Assembly: GCA_028707065.1 (NCBI GenBank) | Contig: JAQTUZ010000014.1 | Span: 1 to 42,811, forward strand | Direction: 5' to 3' | DNA length: 42,811 bases | Source of the DNA: Patescibacteria group bacterium | GTDB lineage: Bacteria; Patescibacteriota; Patescibacteriia; Patescibacteriales; WJLG01 | Shown: positions 1 through 42,811 of the stretch, piece after piece | How the letters are laid out: every line of letters begins with the position of its first letter | How positions within the stretch are numbered: position 1 is the stretch's first letter | Position numbers and translations under genes: made by a program | Notes under the pieces: model-generated | Seen by the model: the letters and a program-made list of their open reading frames with translations, nothing else | What the model was told of the DNA's origin: nothing | The model's database searches: none

Positions 1-11
1 ATCCATCGGTT

Positions 12-47
12 TTTTTTGTCATCCCGAGCCCTGCCGAGGGATCCCTT
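12..47. repeat. Single arm of the GTCATCC repeat family
   Basis: A GTCATCC-CGAG...GAGGGATCCC arm lies just upstream of atpG. It resembles the arms of the two complete inverted-repeat elements at 1144-1300 and 3189-3350, but is more divergent. A partner arm, if present, lies before the window start. Confidence 0.6.
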
Positions 48-66
48 TAATTTTTAATTGATTGAG

Positions 67-1065
67 ATGTCAAGTACTAAGGAAATACAAAGACGAATAA
101 AATCCATCGGCAATACCAAGAAGATTACTAAGGCGATGGAAATGGTCTCGGCCGCCAAGATGAGGAAAACCATCGAGGCTGTTTTGAAGACGCGGTCATA
201 CGCCAATTTGAGCTGGATGACGGTTTTGAATATCGCTTCTTCGGTGCATGCCGGAAAATATCTGCATCCGCTTTTAGCGCAAAGAAAAGAAATCAAGCGC
301 GAAGCAATTGTCTTAATTACTTCCAACCGTGGTTTGTGCGGCAGTTTCAATTCAGCCGTGATCGCCAAGGCAGTCAATTCTGTTAAAAAACATCACACTG
401 ATGACAAAAAATTGACAGAAAATTTGTCTGAAAAAGTTGAACGGCCGGTTGATTTCATTTTATTGGGCAAAAAAGGAATTTCCGTAAAATCCCGATACAA
501 TTATAATATTGCCGCCGAATTCGTGAAGGAAGATGTGGCTTACCAGGCCAAGGAAGTCGTGCCGGTGGCCAAGATGATCATCAATGATTTTCTTTCTGGA
601 AAATATGATAAAGTGATGGTGGCTTACACCGATTTTGTCAGCCCATCCAAGCAGATTCCCCGCGTCAAACAGATTCTGCCGATCGATTTGGAAGCCAAGG
701 ATCATCATTTGGGAATTGTCGGCCGTAATCCGCAAGTCGGTTTAGATGCTGAATTTATCAAAGCCAAGGAAGAAAAATATCTGCATGACGAGAAGCATGA
801 ATCCTATGTTTTCACCTACGAACCTTCCGCCGAAGAAGTTTTGAATGAAATCCTGCCCCGTTTGATCGAAGTCCAGCTGTTCCAGGCTTTGTTGGAATCC
901 AACGCCTCTGATCATTCCGCCCGCATGGCCGCGATGCATAAAGCCACTGATGCCGCTAAAGATCTGGTCGCCGAGCTTACCTTATATTATAACAAGGCTA
1001 GGCAGGCGGCGATCACCAGGGAAATTTCGGAGATCAGCGCGGGAGTAAGCGCGATGAATGGATAA
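67..1065 (+). CDS. atpG: F1Fo ATP synthase subunit gamma
   Basis: Gamma is the central rotor shaft of F1, coupling proton flow through Fo to catalysis in the alpha3beta3 head on the inner face of the membrane. The N-terminus (KEIQRRIKSIGNTKKITKAM, then EMVSAAKMRK) and the C-terminal helix (ARMAAMHKATDAAKDLV, then YYNKARQAAITREISEI) are the family signatures at both ends. An in-frame TTG at 58 would add three residues; ATG 67 is chosen because it matches the usual family N-terminus. The protein has 332 residues, about 40 more than a typical gamma, with the extra length in the middle (around residues 105-125 and 235-260). No SD is visible. It is the first gene seen of the atpG-atpD-atpC series; earlier atp genes would lie upstream of the window. 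Confidence 0.97.
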   Translation: MSSTKEIQRRIKSIGNTKKITKAMEMVSAAKMRKTIEAVLKTRSYANLSWMTVLNIASSVHAGKYLHPLLAQRKEIKREAIVLITSNRGLCGSFNSAVIAKAVNSVKKHHTDDKKLTENLSEKVERPVDFILLGKKGISVKSRYNYNIAAEFVKEDVAYQAKEVVPVAKMIINDFLSGKYDKVMVAYTDFVSPSKQIPRVKQILPIDLEAKDHHLGIVGRNPQVGLDAEFIKAKEEKYLHDEKHESYVFTYEPSAEEVLNEILPRLIEVQLFQALLESNASDHSARMAAMHKATDAAKDLVAELTLYYNKARQAAITREISEISAGVSAMNG

Positions 1066-1143
1066 AATTAGTTGATTAGTTAATTAGGTACTTAGTTGTA
1101 TTATGGATAGACTGCAGTTCATTAAAATATTTTCGAAATATAA

Positions 1144-1300
1144 TTTTTTTGTCATCCTGAACGGAGCTCCGCCAGCTGGCGGAGCGGAGTGAAGGATCTA
1201 TTGCGCAGGAAACTCGTATTGCGACGATAAAAATTTTTGTTGAAGATGTTCGCATTTCGTGCAAAATAGATCCTTCGCCAGGGGCTCAGGATGACAAAAA
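1144..1300. repeat. MITE-like inverted-repeat element, copy 1
   Basis: The left arm starts TTTTTTTGTCATCCTGA and ends GAAGGATCTATT. The right arm is its inverse: AAAATAGATCCTTCG, then CAGG, then GGCTCAGGATGACAAAAA. The inner sequence next to the right arm (CGATAAAAA...TTGTTGA...GTGCAAAATAGATCC) is similar to the interior of copy 2 at 3189-3350, so the whole element of about 155 bp is related, not only the ends. The left arm carries an extra GC-rich palindrome (CCGCCAGCTGGCGG). No target-site duplication can be told apart from the flanking A/T runs. Confidence 0.75.
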
Positions 1301-1333
1301 CGGGGAATGACAGAACGAAAAGGGATGGCAAAA

Positions 1334-1368
1334 TAAAAAAGGGGGATCGCTAAAAATTGATCCCCCTC
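1334..1368 (-). terminator. Intrinsic terminator of the minus-strand Cys-rich gene
   Basis: On the minus strand GGGGGATCAATTTTTAGC plus GATCCCCC forms an 8-bp GC-rich stem followed directly by TTTTTTATTTT. On the plus strand the hairpin lacks a clean U-run (TCGAAAAG follows), so it should stop mainly minus-strand transcription and let the atp operon through. Confidence 0.85.
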
Positions 1369-1395
1369 GAAAAGTTTTATAAGCTGTAAAATTAT

Positions 1396-1650
1396 TTACC
1401 AATAAACCACATTATAACCACTTTGAAGAAAGGCACGTTTTCCCGATTTACTCATTGCCTCCCTACCGTTATGAGAATGCAAACGATGGCATTGGCTACA
1501 TTCATAGTAGTAGGGAGTATCCGGTTTTTTTTCTGTTTCAGTAAGTTCTTCGGCGGGAACTCTACATTGTTTTTCACCTATTTTTACTATTCCTCTGCAG
1601 GTTTCTTCACAGCAACGAAATGCATCCTCTAACATGTCACATTTTTCCAT
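1396..1650 (-). CDS. Small cysteine-rich protein, antisense within the atp operon
   Basis: Not recognised. The protein has 84 residues and no signal peptide. Cysteines occur at CDML, CCEETC, KQC and as a C-x2-C knuckle (YECSQCHRLHSH) whose following His residues would suit a zinc site. The second half is basic (GREAMSKSGKRAF). That it is a real gene rather than a shadow is supported by three independent signals: a TTGACA-17-TATGAT promoter upstream on the same strand (1711-1739), GAAAGGGG six to eight bases before ATG, and a terminator with a perfect U-run 28 bp after the stop. It lies head to tail against atpG and atpD and would make RNA antisense only to their spacer. Function unknown; a small zinc-binding protein is a guess from the cysteine pattern. 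Confidence 0.75.
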   Translation of the reverse strand: MEKCDMLEDAFRCCEETCRGIVKIGEKQCRVPAEELTETEKKPDTPYYYECSQCHRLHSHNGREAMSKSGKRAFLQSGYNVVYW

Positions 1651-1710
1651 TTAAAACCCCTTTCACTAGTAGTTGTCAAAAAAGTACGTGAAAATATTTC
1701 AATTTAAAAT

Positions 1711-1739
1711 ATCATATCATATTTAATAAAAAATGTCAA
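1711..1739 (-). promoter_or_regulatory. Sigma-70-type promoter for the minus-strand Cys-rich gene
   Basis: On the minus strand TTGACA (1734-1739) is followed after exactly 17 bases by TATGAT (1711-1716). It lies about 60 bp before the ATG at 1650. Confidence 0.8.
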
Positions 1740-1748
1740 TATAATTAA

Positions 1749-3152
<1,404 letters not shown>

Positions 3153-3188
3153 GAAGTTAGAAGTATGAAGTTAGAAAATTTTCCTCCA

Positions 3189-3350
3189 TTTTTGTCATCC
3201 TGAGCGCCGCGCGAAGGATCTATTATCGAAAGACACGGCTACTTGCAATTAAGAATTAGAAAGATAAAGTTTTCGATAAAAAATTTGGTTGAGGAAAATT
3301 CAATTTTGTACAAAATAGATCCTTCGTCAGGGACTCAGGATGACAAAAAA
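3189..3350. repeat. MITE-like inverted-repeat element, copy 2
   Basis: The left arm TTTTTGTCATCCTGAGCG...GAAGGATCTATT pairs with the right arm AAAATAGATCCTTCG...GACTCAGGATGACAAAAA. The interior (CGATAAAAAATTTGGTTGA...TGTACAAAATAGATCC) aligns by eye with the interior of copy 1. It fills the atpD-atpC spacer. Confidence 0.75.
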
Positions 3351-3361
3351 TTGATAAAATT

Positions 3362-3413
3362 TATAAATTGAAGCATTATTTCAAAATTGAAAATTTAAAA
3401 TTGAAAATTAAAT
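3362..3413. repeat. AAATTGAAAATT word run before atpC
   Basis: A low-complexity run of the words TTTCAAAATTG, AAAATTTAAAATTG and AAAATTAAA lies directly before atpC. The same word (AAAATTGAAAATTGG) recurs in frame inside the radical SAM gene at 41313-41344. Confidence 0.5.
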
Positions 3414-3417
3414 TAGT

Positions 3418-3849
3418 ATGGATAAGATAATCAAATTTGAAATCGTCACTCCGGAAAAAACCGTCTTAAAGGAGGACGTGGTTGAAGTGACCGTGCCGAC
3501 CGAGGAAGGGGAAGTGACGATTCTGCCGCACCACGCGCCGCTGGTGGCGACGCTTAAGCCCGGAGTTTTGGTTTTGAAAAAATCGGATGGCGGGACCGAC
3601 GTGGCGTTTATCGCCGGCGGATTTTTAGAGGTGTTAAGAAATAAAGTCGTGGTTTTAGCCGATACGGCCGAGCGCGCCGAAGAGATCGATCTGGCCAAAG
3701 TGGAGGAGGCGAGAGTTCGGGCGGAAAAAGCCATGAAGGAAACGCGGCATGAAGACGCCGAAGAATTCGCCCGCATCGCCGCCCAATTGGAGCACGAACT
3801 GGCCAAGACCCGGGCGGTCAACCGCTGGCGCAACATTAAAAAGTATTAA
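3418..3849 (+). CDS. atpC: F1Fo ATP synthase subunit epsilon
   Basis: Epsilon sits on the gamma stalk foot and regulates ATP hydrolysis. Residues 1-85 form the beta-sandwich with the family motifs FEIVTPEKTV, VTVPTEEGEVTILPHHAPLV and FIAGGFLEV; residues 88-140 form the helical hairpin (AERAEEIDLAKVEEARVRAE). At 143 residues it is of normal size. ATG 3418 has no SD. It directly follows atpD and is followed after one base by a methyltransferase gene. Confidence 0.96.
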   Translation: MDKIIKFEIVTPEKTVLKEDVVEVTVPTEEGEVTILPHHAPLVATLKPGVLVLKKSDGGTDVAFIAGGFLEVLRNKVVVLADTAERAEEIDLAKVEEARVRAEKAMKETRHEDAEEFARIAAQLEHELAKTRAVNRWRNIKKY

Positions 3850-3850
3850 A

Positions 3851-4657
3851 ATGCTTGACGCGAATAAATTCGACAAATTTTACCGCTCGCCCGCCGGGGA
3901 AAAAATGGCAGGCGAGGAGCTTTTGCCGGTGATCGGGCGATATCGATCAGCGGGTAATTTGAAAATTCTGGAAGTCGGCTGCGGCTATGGCCGCAATATT
4001 GCCGCCTTGTCGGGAATAAAAGATTCCGAGTATTCCGGGTGCGATATTTCCGCGGCGGATTTGGAGCAGGCGAAAAAGCGCGCGGAAGAATTGGGCAGAA
4101 ATAATATCGAATTATTTTTGCAGCCGGATAAAAATAAATTGCCTTTTGCCGCTAATCAATTTGATCTCGCGGTGCTTTGGCAAGTTTTGGAACATGTCCC
4201 GACTCGCGCGGAAAAAAAATCCCTGCTTGCCGAAGTTTCTCGCGTGGTGAAAAACAACGGTTTGGTTTTGGTGGAAACGCCGAATTTTTTCTTTCCCGTC
4301 GATTATCACGATACCAATTTGCCGCTGGCCAATTATTTTCCCGCCTCCTGGAGAGCCTGGCTGATCAGGCGGATCAGAAAGCAAAATTTCCCCCCGTCTT
4401 TTTATACCGACGTTTTGGAAATAAAGAAATTTTTGGCTTCAGCGGGCGATGTCATAGCCGTAAAAAAAGCGAGCAAGATTTTTTTTGAAAAAAGTTATTC
4501 CGATATTTTTAAACATTTAGGCGGCACGCGGCAGGGGAATAAAAAGGCTTTTTTTGTTTTATATTTTCCGCTCTATTGCCTGCTTCGCGCGCTTAAAATC
4601 GACGGCGATCTGTTCACTCCTTCGGTCCGGGCAGTCTTCCGCGTGGAGAAGAAATAA
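3851..4657 (+). CDS. Class I SAM-dependent methyltransferase at the end of the atp operon
   Basis: The Rossmann methyltransferase fold is shown by ILEVGCGYG (residues 39-47), the acidic GCDIS after strand 2, FDLAVLWQVLEHV (strand 4 region) and the post-motif LVETPN. Predicted size is 268 residues. ATG 3851 lies one base after the atpC stop; a longer reading frame starting inside atpC is rejected because it would overlap atpC and precede the fold. The C-terminal third is rich in aromatic and basic residues and resembles lipid- or sugar-modifying methyltransferases, but the substrate cannot be told. Its place in the atp transcript probably reflects convenience rather than function. A terminator follows at 4696. 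Confidence 0.85.
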   Translation: MLDANKFDKFYRSPAGEKMAGEELLPVIGRYRSAGNLKILEVGCGYGRNIAALSGIKDSEYSGCDISAADLEQAKKRAEELGRNNIELFLQPDKNKLPFAANQFDLAVLWQVLEHVPTRAEKKSLLAEVSRVVKNNGLVLVETPNFFFPVDYHDTNLPLANYFPASWRAWLIRRIRKQNFPPSFYTDVLEIKKFLASAGDVIAVKKASKIFFEKSYSDIFKHLGGTRQGNKKAFFVLYFPLYCLLRALKIDGDLFTPSVRAVFRVEKK

Positions 4658-4695
4658 TCCCTTGAACAAGAAATAGCATTTAATAAATTTGCGGT

Positions 4696-4727
4696 AATCT
4701 TGACTAATATTAGTTAAGATTTTTTTG
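4696..4727 (+). terminator. Intrinsic terminator closing the atp operon
   Basis: AATCTTGACTAAT pairs with ATTAGTTAAGATT (one G-T wobble or mismatch) and is followed by TTTTTTGTTG. It separates the atp transcript from the polysaccharide locus. Confidence 0.8.
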
Positions 4728-4764
4728 TTGTTTGATAATTCAGCCTTGATAAAATGAACTAATA

Positions 4765-4793
4765 TTGACAAAAAAATGATAATGTGCTACTAT
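4765..4793 (+). promoter_or_regulatory. Sigma-70-type promoter with extended -10, for the wzz-like gene
   Basis: TTGACA (4765-4770), exactly 17 bases, then TACTAT (4788-4793), preceded by TGC, which gives an extended -10. The string TGCTACTAT is identical to that of the promoter at 15102-15130. Confidence 0.88.
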
Positions 4794-4809
4794 GGTTGGT
4801 TAATTTACG

Positions 4810-4870
4810 TTTTCATCATTAGCCAGAAAAAGATGAAAAAAATTCGGAAACTTTTTAGAGAAAAAAGTTT
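4810..4870 (+). other. Two hairpins in the leader of the wzz-like gene
   Basis: Hairpin 1: TTTTCATC (4810-4817) with GATGAAAA (4832-4839). Hairpin 2: AAACTTTTT (4848-4856), loop AGAG, AAAAAGTTT (4862-4870), then TT. Hairpin 2 is AT-rich and ends 13 bases before the start codon, so it could affect translation or act as a weak attenuator. No known riboswitch class was recognised. Confidence 0.45.
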
Positions 4871-4883
4871 TTAACCTTATTCT

Positions 4884-5738
4884 ATGAATATCCATCAGTT
4901 TTTTAATTTGATCGGCAATAAGAGACAAACCATTGTTTCCCTGCTTATCATTTTTTTGGCCATCGCCATAATTTTTACGGCCGTTCAGCCGTTCAAATAC
5001 GATTCCAACATGAAGCTCCTGACCATCATCAGCTTCAAGCAGGATATCGATCCCTATACGGCTTCCCGCTCCAATGAATACTTGAGCAATCTTTTGGCGA
5101 ACATCGTTTCTTCCGGATCTTTTTTTGAAAAAATAAAGTCGTCCGGTTTTAAGGTTGACAATAATTATTTTCAGGGCAGCGAAAAACAACAGATAAAAAA
5201 ATGGACCAAGACCGTCAAGGCGAAAAGCGTCGCCGACACCGGGATTATTTCCATCGACGTTTTCCATACTGATCGCGCGCAAGCGGAAGAGATCGCCAAG
5301 GCGGTGGCTTACACTTTGCAAACCACTAATTCGCAGTATCACGGTTTTGGCGACGGCGTCACCATCAAGATCATCGATCAGCCGATCACTTCCAATTATC
5401 CGGTTCAGCCGAATCTGCTTTTGAACCTGGGCTTGGCCGTGGCTTTTGCTTTGATCTTTTCTCTTTGCTATGTTTATTTGTTTCCGGAGGAAAAATATAA
5501 TTTGCGCCTTTGGCCGAACAAAGCGAGGAATGTCGACGTTTCTTTTGACGGCGGCCAGGTGATCGAATCTCCCAATGTTTTTGCTCCGGTGATTGCGCCC
5601 GCCTTCGCCGAGGCTACGGCGGACAAGGAGGATGCGGATACCGAATCAGCCGAATATCAAGAACAAGATTTTACCAATGGTTATAATCCTTCCGATTATC
5701 AGGCCAACGGCAACATGAATAATATCTTGAAAAAATAA
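4884..5738 (+). CDS. Wzz-like polysaccharide chain-length/co-polymerase protein
   Basis: Membrane protein of the Wzz/Wzc N-terminal type, which sets chain length in Wzy-dependent polysaccharide assembly. The topology fits: a first membrane helix at about 18-38 (IVSLLIIFLAIAIIF), an extracytoplasmic domain of about 135 residues, the Pro-rich IDQPITSNYPVQPN and a second helix at about 178-200. There is no kinase domain. The cytoplasmic tail (201-284) is low-complexity and acidic, and contains AFAEATADK at residues 240-248, encoded by a repeat-like stretch at 5601-5627. It is the first gene of the envelope locus, with its own promoter (4765) and no SD. Pairing with the O-antigen polymerase/ligase at 9154 supports the role. 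The specific family was assigned by topology and motif only. Confidence 0.8.
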   Translation: MNIHQFFNLIGNKRQTIVSLLIIFLAIAIIFTAVQPFKYDSNMKLLTIISFKQDIDPYTASRSNEYLSNLLANIVSSGSFFEKIKSSGFKVDNNYFQGSEKQQIKKWTKTVKAKSVADTGIISIDVFHTDRAQAEEIAKAVAYTLQTTNSQYHGFGDGVTIKIIDQPITSNYPVQPNLLLNLGLAVAFALIFSLCYVYLFPEEKYNLRLWPNKARNVDVSFDGGQVIESPNVFAPVIAPAFAEATADKEDADTESAEYQEQDFTNGYNPSDYQANGNMNNILKK

Positions 5739-5740
5739 TA

Positions 5741-5845
5741 ATTCGGATGTGCCCCTTTTCGTAGCGGGGCTCCGCCCCTGGCGGATTACATAAAATTCGG
5801 ATGTGCCCCTTTTCGTAGCGGGGCTCCGCCCCTGGCGGATTACAT
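5741..5845. repeat. 51-bp perfect tandem direct repeat
   Basis: Two identical 51-bp units (5741-5791 and 5795-5845) are separated by AAA. Each contains GCCCC...GCGGGGC and GGGGCTCCGCCCC inverted repeats, so each can form a GC-rich hairpin. The exact identity implies a recent duplication. It lies between the wzz-like gene and the first secreted-protein gene. Confidence 0.95.
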
Positions 5846-5857
5846 ATTTTTGGATTG

Positions 5858-5893
5858 TCTAATCCGGGAGCTTGAACTAAAAAACTCCCGGGA
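5858..5893 (+). other. Hairpin in the leader of the LysM-protein gene
   Basis: ATCCGGGAG pairs with CTCCCGGGAT across a 14-base A-rich loop. No U-run follows (ATAGAAAATC), so it may be an RNA leader structure or a weak terminator of the wzz-like transcript. A second small palindrome, TGCTCTAGTTAGAGCA, lies at 5943-5958. Confidence 0.5.
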
Positions 5894-5973
5894 TAGAAAA
5901 TCTAAATGATTTTCAATCAGGAAAGAACATTCACAATTATCCATGCTCTAGTTAGAGCAGAGAGGAGAAAATT

Positions 5974-7833
5974 ATGGAAAGGTATAAAAGCTTTTCCGCG
6001 GTTCTATTTTTGGTGGCGGTGTTTTTCACTGCCAGCGGACAGTGCCCCGACCAGGCTTATATGCCGGGGATGCCGGTTACTATGGGTCCGGGAGGATCCA
6101 TTTGCGAACAGGCCGCAGCGGCGGATATCGATTGCGCGGTGTTCACTAAGTGTCTGGAGAAATTCCAGCACCTCAAGGTTGACCCGCTGCAGGTTAGCGC
6201 CGTTACGCTCAAATTCTATGTTCCCAAGCAAACGGAACAGGATATCGTCAAGAGGGAACTGGGAATGGCCGAGCCAAGGGCAGAGCCGAAAGCGAAGCCG
6301 AAACAATCGGCCAAACCGCCGGTTTCCCGGAAGTGGACAAGGAAGTGCGCTTCCGTAAAAGATCATGACAAGTATCTTATGGAAACCTACTTCTTGCGGC
6401 ACGGAGAGAATATTTTTACCGTCGCCAAGAGGTACAACAAGAATCCCCAAGTTTTGGCTTGGTTCAATTGTTTTTCCAACCCGGAGAGTTTGCGGGAAGG
6501 ACAGTTAGTTGAAATTCCTGATACTAACTTCCGTTTTTGGATCAATGAAGATGCCGCGCCTTACGGATCTCGTCCGCTGGAAGATGCTTTGGCGGATTGT
6601 GATTTTGACGATTCGGTCAAAACTCGCATGTTAGTTCTTATGAACAACAATGCCTATGAGGACGGGTATATTCAAGGCGGGCAGGTCTTAAAGACGATGG
6701 CTTCGGCGCCGCTTAATGTCAATGGAAAAAGGAGAGTCCACACCGAAAGGAATGTGGTGGTCTGTTTTGAAAACGGTGTCGCAAATCATGGGCGGCTGTT
6801 GAAGGTTGGCCGGGGTGACAGTTTGGATATCGGGGCAGTCCCTGATGTCTGTTACAACTTTTCAACCTGGACCGAACTTGCACCTCCGCCGAAACTTCCG
6901 CCAAAAATGGAAAAACCTCCGCTTGATTCAACCCCTACCCCGCCTCCGCCCGAGCCTCCGGCTGAAGCGCCGCCCAGTCATGGTGTTATGCCCCCCACTA
7001 TTAAGGAAAGCCCGGTTTTTAACCGAGATGAGCTGTTCTTATATGGAGGGACATATTTTCCCGTGCCCTATTTGGGCGACGTGCATAATTATTTTGGAGG
7101 CAGACTGGCGTTATTTTTCCCGACGGCAAGAGGCGCGATATTCGCTTGGGGGCCCAATCTTGGCTTTAACAGCTGGAGAGGGGTCGGACCAAGGGATACT
7201 GTGCCGCAATACCATTACGTCGGAATTCGTCCTTGCGGTGGTTTATCTCTCGATTGGCTGACCGAAACGAGCCGGTCTACGATCTATTTGGACTACGCAG
7301 TCCAGATCGATTGGGGATGGGATAGAAATATTCCGTCTCTGAGATATCACGAGCGGCAGATTACCCAGCTCGCTAATCCCAGTTTTGCTTGGATTTGCGC
7401 GCTTGATTCCTACTGGACCAGATGGATAGGACTGTGGGTCGATGGAGCTTTTGACCTTGGTAATGTTGATCATGTCTTTCATCACAAAACCAGTGATGTT
7501 GGCGGTGTCAGCCTGCTAAAAAGTCAAGCGGTGCTTCATAACAAATCAGCGGTTGATCTGGGATTCTATGTTTTTTACTGGGATATTTCCACGGCCAGAA
7601 CTTCCTTAGTTCTTGGTTCGGGCGTCAAAGGCCTGCATTTGTGGGAGGACAACCGGTATGAAGCGGAGATTGATCAGTTGCTGGACATCAATCATTGGCT
7701 CCAATTCGGAATTGGCTATAAGTACACGGCTAATTCCAGTCTTCGTCTGATGAACGGCCCTTCCTTTGTCGGGTATTTCAATCTTTCCGTCCTGGATATC
7801 GGCAAGTATAAGAAGCCGGATTCAGGCTGGTAA
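5974..7833 (+). CDS. Secreted LysM-domain protein with beta-rich C-terminal domain
   Basis: Predicted exported protein of 619 residues. A Sec signal peptide covers about residues 1-22 (SAVLFLVAVFFTASG). A Cys-containing N-terminal region follows, then a LysM module at about 138-185 (YFLRHGENIFTVAKRYNKNP ... LREGQLVEIPD), a module that binds peptidoglycan or other GlcNAc polymers. Residues 300-345 are a Pro-rich linker. The last 260 residues alternate aromatic and polar residues (GGRLALFFP, STIYLDYAVQIDWGW, LQFGIGYKY) and end in Trp, resembling a membrane beta-barrel, which would be surprising in a presumed single-membrane CPR cell. The start is fixed by AGAGGAG seven bases before ATG 5974. 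It heads a cluster of three secreted genes inside the polysaccharide locus. No specific function is assigned. Confidence 0.85.
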   Translation: MERYKSFSAVLFLVAVFFTASGQCPDQAYMPGMPVTMGPGGSICEQAAAADIDCAVFTKCLEKFQHLKVDPLQVSAVTLKFYVPKQTEQDIVKRELGMAEPRAEPKAKPKQSAKPPVSRKWTRKCASVKDHDKYLMETYFLRHGENIFTVAKRYNKNPQVLAWFNCFSNPESLREGQLVEIPDTNFRFWINEDAAPYGSRPLEDALADCDFDDSVKTRMLVLMNNNAYEDGYIQGGQVLKTMASAPLNVNGKRRVHTERNVVVCFENGVANHGRLLKVGRGDSLDIGAVPDVCYNFSTWTELAPPPKLPPKMEKPPLDSTPTPPPPEPPAEAPPSHGVMPPTIKESPVFNRDELFLYGGTYFPVPYLGDVHNYFGGRLALFFPTARGAIFAWGPNLGFNSWRGVGPRDTVPQYHYVGIRPCGGLSLDWLTETSRSTIYLDYAVQIDWGWDRNIPSLRYHERQITQLANPSFAWICALDSYWTRWIGLWVDGAFDLGNVDHVFHHKTSDVGGVSLLKSQAVLHNKSAVDLGFYVFYWDISTARTSLVLGSGVKGLHLWEDNRYEAEIDQLLDINHWLQFGIGYKYTANSSLRLMNGPSFVGYFNLSVLDIGKYKKPDSGW

Positions 7834-7886
7834 GTCGATTGGTTTGAAAATTTTTTTCACAAAAATCACTTTTTCCAGGAGGTAGT

Positions 7887-8345
7887 ATGAAGTTCAGTAT
7901 TTCCGCAGTCGTCGCGATGATCGCGATGTTGGCCGTTTCCGCCATGGCTTTCACCCCGCCCAATAACGACGAGGTCGGAATCACCACGGACGGAATTATT
8001 TTCGTCAAAGCGCTGAGGATAACCCAGCTGAAACCGCAGGTCAATCCGCCCGGCGTTATGTGCGAGCTGATGAAGGATGCCAATCACCATTGGATCACCG
8101 GTCTAAAAACCAAGCGTGATGGCAACTACTTCATCTACGAAACCGGATTTACCGTACCAGCAGGGAAAGAAGTCCAGTTCTGCTTCTATCTCGGGGTCAA
8201 TTTCTGGATGCCCGACTGTTATTATGAAGGGACGTATGCGTCCTTTGGCGCGGAGTATATTTCCGATTGGAAGGAAAATGCTCCTCCAAACGGTCCCGAC
8301 GGCGGCGGACATAATTTCCGATACTCCGCGGTTCAGGCGAAGTAA
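7887..8345 (+). CDS. Small secreted protein, unknown function
   Basis: Not recognised. The protein has 152 residues and a clear signal peptide (VVAMIAMLAVSAMA, cleavage near residue 21). The mature part (about 131 residues) looks beta-rich, with VPAGKEVQFCFYLGVNFW, DCYYEGTYASFGAEYISDW and two well-separated cysteines; an immunoglobulin- or carbohydrate-binding-like sandwich is possible but only a guess. AGGAGG five bases before ATG 7887 gives a strong SD. It follows the LysM gene by 53 bp and probably shares its transcript, which ends at the terminator at 8369. Confidence 0.78.
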   Translation: MKFSISAVVAMIAMLAVSAMAFTPPNNDEVGITTDGIIFVKALRITQLKPQVNPPGVMCELMKDANHHWITGLKTKRDGNYFIYETGFTVPAGKEVQFCFYLGVNFWMPDCYYEGTYASFGAEYISDWKENAPPNGPDGGGHNFRYSAVQAK

Positions 8346-8368
8346 GTAGCGAAGTAAGTAGTCAAGAA

Positions 8369-8411
8369 GGGGGTGCGAAGAGCAAAGCTTTTCGCACCCC
8401 CCAATTTTTTC
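8369..8411 (+). terminator. Strong intrinsic terminator
   Basis: GGGGGTGCGAA (8369-8379) pairs perfectly with TTCGCACCCCC (8391-8401), followed by CAATTTTTT. It closes the transcript of the LysM gene and the 152-residue secreted protein. Confidence 0.93.
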
Positions 8412-8524
8412 CTACAAATGCTGCGAAAAAGACATCTGAATATTTTCAGCGAATACAATTAAGTCCAAAGATAATTTGGCTTTAATCCTGTTCACTGATT
8501 TCCACTTTTACAAGGAGAAAAATC

Positions 8525-9073
8525 ATGAAATTGCTCGCTCTTTTTTTAATCATCATCGCCTTTCCCGTCTTTTCCCGCCCTCACGACACTATCGAGGTTA
8601 AACTTTCCACGCTTGAAAAAGCAAGCAAGGCGGGAATAACCATCTTTAGTTTTAAGTCAGGCGAATGTATCAAGATCATCAGGGATAGTGCTGCCGATGT
8701 GGCCGGTAATGATGTTTGGGGATTGGACGAAAAAGAAAAGATTGGCAAACAAGCAAGTTGTTTGCCCGCAAGGTTCACTCACGGATTTACCCCCCAGGGC
8801 GATTATTCTCTTGCCAAAGAATCGGTTGAACCGGGAGTGATTCCGGAAGTATCTTTTTCCCCATCCTGGGAAAGGCATAAAATGGTCGATGAGGGCCAAT
8901 ATTATGTCTTTCACTCCGGCGAAAAGATATTCGGCCGGCAAGCTTATCGCTTCTTTATCCGGGGGAAGCAGCTGCCCCAGCCGTCGTCGGTAACCCAATG
9001 GGACGATGCGGTAATCGATGATGGCGGAAAATGTTTTTTCTACTCTTTGCCGCTACCGGCGGGATTAAGATAG
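8525..9073 (+). CDS. Secreted protein, unknown function
   Basis: Not recognised. The protein has 182 residues and a signal peptide (LALFLIIIAFPVFS, cleavage near residue 18). The mature domain has three cysteines (GECIK, ASCLPA, KCFFY) and mixed beta-type segments such as GQYYVFHSGEKIFGRQAYRFF. AAGGAG eight bases before ATG 8525 is a good SD. The gene stands between two strong terminators (8369 and 9098), so it is probably a single-gene transcript, although its promoter was not clear (the 110-bp gap before it holds only weak matches). It is the third of three consecutive secreted SD-led genes. Confidence 0.75.
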   Translation: MKLLALFLIIIAFPVFSRPHDTIEVKLSTLEKASKAGITIFSFKSGECIKIIRDSAADVAGNDVWGLDEKEKIGKQASCLPARFTHGFTPQGDYSLAKESVEPGVIPEVSFSPSWERHKMVDEGQYYVFHSGEKIFGRQAYRFFIRGKQLPQPSSVTQWDDAVIDDGGKCFFYSLPLPAGLR

Positions 9074-9097
9074 AAAGATATTTTTTAGATCAGATTC

Positions 9098-9127
9098 GGG
9101 GGCTTTGTTGAGAAACAAGGCCTCTTT
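9098..9127 (+). terminator. Intrinsic terminator after the secreted-protein cluster
   Basis: GGGGGCTTTGTT pairs with AACAAGGCCTC (with G-T wobbles) across GAGA and is followed by TTTTTTTAT. Confidence 0.88.
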
Positions 9128-9153
9128 TTTTATCATAAGTCGCGTGATATCAT

Positions 9154-10554
9154 ATGAATATGGCCGAAAAAATTAAAATACAACCTAATGAAAATCGAGT
9201 TGCCTCCTGGCTGGTTTTGGCGTTTTTGGCGCTCTTATTCATCGCCGCCTGCCTGGCCGCGCCCAGCTATCCTTGGCTGCTGATCGTTTTTTTCGCCGCG
9301 GCGATTTTTTTACTGCTCGCCACCAAGATCGAATACGGCGTTTATTTAATGATTTTCTTTTTGCCGGCGATCAATTGGAATTTCACTTTTCATAGCTTAG
9401 TGATCCCGTTCGTCGATCTGCTTGGCCTCACTGTTTTCACCGCCTTTGTGCTGCGGACCGTTTATCGCCGGCTCTTCGACCGCGCCCGCTTCAGCTTGAG
9501 AATTCCGCTTTTTATCCCATTCATTTTATTTTTTGCCAGCATCACAATCTCAAATTTCCTCTCGGAATATATCAGCGGCAATATTTGGTATTCGATCCGC
9601 TGGATTTTGTTTTTTTATTTGGTTTACGTCACCTTGCCGGTTAACGTCATCAATAATGAAAGGATATTGAAAAATTCCCTGATCAGCTTTATGTTGTCCG
9701 GCTTGACCGTCGCTATGATGGGAGTCGTTTCGCTTTTCCAGCAGGATTGGCAATATACGCTGGTGCGGACTTTGCCGATTCAAATTTTCGGCATTTATCC
9801 TTTGGGCGATAATCATAATTTGGTCGGCGAAGTGCTGATCGTTTCCTTGTTTTTTACGCAGGCGCTTAAATATTGGTCGCGTTCGATCACGGCCACCCGG
9901 CTGTTGAATATTCTGATGATTTTTCAAACTTTGGTTCTACTGGGAACTTTTTCCCGCGCCGCCTGGGTCGCCTTGGGCGTCGGCGTCATTCTTTTTTTGA
10001 TCTTCGCCCAGCGAGCGGCCCGCGGCCAGCTTTTAGTCATTATGGCTTTTTGCCTGATTTTGCTTTCGCCGTTTTCGCTGTATATGTATAAATTGCAGAG
10101 CAATTTTTCCATCGGCGGCACCTCGAACGAAAGCCGCCTGCTGATGACCGAGATCGCCTGGAATAATTTTACGCTCAAGCCGCTTTTCGGCTGGGGGACC
10201 GGGCAGTTTGAGAATATGATGGCCAATGACGTGCGTTTTATCGCTAACTATGGAGCGCCCCTGGATTCGCACGGAGTCTGGCAAAAAGTTTTGGCGGAGA
10301 ACGGCGTATTCGGCGTCGTTACTTTTGCCGGAATTTTTCTTTCAATTGTTATTATTTTTTTCCGCTCGTTAAGAAAATATCGGGCGGAAACAGCATTGCT
10401 TTTGCCGATATTTTTGGGCGGCCTCTGCATGTTTTTGATCCAATTTTTTAATACCTCTTATTATAAGGGCAAGCTTTGGCTGCCGGTCGCGTTGGGATTG
10501 TGCGCGATCAATATTGTGAGGAAAAAATTTCGAGAGGCCAAGAAAAAATCGTAA
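9154..10554 (+). CDS. O-antigen polymerase/ligase-type membrane protein
   Basis: Polytopic membrane protein of 466 residues with about 11-12 hydrophobic segments, of the WaaL/Wzy type (PF04932-like), which polymerises or transfers undecaprenyl-linked glycan outside the membrane. The family features are the FSRAAWVALGVGVILFL segment, the long external loop before it, GWGTGQFENMM and the nearby HGVWQKVLAENGVFGVV. ATG 9154 (with ATG 9160 two codons later) has no SD and follows the terminator at 9098 closely, so its promoter must be short or lie in the terminator region. Neighbours Wzz and glycosyltransferases support a polysaccharide assembly role. Whether it is a polymerase or a ligase cannot be told. 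Confidence 0.85.
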   Translation: MNMAEKIKIQPNENRVASWLVLAFLALLFIAACLAAPSYPWLLIVFFAAAIFLLLATKIEYGVYLMIFFLPAINWNFTFHSLVIPFVDLLGLTVFTAFVLRTVYRRLFDRARFSLRIPLFIPFILFFASITISNFLSEYISGNIWYSIRWILFFYLVYVTLPVNVINNERILKNSLISFMLSGLTVAMMGVVSLFQQDWQYTLVRTLPIQIFGIYPLGDNHNLVGEVLIVSLFFTQALKYWSRSITATRLLNILMIFQTLVLLGTFSRAAWVALGVGVILFLIFAQRAARGQLLVIMAFCLILLSPFSLYMYKLQSNFSIGGTSNESRLLMTEIAWNNFTLKPLFGWGTGQFENMMANDVRFIANYGAPLDSHGVWQKVLAENGVFGVVTFAGIFLSIVIIFFRSLRKYRAETALLLPIFLGGLCMFLIQFFNTSYYKGKLWLPVALGLCAINIVRKKFREAKKKS

Positions 10555-10612
10555 GAACGCAATATTTCGCGTTCCGGCAATTTAAAAGCGCGCAAAATAT
10601 TGCGCGCCTACG
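10551..10612. repeat. AACGCAATATTTTGCGTT palindrome family, copy pair
   Basis: GTAAGAACGCAATATTTCGC plus GTTCC, then GCGCGCAAAATATTGCGCGC plus CTACG: two palindromic units, themselves inverted to each other. The first overlaps the stop codon of the upstream gene. Related copies are at 12847, 17867 and 37273. Confidence 0.8.
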
Positions 10613-10624
10613 ACAGTTTAATTT

Positions 10625-11701
10625 ATGGATAATAAAATTAAAATTTTGCATATCGTCCCCAGCTTATTGCCGGGCGGAGCGGAAAAAATGGCGGTCGATT
10701 TGGCCAAATTCGCCGACCGCGGCCTTTTCAGCGTCGAAGTTCTTTGTTTGCGGGCCGGTGGAATTTGGGAAGAGGAATTGCGGCGGGCGCAAATTCCGTT
10801 CACGGTTATCGGCAGTCTCCGGCACCCGATAATTTTTGATTTTTTCAAGATCGTTGGTTTTATCCGTGCTTTTTCGCCCGACATCGTCCAGACCCATCTT
10901 TTTGGCGCGGATTTTTATGGCCGCTTAGCGGCGAAATTGGCTGGCGTCAAAAGAATTATTTCCACCGAACAGAATTTAAATTGGAATGAGAATTGGCTGA
11001 AAAAAATCGCCAAATACTGGACGGCCAAATTGGCGGTTAAAATAGTCGCGGCGTCAGGAGCGATAAAAAAATATTTAATTGATCAGGAAGGCGTCGAGGC
11101 AGGCAAGATCGAAGTGATTTATAATGGCGTGGAAATTGAAAAATTTTTAAATAATAGCCGCGCTTACGAAGCGACTTCGCCCGTTGTCGGCACGATCGGC
11201 CGCTTAACCCGCCAAAAAGGTTTTGATTATTTGCTGAAATCAGTGGCTAATATTCCAGAAATTGAAGTCTTGATTGCCGGAGAAGGGGAAGAGAGAGAAT
11301 CTTTGCTTCAGGGAATCAAAGAACTTGGCTTGGAACGGCGAGTGAAGTTGGTCGGAGTGCGAAAAGATGTGGCTGGCTTTTTAAATTCGTTGGATATTTT
11401 TGTCCTGCCTTCGCGCTGGGAAGGATTTGGCATTGTTATTTTGGAAGCGGGCTTGTCCGGCTTGCCGGTTATCGCGAGCGGAGTTGACGGTATTTTAGAA
11501 ATAATTTCCGACAACGAGGACGGCCTGTTATTTGCGCCGGGCAACAGCGAAGATCTGGCCGCTAAATTGAAAAAATTGCTCTCCGATCCGGCCGAGCGCG
11601 CCCGCTTGGGAAAAAATCTCCAGCGAAAAGTCGCGGATAAATTTGATATCAAGAAGACCGTCAAACAATACGAAGAGTTGTATCAGAAAATAATGAATTG
11701 A
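10625..11701 (+). CDS. GT4-family glycosyltransferase
   Basis: GT-B retaining glycosyltransferase of 358 residues, cytoplasmic or membrane-associated, adding a sugar to a lipid-linked glycan. Evidence: the N-terminal ILHIVPSLLPGGAEKMAVDL acceptor-side loop, IYNGVEIEKF, VGTIGRLTRQKGFDYLLK at the start of the second domain, and the nucleotide-sugar E-x7-E motif EGFGIVILE at about 266-274. Donor and acceptor cannot be told from sequence. There is no SD; the gene follows a palindromic repeat. It runs into the radical SAM gene five bases after its TGA stop, so the two are probably cotranscribed. Confidence 0.93.
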   Translation: MDNKIKILHIVPSLLPGGAEKMAVDLAKFADRGLFSVEVLCLRAGGIWEEELRRAQIPFTVIGSLRHPIIFDFFKIVGFIRAFSPDIVQTHLFGADFYGRLAAKLAGVKRIISTEQNLNWNENWLKKIAKYWTAKLAVKIVAASGAIKKYLIDQEGVEAGKIEVIYNGVEIEKFLNNSRAYEATSPVVGTIGRLTRQKGFDYLLKSVANIPEIEVLIAGEGEERESLLQGIKELGLERRVKLVGVRKDVAGFLNSLDIFVLPSRWEGFGIVILEAGLSGLPVIASGVDGILEIISDNEDGLLFAPGNSEDLAAKLKKLLSDPAERARLGKNLQRKVADKFDIKKTVKQYEELYQKIMN

Positions 11702-11706
11702 TCCGT

Positions 11707-12840
11707 ATGGGAAAACTTTGGGAAAAAATTAAAAAATTCGGAAAAGGAGCGTTGAAATATTTTCGCTTGACGATGGATTATCGCCAGGCTAAATTGCGGT
11801 ATAATCATTTGTTTTTGAATATCACCAGCTATTGCAACTCTAATTGCGTTTATTGCGAAGTCAAGTGCCTGGATCACAAGAACGATCTGGAATTTGAGCG
11901 GCAAAAAAAATTGATCGCGGAGGCCAGGGAGCTGGGCGTCAAAGAAGTTTCCTTTTCCGGCGGCGAGCCGTTTGTCTATTATAAAGTCTGGGAATTGATC
12001 GATTATGTTTTAAGCCTGGGGATGGAGTTGAACATTATGTCCAACGGCCTGATGATCAATGATTTTACGCCGGAAAAAATTAATACTTTGAAAAAATTAA
12101 AGCGGATTTTCATTTCCCTGGAATCGGCCGATGCTAAAACGCATAATGAATTGCGAGGCGGCCGGGATTTTTTTGAGAAAACCATGGCCGGAGTCAAAAA
12201 GATGCTATCAGCCGGGGTTAAAGTCAGCTTTGCCTCGGTTTTGAGCAATAAAAATTATTCGGGTTTGGCGGATTTGATCAAATTAACCGAGGAATCAGGA
12301 GTGAATTCGGTTTTTTTCCAGCCCCTGCATGTCTGGTCCAATTATGACACGGTGGAAAACATCAAGGACAAGGAAAAATTGATTCCGGCGGAAGATGATT
12401 TTTCCGCTTTGCGGGAAAGCATCAGGCGCTCGATCAAGCTGGCCAAAAAATTGGGCGTGGACAATAATCTTCCCGCCTTGAAGCAATGGGTGGAAAAATA
12501 TTATCTTTATCAGAAGGGGACGGATAAGCGGGGGAGATGGATCGATAATATTATGCCAAGCTATAAGTGCCTGGAAATTTTCACCAAGATCTTCATCGAT
12601 TGCGACGGCGGAGTTTTGCCTTGCGCCATGCTCTCGCCCCAAGATAATTTGAACCATAAGAGTTTAAAGGATTCTTTGGTCAGTTTAGACGCCATCAAGC
12701 AAAGCATCGCCGCGGGAATTTTTCCCAAAGAATGCGATGAATGTTCCTGCCAGGTCGCTTCCAATTTTACCTTCAGTTTGCTGCTATCTCCGATCAAAAA
12801 TATAAAAAACCTTTTTGTTTTTATCAAGGACAAGTTTTAA
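11707..12840 (+). CDS. Radical SAM protein with SPASM-like C-terminus
   Basis: Radical SAM enzyme of 377 residues. The [4Fe-4S] motif C-x3-C-x2-C is at C43, C47 and C50 (SYCNSNCVYC), followed by SFSGGEP, the SAM-binding GGE motif. The C-terminal part has further cysteines (KCLEIF, DCDGGVLPCAML, ECDECSCQ) like the auxiliary-cluster SPASM/twitch regions. Members of this class modify peptides, sugars or cofactors; being inside a glycosyltransferase operon suggests a glycan or nucleotide-sugar substrate, but that is inference. ATG 11707 is used; a TTG nine bases earlier is possible. The HxxxC order and final membrane-like FTFSLLLSPIKNI are noted without interpretation. Confidence 0.9.
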   Translation: MGKLWEKIKKFGKGALKYFRLTMDYRQAKLRYNHLFLNITSYCNSNCVYCEVKCLDHKNDLEFERQKKLIAEARELGVKEVSFSGGEPFVYYKVWELIDYVLSLGMELNIMSNGLMINDFTPEKINTLKKLKRIFISLESADAKTHNELRGGRDFFEKTMAGVKKMLSAGVKVSFASVLSNKNYSGLADLIKLTEESGVNSVFFQPLHVWSNYDTVENIKDKEKLIPAEDDFSALRESIRRSIKLAKKLGVDNNLPALKQWVEKYYLYQKGTDKRGRWIDNIMPSYKCLEIFTKIFIDCDGGVLPCAMLSPQDNLNHKSLKDSLVSLDAIKQSIAAGIFPKECDECSCQVASNFTFSLLLSPIKNIKNLFVFIKDKF

Positions 12841-12846
12841 TTTCCG

Positions 12847-12923
12847 CGTAGGAACGCAATATTTTGCGTTCCAAAAATAATTTAGCCAATCTGCGGAAAG
12901 AACGCAAAATATTGCGTTCCTAC
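12847..12923. repeat. AACGCAATATTTTGCGTT palindrome family, inverted copy pair
   Basis: The unit CGTAGGAACGCAATATTTTG plus CGTTCC (12847-12872) and the inverted unit AAGAACGCAAAATATTGCG plus TTCCTAC (12898-12923). Each is palindromic in itself, and the two together form a longer hairpin. Confidence 0.85.
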
Positions 12924-12934
12924 AAAATAAATTT

Positions 12935-13654
12935 ATGCAAACTCCGGCAGAAGTATTTTTAATCGAACAAATCATTATTTTTTTGAAGAATATCCCGATC
13001 GCCTCCCGGCCGGCCAAGATCATCAATCTTGGCGCGGGCAAGAGTTTCGTGATCGAAGACAGCGTGGCCGCGGCTGACCCTGATTTTACGGTTGATCGCA
13101 CCGATGTTTACGAGTGCCGGATGGATAATCCGCGGGCTCGAACGCGTTTTGTCTGCTCGGCCGACAAAATGCCCGAAGTGCCGACCGAGAATTATGATCT
13201 GGGTTTTTCCAATTATGTTTTGGAGCACGTGGCGAACCTGCCGGACGCGGCCAAAGAAATCTACCGCGTCATCAAACCGGGCGGGATTTTCGCGGTTTCC
13301 ACGCCCAATCCGCAAGCGCCGGAATTTTTCATTTCCCGCCATACGCCGCTTTTCTTCCATCAGCTGATCAAGGGCAAGGGAAAATTCGCCGAAGCCTATG
13401 AAACTTTTTACGCTTACAAAAATATCGGCGAATTGATCAAGATTTTTATTGCCGCCGGCTTTAAAGCCAAAGAAGTTAAATTTTATCCTTTCACTATCGG
13501 TTATCTGTTCCGTTTTCCGATCATCAGCATTATCAGCCGCCTTTACGATAAATTAATTTCACTGCTTGGCGCCAAGCCGCTGATGGGTCAAGTCGGAATT
13601 GTTTTTGAAAAACGATCAAGACCTGATCAGGGGTTTGATCGTTCCGAGCCGTGA
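12935..13654 (+). CDS. Class I SAM-dependent methyltransferase
   Basis: Methyltransferase-fold protein of 239 residues: INLGAGKSFVIED (a variant glycine loop at about 29-41), the acidic TVDRTDVYEC, SADKMPEVPTENYDLGFSNY with NYVLEHV, and the ROSSMANN-end VIKPGGIFAVSTPN. It resembles methyltransferases of polysaccharide gene clusters. The last 13 residues (RSRPDQGFDRSEP) are encoded by a hairpin-forming stretch, AACGATCAA...TTTGATCGTT (13612-13643), and look like a repeat-derived tail rather than part of the fold. No SD. Probably acts on a sugar or lipid intermediate of this locus; the substrate is unknown. Confidence 0.85.
   Translation: MQTPAEVFLIEQIIIFLKNIPIASRPAKIINLGAGKSFVIEDSVAAADPDFTVDRTDVYECRMDNPRARTRFVCSADKMPEVPTENYDLGFSNYVLEHVANLPDAAKEIYRVIKPGGIFAVSTPNPQAPEFFISRHTPLFFHQLIKGKGKFAEAYETFYAYKNIGELIKIFIAAGFKAKEVKFYPFTIGYLFRFPIISIISRLYDKLISLLGAKPLMGQVGIVFEKRSRPDQGFDRSEP
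13611..13644. repeat. Hairpin at the 3-prime end of a methyltransferase gene
   Basis: AACGATCAA and TTGATCGTT arms flank a smaller CCTGATCAGG palindrome. The structure is inside the reading frame and encodes the odd tail of the methyltransferase. No U-run follows. Confidence 0.6.
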
Positions 13655-13691
13655 GGCGAGGAAGCTGTTTTAAATAGGCAAATTTTAAATT

Positions 13692-13733
13692 ATGAAAAAT
13701 CCCATCGAGCGCTATTATCACTTTTTACTTTAA
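13692..13733 (+). CDS. Possible 13-codon ORF before a glycosyltransferase
   Basis: ATG at 13692 opens MKNPIERYYHFLL and stops with TAA four bases before the next gene's ATG. There is no SD. It could be a leader peptide, the remnant of a gene, or chance. Kept only because the spacing to the next gene is tight. Confidence 0.2.
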   Translation: MKNPIERYYHFLL

Positions 13734-13737
13734 GTTT

Positions 13738-14967
13738 ATGAAAATATTACTTATCAACAATTATCATTATTCACGGGACGGAGTGACCAGGGCTTATTTT
13801 GATCTGGCTGAAATTTTAACCGCCCGGGGGCATGAAGTCGCCTTTTTTTCCGCCCATAGCGCCAAGGAAACTCCGACCAAGTGGTCGAAATATTTTGCTT
13901 CTCCCACTGATTTCGAAGAAAAAATCGGCGGATTGGCCAAAATCAAATTGATTGCCAAGGGTTTTTATAATTTTGAGGCGAAAAATAAATTAGCCGAGCT
14001 CTTAAAGGATTTTCAGCCCGATGTCGCTCATTTGCACAATATTTATCATCATCTTTCTCCTTCGATAATCGGCGTCTTGAAAAAAAATAAAATTCCGCTG
14101 GTAATGACCTTGCATGATTACGCGCTGGTCAGCCCGAATTACAATTTGTTCGCGCGGGGAAAAATTTGGGAAGGCGCTAAGGGCGGAAAATTTTGGCGCT
14201 GTCTGGCCGACCGCTGCGTCAAAGGCTCTTATTGGCGAAGTTTTTTGGCGATGATCGAGTCTTATTTTTATCAAGGGCTGGGAAGTTATCGGAAAATAGA
14301 TTTATTCATTTCGCCCAGCCGTTTTTTGATCGATAAATTCAAAGAATTCGGATTTAAATCAGAAATCATTTATCTCCCCAATCCTTTTTTGCTGACGGAT
14401 GAGGCCGCGTCCGCCAATCGGGCGGAAAAAGAAAAATATTTCCTTTATTACGGGCGCTTAAGCGCCGAGAAGGGGATAGCTGATTTGCTGCGCGCTTATG
14501 CCAAACTGGAAACAGATATTAAATTAAGGATCGTCGGCGCCGGACCGCAAGAAGCTGATCTGAAAAAAATCGTCGCCGAAGAAAAAATCAGCGGCGTGGA
14601 TTTTTCGGGCTACAAGATCGGCGCGGAACTTTGGCGGCAAGTCGCCGGCGCCGAAGCGATTGTTGTCCCGTCGCGCTGGTATGAGAACGCGCCGTACAGC
14701 GTGATCGAGCCGATGGGGTTGGGCAAAATAGTAATAGCCGCCAATCTCGGCGGCCTGGCCGAATTGATCAGCGATGGCCGAAGCGGTTTTCTTTTTGCCG
14801 CCGGCGACATTGAGGATTTGAAAACCAAATTGAATTTTATTTTATCTCATCCGGAATTGAAAGATTCGATCGGCGCGGCGGCGATCGCGGCCGTAAAAGA
14901 CAAAAATGATCCGGAAAAATTCTATCAAGCCTTGCTTAAAATCTACGAGCGGGCGCCTAAAGTGTAA
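13738..14967 (+). CDS. GT4-family glycosyltransferase
   Basis: GT-B glycosyltransferase of 409 residues. The N-terminal domain starts ILLINNYHYSRDGVTRAYFD and contains HLHNIYHHLSPSI and MTLHDYALVSPNY; the C-terminal domain starts FLYYGRLSAEKGIADLLRAY and includes VPSRWYENAPYSVIEPMGLG, the E-rich donor-binding segment in which the first Glu of E-x7-E is shifted in the form YENAPYSVIE. This N-terminal pattern is common in capsule and exopolysaccharide clusters. Sugar specificity is unknown. No SD. A 13-codon ORF ends just upstream. Confidence 0.92.
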   Translation: MKILLINNYHYSRDGVTRAYFDLAEILTARGHEVAFFSAHSAKETPTKWSKYFASPTDFEEKIGGLAKIKLIAKGFYNFEAKNKLAELLKDFQPDVAHLHNIYHHLSPSIIGVLKKNKIPLVMTLHDYALVSPNYNLFARGKIWEGAKGGKFWRCLADRCVKGSYWRSFLAMIESYFYQGLGSYRKIDLFISPSRFLIDKFKEFGFKSEIIYLPNPFLLTDEAASANRAEKEKYFLYYGRLSAEKGIADLLRAYAKLETDIKLRIVGAGPQEADLKKIVAEEKISGVDFSGYKIGAELWRQVAGAEAIVVPSRWYENAPYSVIEPMGLGKIVIAANLGGLAELISDGRSGFLFAAGDIEDLKTKLNFILSHPELKDSIGAAAIAAVKDKNDPEKFYQALLKIYERAPKV

Positions 14968-15101
14968 TTTTTAGGATTTTTTGCCGTTTAAATTAAGGGT
15001 TGCTTATCAGAAACGGGGTCAAGGAAGAAACTTAAAAATATTGATAAATTTGGCTAACCAAGGCCATTTTTTTGTTAGAGCGGTTAAGGGGTGAAAAAGT
15101 A

Positions 15102-15130
15102 TTGACATTTAGTATTAATTATGCTACTAT
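15102..15130 (+). promoter_or_regulatory. Sigma-70-type promoter with extended -10, for the secreted propeller-like gene
   Basis: TTGACA (15102-15107), 17 bases, TACTAT (15125-15130) preceded by TGC. Same -10 string TGCTACTAT as the wzz promoter at 4765-4793. The leader is about 55 bp long and contains two TTATTATAAC direct repeats. Confidence 0.88.
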
Positions 15131-15192
15131 CAGATGATTGTCTTATGATTATTTATTATAACTTATTATAACTTTTTAAATTTATACTAACT

Positions 15193-16464
15193 ATGAAAAA
15201 AGTCCTAATTATCGCTGTTTTGTTCGCCGTCTTGGGTGCTTCGCTTTTGATGCAGCCGACCGAGAGCAAAACCAAAGCTTATTACTCCGGCAAGGCTGTG
15301 GGTTATAACGGAACGTTTTATGTCGGCACCGTCAACACCGGCAATTTTGAGCTGTTCGCTTTGGGAAACGGCCAGCTTAATAAAGTGACCACTATCCAAT
15401 CTCTCGACGCGAACTACAAGGAGTTCGGCGATCTGCTTTTTGATAAAGCTGACGGCCGCCTTTATGTTTATTTGGTGAATGGCCGCTATTTAATCAAGTA
15501 CGACATCACTGATCCGGAAATCCCCGCGCTCTTATTGAAGGTCAAGGATAATTCCTGGGACTGGTTCGCGCGCGTGGAAAAGGTTAACGGCAATATCGTT
15601 ACCATCGGCAGCAAGGGCACCAAGGTCTGGAACAAGGATATGCAAGTGATCGATTCCTACGCCATGGTCAACAATATGTCGTTGGGCTATTCCCAATTCG
15701 TCGACAACGGCAAATTGATGGTGAGCATGAAAGACAAATTGAATGTCTATAGCACGGCTTCCCGGCAAAAAGTTTCCGAATACACCATTGCCACCAATGA
15801 TGCCAACACCGGCCGGGCGATCACCAGCGATGAGAATTTGATTTATTTGGTTGACGATCAATCTTTGAAAGCGGTTGATTTCGACGGCAACGTGATAAAG
15901 CAATTCACCCATGCCGGCGTGACCGGATACGACGTCATCGATTCCACCGATCCGAATTATCTTTATTTCTCCGACGGTGTCGGCATCGTCAAGGTTGACA
16001 AGGAAACTTTCCAGCCGGTTAAATGGGATTGGACCACGAACTCCGGTCCGTCCGGAAGCTGGGCGATGGGCATCAGTTCCGCCAATGACGCTAACGGCGA
16101 AAAAATCGCGATCTTCAACGGTTCGAATATCATGGTCCTTGACCAAAATATGAATACGGTCGCCACTTATCTGGCGGTGGAAAAAGACACCCGCCCGACG
16201 CAACCGTTAAGCTTGGGCATTGATAAGAATTTTGGCGCGGAAGGATCCCAGGTTGCCGTTCATGGCACCGGTTTCGGTCTGAATGAAACTTTGAAAATTG
16301 AAATCAATAAGATCAAAGTCGCCGAAGTCCAAGCTGATGAGTATGGCAATTTTATTGCCACGATCACGGTCCCGGCGGTGGAACACAACCCGCTTAATAC
16401 CGATATCAAGGTCACCGGACTTAGTTCCAAGCTTACTTACTCTACGACCTTCAGGATTGAATAA
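15193..16464 (+). CDS. Secreted beta-propeller-like protein with C-terminal IPT/TIG-like domain
   Basis: Exported protein of 423 residues with a signal peptide or N-terminal anchor at 1-28 (VLIIAVLFAVLGASLLM). Residues about 35-335 show repeated four-stranded units with the recurring pattern of a hydrophobic strand, G-N or D-G turn and strand (DGRLYVYLVNGRYLIKYDI, VDKETFQPVKWDW), which suits a propeller. The last 80 residues begin PLSLGIDKNFGAEGSQVAVH and contain GTGFGLNETLKIEIN, like an IPT/TIG immunoglobulin domain. No catalytic motif is visible. It has its own strong promoter and sits among glycosyltransferases, so a surface or glycan-associated role is likely but unproven. No SD, unlike the secreted genes at 5974-9073. 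Confidence 0.8.
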   Translation: MKKVLIIAVLFAVLGASLLMQPTESKTKAYYSGKAVGYNGTFYVGTVNTGNFELFALGNGQLNKVTTIQSLDANYKEFGDLLFDKADGRLYVYLVNGRYLIKYDITDPEIPALLLKVKDNSWDWFARVEKVNGNIVTIGSKGTKVWNKDMQVIDSYAMVNNMSLGYSQFVDNGKLMVSMKDKLNVYSTASRQKVSEYTIATNDANTGRAITSDENLIYLVDDQSLKAVDFDGNVIKQFTHAGVTGYDVIDSTDPNYLYFSDGVGIVKVDKETFQPVKWDWTTNSGPSGSWAMGISSANDANGEKIAIFNGSNIMVLDQNMNTVATYLAVEKDTRPTQPLSLGIDKNFGAEGSQVAVHGTGFGLNETLKIEINKIKVAEVQADEYGNFIATITVPAVEHNPLNTDIKVTGLSSKLTYSTTFRIE

Positions 16465-16538
16465 TAATTTATTCGAACTCTTATATGCCTTTCATCTTTA
16501 GTAAAAGGTGGAAGGTAATAAGAAGTTGAAAATATAAT

Positions 16539-16656
16539 CCGAACCTACGAAATACCCGAATACTACAAACAGCCACATAACGAAAGCGCTGATTAAGAGT
16601 GTTCGGGAAAAAAATGTTCGTAGTATTCGTGTCTAATTCGTAGTATTCGTATTATA
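16539..16656. repeat. CCGAACCTACGAAATACCCG family, inverted pair
   Basis: ATAATCCGAACCTACGAAAT, ACCCGAATACTAC at the left; GTTCGTAGTATTCGTG and CGTAGTATTCGTATTATA at the right, inverted. Same word family as 20227, 21557, 22617 and 35566. Confidence 0.85.
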
Positions 16657-16671
16657 TACCCAAAATTATTT

Positions 16672-17856
16672 ATGAAGATTGCAATCATTGGACAAAAAGG
16701 TATCCCGAGCATTTCGGGAGGAGTGGAAAAACACGTGGAAGATTTATCAATCCGCCTGGTTAAGGCCGGCCATGAAGTTTTCGTTTACACCCGTCCGAAT
16801 TATACCGATAAGAATCTGCAGGAATATCAAGGCGTCAAGTTGATTTCCTTGCCTTCCGTCGCCACCAAACATTTGGACGCGATCACTCACACCTTTCGCG
16901 CCTGTTTGGACGTGGCCAAACGCGACGTGGACGTCATCCATTTCCATTCCATCGGGCCGTCTTCGCTGATCTGGCTGGTAAAAATGTTGAAGCCGGGCGT
17001 GCCGGTCGTCGCCACTTTTCATTCCCAATGCTACAAGCATCAGAAATGGGGGATCTTTGCCAAGGCTTATTTGAAATTCGGCGAATTCATCGCTTGCCGC
17101 CTGGCTGATAGAACCATCACGGTTTCCAAGAATCTCAAGGAATACACCATCAAGAAATATGGCCGCGTTCCCGAATACATTCCCAACGGCGTCGAGGCCG
17201 GCAAAAAAACGGCCGCCCACGATATCAAATATTTCGGCTTGAAGAAAGACAATTATATTTTGGCTTTGGGCCGCATCATTAAGCACAAGGGTTTGCAATA
17301 TTTAATTAAAGCGTTCAAGAACGTGAAGACCGATAAAAAATTGGTGATCGTCGGCGGCAGCGCCCATACCGATAAGTTCGTCAAAGAGCTTAAGGATTTG
17401 GCGCGCGGCGACAAGCGCATCATTTTTACCGGTCCGCAGCATGGGCCGATCGTTCCGGAATTGTTTGCCAACGCCTATCTTTTCGTCCAACCGTCCGAAT
17501 CGGAAGGTTTGTCGATCGCGCTGCTGGAAGCGATGGCGCACGGCACTGCCACGCTGGTTTCGGATATTCCGGAAAATCGCGAAGCGATCTCTTATACCGG
17601 CTATACTTTCAAGAGCAAGAACGTCGCTGATCTGATGGGCAAGCTGAACGGCCTGTTGCGCAATCCCGAGATTGTCCGCGAGATGGGCGAGATGCAGAGA
17701 AAAAGGGCCGCCAGCGAATACAATTGGGAAAAAGTTTCTGATAAAGTCCAGAATGTTTATCGTTCCGTGGCTTTTCCGCAAAAGGCGGCGGGCAAATCCG
17801 CTCAAGGCGTGCGCAAATTGAAATTCGCGCAGAGGTTTTTGAATTTATTCTTTTAA
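16672..17856 (+). CDS. GT4-family glycosyltransferase
   Basis: GT-B glycosyltransferase of 394 residues, of the type with the N-terminus IAIIGQKGIPSISGGVEKHV (rhamnosyltransferase-like families begin this way). HFHSIGPSSLIWL, TFHSQCYKHQKWG and YIPNGVEAG follow; the second domain starts YILALGRIIKHKGLQYLI and includes PSESEGLSIALLEAMAHG, a normal E-x7-E donor site. The tail is basic (KLKFAQRFLNLFF) and may touch the membrane. Function: adds a sugar, perhaps the first or a branching residue, to the lipid-linked glycan; the sugar is not known. No SD. It closes the first polysaccharide locus. Confidence 0.93.
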   Translation: MKIAIIGQKGIPSISGGVEKHVEDLSIRLVKAGHEVFVYTRPNYTDKNLQEYQGVKLISLPSVATKHLDAITHTFRACLDVAKRDVDVIHFHSIGPSSLIWLVKMLKPGVPVVATFHSQCYKHQKWGIFAKAYLKFGEFIACRLADRTITVSKNLKEYTIKKYGRVPEYIPNGVEAGKKTAAHDIKYFGLKKDNYILALGRIIKHKGLQYLIKAFKNVKTDKKLVIVGGSAHTDKFVKELKDLARGDKRIIFTGPQHGPIVPELFANAYLFVQPSESEGLSIALLEAMAHGTATLVSDIPENREAISYTGYTFKSKNVADLMGKLNGLLRNPEIVREMGEMQRKRAASEYNWEKVSDKVQNVYRSVAFPQKAAGKSAQGVRKLKFAQRFLNLFF

Positions 17857-17866
17857 GTTTTACGAG

Positions 17867-17896
17867 GCGCAGGAACGCGATATTTTGCGTTCCCGC
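17867..17896. repeat. AACGCAATATTTTGCGTT palindrome family, single copy
   Basis: GCGCAGGAACGCGATATTTT plus GCGTTCCCGC, an imperfect palindrome. Same family as 10551, 12847 and 37273. Confidence 0.75.
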
Positions 17897-17917
17897 AAAA
17901 AATATTGCGGAGTATGA

Positions 17918-17998
17918 GCCGGTCTTGTCAAAATATTTTGATCAGTCCGGCCTATACTCCAAAAGTATAGAAAGAGAAGAAGAGCTCTTTGAAAATTT
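17918..17998 (+). promoter_or_regulatory. Structured leader before the HDT-repeat lipoprotein gene
   Basis: A 34-bp interrupted palindrome has outer arms GCCGG/CCGGC and core TCAAAATATTTTGA (17918-17951). It is followed by a small hairpin CTATAC...GTATAG, and then GCTCTTTGAAAATTT (17984-17998), which resembles the boxA antitermination signal of rRNA operons. No convincing -35/-10 pair was found. All functions are speculative. Confidence 0.35.
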
Positions 17999-18046
17999 AC
18001 GGTTAATTAACAGAAACAGAAATTTTAAACCAAAAAGGGAGGTCCT

Positions 18047-20071
18047 ATGAAAAGGACTGTGTGTTTGTGGTTGATGACAGTGTTGGTGGCAGCCGGTTTT
18101 TTCGGCTGTCAGGACAATCCGGCGAGTCTTCCGACCCCCGGATCAACGGACACAATCGATGTTTCAGTGCCGATCTTCGGCCTGGTCAGTTCAAGCCAGG
18201 TCAGTGACAGCATCTGGACTTATGAGATCGCTCTTAAGGCCAGCGCTTATCAGCCGGCAGCCACCAACGCCGTAATGTTCGGCGCTCTTGGCACCAACTG
18301 GAATCTTTTGAGCAATGCCACGAATGGCGTGCTTTCCGGCGGTGCCTGGAATTTCACTTTTACGGTGAAAAACGGTCCGCGGCTGGTAAATTTTTCGAGC
18401 AAGACCGGGAACTGGGCCCAGCTTGACAGTCTGAAGAAATGCGATTTCTATCAGGCATCGAGCAAGGGCGGCGACTTGGCCATCGATTTTGAAAATGGCC
18501 AATTGCTGCACACCAGCAATGTCGTGACGATCCATACCGTTGACACGATGTATATCGTGAAGACGATCGTGGTCGATAGCATTCTCCGCGTCCGTGATAC
18601 GGTCATTGATACTGTGTGGTCAAACCGTCAGATTCATGATTCGATCCACACCGTGGACACCGTTCGCGTGCCGTCAAAGACCGACACTGTTATGCTTGGC
18701 GATCTTGTCAAGCAGGTGGGCAATGTCGATCTGGGCAATGGCTCGTTCAGAACCACTTTGATTTTCAGTCCGCTTCTGGTTAAGAAGAATGCCACTGCCA
18801 ACTGGGTTCCGTTCGGCGCGGGGTTCCCGCCCTATTACAGCTGGAACAAGGATTCAGTTATGGCGCTGGGACAACAGCGGCCAGATGGCTACTACCCACT
18901 GACCTATGTTTCGAAGCCGGGTTTCTTGACCTGTGACGTTGGCGGCGATTACAATCATGCCTGGGCCAATGACAGTCTGCTCGCGAAAGCGCCCTGGGGT
19001 TTCAAAACCCCGACCGGGTATGTCATTCGGCTGTACGAGAATAAAGCCGGTTGGGTTTTTCCCGCCAGTCTCGTGTATGTCGATACGACCACCAAGGTGG
19101 TGCATGACACGACGGTAAGGGTTGATACGGTAAAAACGCCGCAGAAGATTGTGTGGATTATCGATAGCGTTTTTACCATCAGAACCCAGCATGATACGAC
19201 CGTCATTCGTACCCACGATACGGTTACCGTGATGACGATCAGGATCGTTAAGGATACGGTGCAACTGCCGGGAAAGATCGCCTACATCACAGATACGTTG
19301 AGGATCTATTACGTCACCCATGATACGGTCAGAACAAAGCCGGATACGGTGTTTGTTCCCATTCATGTTTATGACACAACGTTCGTGATCAGGGTAATTC
19401 CTCCCGATACGGTTTTCCTGCCCGGGAGGATTATAATCGTCCATGACACTCTCAAGCAGGTTAACACCGACACGATCCACGTGAAAGACACGGTCGTCTT
19501 TACGGCGGTGGATAAGGGGGTGGCGGTTGACAGCTCCAAAAACTTCCTGCGCGATACCTCGTGGTTGGAATCCAACCATTTAAAAGGTGTGGTGACGGAA
19601 GATACAGTGGTGACGACCAGAGCGATTCATTCGGTGCTCTGGATATCGCCCAAGGGAGATTCAACCGTTAAGCGCGACACAGCCTCGTCCACGAAGATCT
19701 ATCAGTACCGGGCGGACACTATTTCTTTGGTGATCGCTCAATACGGCAGTAGCGTGGTCGGCGCCGATACGATCTATCGGTTCGGCGTGACTGTCAAGGC
19801 CTTTGCTTATTCCGGCAAGGGCGACGATTCCGCGAGCCTCACCGGTTTGGCGGACACGAGCAAATGGAAATTTGTCGGCAAGATCGGAGGGTATTTCGTC
19901 TTTGACGCCAAGTTGATTGGCGGGACGACCTACAACTTCAATTTTGTCGGCAATAAAGGGACCTGGGCCCAGCAGGAAATACTTCTGCTTAGTCCCTTGG
20001 CCGTCAAGACCGGAGGCAATTGCGATATTGTCTCTCGAGCGGTCTACGGCACCGGCCTAGTAAAACCGTAA
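18047..20071 (+). CDS. Large lipoprotein with HDT-repeat stalk and duplicated end domains
   Basis: Predicted surface lipoprotein of 674 residues. The signal sequence ends VLVAAGFFG followed by Cys21; the box is near-canonical (Phe at -3 is unusual). Residues about 30-160 and 555-670 are related: compare LKASAY with VKAFAY, and NFSSKTGNWAQL with NFVGNKGTWAQQ. Between them, at 160-225 and 345-490, runs a stalk of short degenerate repeats built on HDT or VDT with V/I neighbours (VRDTVIDTV, TIHVKDTVVF and so on), typical of extended beta surface stalks. A middle domain (about 225-345, YYSWNKDSVMALGQQ, GYVIRLYENKAGWVFPA) splits the stalk. GGGAGG at 18035-18045 gives a strong SD. A strong terminator follows. 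Function unknown; adhesion or presentation of a ligand is a hypothesis. Confidence 0.85.
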   Translation: MKRTVCLWLMTVLVAAGFFGCQDNPASLPTPGSTDTIDVSVPIFGLVSSSQVSDSIWTYEIALKASAYQPAATNAVMFGALGTNWNLLSNATNGVLSGGAWNFTFTVKNGPRLVNFSSKTGNWAQLDSLKKCDFYQASSKGGDLAIDFENGQLLHTSNVVTIHTVDTMYIVKTIVVDSILRVRDTVIDTVWSNRQIHDSIHTVDTVRVPSKTDTVMLGDLVKQVGNVDLGNGSFRTTLIFSPLLVKKNATANWVPFGAGFPPYYSWNKDSVMALGQQRPDGYYPLTYVSKPGFLTCDVGGDYNHAWANDSLLAKAPWGFKTPTGYVIRLYENKAGWVFPASLVYVDTTTKVVHDTTVRVDTVKTPQKIVWIIDSVFTIRTQHDTTVIRTHDTVTVMTIRIVKDTVQLPGKIAYITDTLRIYYVTHDTVRTKPDTVFVPIHVYDTTFVIRVIPPDTVFLPGRIIIVHDTLKQVNTDTIHVKDTVVFTAVDKGVAVDSSKNFLRDTSWLESNHLKGVVTEDTVVTTRAIHSVLWISPKGDSTVKRDTASSTKIYQYRADTISLVIAQYGSSVVGADTIYRFGVTVKAFAYSGKGDDSASLTGLADTSKWKFVGKIGGYFVFDAKLIGGTTYNFNFVGNKGTWAQQEILLLSPLAVKTGGNCDIVSRAVYGTGLVKP

Positions 20072-20097
20072 ATCTCTTCAACTCTTCAAGTACATTG

Positions 20098-20134
20098 AGA
20101 CCTTTCGTGCCATGCGCGAGAGGTCTTTTTCTTT
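20098..20134 (+). terminator. Intrinsic terminator of the HDT-repeat lipoprotein gene
   Basis: AGACCTTTCG pairs with CGAGAGGTCT (one wobble), followed by TTTTCTTT. Confidence 0.88.
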
Positions 20135-20226
20135 ACAAAAATATTTTTAATTGATAGATTGATAATTAGAAAATTAGAAAATTTCAATCATTCTTAATCA
20201 ATCTGATAAAGGATATAACATAACGT

Positions 20227-20308
20227 TAATACATCGAACATTTTACGAATTTTTATTCGGTTCGCAGAGTTCGCGGTATTCGCGTAAAATTTGTAGTATT
20301 CGTGTCAT
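20227..20308. repeat. TTCGTAGTATTCG word cluster
   Basis: Words of the family-C type: TACGAATTTTTATTCG, GTTCGCGGTATTCGCG, GTAGTATTCGTGTC. More degenerate than the inverted pairs at 16539 and 22617. Confidence 0.6.
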
Positions 20309-20316
20309 GTTTTTTT

Positions 20317-20712
20317 ATGATTTTATATCTTAATACAATTAGTCAGCCGGAGATTGAGATCGCGATCAAGGACGGCGAAAAAATTATCGCCCAAAGCAAG
20401 ATCGAGGCCAGGCGGGTGCAGGCGGAAAAATTATTAATGGCCGTGGAAACGATTTTGCGGAAGAAAAAAATAAAATTGTCGGCCTTAGAAGCGGTGGAAG
20501 TGGAAAATAAGGGCGGCAGTTTTACTTCCTTGCGCATTGGCGTGGCCGTGGCCAACGCGCTTGGTTTTGCGTTAGGGGTGCCGGTTAGGGGAACGGCCGG
20601 AACAGCCAAGACAGTTGGCACGATTAACGTTATCGAACCGATTTATGATCGAGAACCGGATATTGGAAAGAGCAAAGAACAAAGAGCAAAGAACAGTCGA
20701 ACTTATTTTTAG
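20317..20712 (+). CDS. tsaB: TsaB-like protein (short form), tRNA t6A synthesis
   Basis: TsaB is the non-catalytic partner of TsaD in making the t6A modification of ANN-decoding tRNAs. The core motif is present: LSALEAVEVENKGGSFTSLR, then IGVAVANALGFALGVPV, matching the usual GPGSFTGLRIG pattern with the first Gly-Pro changed to Asn-Lys. At 131 residues it holds only the N-terminal ASKHA half; typical TsaB has about 220-230. ATG 20317 is chosen over a GTG at 20302 as it gives MILYLNTI, a natural family start. The last 14 residues (SKEQRAKNSRTYF) are read from one arm of an AAAGAGCAAAGAACA repeat, so the natural end of the gene has been overrun. No SD. Confidence 0.8.
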   Translation: MILYLNTISQPEIEIAIKDGEKIIAQSKIEARRVQAEKLLMAVETILRKKKIKLSALEAVEVENKGGSFTSLRIGVAVANALGFALGVPVRGTAGTAKTVGTINVIEPIYDREPDIGKSKEQRAKNSRTYF

Positions 20713-20762
20713 CTTGAAATTGGTATATTTTTCCGTGTTCTTTGTTCCTTGTTCTATGTTTC
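20672..20762. repeat. AAAGAGCAAAGAACA inverted pair overlapping the end of tsaB
   Basis: The left arm AAAGAGCAAAGAACAAAGAG (overlapping the tsaB 3-prime end) is followed by the inverse arm GTGTTCTTTGTTCC...TTGTTCTATGTTT. Together they form an imperfect hairpin of about 27 bp. Confidence 0.85.
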
Positions 20763-20819
20763 GATGACTTCTGTGGATTACCTGTTCATAACATTTATCC
20801 ACCTTGGATAAATTGATTG

Positions 20820-20844
20820 ATCGCCCTTGTTGGGCGGTTTTTTT
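20820..20844 (+). terminator. Intrinsic terminator after tsaB
   Basis: CGCCC (20822-20826), loop TTGTT, GGGCG, then GTTTTTTTAT. Confidence 0.85.
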
Positions 20845-20895
20845 ATTGGCTAATTTTAAATAACAGCCTGCTTGGGGAAAATTAGCCCAAAGTGT

Positions 20896-20924
20896 TTGAC
20901 TGGAGCGGATAAGTGGTGTACAAT
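20896..20924 (+). promoter_or_regulatory. Promoter of the division and cell-wall cluster
   Basis: TTGACT (20896-20901), 17 bases, TACAAT (20919-20924). The transcription start should be near 20931, just before the MraZ boxes. Confidence 0.88.
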
Positions 20925-20934
20925 TATAGTATGT

Positions 20935-20969
20935 TGGTGAAAAGTGGGGGAAAGGGGGTGAAAGTTTGG
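20935..20969 (+). promoter_or_regulatory. MraZ operator (MRE), 10-bp period
   Basis: The boxes TGGTG, TGGGG, GGGGT and TTTGG start at 20935, 20945, 20955 and 20965, exactly 10 bp apart and separated by A-rich pentamers (AAAAG, GAAAG, GAAAG). This is the arrangement of MraZ-recognised repeats. Another GTGG lies within the promoter spacer (20913). It suggests autorepression of the cluster by MraZ. Confidence 0.8.
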
Positions 20970-20983
20970 TTAATGCAAATGGC

Positions 20984-21036
20984 AAGAATAACCCACCCCG
21001 TCTCGCGCGGCGCGAGCCACCCCTCCCAAGAGGGGA
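20984..21036. repeat. CCACCCC/CCCCTCC GC-rich repeat in the mraZ leader
   Basis: AACCCACCCCGTC, a palindromic CTCGCGCGGCGCGAG, then CCACCCCTCCCAAGAGGGG. It separates the MraZ operator from the mraZ start codon. Same family as at 40702, 40932 and 42472. Confidence 0.75.
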
Positions 21037-21048
21037 ATCATTATATTT

Positions 21049-21480
21049 ATGTTTATCGGCGAATATAGCCACAATTTGGATAGCAAAGGCAGAATTGCCG
21101 TACCGGCAAAATTTAGGAATATGCTGGAAAAAGGGGCAGTTGTCACTAAAGGCTTGGATAACTGTCTTTTCTTGTACCCAAAAGCAAAATGGGAAGAGAT
21201 TGCGCAGAAATTCGCCAATTTGCCCGTTAGCCAGGCCAAGGCCCGGGCGTTTGCCCGTCATATGCTGGCCGGAGCGATGAATGTCGAGTTTGATAATCAA
21301 GGCAGGATTAATCTGCCGGAATATTTGAGAAAATTTGCTAATTTAAAAAAAGAAACCATAATTGCCGGACTTTTTGATCGCTTGGAGATCTGGGATGAAG
21401 CTGCCTGGAATAAATACAAGACGGCGACGGATAAAGATAGCGGTCAGATCGCCGAGGCGTTGGGAGAGATGGGAGTGTAA
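21049..21480 (+). CDS. mraZ: Transcriptional regulator MraZ
   Basis: MraZ is a DNA-binding ring protein that represses the dcw cluster in bacteria studied. Two SpoVT/AbrB-type domains are seen: the first with MFIGEYSHNLDSKGRIAVPA, then KFR, the second with GAMNVEFDNQGRINLPEYL, each containing the DxKGR or DxQGR signature. Length 143 is normal. The start is ATG 21049, after a GC-rich repeat in the leader and no good SD. Its operator and promoter lie 80-150 bp upstream. It begins the cluster mraZ-rsmH-ftsL-ftsI-murF. Confidence 0.96.
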   Translation: MFIGEYSHNLDSKGRIAVPAKFRNMLEKGAVVTKGLDNCLFLYPKAKWEEIAQKFANLPVSQAKARAFARHMLAGAMNVEFDNQGRINLPEYLRKFANLKKETIIAGLFDRLEIWDEAAWNKYKTATDKDSGQIAEALGEMGV

Positions 21481-21556
21481 CCGGATGTCAGATATCGGAG
21501 ATCTGATATTAGGGGTTTGAAATTTGGTTTTTAAATTTTTTGAGAGTAGGCTCATT

Positions 21557-21650
21557 TTATAATTCGTATATTCGTAAATATTCGTAGTTCTTATAGATAC
21601 ATTGTCTAAAAGCTCTACGAATTACGAATGCTTACGAATATACGAATAGA
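21557..21650. repeat. TTCGTATATTCGTAAATATT inverted pair
   Basis: The left arm TTCGTATATTCG...TTCGTAGTTC is mirrored by CTACGAATTACGAA...TACGAATATACGAA on the right. A hairpin of about 35 bp per arm fills the mraZ-rsmH spacer. No promoter was seen here. Confidence 0.85.
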
Positions 21651-21676
21651 GCGTCCTAATTTGTAATTTCATTTCA

Positions 21677-22612
21677 ATGGAGTATCAACACACCCCGGTA
21701 ATGTTAAAAGAAGTGATGGAATATCTAAAACCCCAACAAGGAGGATATTTCATCGATGGTACCTTGGGCGGCGGAGGTTACACGGGAGCGTTATCGGAAA
21801 TCGTCGGTGAGCAGGGAAAAGTTTTAGCGATCGATCTGGATGAACAGGCGATCGCCAATACCGCGCAAAAGAAACTTAATAATGTAATTTTAGTTAAAGA
21901 TAATTTTGTAAACTTGGCTTCGATCATCGCCGATAATATCGAGGCGGGAAAATTATTCGATGGTTTTGTTCTGGATCTGGGCCTTTCGTCTTTTCAGCTG
22001 GCTGATCTGAAGCGCGGGTTTTCTTTTCGCGAAGATTCTCCGCTGGATATGGCTTTCAATTCAACTGGTGATGATCGGCGCACCAGGGCGATAGTGAACG
22101 ATTGGCACGAGGAGGATTTGGCCAGGATAATTTTCACTTACGGCGAGGAAAAACACGCCCGGCGGATCGCCCGGGGTATTGTCGAACGCCGCCGGGAGGC
22201 TGGGATCGAAACGACCGGCGATCTGGTGGAAATAATAAAAAAAGCCATTCCGCGGCGATTGTGGAACGAGCGAGTTCACCCGGCGACCAAAACTTTTCAG
22301 GCGCTCCGCATCGCGGTCAATCATGAGTTGGAAAATCTGGAAAAAGTTTTGCCGCAAGCGGTTGCCGCGCTAAAGAGCGGGGGACGCCTGGCGATAATTT
22401 CTTTTCATAGCTTGGAAGACCGGATCGTCAAAGATTATTTTAAGAAAGAAAGCCGCGATTGCCTTTGTCCGCCGGAAATACCGATCTGCCGCTGCGGGCA
22501 CCAAGCATCCTTGAAAATAATCACCAAAAAACCGCTTTTGCCGACCGCCGAAGAAATAAACATCAATCCTCGCAGCCGCAGCGCGAAGATGAGAGTGGCA
22601 GAGAAGATATAA
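21677..22612 (+). CDS. rsmH: 16S rRNA (cytosine1402-N4)-methyltransferase RsmH
   Basis: Makes m4C1402 in the decoding centre of 16S rRNA. HTPVMLKEVMEYLKP and FIDGTLGGGGYTGALSE at the N-terminus, AIDLDEQAIA, LDLGLSSFQL and SPLDMAF, NHELENLEKVLPQAVAALKS and IISFHSLEDRIVKDYF are all classical RsmH motifs; the C-terminal Cys cluster CLCPPEIPICRC is also usual. Length 311 is normal. ATG 21677 has no SD. Position after mraZ is the conserved place. Confidence 0.97.
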   Translation: MEYQHTPVMLKEVMEYLKPQQGGYFIDGTLGGGGYTGALSEIVGEQGKVLAIDLDEQAIANTAQKKLNNVILVKDNFVNLASIIADNIEAGKLFDGFVLDLGLSSFQLADLKRGFSFREDSPLDMAFNSTGDDRRTRAIVNDWHEEDLARIIFTYGEEKHARRIARGIVERRREAGIETTGDLVEIIKKAIPRRLWNERVHPATKTFQALRIAVNHELENLEKVLPQAVAALKSGGRLAIISFHSLEDRIVKDYFKKESRDCLCPPEIPICRCGHQASLKIITKKPLLPTAEEININPRSRSAKMRVAEKI

Positions 22613-22616
22613 ACGC

Positions 22617-22737
22617 ATAATCCGAACCTACGAAATACCCGAATACTACGAACGGCTGCGAAACGAATTGAAATTAATACGCCATGTTCGGATAAAAATG
22701 TTCGTTGTATTCGTATGTTTCGTAGGTTCGGATTATA
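22617..22737. repeat. CCGAACCTACGAAATACCCG family, best inverted pair
   Basis: The left arm ATAATCCGAACCTACGAAAT, ACCCGAATACTACGAAC is mirrored by GTTCGTTGTATTCGTATG, TTTCGTAGGTTCGGATTATA. About 36 bp per arm with few mismatches, loop of about 45 bp. Confidence 0.92.
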
Positions 22738-22765
22738 TTACAAAATAAAAATTAAAATAAAAACC

Positions 22766-23107
22766 ATGACTCAAAAATTCGACGGGGTTTATTCCCAGCA
22801 AATCGAAAAAAATCGGCCAGCCTGGCTCAACATCAAAACTTTTAATTTTTTTCTTTTAACTTTGATCGTCGCCGGCGGGTTATATTATGTTACCGGCATC
22901 AATGATCTGGTCGTCAAAGGATTCACCATGCAGGAATTAAAAACAAGAGTCGCCTTGCTCCAGGAGGAAAACCAGAAATTAAACGTCGAAACCGCCTCCT
23001 TGCAATCTTTCAATAATTTGGCGAAAAGGATCGGTAATTTGAAAATGATCTCGGTGGACAATGTTGATTATCTTAAAGTTGATTCGGGAGTGGCGCTGGC
23101 ACGATGA
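22766..23107 (+). CDS. ftsL: FtsL-like division protein
   Basis: Single-pass membrane protein of 113 residues: a short cytoplasmic N-terminus, one helix at about 25-43 (FFLLTLIVAGGLYYVTGI), then a coiled coil (TMQELKTRVALLQEENQKLN) outside the membrane. The size, topology and place between rsmH and ftsI are those of FtsL, which bridges FtsB/DivIC to the FtsW-FtsI synthase. FtsL sequences are too variable for a motif match, so the name rests on context. ATG 22766 is used; upstream in-frame sequence is derived from the inverted repeat and not counted. Confidence 0.75.
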   Translation: MTQKFDGVYSQQIEKNRPAWLNIKTFNFFLLTLIVAGGLYYVTGINDLVVKGFTMQELKTRVALLQEENQKLNVETASLQSFNNLAKRIGNLKMISVDNVDYLKVDSGVALAR

Positions 23108-23459
23108 CAGAGGGCATAGGAACAAAGAGCATAGAGCAGGGGGAATATTCGGGGCACGACCTTACAAACAAGTTTTATTAGTCGATTAGTTAATTGGTTA
23201 ATTAGTTTTATTATCAAGCGAAGCGAGCGAAATGATTCCGCGCCTCGCGGAAATCATTTCCGAGCGAGCGATGATAAATACTTCGTCCGGTGGCACGCAA
23301 GGATACCTTTTAGAAAAGATAGGGCGAGTGCCTGCCCCGCGGTTGAATATCATTTATTGAAAACAAACTTTTTCTAATTATCGAAATTTATTTTTATTAC
23401 AACTAAGTTCCTAATCAACTAAGCAACTAATGACATTCTTTTGTTATTGAAAATCAAAA
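23108..23459. other. ftsL-ftsI spacer (352 bp) with nested inverted repeats
   Basis: No gene is seen. Outer arms of the family-D word (GTCGATTAGTTAATTGGTTA at about 23180, inverse CCTAATCAACTAAGCAAC at about 23410) enclose a long GC-rich hairpin (23208-23279) and about 110 bp of unassigned sequence. Confidence 0.75.
23208..23279. repeat. Long imperfect hairpin between ftsL and ftsI
   Basis: TTATTATCAAGCGAAGCGAG, CGAAATGATTCCGCG pairs with CGCGGAAATCATTTCCG, AGCGAGCGATGATAAAT around a 3-4 base loop, giving a stem of over 30 bp with few mismatches. Confidence 0.88.
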
Positions 23460-25553
23460 ATGCGGGCAATGCTAAAAAACAGGCGCGACAATCAAAATTC
23501 GACCCACAATAATCGCATTAATATTTTAATCGCGATTGTTTTTTTATTTGGCAGCCTGATCATCGGCCGCCTTTTTTATTTACAAATCGTCCAGCACCGG
23601 ATGTATAGCGCCCAGGCCGACAGCCAGCAGCAGACTGAGGGCATTTTGATTCCGGAGCGAGGCAAGATTTATTTGATCGATGATCGGGATAAATCAAGCG
23701 AACAGGTTTTGTACCCCTTGGCGACCAATCAGCAATTCGCCCTGCTCTTCGCCATTCCGCGGGATATTAAAAGCCCGGCTGAAGCCGAGGATATTGCCGG
23801 AAAACTTTGGTTTGTTTTTGATCAGGCTGACGCGGCCAAACAGGTTGATGACAGTCTGGCGCAAAGCGACCAGGCCGAACTCGCCTTCGAGCTGGCTCCG
23901 ACCTTATCTTTGCCGGCCGCGGAAAAAAAGATCAAAGCCGATCAAATCACCCATCAGCTTGATTTGCTGCATGCCGATAAAACTTGGTTAGCGGTCAGAG
24001 CCAAAAAACGCGACGAAGCGCTGGAAAATATCAAAAAAGCGAATATCGCCGTTTACCGGGAAATTTTAGGCCGGAGCGATTCGCAATACGCGCCGTTAAA
24101 AAAGAAAGTCAGCGGGGAAGATCTGAAAAGATTTTATTCCTTGTTTCTCGATCAAGACGGCGTGCAGATAATTTTTGATCGCCTGGAGGCTCGAAACGGA
24201 AAAATTTATGAAATCTTGCCGGATAATACGCCCCGGGAAGTTCATCCGAACGGGATCTATCATACCATGCAAACCTATCGGTACTATCCGGAAAACGAAG
24301 TGGCCGCGCAACTTTTGGGCTTTGTGCGTTCGGAAAATAATACGCTGACGGGAAATTACGGTCTGGAGGGTTTCTTTGACAAGGAATTGTCCGGCGTCAG
24401 CGGCTATTTGAAATCCGGCATCGGGGCCGGGTCCAATGTCGGCATTCTTAACGGCCAAGAATATGTCAAACCGATCAATGGCAGTGATCTGATCCTGACC
24501 ATCGACCGTTCGATCGAATTTTACGCTTGCGAACAATTGAAAGAAGCGGCGCAATTGCATCAGTCCGATTCGGCCAGTTTGGCGGTGGTTAACCCGAGAA
24601 CCGGAGCGATAATCGCCATGTGTTCTTATCCGGATTTTGATCCGAATAATTACCAGGCCGTAACAGATTTGAATATTTTTAACAATCCCATCGTCTTTCA
24701 ACAGTACGAACCGGGGTCGGTCTATAAAGCAATAACGATGGGGGCGGCTTTGAACGAAGGCAAGATTACGCCTGATACGACCTATGACGACAAAGGGATG
24801 ATAATGGAAAAAGGTTGGAAAAAGCCGATCAAGAACGCCGATTTTGACACCGTGGGCGGCCATGGTATTGTTAGTATGACTTATGTCCTGGAACGATCGT
24901 TGAATACCGGGGCGATTTTTGCCATGCAGCAGATCGGCGCGCCGACTTTTGCCAAGTATGTGCAAAATTTCGGTTTCGGCGTCCGCACCGGCGTGGAATT
25001 GGAATCGGAAAGCCCCGGCAATATCAATAATCTTTTGGTAAAGAAAATAAATAATTTGGACGCGGATACGGCGGCTTTCGGCCAGGGCTTGAGCGTCACG
25101 CCCCTGCAAATGCTGATGGCTTACGCGGCGATCGCCAATGGCGGCACCTTAATGAAGCCGTTTGTCGTCAAGGATATCGTTGATGCCGCCGGCAATAGAT
25201 CGGAAACTAAGCCGACTCCGGTCCGGCAGGTGATTTCGGAAAAATCGGCCAATCTCTTGGCTGGTATGCTTATTTCCGACGTGGAAAGCGGCCATTCGCA
25301 ATCGGCCAAGATCAGCGGTTATTATGTCGCTGGCAAGACCGGGACGGCTCAAATAGCGATTAAGGGCGGTTATGGCAATGAAACGATCCATACCTTTGTC
25401 GGTTTCGCGCCGGCGGACAATCCCCAATTCGTGATGCTCATTAAGTTTGATAATCCCAAGGATTTTCAGTATGCTGATTATACGGCCACCCCGCTATTCA
25501 AAACCGTCGCCGATTTCATGCTGAAACATTATCAAGCGCCGAAAGAAAGATAG
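23460..25553 (+). CDS. ftsI: Penicillin-binding protein 2/FtsI, peptidoglycan transpeptidase
   Basis: Class B PBP that cross-links septal peptidoglycan. One N-terminal membrane helix (about 24-42, IAIVFLFGSLIIGRLFYL) is followed by the dimerisation domain (RGKIYLIDD; YPENEVAAQLLGFV and GNYGLEGFFDKEL) and the transpeptidase domain: S420-x-x-K423 (PGSVYKA), S480-L-N482 and K626-T-G-T-A-Q. All catalytic motifs are intact. At 697 residues it is longer than usual FtsI (about 570-600), mainly through a charged, largely helical insert at about 100-240 (QADAAKQVDDSLAQSDQAEL, LPAAEKKIKADQITHQLDLL and so on). No SD at ATG 23460. It lies between ftsL and murF. Confidence 0.95.
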   Translation: MRAMLKNRRDNQNSTHNNRINILIAIVFLFGSLIIGRLFYLQIVQHRMYSAQADSQQQTEGILIPERGKIYLIDDRDKSSEQVLYPLATNQQFALLFAIPRDIKSPAEAEDIAGKLWFVFDQADAAKQVDDSLAQSDQAELAFELAPTLSLPAAEKKIKADQITHQLDLLHADKTWLAVRAKKRDEALENIKKANIAVYREILGRSDSQYAPLKKKVSGEDLKRFYSLFLDQDGVQIIFDRLEARNGKIYEILPDNTPREVHPNGIYHTMQTYRYYPENEVAAQLLGFVRSENNTLTGNYGLEGFFDKELSGVSGYLKSGIGAGSNVGILNGQEYVKPINGSDLILTIDRSIEFYACEQLKEAAQLHQSDSASLAVVNPRTGAIIAMCSYPDFDPNNYQAVTDLNIFNNPIVFQQYEPGSVYKAITMGAALNEGKITPDTTYDDKGMIMEKGWKKPIKNADFDTVGGHGIVSMTYVLERSLNTGAIFAMQQIGAPTFAKYVQNFGFGVRTGVELESESPGNINNLLVKKINNLDADTAAFGQGLSVTPLQMLMAYAAIANGGTLMKPFVVKDIVDAAGNRSETKPTPVRQVISEKSANLLAGMLISDVESGHSQSAKISGYYVAGKTGTAQIAIKGGYGNETIHTFVGFAPADNPQFVMLIKFDNPKDFQYADYTATPLFKTVADFMLKHYQAPKER

Positions 25554-25555
25554 GA

Positions 25556-25640
25556 ATGAAATTAGAAATTGGAAATTTGAAATTAGTCTATAATCCAATC
25601 CTCCAATTTCAACCACAATTTCTAATTTCCAATTTCAAAT
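25556..25640. repeat. GAAATTAGAAATTGGAAATT inverted pair
   Basis: GAAATTAGAAATTGGAAATT, TGAAATTAG and its inverse AATTTCTAATTTCCAATTTC, AAAT, separated by about 30 bp. The whole ftsI-murF spacer is this hairpin. Confidence 0.9.
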
Positions 25641-26936
25641 ATGCTAAAAAAAATAATAATTTTAAAACTCAAGTTTCTTGCCAAAGTAATTCTGGCCAAG
25701 TATAAACCGAAAATTGTCGGTATCACCGGCAGTGTGGGCAAGACCAGCGCCAAAGAGGCGATTTTTTCCGTTTTAAATTCCAAATTCAAAGTTCGGCGCA
25801 GCGAGAAAAATTATAATAACGAATTCGGGCTGCCTTTGAGCATCATCGACGCGGTTTCGCCGGGCAAGAATATTTTCGGCTGGCTTTTGGTTTTTGGGAA
25901 AGCGTGCAAGCTGATTTTGATGAAAGATAAGAATTTTCCGGAAATTTTAATTTTGGAAATGGGCGTTGATAAGATCGGCGATATGGATTATCTTTCCAGC
26001 ATCGTTAAATGCGACGTCGGCGTGGTCACCAATATCGGCCAGGCGCATTTGGAAAGTTTCGGCTCGATTGAAAAGATCCAAAAAGAAAAAGGAAAACTAT
26101 TGGGCAATCTAAACAAAAACGGCTGGGCGGTTTTAAATTATGACGATGAAAAAACCAGATTCATGGCGAATGAAACCGCGACCAGGATTTTAAGTTTCGG
26201 TTTTAAAGAAGGATCTTTGGTCAGGGCCGATAATTTGCGTTTTAAGTTTGAAGAATCGAAAAATTTGGATCATTTGCTCGGCCTGACTTTTAAATTAAGC
26301 TATAACGGAGCGATGGTGCCGGTGATCTTGCCTAAAGTTATCGGGCTGCCGGCGGTTTACGCGGCAATAGCCGCGGCAGCAGTGGGGATAAGTATGGAAA
26401 TGAATTTAGTGGAGATCGCAGCGGCTTTGCAGAATTTTGTTTCGCCGAAAGGCAGGATGAGCCTGATTCCGGGAATAAAAAAGACCATGATCATCGATGA
26501 TTCTTATAATGCTTCGCCGCAGTCGTCGCTAGCCGCGCTTGATTTCATCGGCCGGATCGAAACCGATGGGCAGTTCCGCCGCGTGGCAATCTTGGGGGAT
26601 ATGCTGGAGCTTGGTTCGTATAGCATTGCCGGGCACAAGGAGGTCGGCGCGGCAATCGCCAAAGCGAAATTCGATCTCTTGATCACGGTCGGCGAGCGTT
26701 CCCGCGATATCGGCCGCGGCGCTATTGAGACCGGAATGAGCGAAGAACGAATTTTTCATTTTTCCCATAACCAGGAAGCGGGGATCTTTGCCCAGGATCG
26801 GATTAAAGAAGGGGATTTGATTTTTATCAAAGGGTCGCAAGGCGCGCGGATGGAAGAAGTTGTCAAAGAACTTATGGCTGAACCGCTGCGAGCCAATGAA
26901 CTTTTGGTAAGACAGGGCAAGGAATGGATTTCATAG
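25641..26936 (+). CDS. murF: UDP-MurNAc-tripeptide:D-Ala-D-Ala ligase, MurF-like
   Basis: Mur ligase that adds D-Ala-D-Ala to the cytoplasmic peptidoglycan precursor. The ATP loop GITGSVGKTSAKE is at residues 27-39 (Lys34); EKNYNNEFGLPLSIID, EMGVDKIGDMDYL, TNIGQAHLESFGS and later MIIDDSYNASPQSSLAAL follow in MurF order. The C-terminal domain has RVAILGDMLELGSYS and HKEVG. At 431 residues it is slightly short; the N-terminal uridine-binding domain of classic MurF is missing, since the ATP loop begins at residue 27 rather than about 110. The substrate side may therefore differ; a MurT-like or cyanophycin-type ligase is the alternative. Context (mraZ-rsmH-ftsL-ftsI) supports MurF. Confidence 0.85.
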   Translation: MLKKIIILKLKFLAKVILAKYKPKIVGITGSVGKTSAKEAIFSVLNSKFKVRRSEKNYNNEFGLPLSIIDAVSPGKNIFGWLLVFGKACKLILMKDKNFPEILILEMGVDKIGDMDYLSSIVKCDVGVVTNIGQAHLESFGSIEKIQKEKGKLLGNLNKNGWAVLNYDDEKTRFMANETATRILSFGFKEGSLVRADNLRFKFEESKNLDHLLGLTFKLSYNGAMVPVILPKVIGLPAVYAAIAAAAVGISMEMNLVEIAAALQNFVSPKGRMSLIPGIKKTMIIDDSYNASPQSSLAALDFIGRIETDGQFRRVAILGDMLELGSYSIAGHKEVGAAIAKAKFDLLITVGERSRDIGRGAIETGMSEERIFHFSHNQEAGIFAQDRIKEGDLIFIKGSQGARMEEVVKELMAEPLRANELLVRQGKEWIS

Positions 26937-26987
26937 GAACGAGATCTAGTCAGGTTTGTGAAAATAATATATTTATTATTTATAAAT

Positions 26988-27101
26988 CTGTCAGTTAATT
27001 AGTTAATTGGTTAATTAGTTTTTGTGCAACCAAGTTCGTTAATATTATGAAGCATATTTATAGTCAAACTAGTTAACTAATCAACCAATCAACTAAATTA
27101 A
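26988..27101. repeat. TTAATTAGTTAATTGG family-D inverted pair
   Basis: CAGTTAATTAGTTAATTGG, TTAATTAG at the left and CTAGTTAACTAATCAACC, AATCAACTAA at the right. Same word as at 23180/23410 and 34414/34521. Confidence 0.85.
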
Positions 27102-27133
27102 GTCACAAAACGGCCTTTGCCTCGTTATTGTTT

Positions 27134-27706
27134 ATGAGCGAAGCAATGAATAAAAATGACCCAGGCGTGTTGATGAAGAAAGCCAAGGAGGGCGATGATG
27201 AAGCATTCAGCTTGCTTTACGAGGCTTATTTTAGCCCAGTTTTTCGCTATATTTATTTTCGGGTGCAAGATCAGGCGATCGCCGAAGACCTGACCCAGAC
27301 TGTTTTTTTAAAGGTTTACGAGAAATTGCCGGTTTATGAAGACCAGGATCGTCCGCCGCTGGCCTATTTTTTCACCATTGCCCGGAATAAAGTGATCGAT
27401 CATTGGCGGAAGAATAAGGAAGTCAAATTGCCTGACGCGGAAAATTTTTTAGCGCAAGTTCCCGATCCCGCCGCTAACGCCGAAGAGCTTCTATCCCGCG
27501 CCGGGGCGGAAAAAATGGTCAGCCAGGCTTTGGAAATCTTGTCAGAAGATCAGCGTGAAGCGATTATCTTAAAATTCATCAATGAGCTGTCCAATCGGGA
27601 AATAGCCGACCTGCTCGATAAAAACGAAGAGGCGGTCAGGCAGTTGCAGTGCCGGGGATTAAGGAATTTACGCGAATATTTCCAGCGCCTCGAACCAAAC
27701 TTGTAA
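27134..27706 (+). CDS. ECF-type RNA polymerase sigma factor
   Basis: Sigma-70 family protein of 190 residues with only regions 2 and 4. Region 2: DEAFSLLYEAYFSPVFRYIY, then QAIAEDLTQTVFLKVYEKL and PPLAYFFTIARNKVIDHWRK (regions 2.1-2.4). Region 4: SEDQREAIILKFINELSNRE, IADLLDKNEEAVRQLQCRGL, a normal helix-turn-helix with QCRGLRN. It would direct RNA polymerase to a dedicated promoter set. ATG 27134 is used (a TTG six bases earlier is also in frame). The next gene is a membrane protein of the anti-sigma type. No SD. Confidence 0.93.
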   Translation: MSEAMNKNDPGVLMKKAKEGDDEAFSLLYEAYFSPVFRYIYFRVQDQAIAEDLTQTVFLKVYEKLPVYEDQDRPPLAYFFTIARNKVIDHWRKNKEVKLPDAENFLAQVPDPAANAEELLSRAGAEKMVSQALEILSEDQREAIILKFINELSNREIADLLDKNEEAVRQLQCRGLRNLREYFQRLEPNL

Positions 27707-27727
27707 TAACATTAAATTTTTATAGCT

Positions 27728-28228
27728 ATGACGAATAACGAACAACTGGAAAAAATTATCGCCGAGACTATCAGCCGCGCCGGAAAGAAGATCGAAGCGC
27801 CGCGGCCGCTTTTAGCCGAAATAATTAAGAAAGCAAGTGTCACGGAAAATGAAGTCGCCCGTTATAAAGACAGAGGCGAGGAAAAAGGTCGGGCCTCCTT
27901 AATAATTAAATTTTTTAATATTATGAATTGGAAAATAGCAATTCCCGTCACCCTGGTTGTCGTTCTGGCTGTTTTTTTCGCCGTAGCGCAGGGCGGGCAT
28001 AAAGCGGGCGATTTGGCCGTAAAACCGGAGCCGGCGGCTGTCATTTCCGAAGCAGCGCCAGCAACTCTTTTGGCTCAAAGCGCCGATGAATTAACCGCTG
28101 ATATTTTAGCCGGGATCGACGAAGAAAATTTAACGATTGCCGATGAAGATCTGGATGCGTCATTAATAGACGCTGACAGCGAGGCGATCGATAATTATTT
28201 ACAATCATATGATGCAAGCCAAATTTAA
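27728..28228 (+). CDS. Single-pass membrane protein, probable anti-sigma partner
   Basis: Protein of 166 residues with a charged cytoplasmic part (1-65), one helix at about 68-88 (WKIAIPVTLVVVLAVFFAVA) and an acidic outer tail (EENLTIADEDLDASLIDADS) with no cysteine or zinc-finger motif. Its place directly after an ECF sigma gene, 21 bp away, and this topology match the usual sigma/anti-sigma pairs; no anti-sigma motif (ZAS HxxxCxxC) is seen, so the role is inferred. The reading frame overlaps the start of the next gene by 20 bases. Confidence 0.7.
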   Translation: MTNNEQLEKIIAETISRAGKKIEAPRPLLAEIIKKASVTENEVARYKDRGEEKGRASLIIKFFNIMNWKIAIPVTLVVVLAVFFAVAQGGHKAGDLAVKPEPAAVISEAAPATLLAQSADELTADILAGIDEENLTIADEDLDASLIDADSEAIDNYLQSYDASQI

Positions 28229-29018
28229 AAAATCAATTTGCTTGACAGTGGCGGCGCTCATCGGGATGATCTTCCTTTCTCCCTTGGCCGCTATTGCTTG
28301 CGACAATTCTTCGGACGCGGCAAAAAAGCCGGCTACGGTCAAGATCGCTACGATCAAGCAGGAAAAAGTAAAAAATAGTTTTTGCGCTGTCTTTACCGAT
28401 CAGCAAGTCAAGGCTAAAGAGAAATTAGCCGATGGCGCGGGGAAGATCGAAATTAAGCGCGCTCAAAACCTCATCGACCTTAATAAAAAGAGGCTGGATC
28501 GCGATGTCAAATTGGCGGAGAAGAAAATGCTTTTAGAGGAAAAGATCGTTAAAAATTTTTCCAAGCTGGAAAAGCGCGCTTCGACTACTGTCGAGAAAGA
28601 AGCTCTGGCCGCTTATAAAGCGGCTGTCACCAAGGCGATTTCCGACCGCCGGGAAGCGATTAAGACAGCTATCGATGCTTATCGCGCCGGCATGGATAAG
28701 GCCATGGCCGATCGAAAAGCCGCGATCAATCAGGCGACTAAAAATTATAACGACGCGGTTAAGGCCGCTTATGAAAAGGCTAAAACTGATTGCGCGTCAG
28801 GTCAAGACGAGAAAACGATCAAGGATACTTTGAAGAAAGCTCTCGCTGTCGCTCATGAAAAACTTGTCAAAGAAAGACAGGGTGTGGAAAAATTGAAGAT
28901 TGATATCAAGCCGCTGCTGGCCGCGCGCCAAACAGCCATTGCCAAGGCTAATACTGATTTTAAAGCAGCTCTGGAAAAAGCCAAGACCGAATTCAAGACA
29001 GCTTTGGGCAAGAAATAG
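28209..29018 (+). CDS. Secreted helical/coiled-coil protein, third gene of the sigma operon
   Basis: Exported protein of 269 residues with a signal peptide (VAALIGMIFLSPLAAIAC); AIAC with Cys31 is near a lipobox, so it may be a lipoprotein. The mature part is almost all Lys/Ala/Glu-rich helix (EIKRAQNLIDLNKKRLDRDV, KAAVTKAISDRREAIKTAID, KANTDFKAALEKAKTEFKTA) with regular heptads and only two later cysteines (FCAVF and TDCAS). Start ATG 28209 (or 28212) overlaps the upstream gene by 20 bases, indicating translational coupling. A strong terminator follows. It is a likely output or sensor of the sigma/anti-sigma system, perhaps in the envelope stress response; unproven. Confidence 0.78.
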   Translation: MMQAKFKKSICLTVAALIGMIFLSPLAAIACDNSSDAAKKPATVKIATIKQEKVKNSFCAVFTDQQVKAKEKLADGAGKIEIKRAQNLIDLNKKRLDRDVKLAEKKMLLEEKIVKNFSKLEKRASTTVEKEALAAYKAAVTKAISDRREAIKTAIDAYRAGMDKAMADRKAAINQATKNYNDAVKAAYEKAKTDCASGQDEKTIKDTLKKALAVAHEKLVKERQGVEKLKIDIKPLLAARQTAIAKANTDFKAALEKAKTEFKTALGKK

Positions 29019-29038
29019 CAATTTAATAAAGAGCAAGT

Positions 29039-29069
29039 AAAAACTCCGCTTAAAGAAGCGGAGTTTTTG
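29039..29069 (+). terminator. Intrinsic terminator after the sigma operon (bidirectional)
   Basis: AAAAACTCCGCTT pairs with AAGCGGAGTTTTT around a three- to four-base loop (AAAG). Confidence 0.92.
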
Positions 29070-29144
29070 TAAAGCTGGATCAGGCTCGAAACCGCTTTAA
29101 TGGCAGTCTTTCCGACCAAGGTAAAAGCTGATTATTATGAGATG

Positions 29145-29172
29145 AAAAAAGGAGTGTCGATTTTGACACTCC
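29145..29172 (-). terminator. Intrinsic terminator of the dapB-like gene
   Basis: On the minus strand GGAGTGTC, loop AAAATC, GACACTCC, then TTTTTTCAT. Confidence 0.92.
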
Positions 29173-29198
29173 CGGTATATTTTTTCGAATTCGGGATG

Positions 29199-30077
29199 TT
29201 ATTGCATTTCCGCCAGCTCGGTATTGGCCGATCCCTTGGCCACATCGATCATGGAGAAAACCTCACCTTTTTTCCCGCGCTTCATCTGTTCACGGAGAAA
29301 CAAGAAGGCCTGCTTCGCACCTTCGGCATAGGGTTCACGGCCATTGATGTTATGAACGATTCTGAAGAACATTATATCGCTTAGGGCAAGGATGTATGAA
29401 TGCCACCCATGGCCCTCGAGATATTTTTTCGCGACGCCCATTTTATATTGCTCAAAAGGATCACGAACCATCTCAATGCAACCTTCGAGGATTGTGCCAA
29501 GAATTTTGAAGTATCCGACCATGGCTTTGGCCGTGCCGCTCGTTTCCTGACCCTTTGATTCCTGATGACTTTCCTTAACCTTCAAGGAAAAACCTTTGAA
29601 GGCGTTGGGAAATGTTTCTGCGCCATATTTCAACATGGCTTGCAGGACGACAACCTGCAGGCACATATTTGGCGCGACCACGGCGCAGATTTCCGACCGC
29701 TTCACCAGATCAGTAATTTCTTGCAAATCGCCGCCGATGGCCCCCAGGACAAAGGGGATCTTATGGGTGCAGTAGAATTCTACATTGCTCCGGATGCTTT
29801 CCGCCCTCTTATCAAGGTCGGCCGAGCGGGAGAAATCAATCGCGTAAACATCCCAGCCGATTGTCCTTTCGTCTTCAACGACAGATGTCCATTTATCCCG
29901 TTTAAATAATCCGATTTTGGCGCCGCCGATCGTTACGGTTTTATCGGTTATTTCTGGACCGGTAAACGCTTGGGGAGAGACAAGATAGTCATATAATTTT
30001 TCAGTTGCAAGCATTGTTTCGGCCGCCGCGGTCGGCATCTTGCCCGGTAAACCGCTGATAATAACTGCTGATTTCAT
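29199..30077 (-). CDS. dapB: 4-hydroxy-tetrahydrodipicolinate reductase, plant-type DapB
   Basis: DapB reduces 4-hydroxy-tetrahydrodipicolinate with NAD(P)H in the lysine/meso-DAP pathway. The C-terminal substrate domain matches the plant-type family: APNMCLQVVVLQAMLKYGAE, FPNAFKGFSLKVKESHQESK, TSGTAKAMVGYF, MVRDPFEQYKMGV, GHGWHSYILAL, HNINGREPYAEGAKQAFLFL and SMIDVAKG. Instead of K-x-D-x-SGTA there is KGQETSGTA, one residue longer and with Glu for Asp. The N-terminal Rossmann domain starts VIISGLPGKM. Length 292 is near normal. It has its own promoter (30138-30165) and terminator, a weak SD (AAAGGCGG), and no lysine-pathway neighbour. Confidence 0.85.
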   Translation of the reverse strand: MKSAVIISGLPGKMPTAAAETMLATEKLYDYLVSPQAFTGPEITDKTVTIGGAKIGLFKRDKWTSVVEDERTIGWDVYAIDFSRSADLDKRAESIRSNVEFYCTHKIPFVLGAIGGDLQEITDLVKRSEICAVVAPNMCLQVVVLQAMLKYGAETFPNAFKGFSLKVKESHQESKGQETSGTAKAMVGYFKILGTILEGCIEMVRDPFEQYKMGVAKKYLEGHGWHSYILALSDIMFFRIVHNINGREPYAEGAKQAFLFLREQMKRGKKGEVFSMIDVAKGSANTELAEMQ

Positions 30078-30137
30078 AATTCATCCGCCTTTCAGGTTAA
30101 TATTATTGATTGGAATGTACTAAAGTCGTGACTTCGT

Positions 30138-30165
30138 AATATACCACAAATAACGGTTATGTCAA
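30138..30165 (-). promoter_or_regulatory. Promoter of the dapB-like gene
   Basis: On the minus strand TTGACA (30160-30165), 16 bases, TATATT (30138-30143). Confidence 0.75.
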
Positions 30166-30173
30166 ACGGCCGG

Positions 30174-30203
30174 TTGGATTTTATTTTTTGCTTATGTTAA
30201 TAT
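30174..30203 (+). promoter_or_regulatory. Possible promoter of the nucleotidyltransferase gene
   Basis: TTGGAT (30174-30179), 18 bases, TAATAT (30198-30203), with an alternative TATAAT three bases further on. It is divergent from the dapB promoter. Confidence 0.45.
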
Positions 30204-30244
30204 AATTTTATTGATAATTGTAATTAATTAAACGACATTTATTT

Positions 30245-30967
30245 ATGCGGGGAATCATTCTTTCGGGAGGACTAGGAACAAGACTGCGGCCGTTAACCAA
30301 TGTAACTTCAAAACAGCTTTTGCCGGTTTATAATAAACCGATGATTTATTATCCCTTGAATACTTTGCTCAAGGCGGGCATCAAAGAAATCCTGATCATT
30401 GTGGCGCCGGAGCGGGCCGGCGATTATTCCAATCTGCTCGGTTCAGGCAAGGAGTTTGGCGCGAAATTCACTTACGAAGTCCAGGACGAACCGCGCGGTC
30501 TGGCTGACGCTTTGATCATCGGCGATAATTTCATTGATCAGGAGAATATCGCGCTGATCTTGGGCGATAATATTTTTGAAGATGATTTTACCGCGGAGAT
30601 CAAGAAATTCAAAGGCGGCGGAAAAATTTTTGCCAAGAAAGTTACGGATCCGGAGCGTTTTGGCGTGGTCGATTTTGTCGGGCAGAAAGTGAAACGCATC
30701 GTGGAAAAACCCCGGGAATTTGTCAGCGAATACGCCGTTACCGGATTGTATCTTTACGATTATCGCGCCGTCCAAGTCGCCAAAGAACTCAAGCCTTCGC
30801 CTCGCGGCGAACTGGAAATTACCGACGTGAATAATTGGTTTTTGGCCAAAGGGGAATTGGAAGTGGCTAAGATCAACGGCGTCTGGATCGATGCCGGAAC
30901 TTTTGACAGCCTCTTGGAAGCGCAAAATTTTGCCAAAGAGAAATTAGCCGATAAAATGCTAATTTAG
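30245..30967 (+). CDS. RmlA-like sugar-1-phosphate nucleotidyltransferase
   Basis: Activates a sugar-1-phosphate with NTP to give an NDP-sugar, most likely dTDP-glucose. The N-terminus IILSGGLGTRLRPLTNVTSK, then QLLPVYNKPMIYYPL is the GxGTRL signature and Lys site; ALILGDNIFEDDF gives the catalytic Asp, VEKPREFVSEYAVTGLYLYD and GELEITDVNNWFL follow in RmlA order, and WIDAGTFDSLLEA is the second Asp site. At 240 residues it is the short form, lacking the last C-terminal helices of the RmlA long type. No other dTDP-rhamnose genes are in the window. No SD. It probably supplies glycosyl donors to the neighbouring transferases. Confidence 0.92.
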   Translation: MRGIILSGGLGTRLRPLTNVTSKQLLPVYNKPMIYYPLNTLLKAGIKEILIIVAPERAGDYSNLLGSGKEFGAKFTYEVQDEPRGLADALIIGDNFIDQENIALILGDNIFEDDFTAEIKKFKGGGKIFAKKVTDPERFGVVDFVGQKVKRIVEKPREFVSEYAVTGLYLYDYRAVQVAKELKPSPRGELEITDVNNWFLAKGELEVAKINGVWIDAGTFDSLLEAQNFAKEKLADKMLI

Positions 30968-31003
30968 GGGGGGGGTAGTAAAAGAACAGCGGAGGAGTAT
31001 TAA

Positions 31004-31108
31004 TTGTTAATTATAGATTAGCATTGCTACATTGTTAAATTGTTGCGCAACGGACTAAAACGTTTCAGCAATGTAACAATGTAACAATTTAGCATTGAAT
31101 TATTGGTT
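31004..31108. repeat. AACAATGTAACAATT inverted pair
   Basis: The left arm AATTATAGATTAGCATTGC, TACATTGTTAAATTGTTGCG is mirrored by AGCAATGTAACAATGTAAC, AATTTAGCATTGAATTAT. It sits between the nucleotidyltransferase and GT2 genes. Confidence 0.88.
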
Positions 31109-31129
31109 TGATTTTTTAAAATAAATCAG

Positions 31130-32065
31130 ATGAAGGTTTGTATCGGTTTTATAATTTTCGGCGACCACACGGCAAAGTACCTGCCGTTTTTTTTGCCGTC
31201 TTTGAAAAATCAGACCGAGCAAAATTTTAAAATTATCGTTTTTAATAATGGCGAAGCGGATGACGAAAACGTCAAATATTTGAGAGCGAATTTTCCCGAA
31301 ATAGAGATCAGGGGCGGCGGCGTAAATCTGGGATTCGCCGCGGCATATAATCAGATGATCACGAGCGCTTCCCTGAATCGAGCCGATTATTTTTTGATGA
31401 CCAATCCGGATCTGATCTTGGAACCGGACGTTTTGGAAAAATTAGCGCAAAGGCTGGACTCCGACAAAGAACTTGGTTCGGCCTGCCCGAAGATCTTGAA
31501 ATGGAATTTCGCCAACAATGAAAAAACGAGCCTGATCGATTCCTACGGCATCGGCTTGAAAAGCGGTTTGAGATTTTTTGATGTCGGCCAGGGGAAAAAA
31601 GATCACCGCGATTTTCGCTATTCCCGGATCATCGGCCCTTCCGGCGCTTGCGGATTATTCCGTCTGGCAGCGCTCGAGAAAATAAAAGAGAATGGAAAAT
31701 ATCTGGATGAGCGGATGTTCATGTATAAGGAAGACTGTGATTTGGATTATCGTCTTTATTTGATCCATCAGGAATCGGCTTGCGTGCCGGAGGCGGTCGT
31801 TTATCACGATCGATCCGCGGCCGGAACAGGCGCGAACGATCTGGCGGCGATCACGGCTCGAAAGAATAAAAGCCGCGAGATCAAACGTTTGTCCTTGGTC
31901 AATCAGCAGCTTATTTTTAAAAAATATTGGCACTTGCAAAATTTTATTTCCCGGCTGAACATTATTTTTTATCTGATCAAATCCTTTTTTTATAGTTTGT
32001 TTTTTGAGCAGTATTTGCTCGCGGAGGTCTTGACAATTTTTTTAAAAAAAGATAGACTGCAATGA
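31130..32065 (+). CDS. GT2-family glycosyltransferase, rhamnosyltransferase-like
   Basis: GT-A glycosyltransferase of 311 residues. The start is FIIFGDHTAKYLPFFLPSLK (the fold begins at about residue 5), then IIVFNNGEADDENVKYL, GVNLGFAAAYNQMI and FLMTNPDLILEPDVLEKL, where NPD replaces the usual D-x-D; SGACGLFRLAALEKI and DERMFMYKEDCDLDYRL, the W/ED-x-D-like catalytic region, follow. The C-terminus has hydrophobic stretches (LIKSFFYSLFF). Families of this pattern often transfer rhamnose. No SD. A promoter for the next small-gene operon lies inside its last codons (32030-32058). Confidence 0.9.
   Translation: MKVCIGFIIFGDHTAKYLPFFLPSLKNQTEQNFKIIVFNNGEADDENVKYLRANFPEIEIRGGGVNLGFAAAYNQMITSASLNRADYFLMTNPDLILEPDVLEKLAQRLDSDKELGSACPKILKWNFANNEKTSLIDSYGIGLKSGLRFFDVGQGKKDHRDFRYSRIIGPSGACGLFRLAALEKIKENGKYLDERMFMYKEDCDLDYRLYLIHQESACVPEAVVYHDRSAAGTGANDLAAITARKNKSREIKRLSLVNQQLIFKKYWHLQNFISRLNIIFYLIKSFFYSLFFEQYLLAEVLTIFLKKDRLQ
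32030..32058 (+). promoter_or_regulatory. Promoter of the three small SD-led genes, inside the end of the GT2 gene
   Basis: TTGACA (32030-32035), 17 bases of A/T, TAGACT (32053-32058). It overlaps the last 12 codons of the upstream gene. Confidence 0.8.
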
Positions 32066-32101
32066 AGTAGAAAAATGTTTAATTTAGCAAAGGAGGTTTC
32101 G

Positions 32102-32371
32102 ATGCCCCGCTCTTTTAAAGAGATAGGACCGACAAATCAATTTATCGTTTTTAAAGTCGGAGAGCCATTTGACATGGCAAGAATCTTCGAAAAGATTCCC
32201 GATACTTTTACCGCTCCCAAAGGCCTGCCGATAATCAAGGTCGGACCTGATGGGAAAAAAGATGATGAAGTCGTGCCGGCCGATGGCACCGAACAGGTCA
32301 ACGCCAGAGGACCACACTGCAAATTCGCCAGTATCGCCGATGAAGTTCAGGTTGTCGGCCTGATCGGATAA
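32102..32371 (+). CDS. Small protein, unknown function (first of three)
   Basis: Not recognised. The protein has 89 residues, no signal peptide and no membrane helix. It starts MPRSFKEIGPTNQFIVFKVG and contains the near-repeat PFDMARIFEKIPDTFTAPKG and a Gly/Asp-rich middle (VGPDGKKDDEVVPADG) which could be a loop or metal site; one Cys (GPHCKFAS). The start at ATG 32102 is chosen because AAAGGAGG ends five bases before it; an upstream in-frame ATG at 32075 would place the SD inside the gene. A beta-rich, soluble fold is likely. The gene lies in a three-gene operon with a private promoter and terminator. Confidence 0.75.
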   Translation: MPRSFKEIGPTNQFIVFKVGEPFDMARIFEKIPDTFTAPKGLPIIKVGPDGKKDDEVVPADGTEQVNARGPHCKFASIADEVQVVGLIG

Positions 32372-32395
32372 CCAACGGAAACGGAGGGTAGCGTC

Positions 32396-32578
32396 TTGAC
32401 CTTTTCCAGGAACCATGGTCGGAAACACAATTTTTCGCGCAAGCACCAAAACCACCGGCGAAAAATAATCGTCCCGAGCAAGCAGAACAAGGGGAAGTTT
32501 GCGTCTGATTCATCCGCCGGTGAAATTCGGCCGAGAAAGGCGAAGTTCGATTTCGGATCTTGCCCGATCAAGGCCTGA
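32396..32578 (+). CDS. Small basic protein with TTG start (second of three)
   Basis: Not recognised. Sixty residues, strongly basic: SRNHGRKHNFSRKHQNHRRK, then IIVPSKQNKGKF; only a few acidic residues in the middle, and one Cys (FGSCPIKA). No hydrophobic segment. The start is inferred: GGAGGG (32383-32388) lies seven bases before TTG 32396, the only start placed well for that SD. The TAA-or-TGA-ended frame closes 35 bases before the next gene. It would be missed by ATG-only searches. A nucleic-acid-binding role is a guess from charge. Confidence 0.5.
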   Translation: MTFSRNHGRKHNFSRKHQNHRRKIIVPSKQNKGKFASDSSAGEIRPRKAKFDFGSCPIKA

Positions 32579-32613
32579 TCCGCGCGCCTGATCCACGATA
32601 AAAGGAGGAGGTA

Positions 32614-32850
32614 ATGGCGAAGAAGACTTACACGGTCGTCAGGATAAAATTCGGCCGGCCGATCGGGGAGATAGCCGAGAGCATGAAAAAATCAGGGATA
32701 TTTCCGGATGTTAAAACCAAACCTGATCATGCCTCGCTGATCGTCTTGGAAGGAGAATTCCAGCCAGATGTCATTGATCCTTTTTTTCACGGCCAGGATC
32801 ATGATTATTACTTGATCTCCACCAATAAGGATCCGTTTGAACTACTTTGA
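32614..32850 (+). CDS. Small protein, unknown function (third of three)
   Basis: Not recognised. 78 residues, no signal peptide or membrane segment. It starts MAKKTYTVVRIKFGRPIGEI and has an alternating beta-helix-beta look (SLIVLEGEFQPDVIDPFF, DHDYYLISTNKDPFELL). AGGAGGAGG eight bases before ATG 32614 is one of the strongest SDs in the window. A terminator follows 16 bases after the stop. The three genes 32102-32850 look like one transcript. Compact ferredoxin-like or small regulatory folds are possible; no family was identified. Confidence 0.75.
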   Translation: MAKKTYTVVRIKFGRPIGEIAESMKKSGIFPDVKTKPDHASLIVLEGEFQPDVIDPFFHGQDHDYYLISTNKDPFELL

Positions 32851-32866
32851 ACCACGATGATATTTC

Positions 32867-32898
32867 GCCGGGGCAGCGCTAATGCTCCGGCTTTTTTT
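32867..32898 (+). terminator. Intrinsic terminator of the three-gene operon
   Basis: GCCGGGGCA pairs with TGCTCCGGC (one G-T wobble), loop GCGCTAA, followed by TTTTTTTAT. Confidence 0.92.
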
Positions 32899-32902
32899 AT
32901 CC

Positions 32903-32930
32903 TTGACTTTTTGGTTGGTTTTAGTATACT
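32903..32930 (+). promoter_or_regulatory. Promoter of rplU
   Basis: TTGACT (32903-32908), 16 bases, TATACT (32925-32930). Confidence 0.8.
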
Positions 32931-32981
32931 TATATTAAAGCTTCAGAAAAGCTTTTTTATTATTATAATTTCAAATATTTT

Positions 32982-33290
32982 ATGGCTAAGATTGCGGTGA
33001 TCAAGACTGGCGGAAAACAATACAAAGTTACCGATGGTCAGTTGCTAAACATTGAAAAAATTGAAAAAAAGCAGGGCGATAAGGTTAAATTCGAAACCTT
33101 ATTGATTGCCGACGAAAAGGGTTTGAATATTGGCAAGCCGTCTTTGGGCGAGAAGGTCGAGGGCGAAGTCGTCGAACAGGGCCGCCATGACAAAATTTCC
33201 GTGGTCAAGTTCAAGAACAAGACGCGCTATACCCGGAACCGCGGCCATCGCCAGCCGTTCACCAAAGTGAAAATTACCGCTATTGCTTAA
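32982..33290 (+). CDS. rplU: 50S ribosomal protein bL21
   Basis: Ribosomal protein binding 23S rRNA domain I/II near bL20. The whole sequence fits bL21: AVIKTGGKQYKVTDGQLLNI, the KFKNKTRYTRNRGHRQPFTK motif near the C-terminus with the canonical K-[RK]-x-[KR]-[YT]-x-R-x2-GHRQ-x2-T signature. Length 102 is normal. No SD; the promoter is at 32903. It is not next to rpmA here; a terminator and an unrelated gene follow, so rplU is monocistronic. Confidence 0.98.
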   Translation: MAKIAVIKTGGKQYKVTDGQLLNIEKIEKKQGDKVKFETLLIADEKGLNIGKPSLGEKVEGEVVEQGRHDKISVVKFKNKTRYTRNRGHRQPFTKVKITAIA

Positions 33291-33294
33291 ATTA

Positions 33295-33324
33295 AAAAAA
33301 CAGGCTTAACGGTCTGTTTTTTTT
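33295..33324 (+). terminator. Intrinsic terminator of rplU
   Basis: AAACAGGC pairs with GGTCTGTTT (one wobble), followed by TTTTTG. Confidence 0.85.
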
Positions 33325-33340
33325 GTTGGCTGGCACGCTC

Positions 33341-33369
33341 TTGACAATAATAATTATTTATGATAAAAA
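33341..33369 (+). promoter_or_regulatory. Possible promoter of the receiver-like gene
   Basis: TTGACA (33341-33346), 17 bases, TAAAAA (33364-33369) preceded by TGA. The -35 and spacing are good, the -10 weak. Confidence 0.55.
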
Positions 33370-33429
33370 GCAGTATTAAGTGTCCTTTGTCAATATTTTA
33401 ACTGAACCAAATATAACCAGGGAGGTTTT

Positions 33430-34254
33430 ATGAAATTGTTTTTTGATTGTGAAAGAACAGTGAGCAGCGCCCTTTGGAGAGCGCTTAGCGCAATTATTGA
33501 TAAAAAGGGGTCGTTGATTGTCACTAATTCACGCGAAAAGGCCGACCTGATCCTGGTTGACCAGCAGCGGAAAATCGGCGGGGAATACGACGCCACCAGG
33601 ACTTACGTGATCATAAACATCCCGGGGACTACCGAAAAAGGGATTGAGAAGGATAAGCTACCGGCCAATGTCAAATTGTTCCAGTTTGGTAGCGTCGTTG
33701 CCGAGATGGCAACCCTGATCGGCAAAATGTCGGCAAAAGTTATTGATCAGCCGGACAAAGAGATGGAAGGGATTATCTCCCATCCGAAAAAGGTGAATCA
33801 TCATCTCAAGAATATTTTGGTGATCGATGACAGCCGGAAGAATTTGATCAAGGCCGCGGAACAGTTGTCGGGTAAAAACAATCTTTGGTTGGCGAACGGT
33901 CTTGAGGCGGCGCTCGAAATCATCTCTAAATCTAACCTTGATTTTTACGCCGTACTTTGCGACCTCTATCTGCCGATGAGCCCGATGACCCTGTCACCTC
34001 AAGCCTTCAAACCCGGTCAACTCGTTCCCTACGGAATGCCTTTGATCTTCATTTGCTCGACGTGCCCCGTGGCAAGAATCGCGATCGTGACTGACATCAG
34101 CCATCATAATGATCCCATCTCCGCCACCTTTGATCTCTTGAGCGGGAAAACATTCCTGCTTGACGGGACAACGGTCAAATTCCTCCATGCCCGGCTTGAC
34201 GAAAAAGGCGCCAAGGATTGGCTCTGGGCGCTGGAGTCGCTGGAAAACATTTGA
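33430..34254 (+). CDS. Receiver-like protein without visible output domain
   Basis: Protein of 274 residues in two parts. The second half resembles a CheY-type receiver: ILVIDDS with Asp133-Asp134 at the acidic pocket, ANGLEAALEIISKSNLDFYA, LCDLYLPM with Asp178 in the place of the phosphorylated Asp, then IFICSTCPVARIAIVTDISH in the later strand region. The invariant Lys of receivers cannot be placed with certainty, and the loop after Asp178 is longer than usual. The first half (MKLFFDCERTVSSALWRALS ... LILVDQQRK) is unrecognised and might be a second degenerate receiver. No kinase or DNA-binding domain. Strong SD GGGAGG before ATG 33430; terminator array after it. It may bind another regulator. 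Confidence 0.75.
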   Translation: MKLFFDCERTVSSALWRALSAIIDKKGSLIVTNSREKADLILVDQQRKIGGEYDATRTYVIINIPGTTEKGIEKDKLPANVKLFQFGSVVAEMATLIGKMSAKVIDQPDKEMEGIISHPKKVNHHLKNILVIDDSRKNLIKAAEQLSGKNNLWLANGLEAALEIISKSNLDFYAVLCDLYLPMSPMTLSPQAFKPGQLVPYGMPLIFICSTCPVARIAIVTDISHHNDPISATFDLLSGKTFLLDGTTVKFLHARLDEKGAKDWLWALESLENI

Positions 34255-34274
34255 TAACACAAGGTTCATTATCG

Positions 34275-34311
34275 GTCGCAGCTTAGGTAAATCCTGGCTG
34301 CGACTTTTTTA
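34275..34311 (+). terminator. Intrinsic terminator of the receiver-like gene
   Basis: GTCGCAGC (34275-34282) pairs with GCTGCGAC (34297-34304), followed by TTTTTT. Confidence 0.92.
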
Positions 34312-34317
34312 TTTGCC

Positions 34318-34352
34318 GAGCGGCAGTCTCCTCGAAGGGGCTGCCGCTTTTT
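34318..34352 (+). terminator. Second terminator-like hairpin
   Basis: AGCGGCAG pairs with CTGCCGCT, followed by TTTTGC. It lies eight bases after the first terminator. Confidence 0.75.
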
Positions 34353-34363
34353 GCAGGCAAGAA

Positions 34364-34396
34364 ATAGGCAGCAGTCCGCTGACGCGAGACTGCTGC
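34364..34396 (+). other. Third hairpin in the array
   Basis: GCAGCAGTC pairs with GACTGCTGC around a 10-base loop. No U-run follows. Confidence 0.7.
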
Positions 34397-34413
34397 ATGG
34401 CAAAAATTTTGGG

Positions 34414-34556
34414 AATTAGTTAATTAGTCGATTAGTTAATTAGTTTTGAAACTTCAATTAATTGATATAAAAAAATCGTCAGCAAAACTGACGGTTTTTT
34501 TATTGAGAACTTGAAAATTTCACAACTAAGTGCCTAATTAACTAATCAACCAATGA
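34414..34556. repeat. TTAATTAGTCGATTAG family-D inverted pair
   Basis: AATTAGTTAATTAGTCGATT, AGTTAATTAG at the left; CTAATTAACTAATCAACCAA at the right. The terminator at 34470 lies in its loop; the right arm runs into the 3-prime end of recR. Confidence 0.88.
34470..34502. terminator. Bidirectional terminator between the receiver-like gene and recR
   Basis: CGTCAG, loop CAAAA, CTGACG, with T-run on one side and A-run on the other (AAAAAATCG...GGTTTTTTT), so it can stop transcription from both strands. Confidence 0.88.
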
Positions 34557-35141
34557 CCTATTTTTTAACGCGTTATTCAAAGTTATCTCGTCCGCGTATT
34601 CGATATCCGAGCCCATCGGCAGGCCGCGCGCCAGGCGGGTGGTTTTTATTTTGAGCGGCTTGAGAATCTTGGCCAGATATAAAGAAGTTGTTTCGCCTTC
34701 CAGAGTGGGGGAGAGCGCTAAAATTATTTCCTTGATCTTTCCTTGCTTAAGGCGATTTTCTAATTTGGCAATATTGGACGTTTCCACACTGACGCCGGTT
34801 TGCGGGCGCAAGTTGCGGCCCAAAAGAAAATATAAGCCATTATATTTTTTGGTCGTCTCGATCGCGAGCATTTCGGGCTGAGTGGCGATAATACAAAGTA
34901 TTGAGCTGTCGCGATTTTTATCGGCGCAAATCGGACAAGGATCGGTCTCAGCAACGGAAAGACATTGACTGCAAATTTTTAAATTCTTTTTTAAATTGAT
35001 AATGTCGGTAGCGACTTTAGCCAAAAATTCTTTGGGCTGTTTCAATAAATAAAAAGCATACCGCTGGGCAGTCTTTGGGCCGACAGTGGGAATTTCCGAC
35101 AGATCGTCGATCAGATTTTGAATAGCTTGGGGGAATTTCAT
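34542..35141 (-). CDS. recR: Recombination mediator RecR
   Basis: RecR loads RecA onto gaps together with RecF/RecO. The helix-hairpin-helix LIDDLSEIPTVGPKTAQRYA at residues 10-29, the zinc site C57-x2-C60 and C69-x2-C72 (ICSQC...CPIC) and the Toprim domain (LCIIATQPEMLAIETTKKYN, LGRNLRPQTGVS) are in order; the end TRLARGLPMGSDIEYADEIT is typical. Length 199 is normal. It is the last gene of a minus-strand group dnaB-ybaB-recR. The order ybaB-recR is common; dnaX is not next to it here. No SD at ATG 35141. Confidence 0.97.
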   Translation of the reverse strand: MKFPQAIQNLIDDLSEIPTVGPKTAQRYAFYLLKQPKEFLAKVATDIINLKKNLKICSQCLSVAETDPCPICADKNRDSSILCIIATQPEMLAIETTKKYNGLYFLLGRNLRPQTGVSVETSNIAKLENRLKQGKIKEIILALSPTLEGETTSLYLAKILKPLKIKTTRLARGLPMGSDIEYADEITLNNALKNRSLVD

Positions 35142-35145
35142 TTAA

Positions 35146-35236
35146 TATCCAATATCAAATAACCAATATTTTAAAAAATATTATAATATTTAAATATTTT
35201 ATTATTTTTTTGATATTGGTTATTTATTATTTGTTA
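35146..35236. repeat. AATATCAAATAACCAATATT inverted pair
   Basis: AATATCCAATATCAAATAAC, CAATATT and TTGATATTGGTTATTTATT, with an A/T-only loop that is itself palindromic (AATATTATAATATT). It fills the ybaB-recR spacer. Confidence 0.88.
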
Positions 35237-35509
35237 TTACATTCCGGGTAGTCCTCCCATCGCCCGCATCTTGTCCGCCATCACCCGCTGGGCTTTTTTG
35301 ATCGTGTCATTGATGGCGTCGGGCAATTTTTTTTCCAATTCTTCCTTGGACATTTCTTTTTCCAAAGTGACGGCCGAGACAACCATATTGCCGTCCATGG
35401 TGATCTTGATGCCATTTTTTTCCACCACAATGGTTTCTTCGCCCAAAGCATTCTGCAAATGCTTGGCCTTGTCGCGCAGATCTTTAAGCTGTTTTAGTTT
35501 TTCAAACAT
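35237..35509 (-). CDS. ybaB: YbaB/EbfC-family nucleoid-associated protein
   Basis: Small dimeric DNA-binding protein of 90 residues. The N-terminal helix FEKLKQLKDLRDKAKHLQNA, the central strands IVVEKNGIKITMDGNMVVSA and the C-terminal ELEKKLPDAINDTIKKAQRV, MADKMRAMGGLPGM are the family pattern. Length is a little short of the usual 100-110. It precedes recR on the minus strand, as in many bacteria. No SD. Confidence 0.95.
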   Translation of the reverse strand: MFEKLKQLKDLRDKAKHLQNALGEETIVVEKNGIKITMDGNMVVSAVTLEKEMSKEELEKKLPDAINDTIKKAQRVMADKMRAMGGLPGM

Positions 35510-35565
35510 ATGAATGTGTTCGCAAAGTTTTTGCGTATTTTTAATATTTAGTATTTTATGGAAAG

Positions 35566-35634
35566 GTTAAATCCGAAAATGAACATCCGAATAAATATTC
35601 GTAGATTTGGATGCATTCGTAGGTTCGGATTATT
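35566..35634. repeat. CCGAA...TTCGTAGGTTCGG word cluster
   Basis: AATCCGAAAATGAACATCCG, AATAAATATTCGTAG and ATTCGTAGGTTCGGATTATT. A family-C word copy with a short, weak inverse partner, in the dnaB-ybaB spacer. Confidence 0.7.
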
Positions 35635-35636
35635 TT

Positions 35637-37031
35637 TTAGAATTCCGGCACTGCTTCGCCCAGGTCCTGTTTTTGCAGGTTTTTAAAGCTGACCGTGTCA
35701 TGATCGAAAAAAAGACTGACTGAACCGGTCGGGCCGTTGCGGTGTTTAGCCACATAGATTTTAGCCGAATGCTTATCCTCGTCGGTCAAAGAATCAAAGT
35801 CATAACTGCGGTCGGCGGCTTTGCGATAAACAAACATCACCACGTCGGCGTCCTGTTCGATCGAACCGGATTCGCGCAAATGAGAAAGTTTGGGGATGGC
35901 CGGTTTTTCCTGCTCCACGGCGCGGGAAAGTTGGGAAATGGCCACGACCGGGACATTCAATTCACGGGCGATTCCTTTCAGGCCGCGGGTGATCTCGGCG
36001 ACTTCTTGGACGCGATTATCGCCGTATTTGCCCCGGCCCTCCATTAATTGCAAATAATCAACAATGACCAAGCCCAAGCCTTTGTCCATTTTTAAGCGGC
36101 GGGCTTTGGCGCGAATTTCCATAATTGAAGTTGAGGCCGAGTCGTCGATAAAGATCGGCGCTTCGGACAATTGGCCCATGGCTTCGCCGATCTTGGCAAA
36201 ATCGTTTTCATCTTCGCGGTCGGACAATTTGCCCGTGCGCATTTTCCACAGTGAAACTCCGGCCTGGGCGCAAAGCATCCGGTCGACCAATTGCTCTTTG
36301 CTCATTTCCAAAGAAAAAATTCCCACCGGTTCGCGGCTTTTGATCGCCACTTGCCGGGCGAAATCCATCGCCAGCGCGGTTTTGCCGACCGAAGGCCGGG
36401 CGGCCAAGACGACGAGATCGGATTTTTGCAAGCCGGCCAGAAGCTTGTCCAGATCGGCAAAGCCGGTGGGCAAGCCGCGCAATTTGCCCGACTGCTTGTG
36501 CAACTCATCGATGCGCTCAAAGGCCTCGGTCAAAAGATTGTCGATCGAAACAAAAGCGGTCTTGGAAAAATTTTGGGAGATTTGGAAGATCTTTTTTTCC
36601 GTTTCATCCAGGATCAGATCGACGTCTTCGTCTTCATTGAAGCTTAAGTCGGAAATTTCGCTGGCGGCCTGCTGCAGGCGGCGCAAAGTAGCTTTATGCT
36701 GGACGATCTTGGCGTAATTTTCCACGTTGGAAGCGGTGGCGACGAAATTGGAAAGCTGGGCCAGATAAGTCCGGCCGCCGATCGCCGCGAGTTTCCCCTT
36801 GGCATCCAGCCGGTTGGAAAGCGTCAGAATATCGATCGGCTCCTGGCGGGAAAATAATTCCTTGATCGTTTCATAAATGGTGAAGTGCGCGTCCTGATAA
36901 AAATCTTTTTCCGAAAGCGTATCGACGACTTTGACGATCGCGTTTTTTTCCAACAGCAAACACGAAAGCAGGCACTGTTCGGCCTCAATATTCTGCGGCG
37001 GCAATTTACCGATGATGTTTTTTTCCGGCAT
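35637..37031 (-). CDS. dnaB: Replicative DNA helicase DnaB
   Basis: Hexameric helicase that unwinds DNA at the fork. The N-terminal domain (PPQNIEAEQCLLSCLLLEKN) and the RecA-like domain with Walker A ARPSVGKT at residues 211-218 are clear; GIFSLEMSKEQLVDRMLCAQ, LVIVDYLQLMEGRGKYGDNR, VPVVAISQLSRAVEQ and HLRESGSIEQDADVVMFVYR are the DnaB motifs H1a, H2, H3 and H4. Length 464 is typical. No intein. The gene starts the minus-strand group with ybaB and recR; its promoter (37062-37090) is divergent from that of the flippase gene. No SD. Confidence 0.98.
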   Translation of the reverse strand: MPEKNIIGKLPPQNIEAEQCLLSCLLLEKNAIVKVVDTLSEKDFYQDAHFTIYETIKELFSRQEPIDILTLSNRLDAKGKLAAIGGRTYLAQLSNFVATASNVENYAKIVQHKATLRRLQQAASEISDLSFNEDEDVDLILDETEKKIFQISQNFSKTAFVSIDNLLTEAFERIDELHKQSGKLRGLPTGFADLDKLLAGLQKSDLVVLAARPSVGKTALAMDFARQVAIKSREPVGIFSLEMSKEQLVDRMLCAQAGVSLWKMRTGKLSDREDENDFAKIGEAMGQLSEAPIFIDDSASTSIMEIRAKARRLKMDKGLGLVIVDYLQLMEGRGKYGDNRVQEVAEITRGLKGIARELNVPVVAISQLSRAVEQEKPAIPKLSHLRESGSIEQDADVVMFVYRKAADRSYDFDSLTDEDKHSAKIYVAKHRNGPTGSVSLFFDHDTVSFKNLQKQDLGEAVPEF

Positions 37032-37061
37032 AGATTGAAATCTGTCTAAAATGCATAGATA

Positions 37062-37090
37062 ATATTATCTCATCGCCCTTGATTTAGCAA
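37062..37090 (-). promoter_or_regulatory. Promoter of dnaB
   Basis: On the minus strand TTGCTA (37085-37090), 17 bases, TAATAT (37062-37067). The -10 lies inside a small palindrome (GATAATATTATC). Confidence 0.65.
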
Positions 37091-37183
37091 GCGCGAAAAA
37101 CGCACATTTAATCCACCGTTTTCGGCAGTTATCGAGAGTCGCGGCAGAGCCGAGCAAAAGCGAATTCTTCCCCTTAATATTTT

Positions 37184-37212
37184 TTGCCAGCAGGCATGAT
37201 AAATAGTATAAT
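37184..37212 (+). promoter_or_regulatory. Promoter of the flippase locus
   Basis: TTGCCA (37184-37189), 17 bases, TATAAT (37207-37212). Confidence 0.75.
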
Positions 37213-37272
37213 TAGACAGTAGACACCGTTTGATGTCTATTTTAAGGTTAGCCAAAAATATTAATCCCATAT

Positions 37273-37300
37273 GCAGGAACGCAATATTTTGTGTTCCTGC
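37273..37300. repeat. AACGCAATATTTTGCGTT palindrome family, copy in the flippase leader
   Basis: GCAGGAACGCAATATTTTGT plus GTTCCTGC, one perfect-arm palindrome eight bases before the flippase ATG. A longer reading frame would translate it as RNAIFCVPA. Confidence 0.9.
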
Positions 37301-37307
37301 CGAATCA

Positions 37308-38606
37308 ATGATAAATATATTCAAAAACAATACCTTTGCCCGAAATAGCGCCATTTTGTTTGCCGGCACGATCGTCGCCAATTTGATGAACTATTTTTTC
37401 CATTTGGCGATCGGCCGGATGGTTAGCGCGGAGATCTACGGCGAAACCGAATCTTTGATCTCGCTCATCGCCATTATTTCCGTGCCGGCCGCGGCATTAG
37501 GCCTGGTTGCTACTAAATTCGCGGCGATCGGCAAAGCGGAAAACCATCCGGAGAGCAGTTTGGGGCTGATGAAATATCTTTACCGGCAGGTCTTTGTTTA
37601 TGGTTTGCCGGTTTTTTTGCTGGCCTTGGCCGTAACGCCGCTGGTTGCCGATTTTTTAAAGATCCAGGGTTTTTTGCCCGTAGTGATGATCTGGGCGGCG
37701 ATGTTTTTATCCTTTTTTGGCGTGATCAATCTGGGGATTTTGAGCGGCTGGCAAAAATTCGGTTCAGTCAGCTGGAACAGCGTCTTGGGGACATTGACCA
37801 AATTGATCTGCGGCGTCGTCTTGGTCAAATTAGGTTTCGCGCTTAATGGCATTATCGGCAGTTTTCTCGTTAGCGGCGTGGTTGCTTATTTTGCTTCCGT
37901 GATCATGCTGAAATTCTTAAAAACCGCAGCGAATGAAACTCCGGGCGTGATAAAAAAAATTAATTTTCAGTCGGTGAAAAATTACGTGATTCCCGTTTTT
38001 GTCGGCAGCTTGGCGATCAATCTGTTGGGAAATGCCGACATGATACTCGCCAAGCATAATCTTGACCCGATCTTGGCCGGAAGCTATGGCGCGCTGAATG
38101 TCACTTCCAAGATAATCTTTTTTGTCACCGGCGTGATCGCCTCGGTTCTTTTCGCCATGGCCGCCGAACACAGCCATCAGCAAGCTAATTCAAAACCCAT
38201 CCTGAAAAACGCCTTGTGGCTGACGATAGTGTTTTGCTTAGCCTCGATAATTTTTTATTTTTTATTTCCCCGCTTCATCCTGGAGATATTTTTCGGCAGT
38301 AAATATCTGTCCGCCGCTTCCTATCTGGGCTGGTTTGCCGTCAGCGCGTCGCTGTTTTCGCTGGCCAATCTGATCTTGCAATATTTATTGTCGATCCACG
38401 CGACCAAAATCGCTTATATTTATCTGGTTATTTCGCTTTTAGCCGGTATTGGCATCTTATTGCTTGGCAGGAATATTTTTGCTATCTTGATTATGATCGG
38501 CTTGAGCAATCTGGCCAGTGTTTTGATTGGCGCTATTTTCCTTTTTCGCAAGCGATTTTCAGCGATAGAGGAGGAAATTACGCCGATAATTAATTATATC
38601 GAATGA
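37308..38606 (+). CDS. Polysaccharide flippase, MATE/Wzx-like
   Basis: Membrane protein of 432 residues with about 12-14 predicted helices, of the MOP superfamily that flips undecaprenyl-linked glycans. It begins INIFKNNTFARNSAILFAGT, with TIVANLMNYFFHLAIGRMVS and AEIYGETESLISLIAIISVP like Wzx-type exporters, and continues with repeated Pro/Gly-containing helices and VIASVLFAMAAEHSH. ATG 37308 is chosen; the upstream in-frame stretch is a palindromic repeat. It ends in an ATGA overlap with a possible start of the next gene. It begins the second envelope locus; its partners are the GT2 genes after it. Confidence 0.88.
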   Translation: MINIFKNNTFARNSAILFAGTIVANLMNYFFHLAIGRMVSAEIYGETESLISLIAIISVPAAALGLVATKFAAIGKAENHPESSLGLMKYLYRQVFVYGLPVFLLALAVTPLVADFLKIQGFLPVVMIWAAMFLSFFGVINLGILSGWQKFGSVSWNSVLGTLTKLICGVVLVKLGFALNGIIGSFLVSGVVAYFASVIMLKFLKTAANETPGVIKKINFQSVKNYVIPVFVGSLAINLLGNADMILAKHNLDPILAGSYGALNVTSKIIFFVTGVIASVLFAMAAEHSHQQANSKPILKNALWLTIVFCLASIIFYFLFPRFILEIFFGSKYLSAASYLGWFAVSASLFSLANLILQYLLSIHATKIAYIYLVISLLAGIGILLLGRNIFAILIMIGLSNLASVLIGAIFLFRKRFSAIEEEITPIINYIE

Positions 38607-38656
38607 ATACGAGGGCCCGTGATATCCGGCGGGCTCGAATAATTACCTTAAACCAT

Positions 38657-39604
38657 ATGTTCGAAAAAAGAATTATTTCCATAGTTGTTCCGGTCTATAA
38701 CGAGGAGAAAAATATCAACCTTTTTTATGGAGCCCTGGTGAGGATTTTGGCGAATTCGGCGGCGAGTTTTGATTTTGAATTGATTTTTGTCAACGACGGT
38801 TCGACTGATCAAAGCGCCGGGATCATTGAGGGGCTGGCTCGTACCGACCAGAGAATAAAATATCTGGAATTTTCCCGCAATTTCGGCAAGGAGATCGCCA
38901 CGACAGCCGGATTGAATAACGCGCGAGGCGCCGCGGCAATCATGATTGACGCCGATCTTCAGCATCCCGTGGAATTGATTCCCGAGCTGATCGCCAAATG
39001 GCAGAATGGCGCCGAGGTGGTGATCGGGGTGCGCAAAAGCAATCGGGGCGAAGGGATAATCAAAAAAATCGGCTCCCGGCTTTTTTATCAGATCATCAAT
39101 AATATCGCCGAAATAAGAATCATTCCCCAGGCGACGGATTTCCGGTTGATCGATCGGGCGGTGATCGACGAATTCAACCGCTTTACTGAAAATAACCGCA
39201 TGACCCGGGCGCTGATCGACTGGCTCGGCTTCAAGCGCGAATATGTTTATTTTGACGCTAAAGAGCGAACCGACGGGAAGGCCAAATATGGTTTTTGGAA
39301 ACTTTTCCATCTGGCGGTTTCGAGTTTCGTGGCTCTGAGTTTGCTGCCCTTGAAATTGGCCGGTTATCTGGGCATCTTGATCATTTTTTTCTCCGGCGCG
39401 CTCGGACTTTATATTTTAGTGGGCAAATACTTTTTTCATTTTTACTATGCTTCCAGTTTTTCCGGCACGGCCCAGCTCGGCATTTTGATCGTCTTTTTGG
39501 TCGGCATCATTTTAATGTCTCTGGGTTTAATGGCTTTGTATATCGCCAATATCCATGGCGAAGTCACTCACCGCCCGCTATACGTGATTAGAAAAAGAAA
39601 ATAA
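38657..39604 (+). CDS. GT2-family glycosyltransferase, polyprenyl-phosphate (DPM/ArnC-like)
   Basis: GT-A enzyme of 315 residues that transfers a sugar to undecaprenyl or dolichyl phosphate in this subfamily. ISIVVPVYNEEKNINLFYGA, FIFVNDGST-like ELIFVNDGSTDQS, LEFSRNFGKEIATTAGL, IDADLQHPVELIPELIAKW and RLIDRAVIDEF are all diagnostic of the DPM group; two membrane helices close it (about 240-265 and 278-305). ATG 38657 gives the natural start. An in-frame ATG at 38603, overlapping the flippase stop, would add 18 residues (NTRARDIRRARIITLNH) read from a small GC-rich hairpin; not preferred. No SD. Substrate sugar unknown. Confidence 0.92.
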   Translation: MFEKRIISIVVPVYNEEKNINLFYGALVRILANSAASFDFELIFVNDGSTDQSAGIIEGLARTDQRIKYLEFSRNFGKEIATTAGLNNARGAAAIMIDADLQHPVELIPELIAKWQNGAEVVIGVRKSNRGEGIIKKIGSRLFYQIINNIAEIRIIPQATDFRLIDRAVIDEFNRFTENNRMTRALIDWLGFKREYVYFDAKERTDGKAKYGFWKLFHLAVSSFVALSLLPLKLAGYLGILIIFFSGALGLYILVGKYFFHFYYASSFSGTAQLGILIVFLVGIILMSLGLMALYIANIHGEVTHRPLYVIRKRK

Positions 39605-39718
39605 AATTTATAAAGTTAAAGGTTATAAAGTTGAAAGTTGTAAAGTAGTGGGTTTTTGAAAAATATTCGGATACTTTATAACTTTAAAACTTGTGACTTT
39701 ATAACTTATAACTAATCG
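39603..39718. repeat. AAAGTTATAAAGTTGAAAGT inverted pair
   Basis: The left arm TTTATAAAGTTAAAGGTTAT, AAAGTTGAAAGTTGTAAAGT is mirrored by ACTTTATAACTTTAAAAC, TTGTGACTTTATAACTTATA. It fills the spacer between the two GT2 genes. Confidence 0.9.
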
Positions 39719-39719
39719 C

Positions 39720-40694
39720 ATGATCAAATACAGTTTTATCATTCCGGTCAAGGCGATCAATGATTATGTCCGCGAAGCCATCTCTAAAATCTTGGCGATC
39801 AAGCGCGATGATTATGAAATAATCGTTTATCCTGACCAGACGAATGATGAACAATGGGAGAAGACCAGGCAGATCGCTTGCTTGGGCGGCCCGGCGATAA
39901 AGCGAACGCGGTCGATCACGGATGCGTCAGGAGAAATCTTGATCTTTATCGACGATGACGCTTTTCCGGCGGAAAATTATTTGGAAATTTTGGACGAGGA
40001 TTTTAAAGATGAAAAAATAAAAGCGGCCGGCGGTCCGGCCATCACTCCGCCCGACGACGGTTTTTGGCAGAAAGTTTCCGGCGCGGTTTTTTTGAGTTTT
40101 TATTCCGGCGGCAATCCGGAAAGATATATATCCCGCGGCGGCAAAGTTTTTGTCGCTGATTGGCCGAGCGTTAATTTTACGATCCGCAAAGCGGTTTTTG
40201 CCGAGTTGGGCGGTTTTGCCAGCGAATTCTGGCCGGGGGAGGATACCAAGCTTTGCCATGATTTAAATAAAAAATATCCGCAAAGCATCGTTTATGATCC
40301 GGCTCTGATCGTTTATCATCATCGCCGCTCCGGCCTCAGGGAGCATCTCCGGCAAACCGGCGCTTACGGTTTGCACCGCGGCTATTTCGTCAAACATTAT
40401 CCGGAAACTTCTTTCAAGTTAAAATATTTTTTGCCCGCGCTCTTTTTGCTTTTTGCCGTTTTTGGCGCGGTTTTAAGCTTAGCCGATATCCCTTTTTCCG
40501 CCATTTATTTATTGGGCTGGCTGATTTACGTTTTAGTTTTATTCAAATCTATCTCCGACATCCGCCATCATGAAAAAAATTCGTTGATTATCCTAAATGC
40601 GGTCTATTATATTTTTTTAACCCACCTTGTTTACGGATTTTATTTTATCAAAGGACTGGTCTTTACCCGCAACCTGAAAAGCAAACTGCGATAA
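39720..40694 (+). CDS. GT2-family glycosyltransferase with C-terminal membrane helices
   Basis: GT-A glycosyltransferase of 324 residues. The start is YSFIIPVKAINDYVREAISK; EIIVYPDQTNDEQWEKTRQI, IFIDDDAFPAENYLEILDED (the D-x-D region), GGPAITPPDDGFWQKV, WPSVNFTIRKAVFAELGGF and ELWPGEDTKLCHDLN-like EFWPGEDTKLCHDL (the ED-x-K catalytic segment) follow in GT2 order. The last 100 residues hold three hydrophobic segments (FLPALFLLFAVFGAVLS, AIYLLGWLIYVLVLFK, NAVYYIFLTHLVYGFYF). No SD. Donor unknown. It probably works with the DPM-like enzyme and flippase upstream. Confidence 0.9.
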   Translation: MIKYSFIIPVKAINDYVREAISKILAIKRDDYEIIVYPDQTNDEQWEKTRQIACLGGPAIKRTRSITDASGEILIFIDDDAFPAENYLEILDEDFKDEKIKAAGGPAITPPDDGFWQKVSGAVFLSFYSGGNPERYISRGGKVFVADWPSVNFTIRKAVFAELGGFASEFWPGEDTKLCHDLNKKYPQSIVYDPALIVYHHRRSGLREHLRQTGAYGLHRGYFVKHYPETSFKLKYFLPALFLLFAVFGAVLSLADIPFSAIYLLGWLIYVLVLFKSISDIRHHEKNSLIILNAVYYIFLTHLVYGFYFIKGLVFTRNLKSKLR

Positions 40695-41004
40695 AAAATT
40701 ACCCTCCAGAGAAGGGGGGCGCCGCCTCGGCGATCCGCCAGCTGGCGGAGGGGTGGGTTAGGAAAAAGTCCCCTCCACGGGAGGGGTGCCGAGCCCGGCG
40801 AGGCGGGGTGGGTCTATTCCCGACATTATTATAAGTTTTTTTAGAATAAAAATGTTTTAAAAGTAAAAGAAAAAGCCTAACCGCAAGATTTATAAAATTA
40901 AAATAATGGATAAAAATAATAAGGAAGAATAATAGACCCACCCCGTCAGGCCGAGGCGGCCTGCCACCCCTCCCAAGAGGGGACAGACTAAACAAATTTT
41001 AATA
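40695..41004. other. Spacer of 310 bp with GC-rich repeats
   Basis: No gene is seen. Family-E repeat arms (40702-40812 and 40932-40984) flank an A/T-rich middle. No clear promoter was found. Confidence 0.7.
40702..40984. repeat. Family-E GC-rich repeat, two inverted clusters
   Basis: The left cluster contains CGATCCGCCAGCTGGCGG, GGGGTGGGTTAGG, CCCTCCACGGGAGGGGTG and GAGGCGGGGTGGGTCTATTC. The right cluster is its inverse: AATAGACCCACCCCGTC, CCGAGGCGGCCTG, CCACCCCTCCCAAGAGGGG. Same family as at 20984 and 42472. Confidence 0.85.
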
Positions 41005-42498
41005 ATGAAAGTTGCAATTTCGTTTCCGCCATTAGAATCCGAAAAAGGCGTACCTCTGCTTTCCCAGAATCGCCAATTCCAATGGTTTAACAGTCCTACA
41101 TATATATACCCGGTTATTCCGGCCTATTTGGCTACCGTTTTGAAAAATAACGGCCAGGAAGTTTTTTGGGACGACGGCATCGCCGAAGGCTTAAGCTATG
41201 AACAATGGCTGGCCAGGATAATCAAAGAACAGCCGGATGTCATCGTGATTGAAACCAAGACTCCGGTGATAGAGAGGCATTGGAAAATAATCGATGAGTT
41301 AAAGAAAAAATCATTGAAAATTGAAAATTGGAAATTGAAAATTGTCCTCGTCGGGGATCATGTAACGGCGATGCCCGAAGAAAGCTTAAAAAATTCCCAA
41401 GTTGATTTTGTCGTTGCGGGTGGGGATTATGATTTTATCGTTTTGTCGATCATTAAGAAAATAAATAACCAAGGCGAATTGGAGGGCGGGATTTATTGGA
41501 AAGAAAATGGCTTAATTAAGAATTCCGGTGCTTATGATTTGAAAAAACATTCGCTTGATGAATTGCCGATGATCGACCGCGAATTAACCAACTGGAAATT
41601 ATACGCCTACAAAAATGGTAATTTTAAATATACGCCCGGAACTTATCTGATGTCCGGCCGCGATTGCTGGTGGGGTAAATGCACCTTTTGCTCCTGGACA
41701 ACGATGTTTCCCGGCAATTGTTTCCGCGTCCGCTCGGCTAAATTGGTCTTGGATGAAGTCGGTTACTTGATCGATCTGGGAGTCAAAGAGATTATGGAAG
41801 ATTCCGGCAGCTTGCCGATTGGCGCTTGGCTCCAAGAATTTTGCCAAGGGATGATCGACCGCGGCTATAACAAAAAAGTCACTCTAAGCTGCAATATGCG
41901 GCTTAACGGAATTAAAGATGAAAAAACCTGGCAATTGATGAAGCGCGCCGGATTCAGGTTTGTCTTATTCGGCTTGGAATCAGCCAACCAAACGACGCTG
42001 GATAAAATAAATAAAGGCTTGAAAGTTGAAGAGATCGAACCCGGATTAAAAATTTGCAAAGCCGCCGGACTTGAGCCGCACATCACCGCTATGATCGGTT
42101 ATCCCTGGGAAACCTACGAGGATGCCAAGCGAACCGTGGACTTGGCCAAGGATTTATTCAAGAAAGGACTGGTTGATACTTTGCAGGCGACAATCTTGAT
42201 TCCTTATCCGGGCACGCCATTATATGAATATTGCCAGGCCAATAATTTGTTGAATTTTACCGATTATGACAGGTTTGATCAGCGCGAGCAGGTGATGAAA
42301 AGCCCGCTCTCTAACGAACAAGTCAAAGAATTGACGCAAGGATTATACAAATCCTTCCTGACCCCGAAATTCATTTTTAATAAAATTTTAGCGATCAGAA
42401 ATTTCGACGATATAAAGTTTTTATGCCGCTCCGGTCTGAAAGTCCTCGGCCACCTGGCGGATTTTAAAAATCCCCCTCCTTCCCAAGGAGGGGCGTAG
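41005..42498 (+). CDS. B12-binding-type radical SAM protein
   Basis: Protein of 497 residues with an N-terminal cobalamin-binding-like Rossmann region (about 30-160: IPAYLATVLKNNGQEVFWDD, VIVIETKTPVIERHWKIIDE) lacking the DxHxxG cobalt ligand, and a radical SAM domain. The cluster motif is C221-x4-C226-x2-C229 (CWWGKCTFC), one residue longer than the common C-x3-C-x2-C. Later motifs: EIMEDSGSLP, LFGLESANQTTLDKINKG, HITAMIGYPWETYEDAKRTV. Residues about 103-114 (LKIENWKLKI) are encoded by a simple repeat, and the last nine (NPPPSQGGA) by a GC-rich repeat. Similar proteins modify lipids or natural products; the substrate is unknown. Confidence 0.88.
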   Translation: MKVAISFPPLESEKGVPLLSQNRQFQWFNSPTYIYPVIPAYLATVLKNNGQEVFWDDGIAEGLSYEQWLARIIKEQPDVIVIETKTPVIERHWKIIDELKKKSLKIENWKLKIVLVGDHVTAMPEESLKNSQVDFVVAGGDYDFIVLSIIKKINNQGELEGGIYWKENGLIKNSGAYDLKKHSLDELPMIDRELTNWKLYAYKNGNFKYTPGTYLMSGRDCWWGKCTFCSWTTMFPGNCFRVRSAKLVLDEVGYLIDLGVKEIMEDSGSLPIGAWLQEFCQGMIDRGYNKKVTLSCNMRLNGIKDEKTWQLMKRAGFRFVLFGLESANQTTLDKINKGLKVEEIEPGLKICKAAGLEPHITAMIGYPWETYEDAKRTVDLAKDLFKKGLVDTLQATILIPYPGTPLYEYCQANNLLNFTDYDRFDQREQVMKSPLSNEQVKELTQGLYKSFLTPKFIFNKILAIRNFDDIKFLCRSGLKVLGHLADFKNPPPSQGGA

Positions 42499-42672
42499 GG
42501 GTGGTTTGCCCCCTCCTTCCCAAGGAGGGGTTTGGGGGTGGTTAGGAAAGTCATCTCTATCACGAGGTTGGCCGCGTCGCGCAGACGGCCTGCCCTGAGC
42601 TTGTCGAAGGGGGTGGGTAAAAAGTCCCCTCTATTAAGGGGGGTGGACCGCCGCCTCGGCGGGACGGGGTGT
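42472..42672. repeat. Family-E repeats overlapping the end of the radical SAM gene
   Basis: Two tandem units of CCCCCTCCTTCCCAAGGAGG, GG...GGGGTGGTT (42472-42506 and 42510-42544) followed by CTGCCCTGAGCTTGTCGAAG, GGGGTGGG and CCGCCGCCTCGGCGG (42589-42672). The first unit encodes the tail of the radical SAM protein. Confidence 0.88.
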
Positions 42673-42704
42673 GTTGAAAATAAATAAGTCGAGAAATTAA
42701 TTAT

Positions 42705-42811
42705 ATGGATAATCCTTTGGTTAGCGTAATCGTTCATACTAAAAATGAAGAAAAAAATATTGCCAATTGCTTAAAATCGATTAAGGCTCAAGATTATGAA
42801 AATATTGAGAT
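42705..42811 (+). CDS. GT2-family glycosyltransferase, N-terminal part only
   Basis: The reading frame runs off the window end. The 35 visible residues (MDNPLVSVIVHTKNEEKNIA, NCLKSIKAQDYENIE) are the first strand, the NEEKNI turn and first helix of a GT2 GT-A fold. No SD at ATG 42705. It continues the envelope locus. Confidence 0.85.
   Translation, partial: MDNPLVSVIVHTKNEEKNIANCLKSIKAQDYENIE

Follow-up and report, generated by a model that had tools for sequence, protein, structure and literature searches.

Wzx/Wzy loci for capsule and O antigen encode a co-polymerase (Wzz or Wzc), the Wzy polymerase, and glycosyltransferases, and the OPX protein Wza belongs to these Wzx/Wzy-dependent systems. 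In synthase-dependent exporters (e.g., BcsC, AlgE, and PelB/PelA), an outer-membrane barrel is combined with a glycosidase and TPR repeats. Proteins of the OmpA/OprF family join a wall-binding part to a barrel-like part, and wall proteins such as SafA and LytE carry LysM domains. The Patescibacteria locus described here shares features with each of these systems.

The window (the whole 42,811-nucleotide stretch of DNA that was analysed) encodes three putatively exported proteins, of 619, 152, and 182 residues, on the + strand between a wzz-like and a wzy-like gene (Table 1). Each of the three open reading frames has a hydrophobic N-terminal stretch, and each is preceded, a few nucleotides before the ATG, by a Shine-Dalgarno (SD) sequence with 5-7 matching bases; this arrangement confirms the preliminary description. 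A CPR affiliation, with a Falkowbacteria-like Patescibacterium as the source, finds support in the nearest two records that bear a name: "Patescibacteria group bacterium" STD1_31 and "Candidatus Falkowbacteria" Bin_529. The right-border gene matches Pfam Wzy_C/O-antigen ligase above the cut-off (E 9.5e-16). The left-border gene owes its wzz label to matches below the curated cut-offs: NCBIfam TIGR01006 (E 1.2e-6, far below that model's cut-off) and Pfam GNVR (E 5.5e-4). Wzz-like and Wzy_C genes, which together mark a polysaccharide locus, are thus found side by side with the three genes.

Table 1. Features of the three-gene island and its borders in the window
Feature	Position	Strand	Basis
wzz-like gene for a chain-length determinant resembling polysaccharide co-polymerases; borders the island on the left and lacks an SD	4884..5738	+	profile matches, gene context
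31-bp GC-rich palindromic element, 2 copies (5760-5790, 5814-5844), 54 bp apart, between wzz and the island	5760..5844	+	
SD AGGAG for the 619-aa gene	5963..5967	+	
619-aa exported protein gene: signal peptide, LysM, middle domain, Pro-rich linker, C-terminal β domain	5974..7833	+	
LysM domain of the 619-aa protein, residues about 136-183	6379..6522	+	
Middle domain of the 619-aa protein, residues about 185-300	6526..6873	+	
Pro-rich linker of the 619-aa protein, residues about 303-345	6880..7008	+	
Barrel-like C-terminal β domain of the 619-aa protein, residues about 351-611	7024..7806	+	
SD AGGAGGT for the 152-aa gene	7877..7883	+	
152-aa exported protein gene	7887..8345	+	
Hairpin, terminator-like, 15 pairs, 3' of the 152-aa gene	8369..8401	+	
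SD AAGGAG for the 182-aa gene	8512..8517	+	
182-aa exported protein gene; small domain in the C-terminal half (8768-9070)	8525..9073	+	
Hairpin, terminator-like, 12 pairs, 3' of the 182-aa gene	9098..9125	+	
Wzy_C/O-antigen ligase-like polymerase, right border of the island, no SD	9154..10554	+	

The three genes are no isolated insertion: among the 111 genomes of the order, 19 (that of the window and 18 others) encode a relative of the 619-residue protein, with wzz adjoining it in 16 of the 19 and wzy in 14. This shared placement, along with the two border genes, bears out the earlier assignment to a polysaccharide locus. The three carriers in which no adjoining wzz is seen are G003, where the gene lies on a 4.4-kb contig containing neither wzz nor wzy; G019, whose contig breaks off immediately upstream of it; and G086, which encodes a stand-alone, 277-residue version of the β domain and has neither wzz nor wzy within 17 kb. 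The clusters of the 19 carriers also include genes for a lipoprotein (in 9), an OmpA-like protein (in 9, one of them weak), and a GHL15 glycosidase (in 7), and often small exported proteins as well. OmpA (PF00691) scored over the cut-off in two of the three cluster proteins scanned. The preliminary description had set against its own proposal a wide occurrence of the three genes with a known function; occurrence is indeed wide within the order, but no function is recognised.

As in Wzx/Wzy loci, a wzz-like co-polymerase, a Wzy_C polymerase, and glycosyltransferases lie in one locus. However, OPX (Wza, PF02563) was found in only one of the 111 genomes, the non-carrier G088, and LysM and OmpA-like wall binders occupy the locus instead. 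As in synthase-dependent exporters, a barrel-like exported protein and, in some members, a glycosidase (GHL15) share the locus; here, however, the barrel is putative, Omp85 gives no match over the cut-off, LysM replaces TPR, and the polymerase is of the Wzy type.

The 619-residue protein, which ends in Trp, has no LysM match in Pfam at E<=1, and its best PDB match, the LysM protein 4uz2, is weak (E 0.0035). Relatives are clearer: Pfam LysM was found in five of six scanned, with E values from 1.6e-10 to 1.8e-19 and alignment to the same region, and in 7 of 18 rows of a second set, 10 of whose 18 rows lack the N-terminal part. The wall anchoring proposed earlier therefore draws its support from these clear matches, that of the window protein alone being weak. 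The middle domain has a conserved C-x-N-W ending in most relatives, and no match in Pfam or the PDB. The family thus has the LysM domain in common with SafA and LytE, but differs in that no entry of Pfam, NCBIfam, or the PDB passes the threshold for its middle or its C-terminal domain.

The 152- and 182-residue proteins have a small domain in common. Both match a model built from the domains of four relatives (0 of 4000 shuffles did so), and the same domain occurs in proteins encoded next to the barrel gene of G002 and of G016, as well as twice in a protein beside wzz in G030. An alignment of 13 small exported proteins was too diverse, only a subset being related, and those of the nearest genome are not clear homologues of the two in the window. 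A likeness to the carbohydrate-binding domain CBM48 was considered and set aside for want of database support: the two window domains have no Pfam match at E<=10, and their best PDB match (E 0.38) is to an unrelated protein.

The reading that we favour, with about an even chance of being right, is that the three genes make up a surface module, fast-diversifying, peptidoglycan-anchored, and outward-facing, within a polysaccharide locus of the Wzy type. It builds on the observed gene order, domain layout, divergence, and SD marking. The 619-residue protein would be exported and would dock on peptidoglycan via LysM, with the Pro-rich arm holding the barrel-like β domain at or beyond the wall. The 152- and 182-residue exported proteins, with their common domain, may act together with it. 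In relatives, the lipoprotein and the OmpA-like wall binder would complete a chain from membrane (Wzz, lipoprotein) to wall (LysM, OmpA-like). Through presumed contact with the finished polymer, the module would most likely anchor it or guide it to the cell surface. A surface-assembly role, already suggested in the preliminary description, fits with the LysM domains of relatives, the polysaccharide locus, and the barrel-like sequence.

That barrel-like character is evident in composition and in pattern. The C-terminal domain averages 13.5% FWY and 11.7% G over 18 sequences, like 15 outer-membrane barrels of E. coli (14.8% and 11.2%) and unlike 25 exported soluble proteins (8.0% and 8.3%). Moreover, β-strand (lag-2) alternation in the profile of the 18 aligned domains was as strong in 0 of 5000 shuffles, and was absent from the middle domain in the same test. 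The exported β domain thus has both the composition and the alternating pattern of a barrel. These two properties, together with the stand-alone form in G086 and the OmpA-like partner gene, speak for a true membrane-spanning β-barrel that serves as exit pore for the polymer, either in the cell's own outer layer or in the outer membrane of a host. We consider such a pore doubtful. Omp85/BamA gave no match over the cut-off in the 111 genomes (one fragment fell below it) and was not found in the window's own genome, so that the check for BamA proposed earlier went against a barrel; OPX, and secretin, present in four genomes, are both missing from the 19 carriers. Read by eye, none of the 18 C-termini has a terminal β-signal ending in an aromatic residue; the endings KKFF (G030) and PDSGW (that of genome G000) both follow a polar tail. 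AlphaFold models of the domain, from inputs of three and two sequences, had mean pLDDT values of 29.9 and 27.3, too low to yield a fold either way, and profile searches of the PDB with the domain gave no match. The sole barrel-like PDB match, OprF (4rlc, E 0.6), disappeared with a barrel-only profile. The barrel-like end of the preliminary description therefore stands as sequence character but not as a predicted fold.

Amphipathicity of single sequences was dropped as a barrel test: the family mean (z 1.0) lies at the level of soluble controls (0.81) and below true barrels (1.95), a further point against the pore. The same test also missed two true barrels, lamB and pldA.

The likeness to the OmpA/OprF family extends to the separate OmpA-like gene in relatives' clusters. 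The differences are that the wall binder of the 619-residue protein is LysM and N-terminal, and that its β domain has no significant profile match to OprF.

Divergence of the module is rapid. Between two congeneric genomes, identity is 28% for the LysM/β protein, 24-31% for the nearest small proteins, and 25% for wzy, against 80% for wzz, 84% for the glycosyltransferase at 16672, and 94% for atpD. We propose that the module diversifies fast because the polymer does. The partial correlation of β domain with wzy beyond wzz is 0.63 (11 genomes), but falls to 0.26 (234 of 3000 permutations) when a close trio is thinned to one; matching to the polymer is therefore not established, and we do not claim that the β domain is matched to the polymerase.

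Divergence of this kind (28% versus 80% for wzz) would also suit a surface adhesin or host-contact module, in which LysM sits on the cell's own wall, leaving the variable β domain and the small proteins to hold on to a partner cell, and the polysaccharide genes are mere neighbours. Such a module would find company among the other SD-led genes of the genome: a T4SS pilin gene is one of them, and others encode exported proteins that weakly match CBM9, Big_5, and Por_Secre_tail. Nevertheless, the adjacency to wzz and wzy, kept across genera, exceeds what is expected of a free adhesin, and no adhesin domain is recognised; we regard this explanation as unlikely.

Acquisition from a bacterium that has an outer membrane, an option raised in the preliminary description, is highly improbable as a recent horizontal event. 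SD use and an OmpA/barrel flavour unlike the surrounding genes would suit it, and so would codon use, which deviates in two of the three (z 5.9 and 4.0). However, the position is kept across the order, and the LysM/β protein co-diverges with wzz (distances r 0.69 for 15 genomes, 0 of 5000; r 0.56 for 10 thinned genomes, 11 of 5000). The comparison of composition proposed earlier does not point to foreign DNA, since GC (0.48-0.52) lies inside the neighbours' range and native atpD (8.3) and dnaB (4.3) deviate in codon use as well. The 619-residue protein found no useful match in genome contigs, viral contigs, or phages, and only weak PHROGs families (best E 0.0073). Its G030 relative found none in viral contigs, and the best 8 of 106 plasmid records cover the LysM end only. 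These searches thus lend no support to an origin in phages or plasmids.

The contrast in SD use between module genes and wzz/wzy is new here: an SD precedes 29 of the 36 genes for barrel, OmpA-like, or lipoprotein products, versus 1 of 28 wzz and wzy genes. A parallel is found in the Bacteroidota, in which, as Jha et al. reportedly described in 2021, the anti-SD is sequestered, most genes lack an SD, and a few keep a strong one. The window's genome likewise has mostly SD-less genes and few strong SDs; in this case, known from sequence, the SD-led genes lean toward surface and exported functions. The 16S anti-SD pattern was not found in the assembly of that genome. A bolder proposal, which we offer tentatively and think unlikely to hold in full, is that the order keeps a separate translation class, with SD-free housekeeping genes set apart from strong-SD, exported, fast-evolving surface genes (the barrel module and apparently the T4SS pilin) that could be switched together by a change in the state of the ribosome or anti-SD; the module would then be a polysaccharide device of a new kind, anchored to the wall and bearing a barrel, which presumed one-membrane cells would use in an outer layer of theirs or in the host outer membrane.

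To our knowledge, little is known of the ways in which Patescibacteria assemble and vary their surface and make contact with host cells. In a published account, Patescibacteria cells are proposed to lack an outer membrane (PMC12102498). For such cells, the locus provides a defined, order-wide, and testable gene set with a new LysM/β-domain protein. Moreover, the SD contrast could serve as a signature in the sequence for picking out surface genes that lack an assigned function in such genomes, and it raises a direct question about translational control.

F-ATPase genes share the window with a wzz-like gene, the three island ORFs and a Wzy_C gene (wzy), followed by glycosyltransferases and cell-wall and division genes, among them mraZ, mraW, ftsI and murF (identified by reading translations). 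The genome (1.5 Mb, 42 contigs; completeness 95%, contamination 4.8%) has as closest named relatives 'Patescibacteria group bacterium' STD1_31 and 'Candidatus Falkowbacteria' Bin_529. All three island proteins (619, 152, and 182 aa) have hydrophobic N-terminal signals. Terminator-like hairpins follow the second and third genes, so the first two may form one unit and the third another. Immediately before the island lie two identical GC-rich palindromic elements of 31 bp, spaced 54 bp apart; further exact copies were absent from the window and 95 searched loci, save overlapping copies of the same place. Farther along, a lipoprotein-like protein of 674 aa with long DT-rich repeat runs matched nothing over cut-off in Pfam and nothing in NCBIfam; a neighbouring stretch in genome G001 also contains a Shine-Dalgarno (SD)-led lipoprotein.

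Features of the window and of compared loci
Feature	Position	Strand	Remark
wzz-like gene	4884-5738		left border of island
Palindromic elements	5760-5790, 5814-5844		identical
LysM/beta gene (619 aa)	5974-7833	+	strong SD, AGGAG
P0002 gene (152 aa)	7887-8345	+	strong SD, AGGAGGT
Terminator-like hairpin	8369-8401		3' of second island gene
P0003 gene (182 aa)	8525-9073	+	strong SD, AAGGAG
Terminator-like hairpin	9098-9125		3' of third island gene
Wzy_C gene	9154-10554		right border of island
Lipoprotein-like gene	18047-20071	+	strong SD
SD-led lipoprotein, G001	L006 2-685		
T4SS pilin gene, own genome contig C1	L092:14471-14854	-	SD-led; PF18895, 1.8e-10
Two-domain exported protein, G030	L034:14834-15901	-	adjoins wzz
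Lone beta domain, G086	L060:1261-2091	-	C-terminal ...GGVMISFTAL
Lone middle domain, G447	L041:955-1995	-	

The 619-aa LysM/beta protein represents an order-wide family. Relatives occur in 3/3 genomes of its taxonomic family (its own counted) and, at E<=0.001 with a profile of nine members from which LysM was left out, in 19 of 111 genomes of the order, the carriers. An even draw of 379 genomes across the phylum gave three matches to this profile: its own genome and two weak ones confined to the middle domain. The recurring layout comprises a signal, LysM (one or two copies, lost from some members), a middle domain with a terminal C-x-N-W motif, a Pro-rich linker, and the C-terminal beta domain; Pfam gave good matches to LysM alone. 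The G086 member is the beta domain alone, an exported, barrel-like protein of 277 aa matching nothing in Pfam or NCBIfam. Separately, an exported 347-aa protein of G447, from a distant family of the phylum, carries the middle domain alone, which may thus be spread more widely than the beta domain.

Models built in this analysis were used to search around the gene in each of the 19 carriers. The window's island is thus one instance of a cluster that recurs: wzz, (OmpA-like), (lipoprotein), LysM/beta, small exported proteins, and wzy. The wzz gene adjoins in 16 carriers, and wzy is close in 14; a lipoprotein of about 340 aa and an OmpA-like protein (weak in G017; two of three scanned pass the Pfam cut-off) are each present in nine, and GHL15 glycosidases lie nearby in seven. 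Two carriers without wzz (G003, G019) have contig edges close by; G086 has 17 kb without wzz or wzy.

These genes fall into two start-site classes. Under a uniform rule (best start within the first 25 codons, SD match of at least 5 bases), 15/19 LysM/beta, 7/8 OmpA-like, and 7/9 lipoprotein genes are SD-led (29/36), versus 1/16 wzz and 0/12 wzy genes (1/28; Fisher p 1.6e-10, genes treated as independent). Before the count, the weak OmpA-like gene of G017 and the cut wzy genes of G002 and G022 were moved to the nearby exported-looking ORFs (SD 6, 0, and 0). That group is SD-led in 17/26 cases, other ORFs in 16/143, and internal control stretches in 6/241. Export alone is not the rule, since GHL15 glycosidases are SD-led in 0/8 cases though several appear exported from their N-termini. 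In the window's own genome, 24/174 ORFs (203 kb sampled) are SD-led, and 10 of these look exported versus 25/150 others (p 0.01, crude predictor); in the stretches from 18 relatives, picked around this locus, the figures are 40/56 and 27/150. On the sampled contig, one of ten SD-led ORFs (hand-picked from 16) passed the Pfam cut-off, as did seven of ten comparison ORFs (drawn randomly from 99 others). The one was a T4SS pilin; contact machinery may therefore belong to the SD-led class. Literature titles and abstract openings, partially covered, contained no description of such a split in Patescibacteria/CPR.

P0002 and P0003 probably have one small domain in common: both score (11.7 and 11.6 bits; equalled by 0/4000 shuffles) on a model that combines four domains, taken from G002, G016, and G030 (two of one protein). 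Among eight other small exported proteins only that of G015 comes close (7.4 bits, 2/4000). By eye the domain resembles CBM48 (glycogen-binding), a likeness that database searches did not support. The G030 protein carries it twice, along with a Por_Secre_tail/FlgD_ig-like C-terminus that, to our knowledge, is unexpected outside Bacteroidota.

That the C-terminal domain is a true pore barrel appears unlikely. The barrel-like character given in the preliminary description holds for composition: FWY content is 13.5% for 18 domains (mean), against 14.8% for 15 E. coli barrels and 8.0% for 25 soluble exported proteins; for G the corresponding values are 11.7, 11.2 and 8.3%. It holds also for column-averaged hydropathy, which alternates across the 18 (lag-2 correlation 0.22, 0/5000 shuffles; 86 columns in alternating runs versus 19 expected) and does not in the middle domain. 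However, single-sequence amphipathicity is near the soluble level (z 1.0; soluble 0.81, barrels 1.95; the window's own domain -0.6), the family's C-termini have no terminal beta-signal, and the check for BamA found no Omp85 over cut-off in the 111 order genomes. PDB profile searches with the beta domain gave no match (OprF, E 0.6, with a mixed profile only), and two structure predictions no confident fold. These tests cannot distinguish a barrel set in a membrane from an extended beta domain of some other kind. Secretins match in four order genomes (G005, G008, G090, G091) and OPX (Poly_export) in one (G088), none a carrier; in an order otherwise without Omp85, these could reflect prophage or contamination. 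An adhesin that merely sits next to a polysaccharide locus is a similarly doubtful reading of the island.

Between the two genomes of the genus, identity is 94% for atpD, 89% for atpC, 84% for one downstream glycosyltransferase, and 80% for wzz, versus 28% for the LysM/beta protein, 25% for wzy (in opposite orientations), and 24-31% for the nearest small proteins. Over 15 genomes (G027, its gene cut by a contig end, is excluded from divergence counts) mean identity is 22% for LysM/beta and 43% for wzz, and their distances correlate (r 0.69, 0/5000 permutations), also with one genome per close group (r 0.56, 11/5000; 10 genomes). Low identity with correlated distances favours long residence and fast change; recent acquisition, such as the suggested one from a bacterium with an outer membrane, is very improbable. 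A link between beta domain and polymerase type beyond descent (partial r 0.63, 11 genomes) disappeared after thinning (0.26, 234/3000).

At about an even chance, the island may well be a surface module that is anchored to peptidoglycan, diversifies fast and belongs to a polysaccharide locus of the Wzy type.

Follow-up and report, generated by a model that had tools for sequence, protein, structure and literature searches.

The gene at 18047-20071 of the window (the whole stretch of 42,811 nucleotides that was analysed) encodes a 674-residue protein that, on balance, seems to be one of the changing occupants of a lipoprotein slot that is specific to its family, turns over fast and lies on the edge of a surface-glycan cluster; binding is its likely task. 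In particular, the protein probably serves in attachment or ligand binding, as judged solely from its architecture, position and turnover, and it is probably a fast-changing contact protein rather than the product of a gene that can be traced to a host. Little is known about how episymbiotic CPR cells recognise their hosts and hold on to them (PMC12206443), and a slot with differing anchored lipoproteins in each species, beside glycan genes, would yield a concrete set of candidates for contact proteins.

The genome that carries the gene (G000; 95% completeness, 4.8% estimated contamination) is consistent with a member of the CPR/Patescibacteria, which is not a formal classification. Ribosomal protein bL9, which is missing in part of the CPR, was not found in this genome, versus 10 of 14 control genomes in which it was present (note that its absence could also reflect the 95% completeness). 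Genomes of the order span approximately 0.6-1.4 Mb, and the cell that carries the gene is very small and probably parasitic. Despite the estimated contamination, synteny indicates that the contig is sound. The features of the slot and its borders are as follows:

16672 to 17856, plus strand: family 4 glycosyltransferase (Pfam), bordering the slot on the left; its syntenic G001 counterpart is 84% identical
18041 to 18058, plus strand: putative start-codon hairpin GGTCCT-ATGAAA-AGGACT, with the AUG in the loop and the Shine-Dalgarno site running into the 5' arm
18047 to 20071, plus strand: gene for the DT-stalk protein, a predicted lipoprotein; complete ATG-to-stop ORF of 674 residues
18047 to 18109, plus strand: predicted lipoprotein signal peptide up to C21 (MKRTVCLWLMTVLVAAGFFG^C), from the sequence, the lipobox AGFFGC and an LspA gene in the genome
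20097 to 20127, plus strand: terminator-like hairpin closing the unit; 14-bp stem, then a T run
20302 to 20712, plus strand: TsaB-like gene, bordering the slot on the right (NCBIfam T6A_YeaZ at E 7e-17, slightly short of the model cut-off)

What occupies this position turns over, or diverges very fast, from genome to genome; fast divergence is also seen in another exported protein of the window, of 619 aa (5974-7833; see below). Around the slot lie a Wzz-like gene, a Wzy/O-antigen ligase gene and several glycosyltransferase genes, and the TsaB-like gene, which is syntenic in G001, G005, G006 and G011, is followed by the mraZ-rsmH-ftsL cell-wall cluster. G001, a genome of the same genus, has the same gene order (with a MraZ that is 99% identical), and two lipoprotein genes sit in its gap between the glycosyltransferase and tsaB-mraZ; their products, one PKD-like and of 442 aa, the other of 162 aa, have one domain in common. 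In G002, which belongs to the same family, two lipoproteins of approximately 401 and 285 aa, mutual paralogues, are encoded in the gap behind this glycosyltransferase (the G002 contig stops before tsaB, and the right border lies outside it). Beyond the family, the two border genes abut in G011, and unrelated genes occupy the position in G005 and G006. The slot lipoproteins of G001 and G002 resemble ours in chromosomal position and in their lipoprotein-type leader, whereas they are without a DT stalk, differ in domain content and have no significant sequence similarity to it (a domain of the 162-aa protein is possibly common with ours). Note that the G006 slot (L077:6394-8409) contains a 671-aa glycoside-hydrolase-like protein with FG-GAP-like repeats, and that a 638-aa ORF similar to this protein is found elsewhere in G000, on contig C15 (L113:16-1932). 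A relative of one G002 slot lipoprotein is also found elsewhere in G000 (L189:9836-10771; E 4e-11).

The coordinates of the ORF are exact, a strong Shine-Dalgarno site (GGGAGG) lies upstream of it, and with its terminator-like hairpin the gene appears to be a complete, monocistronic-looking unit. The N-terminus of the protein, MKRTVCLWLMTVLVAAGFFGC, begins with charged residues, continues into a hydrophobic core and contains a lipobox at C21; it passes a lipoprotein motif scan, and would be processed by the lipoprotein signal peptidase LspA, whose gene is present in the genome (PF01252, E 6.7e-19). The lipobox is plausible and non-canonical, F being unusual at -3 and -2, which counts against the reading as a surface lipoprotein. 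A crude motif scan of G000 returned 37 lipoprotein-like ORFs. (Among the lipoprotein-like ORFs of this genome are L140:8831-9691, L111:18311-19216, L157:4525-5628, L160:10643-11176, L189:9836-10771 and L195:181-1341; several start with motifs of the C-x(n)-NP/GP type, and there is one weak match to CBM9 and one to Big_5.)

Within the protein the following parts, all encoded on the plus strand, could be delimited:

Residues 37-158 (18155 to 18520): N-terminal end domain, similar to the C-terminal domain
Residues 160-214 (18524 to 18688): DT-rich stalk 1, from DT enrichment and a V/T/I/D composition
Residues 215-345 (18689 to 19081): middle globular segment; aligns with the G001 162-aa slot lipoprotein, which is suggestive only
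Residues 346-490 (19082 to 19516): DT-rich stalk 2, from DT enrichment and direct reading
Start residues 360, 403 and 454: three larger units DTVxxPx(K/R)I...D(T/S) within stalk 2, from direct reading
Residues 552-674 (19700 to 20068): C-terminal end domain, similar to the N-terminal domain; strands only in a low-confidence model

The N- and C-terminal domains are 26% identical (pairwise BLASTP E 8e-5), have the same motif order and align with a local score of 58 over approximately 94 residues. Of the shuffles, 2 of 2000 and 4 of 10000 reached this score; among 5664 same-length windows of real proteins from this genome and its sister, not one did. Thus, the duplication proposed in the preliminary description is borne out, and the relationship between the two domains is genuine, though weak and ancient. 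Their motifs had been called near-identical; similar they are, but NFSSKTGNWAQL and NFVGNKGTWAQQ share 6 of 12 residues and LKASAY and VKAFAY 4 of 6, so that near-identity does not hold. (The middle segment was rejected as a further homologue of the end domains, to which it has no detectable relationship.) The V/I-HDT or VDT stalk proposed between the end domains is evident from 26 DT dipeptides versus 5.8 expected from shuffles (4.5-fold) and 16 DT[VI] motifs versus 1.0, and the DT motifs fall into two blocks at approximately residues 160-214 and 346-490. DT spacing within the stalks is irregular (4-14 residues), and no tandem repeat is left in the DNA of the stalk region, which together suggest that the stalk is old or was assembled piecemeal. 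The proposed dumbbell shape fared less well: there are three globular segments rather than two, and AlphaFold, run without a real alignment, resolved none of them, with a pLDDT of 46.9 for the C-terminal domain (strands only) and of 28.4 for the whole protein. Given three segments, "beads on a string" is the better description of the sequence.

We infer that a lipid at C21 would tether the 674-residue protein to the outside of the membrane, with its three globular segments, the outer two of them ancient duplicates, spaced by extended, beta-prone, DT-rich stalks. The stalks would let the distal domains reach out through the glycan coat, and a ligand or a partner cell is what these domains would most likely bind.

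The protein belongs to no family that we could recognise: there was no match above cut-off in Pfam, NCBIfam or PDB sequences, and no relative was found in 192 related genomes, in 381 genomes of the class (where one marginal match is an ABC transporter), in approximately 85,000 species genomes searched by peptide pattern, or in viral contigs, plasmids or phages. (Viral HDT matches were set aside as relatives; they belong to small phage proteins or to short membrane proteins, all of which lack the end-domain motif.) A two-row profile of the end domain retrieved from 380 genomes of the phylum this gene alone, together with a marginal 31-residue match (E 0.0096) that we counted as chance. A broad CPR distribution, which the preliminary description had named as an outcome that would refute it, did not emerge from these 192 related genomes, 381 class genomes and 380 phylum genomes. 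Two marginal matches of the same profile in 168 Fibrobacterota genomes were inspected and likewise judged to be chance.

The preliminary description had also held that HDT stalks are typical of Fibrobacterota or Bacteroidetes, and had entertained transfer from a host. The former is supported: a strict three-unit HDT DNA pattern, searched in approximately 85,000 species genomes, had 10 matches, of which 5 are labelled Fibrobacter, 5 are of Bacteroidetes/Bacteroidales type and none is from the CPR. This confinement argues for horizontal acquisition, either of the gene or just of the stalk, from a host or neighbour of the Fibrobacterota or Bacteroidota type, a reading that we nevertheless consider improbable. 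The Fibrobacter and Bacteroidetes proteins (loci L087-L096), most of which appear to be exported, are like ours in their HDT[VI]x[VI] units, whereas their stalks have a regular six-residue spacing, are mostly short and are attached to leucine-rich-repeat-like or short coiled proteins. Alignment with ours is limited to the stalk and the globular domains are not homologous; in short, nothing beyond the stalk is common to them, and an irregularly spaced DT stalk such as ours could easily arise by convergence. The comparison of codon use is divided, for GC and GC3 of the gene are the highest among 57 sampled long genes, in keeping with transfer, yet its codon-usage deviation is ordinary (rank 11 of 57, native range). 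Further evidence against transfer comes from the absence of all but chance matches to the end-domain profile in the 168 Fibrobacterota genomes, and from the presence of lipoproteins in the slot of all three family genomes. There is a precedent for the sharing of such repeats, as a PTD repeat of the CPR gracilibacterium BD1-5 also occurs in a co-occurring Colwellia, although the authors rated convergence at least as likely as transfer (PMC6851277). Like ours, the BD1-5 protein is a CPR surface protein with a short Asp/Thr-containing repeat; its repeat recurs in another phylum, in an unrelated protein that is otherwise unlike it, and attachment was proposed as its role (PMC6851277). The BD1-5 repeat is a perfect tripeptide in hypervariable DNA, and the protein has a single N-terminal transmembrane segment (PMC6851277), whereas ours has an irregular xDT[VI] motif, a lipoprotein-type leader, duplicated globular domains and no DNA repeat.

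Two further alternatives concern how the slot changes and what its occupants do. Extreme vertical divergence would derive our protein, the G001 442/162-aa pair and perhaps the G002 pair from one ancestral slot lipoprotein, with DT stalks gained and a domain duplicated and with no replacement of genes; it is thus a sub-case of the variable-slot reading that differs in how the slot changes, and we think it rather unlikely. The conserved position and the similar leader peptides would suit it, as would the start-codon hairpin (see below) that most slot genes of the three genomes have, the 162-aa gene being without one. A neighbouring secreted protein (619 aa, 5974-7833) has also diverged fast, being only 26% identical to its syntenic G001 counterpart over half its length, versus 73-99% for many adjacent housekeeping genes. 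The middle and C-terminal domains weakly favour the G001 162-aa protein, which they rank 2nd and 3rd among 2204 proteins (shuffle p approximately 1e-3), but the best chance matches equal these scores, an ABC ATPase and an FG-GAP-like protein, both clearly unrelated, among them, and we do not claim homology. Profile-profile comparison was also not significant, and the G002 slot proteins match neither ours nor the G001 pair. A purely structural role, as a coat or spacer lipoprotein that gives order to the glycan layer and binds no partner cell, would account for the location in a glycan cluster, for a stalk that dominates the protein and for the lack of a recognisable binding domain in Pfam. This alternative appears unlikely, as no known surface-layer module was found in Pfam or NCBIfam and fast turnover characterises contact proteins more than structural ones.

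The gene starts within a hairpin (18041-18058; RNA fold z = -3.4) that was matched in stability by none of 200 shuffles; Rfam gave no credible match in this region. Hairpins of the same kind, with different arms, are present on the G001 442-aa gene (L073; GGACC/GGTCC) and the G002 285-aa gene (L075; GGTCC/GGACC), on the G002 401-aa gene only when a G-U pair is allowed, and not on the G001 162-aa gene. Other exported-protein genes of G000, G001 and G002 have them as well (L157:4525, L160:10643, L129:18419, L227:230 and L201:7794). We compared exported with other genes, counting stems of at least 6 Watson-Crick pairs with a loop of at most 10 that holds the AUG. In a first set (fetched parts of G000, part of G001 and one G002 contig), 7 of 71 exported genes had such a stem, versus 0.7 expected when downstream parts were swapped and versus 3 of 231 other genes (p 0.002). 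In the held-back rest of G001 the counts were 3 of 20 and 0 of 89 (p 0.005). Note that these counts are not fully independent, since 2 of the 3 held-back genes are relatives of a first-set gene and 2 of the 7 first-set genes are mutual orthologues. The best single evidence is the complementarity of the arms in three differing G001 leaders of one paralogous lipoprotein family (GATTAG/CTAATC, ATTGGTT/AACCAAT and TTCG/CGAA), in which codon changes are matched in the leader.

We regard the hairpin as a lead, because it was found post hoc, in G000, G001 and G002 only, and because 4 of 6 individual folds have weak z-scores. It is possible, and we propose it tentatively, that the exported-protein genes of this CPR lineage, this one included, form a regulon marked by a start-codon hairpin with the Shine-Dalgarno site at or in the 5' arm, the AUG in the loop and arms that stay complementary while their sequence changes. 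If so, a common translational switch would control the fast-evolving lipoprotein coat, and start-codon hairpins could flag further candidate contact proteins in uncultivated genomes.

The window contains a second island of exported proteins, at 5974-9073 (G001 L074:4604-7629), between the Wzz-like and the Wzy/O-antigen-ligase genes. It encodes the 619-aa protein mentioned above and two small secreted proteins. Part of the 619-aa protein is LysM-like, and its C-terminus looks, by eye, like an outer-membrane barrel, which would be odd for a monoderm CPR cell. Just before this island, at 5738-5850, lies a tandem copy of the GC-rich stretch TTCGGATGTGCCCCTTTTCGTAGCGGGGCTCCGCCCCTGGCGGATTACATA.
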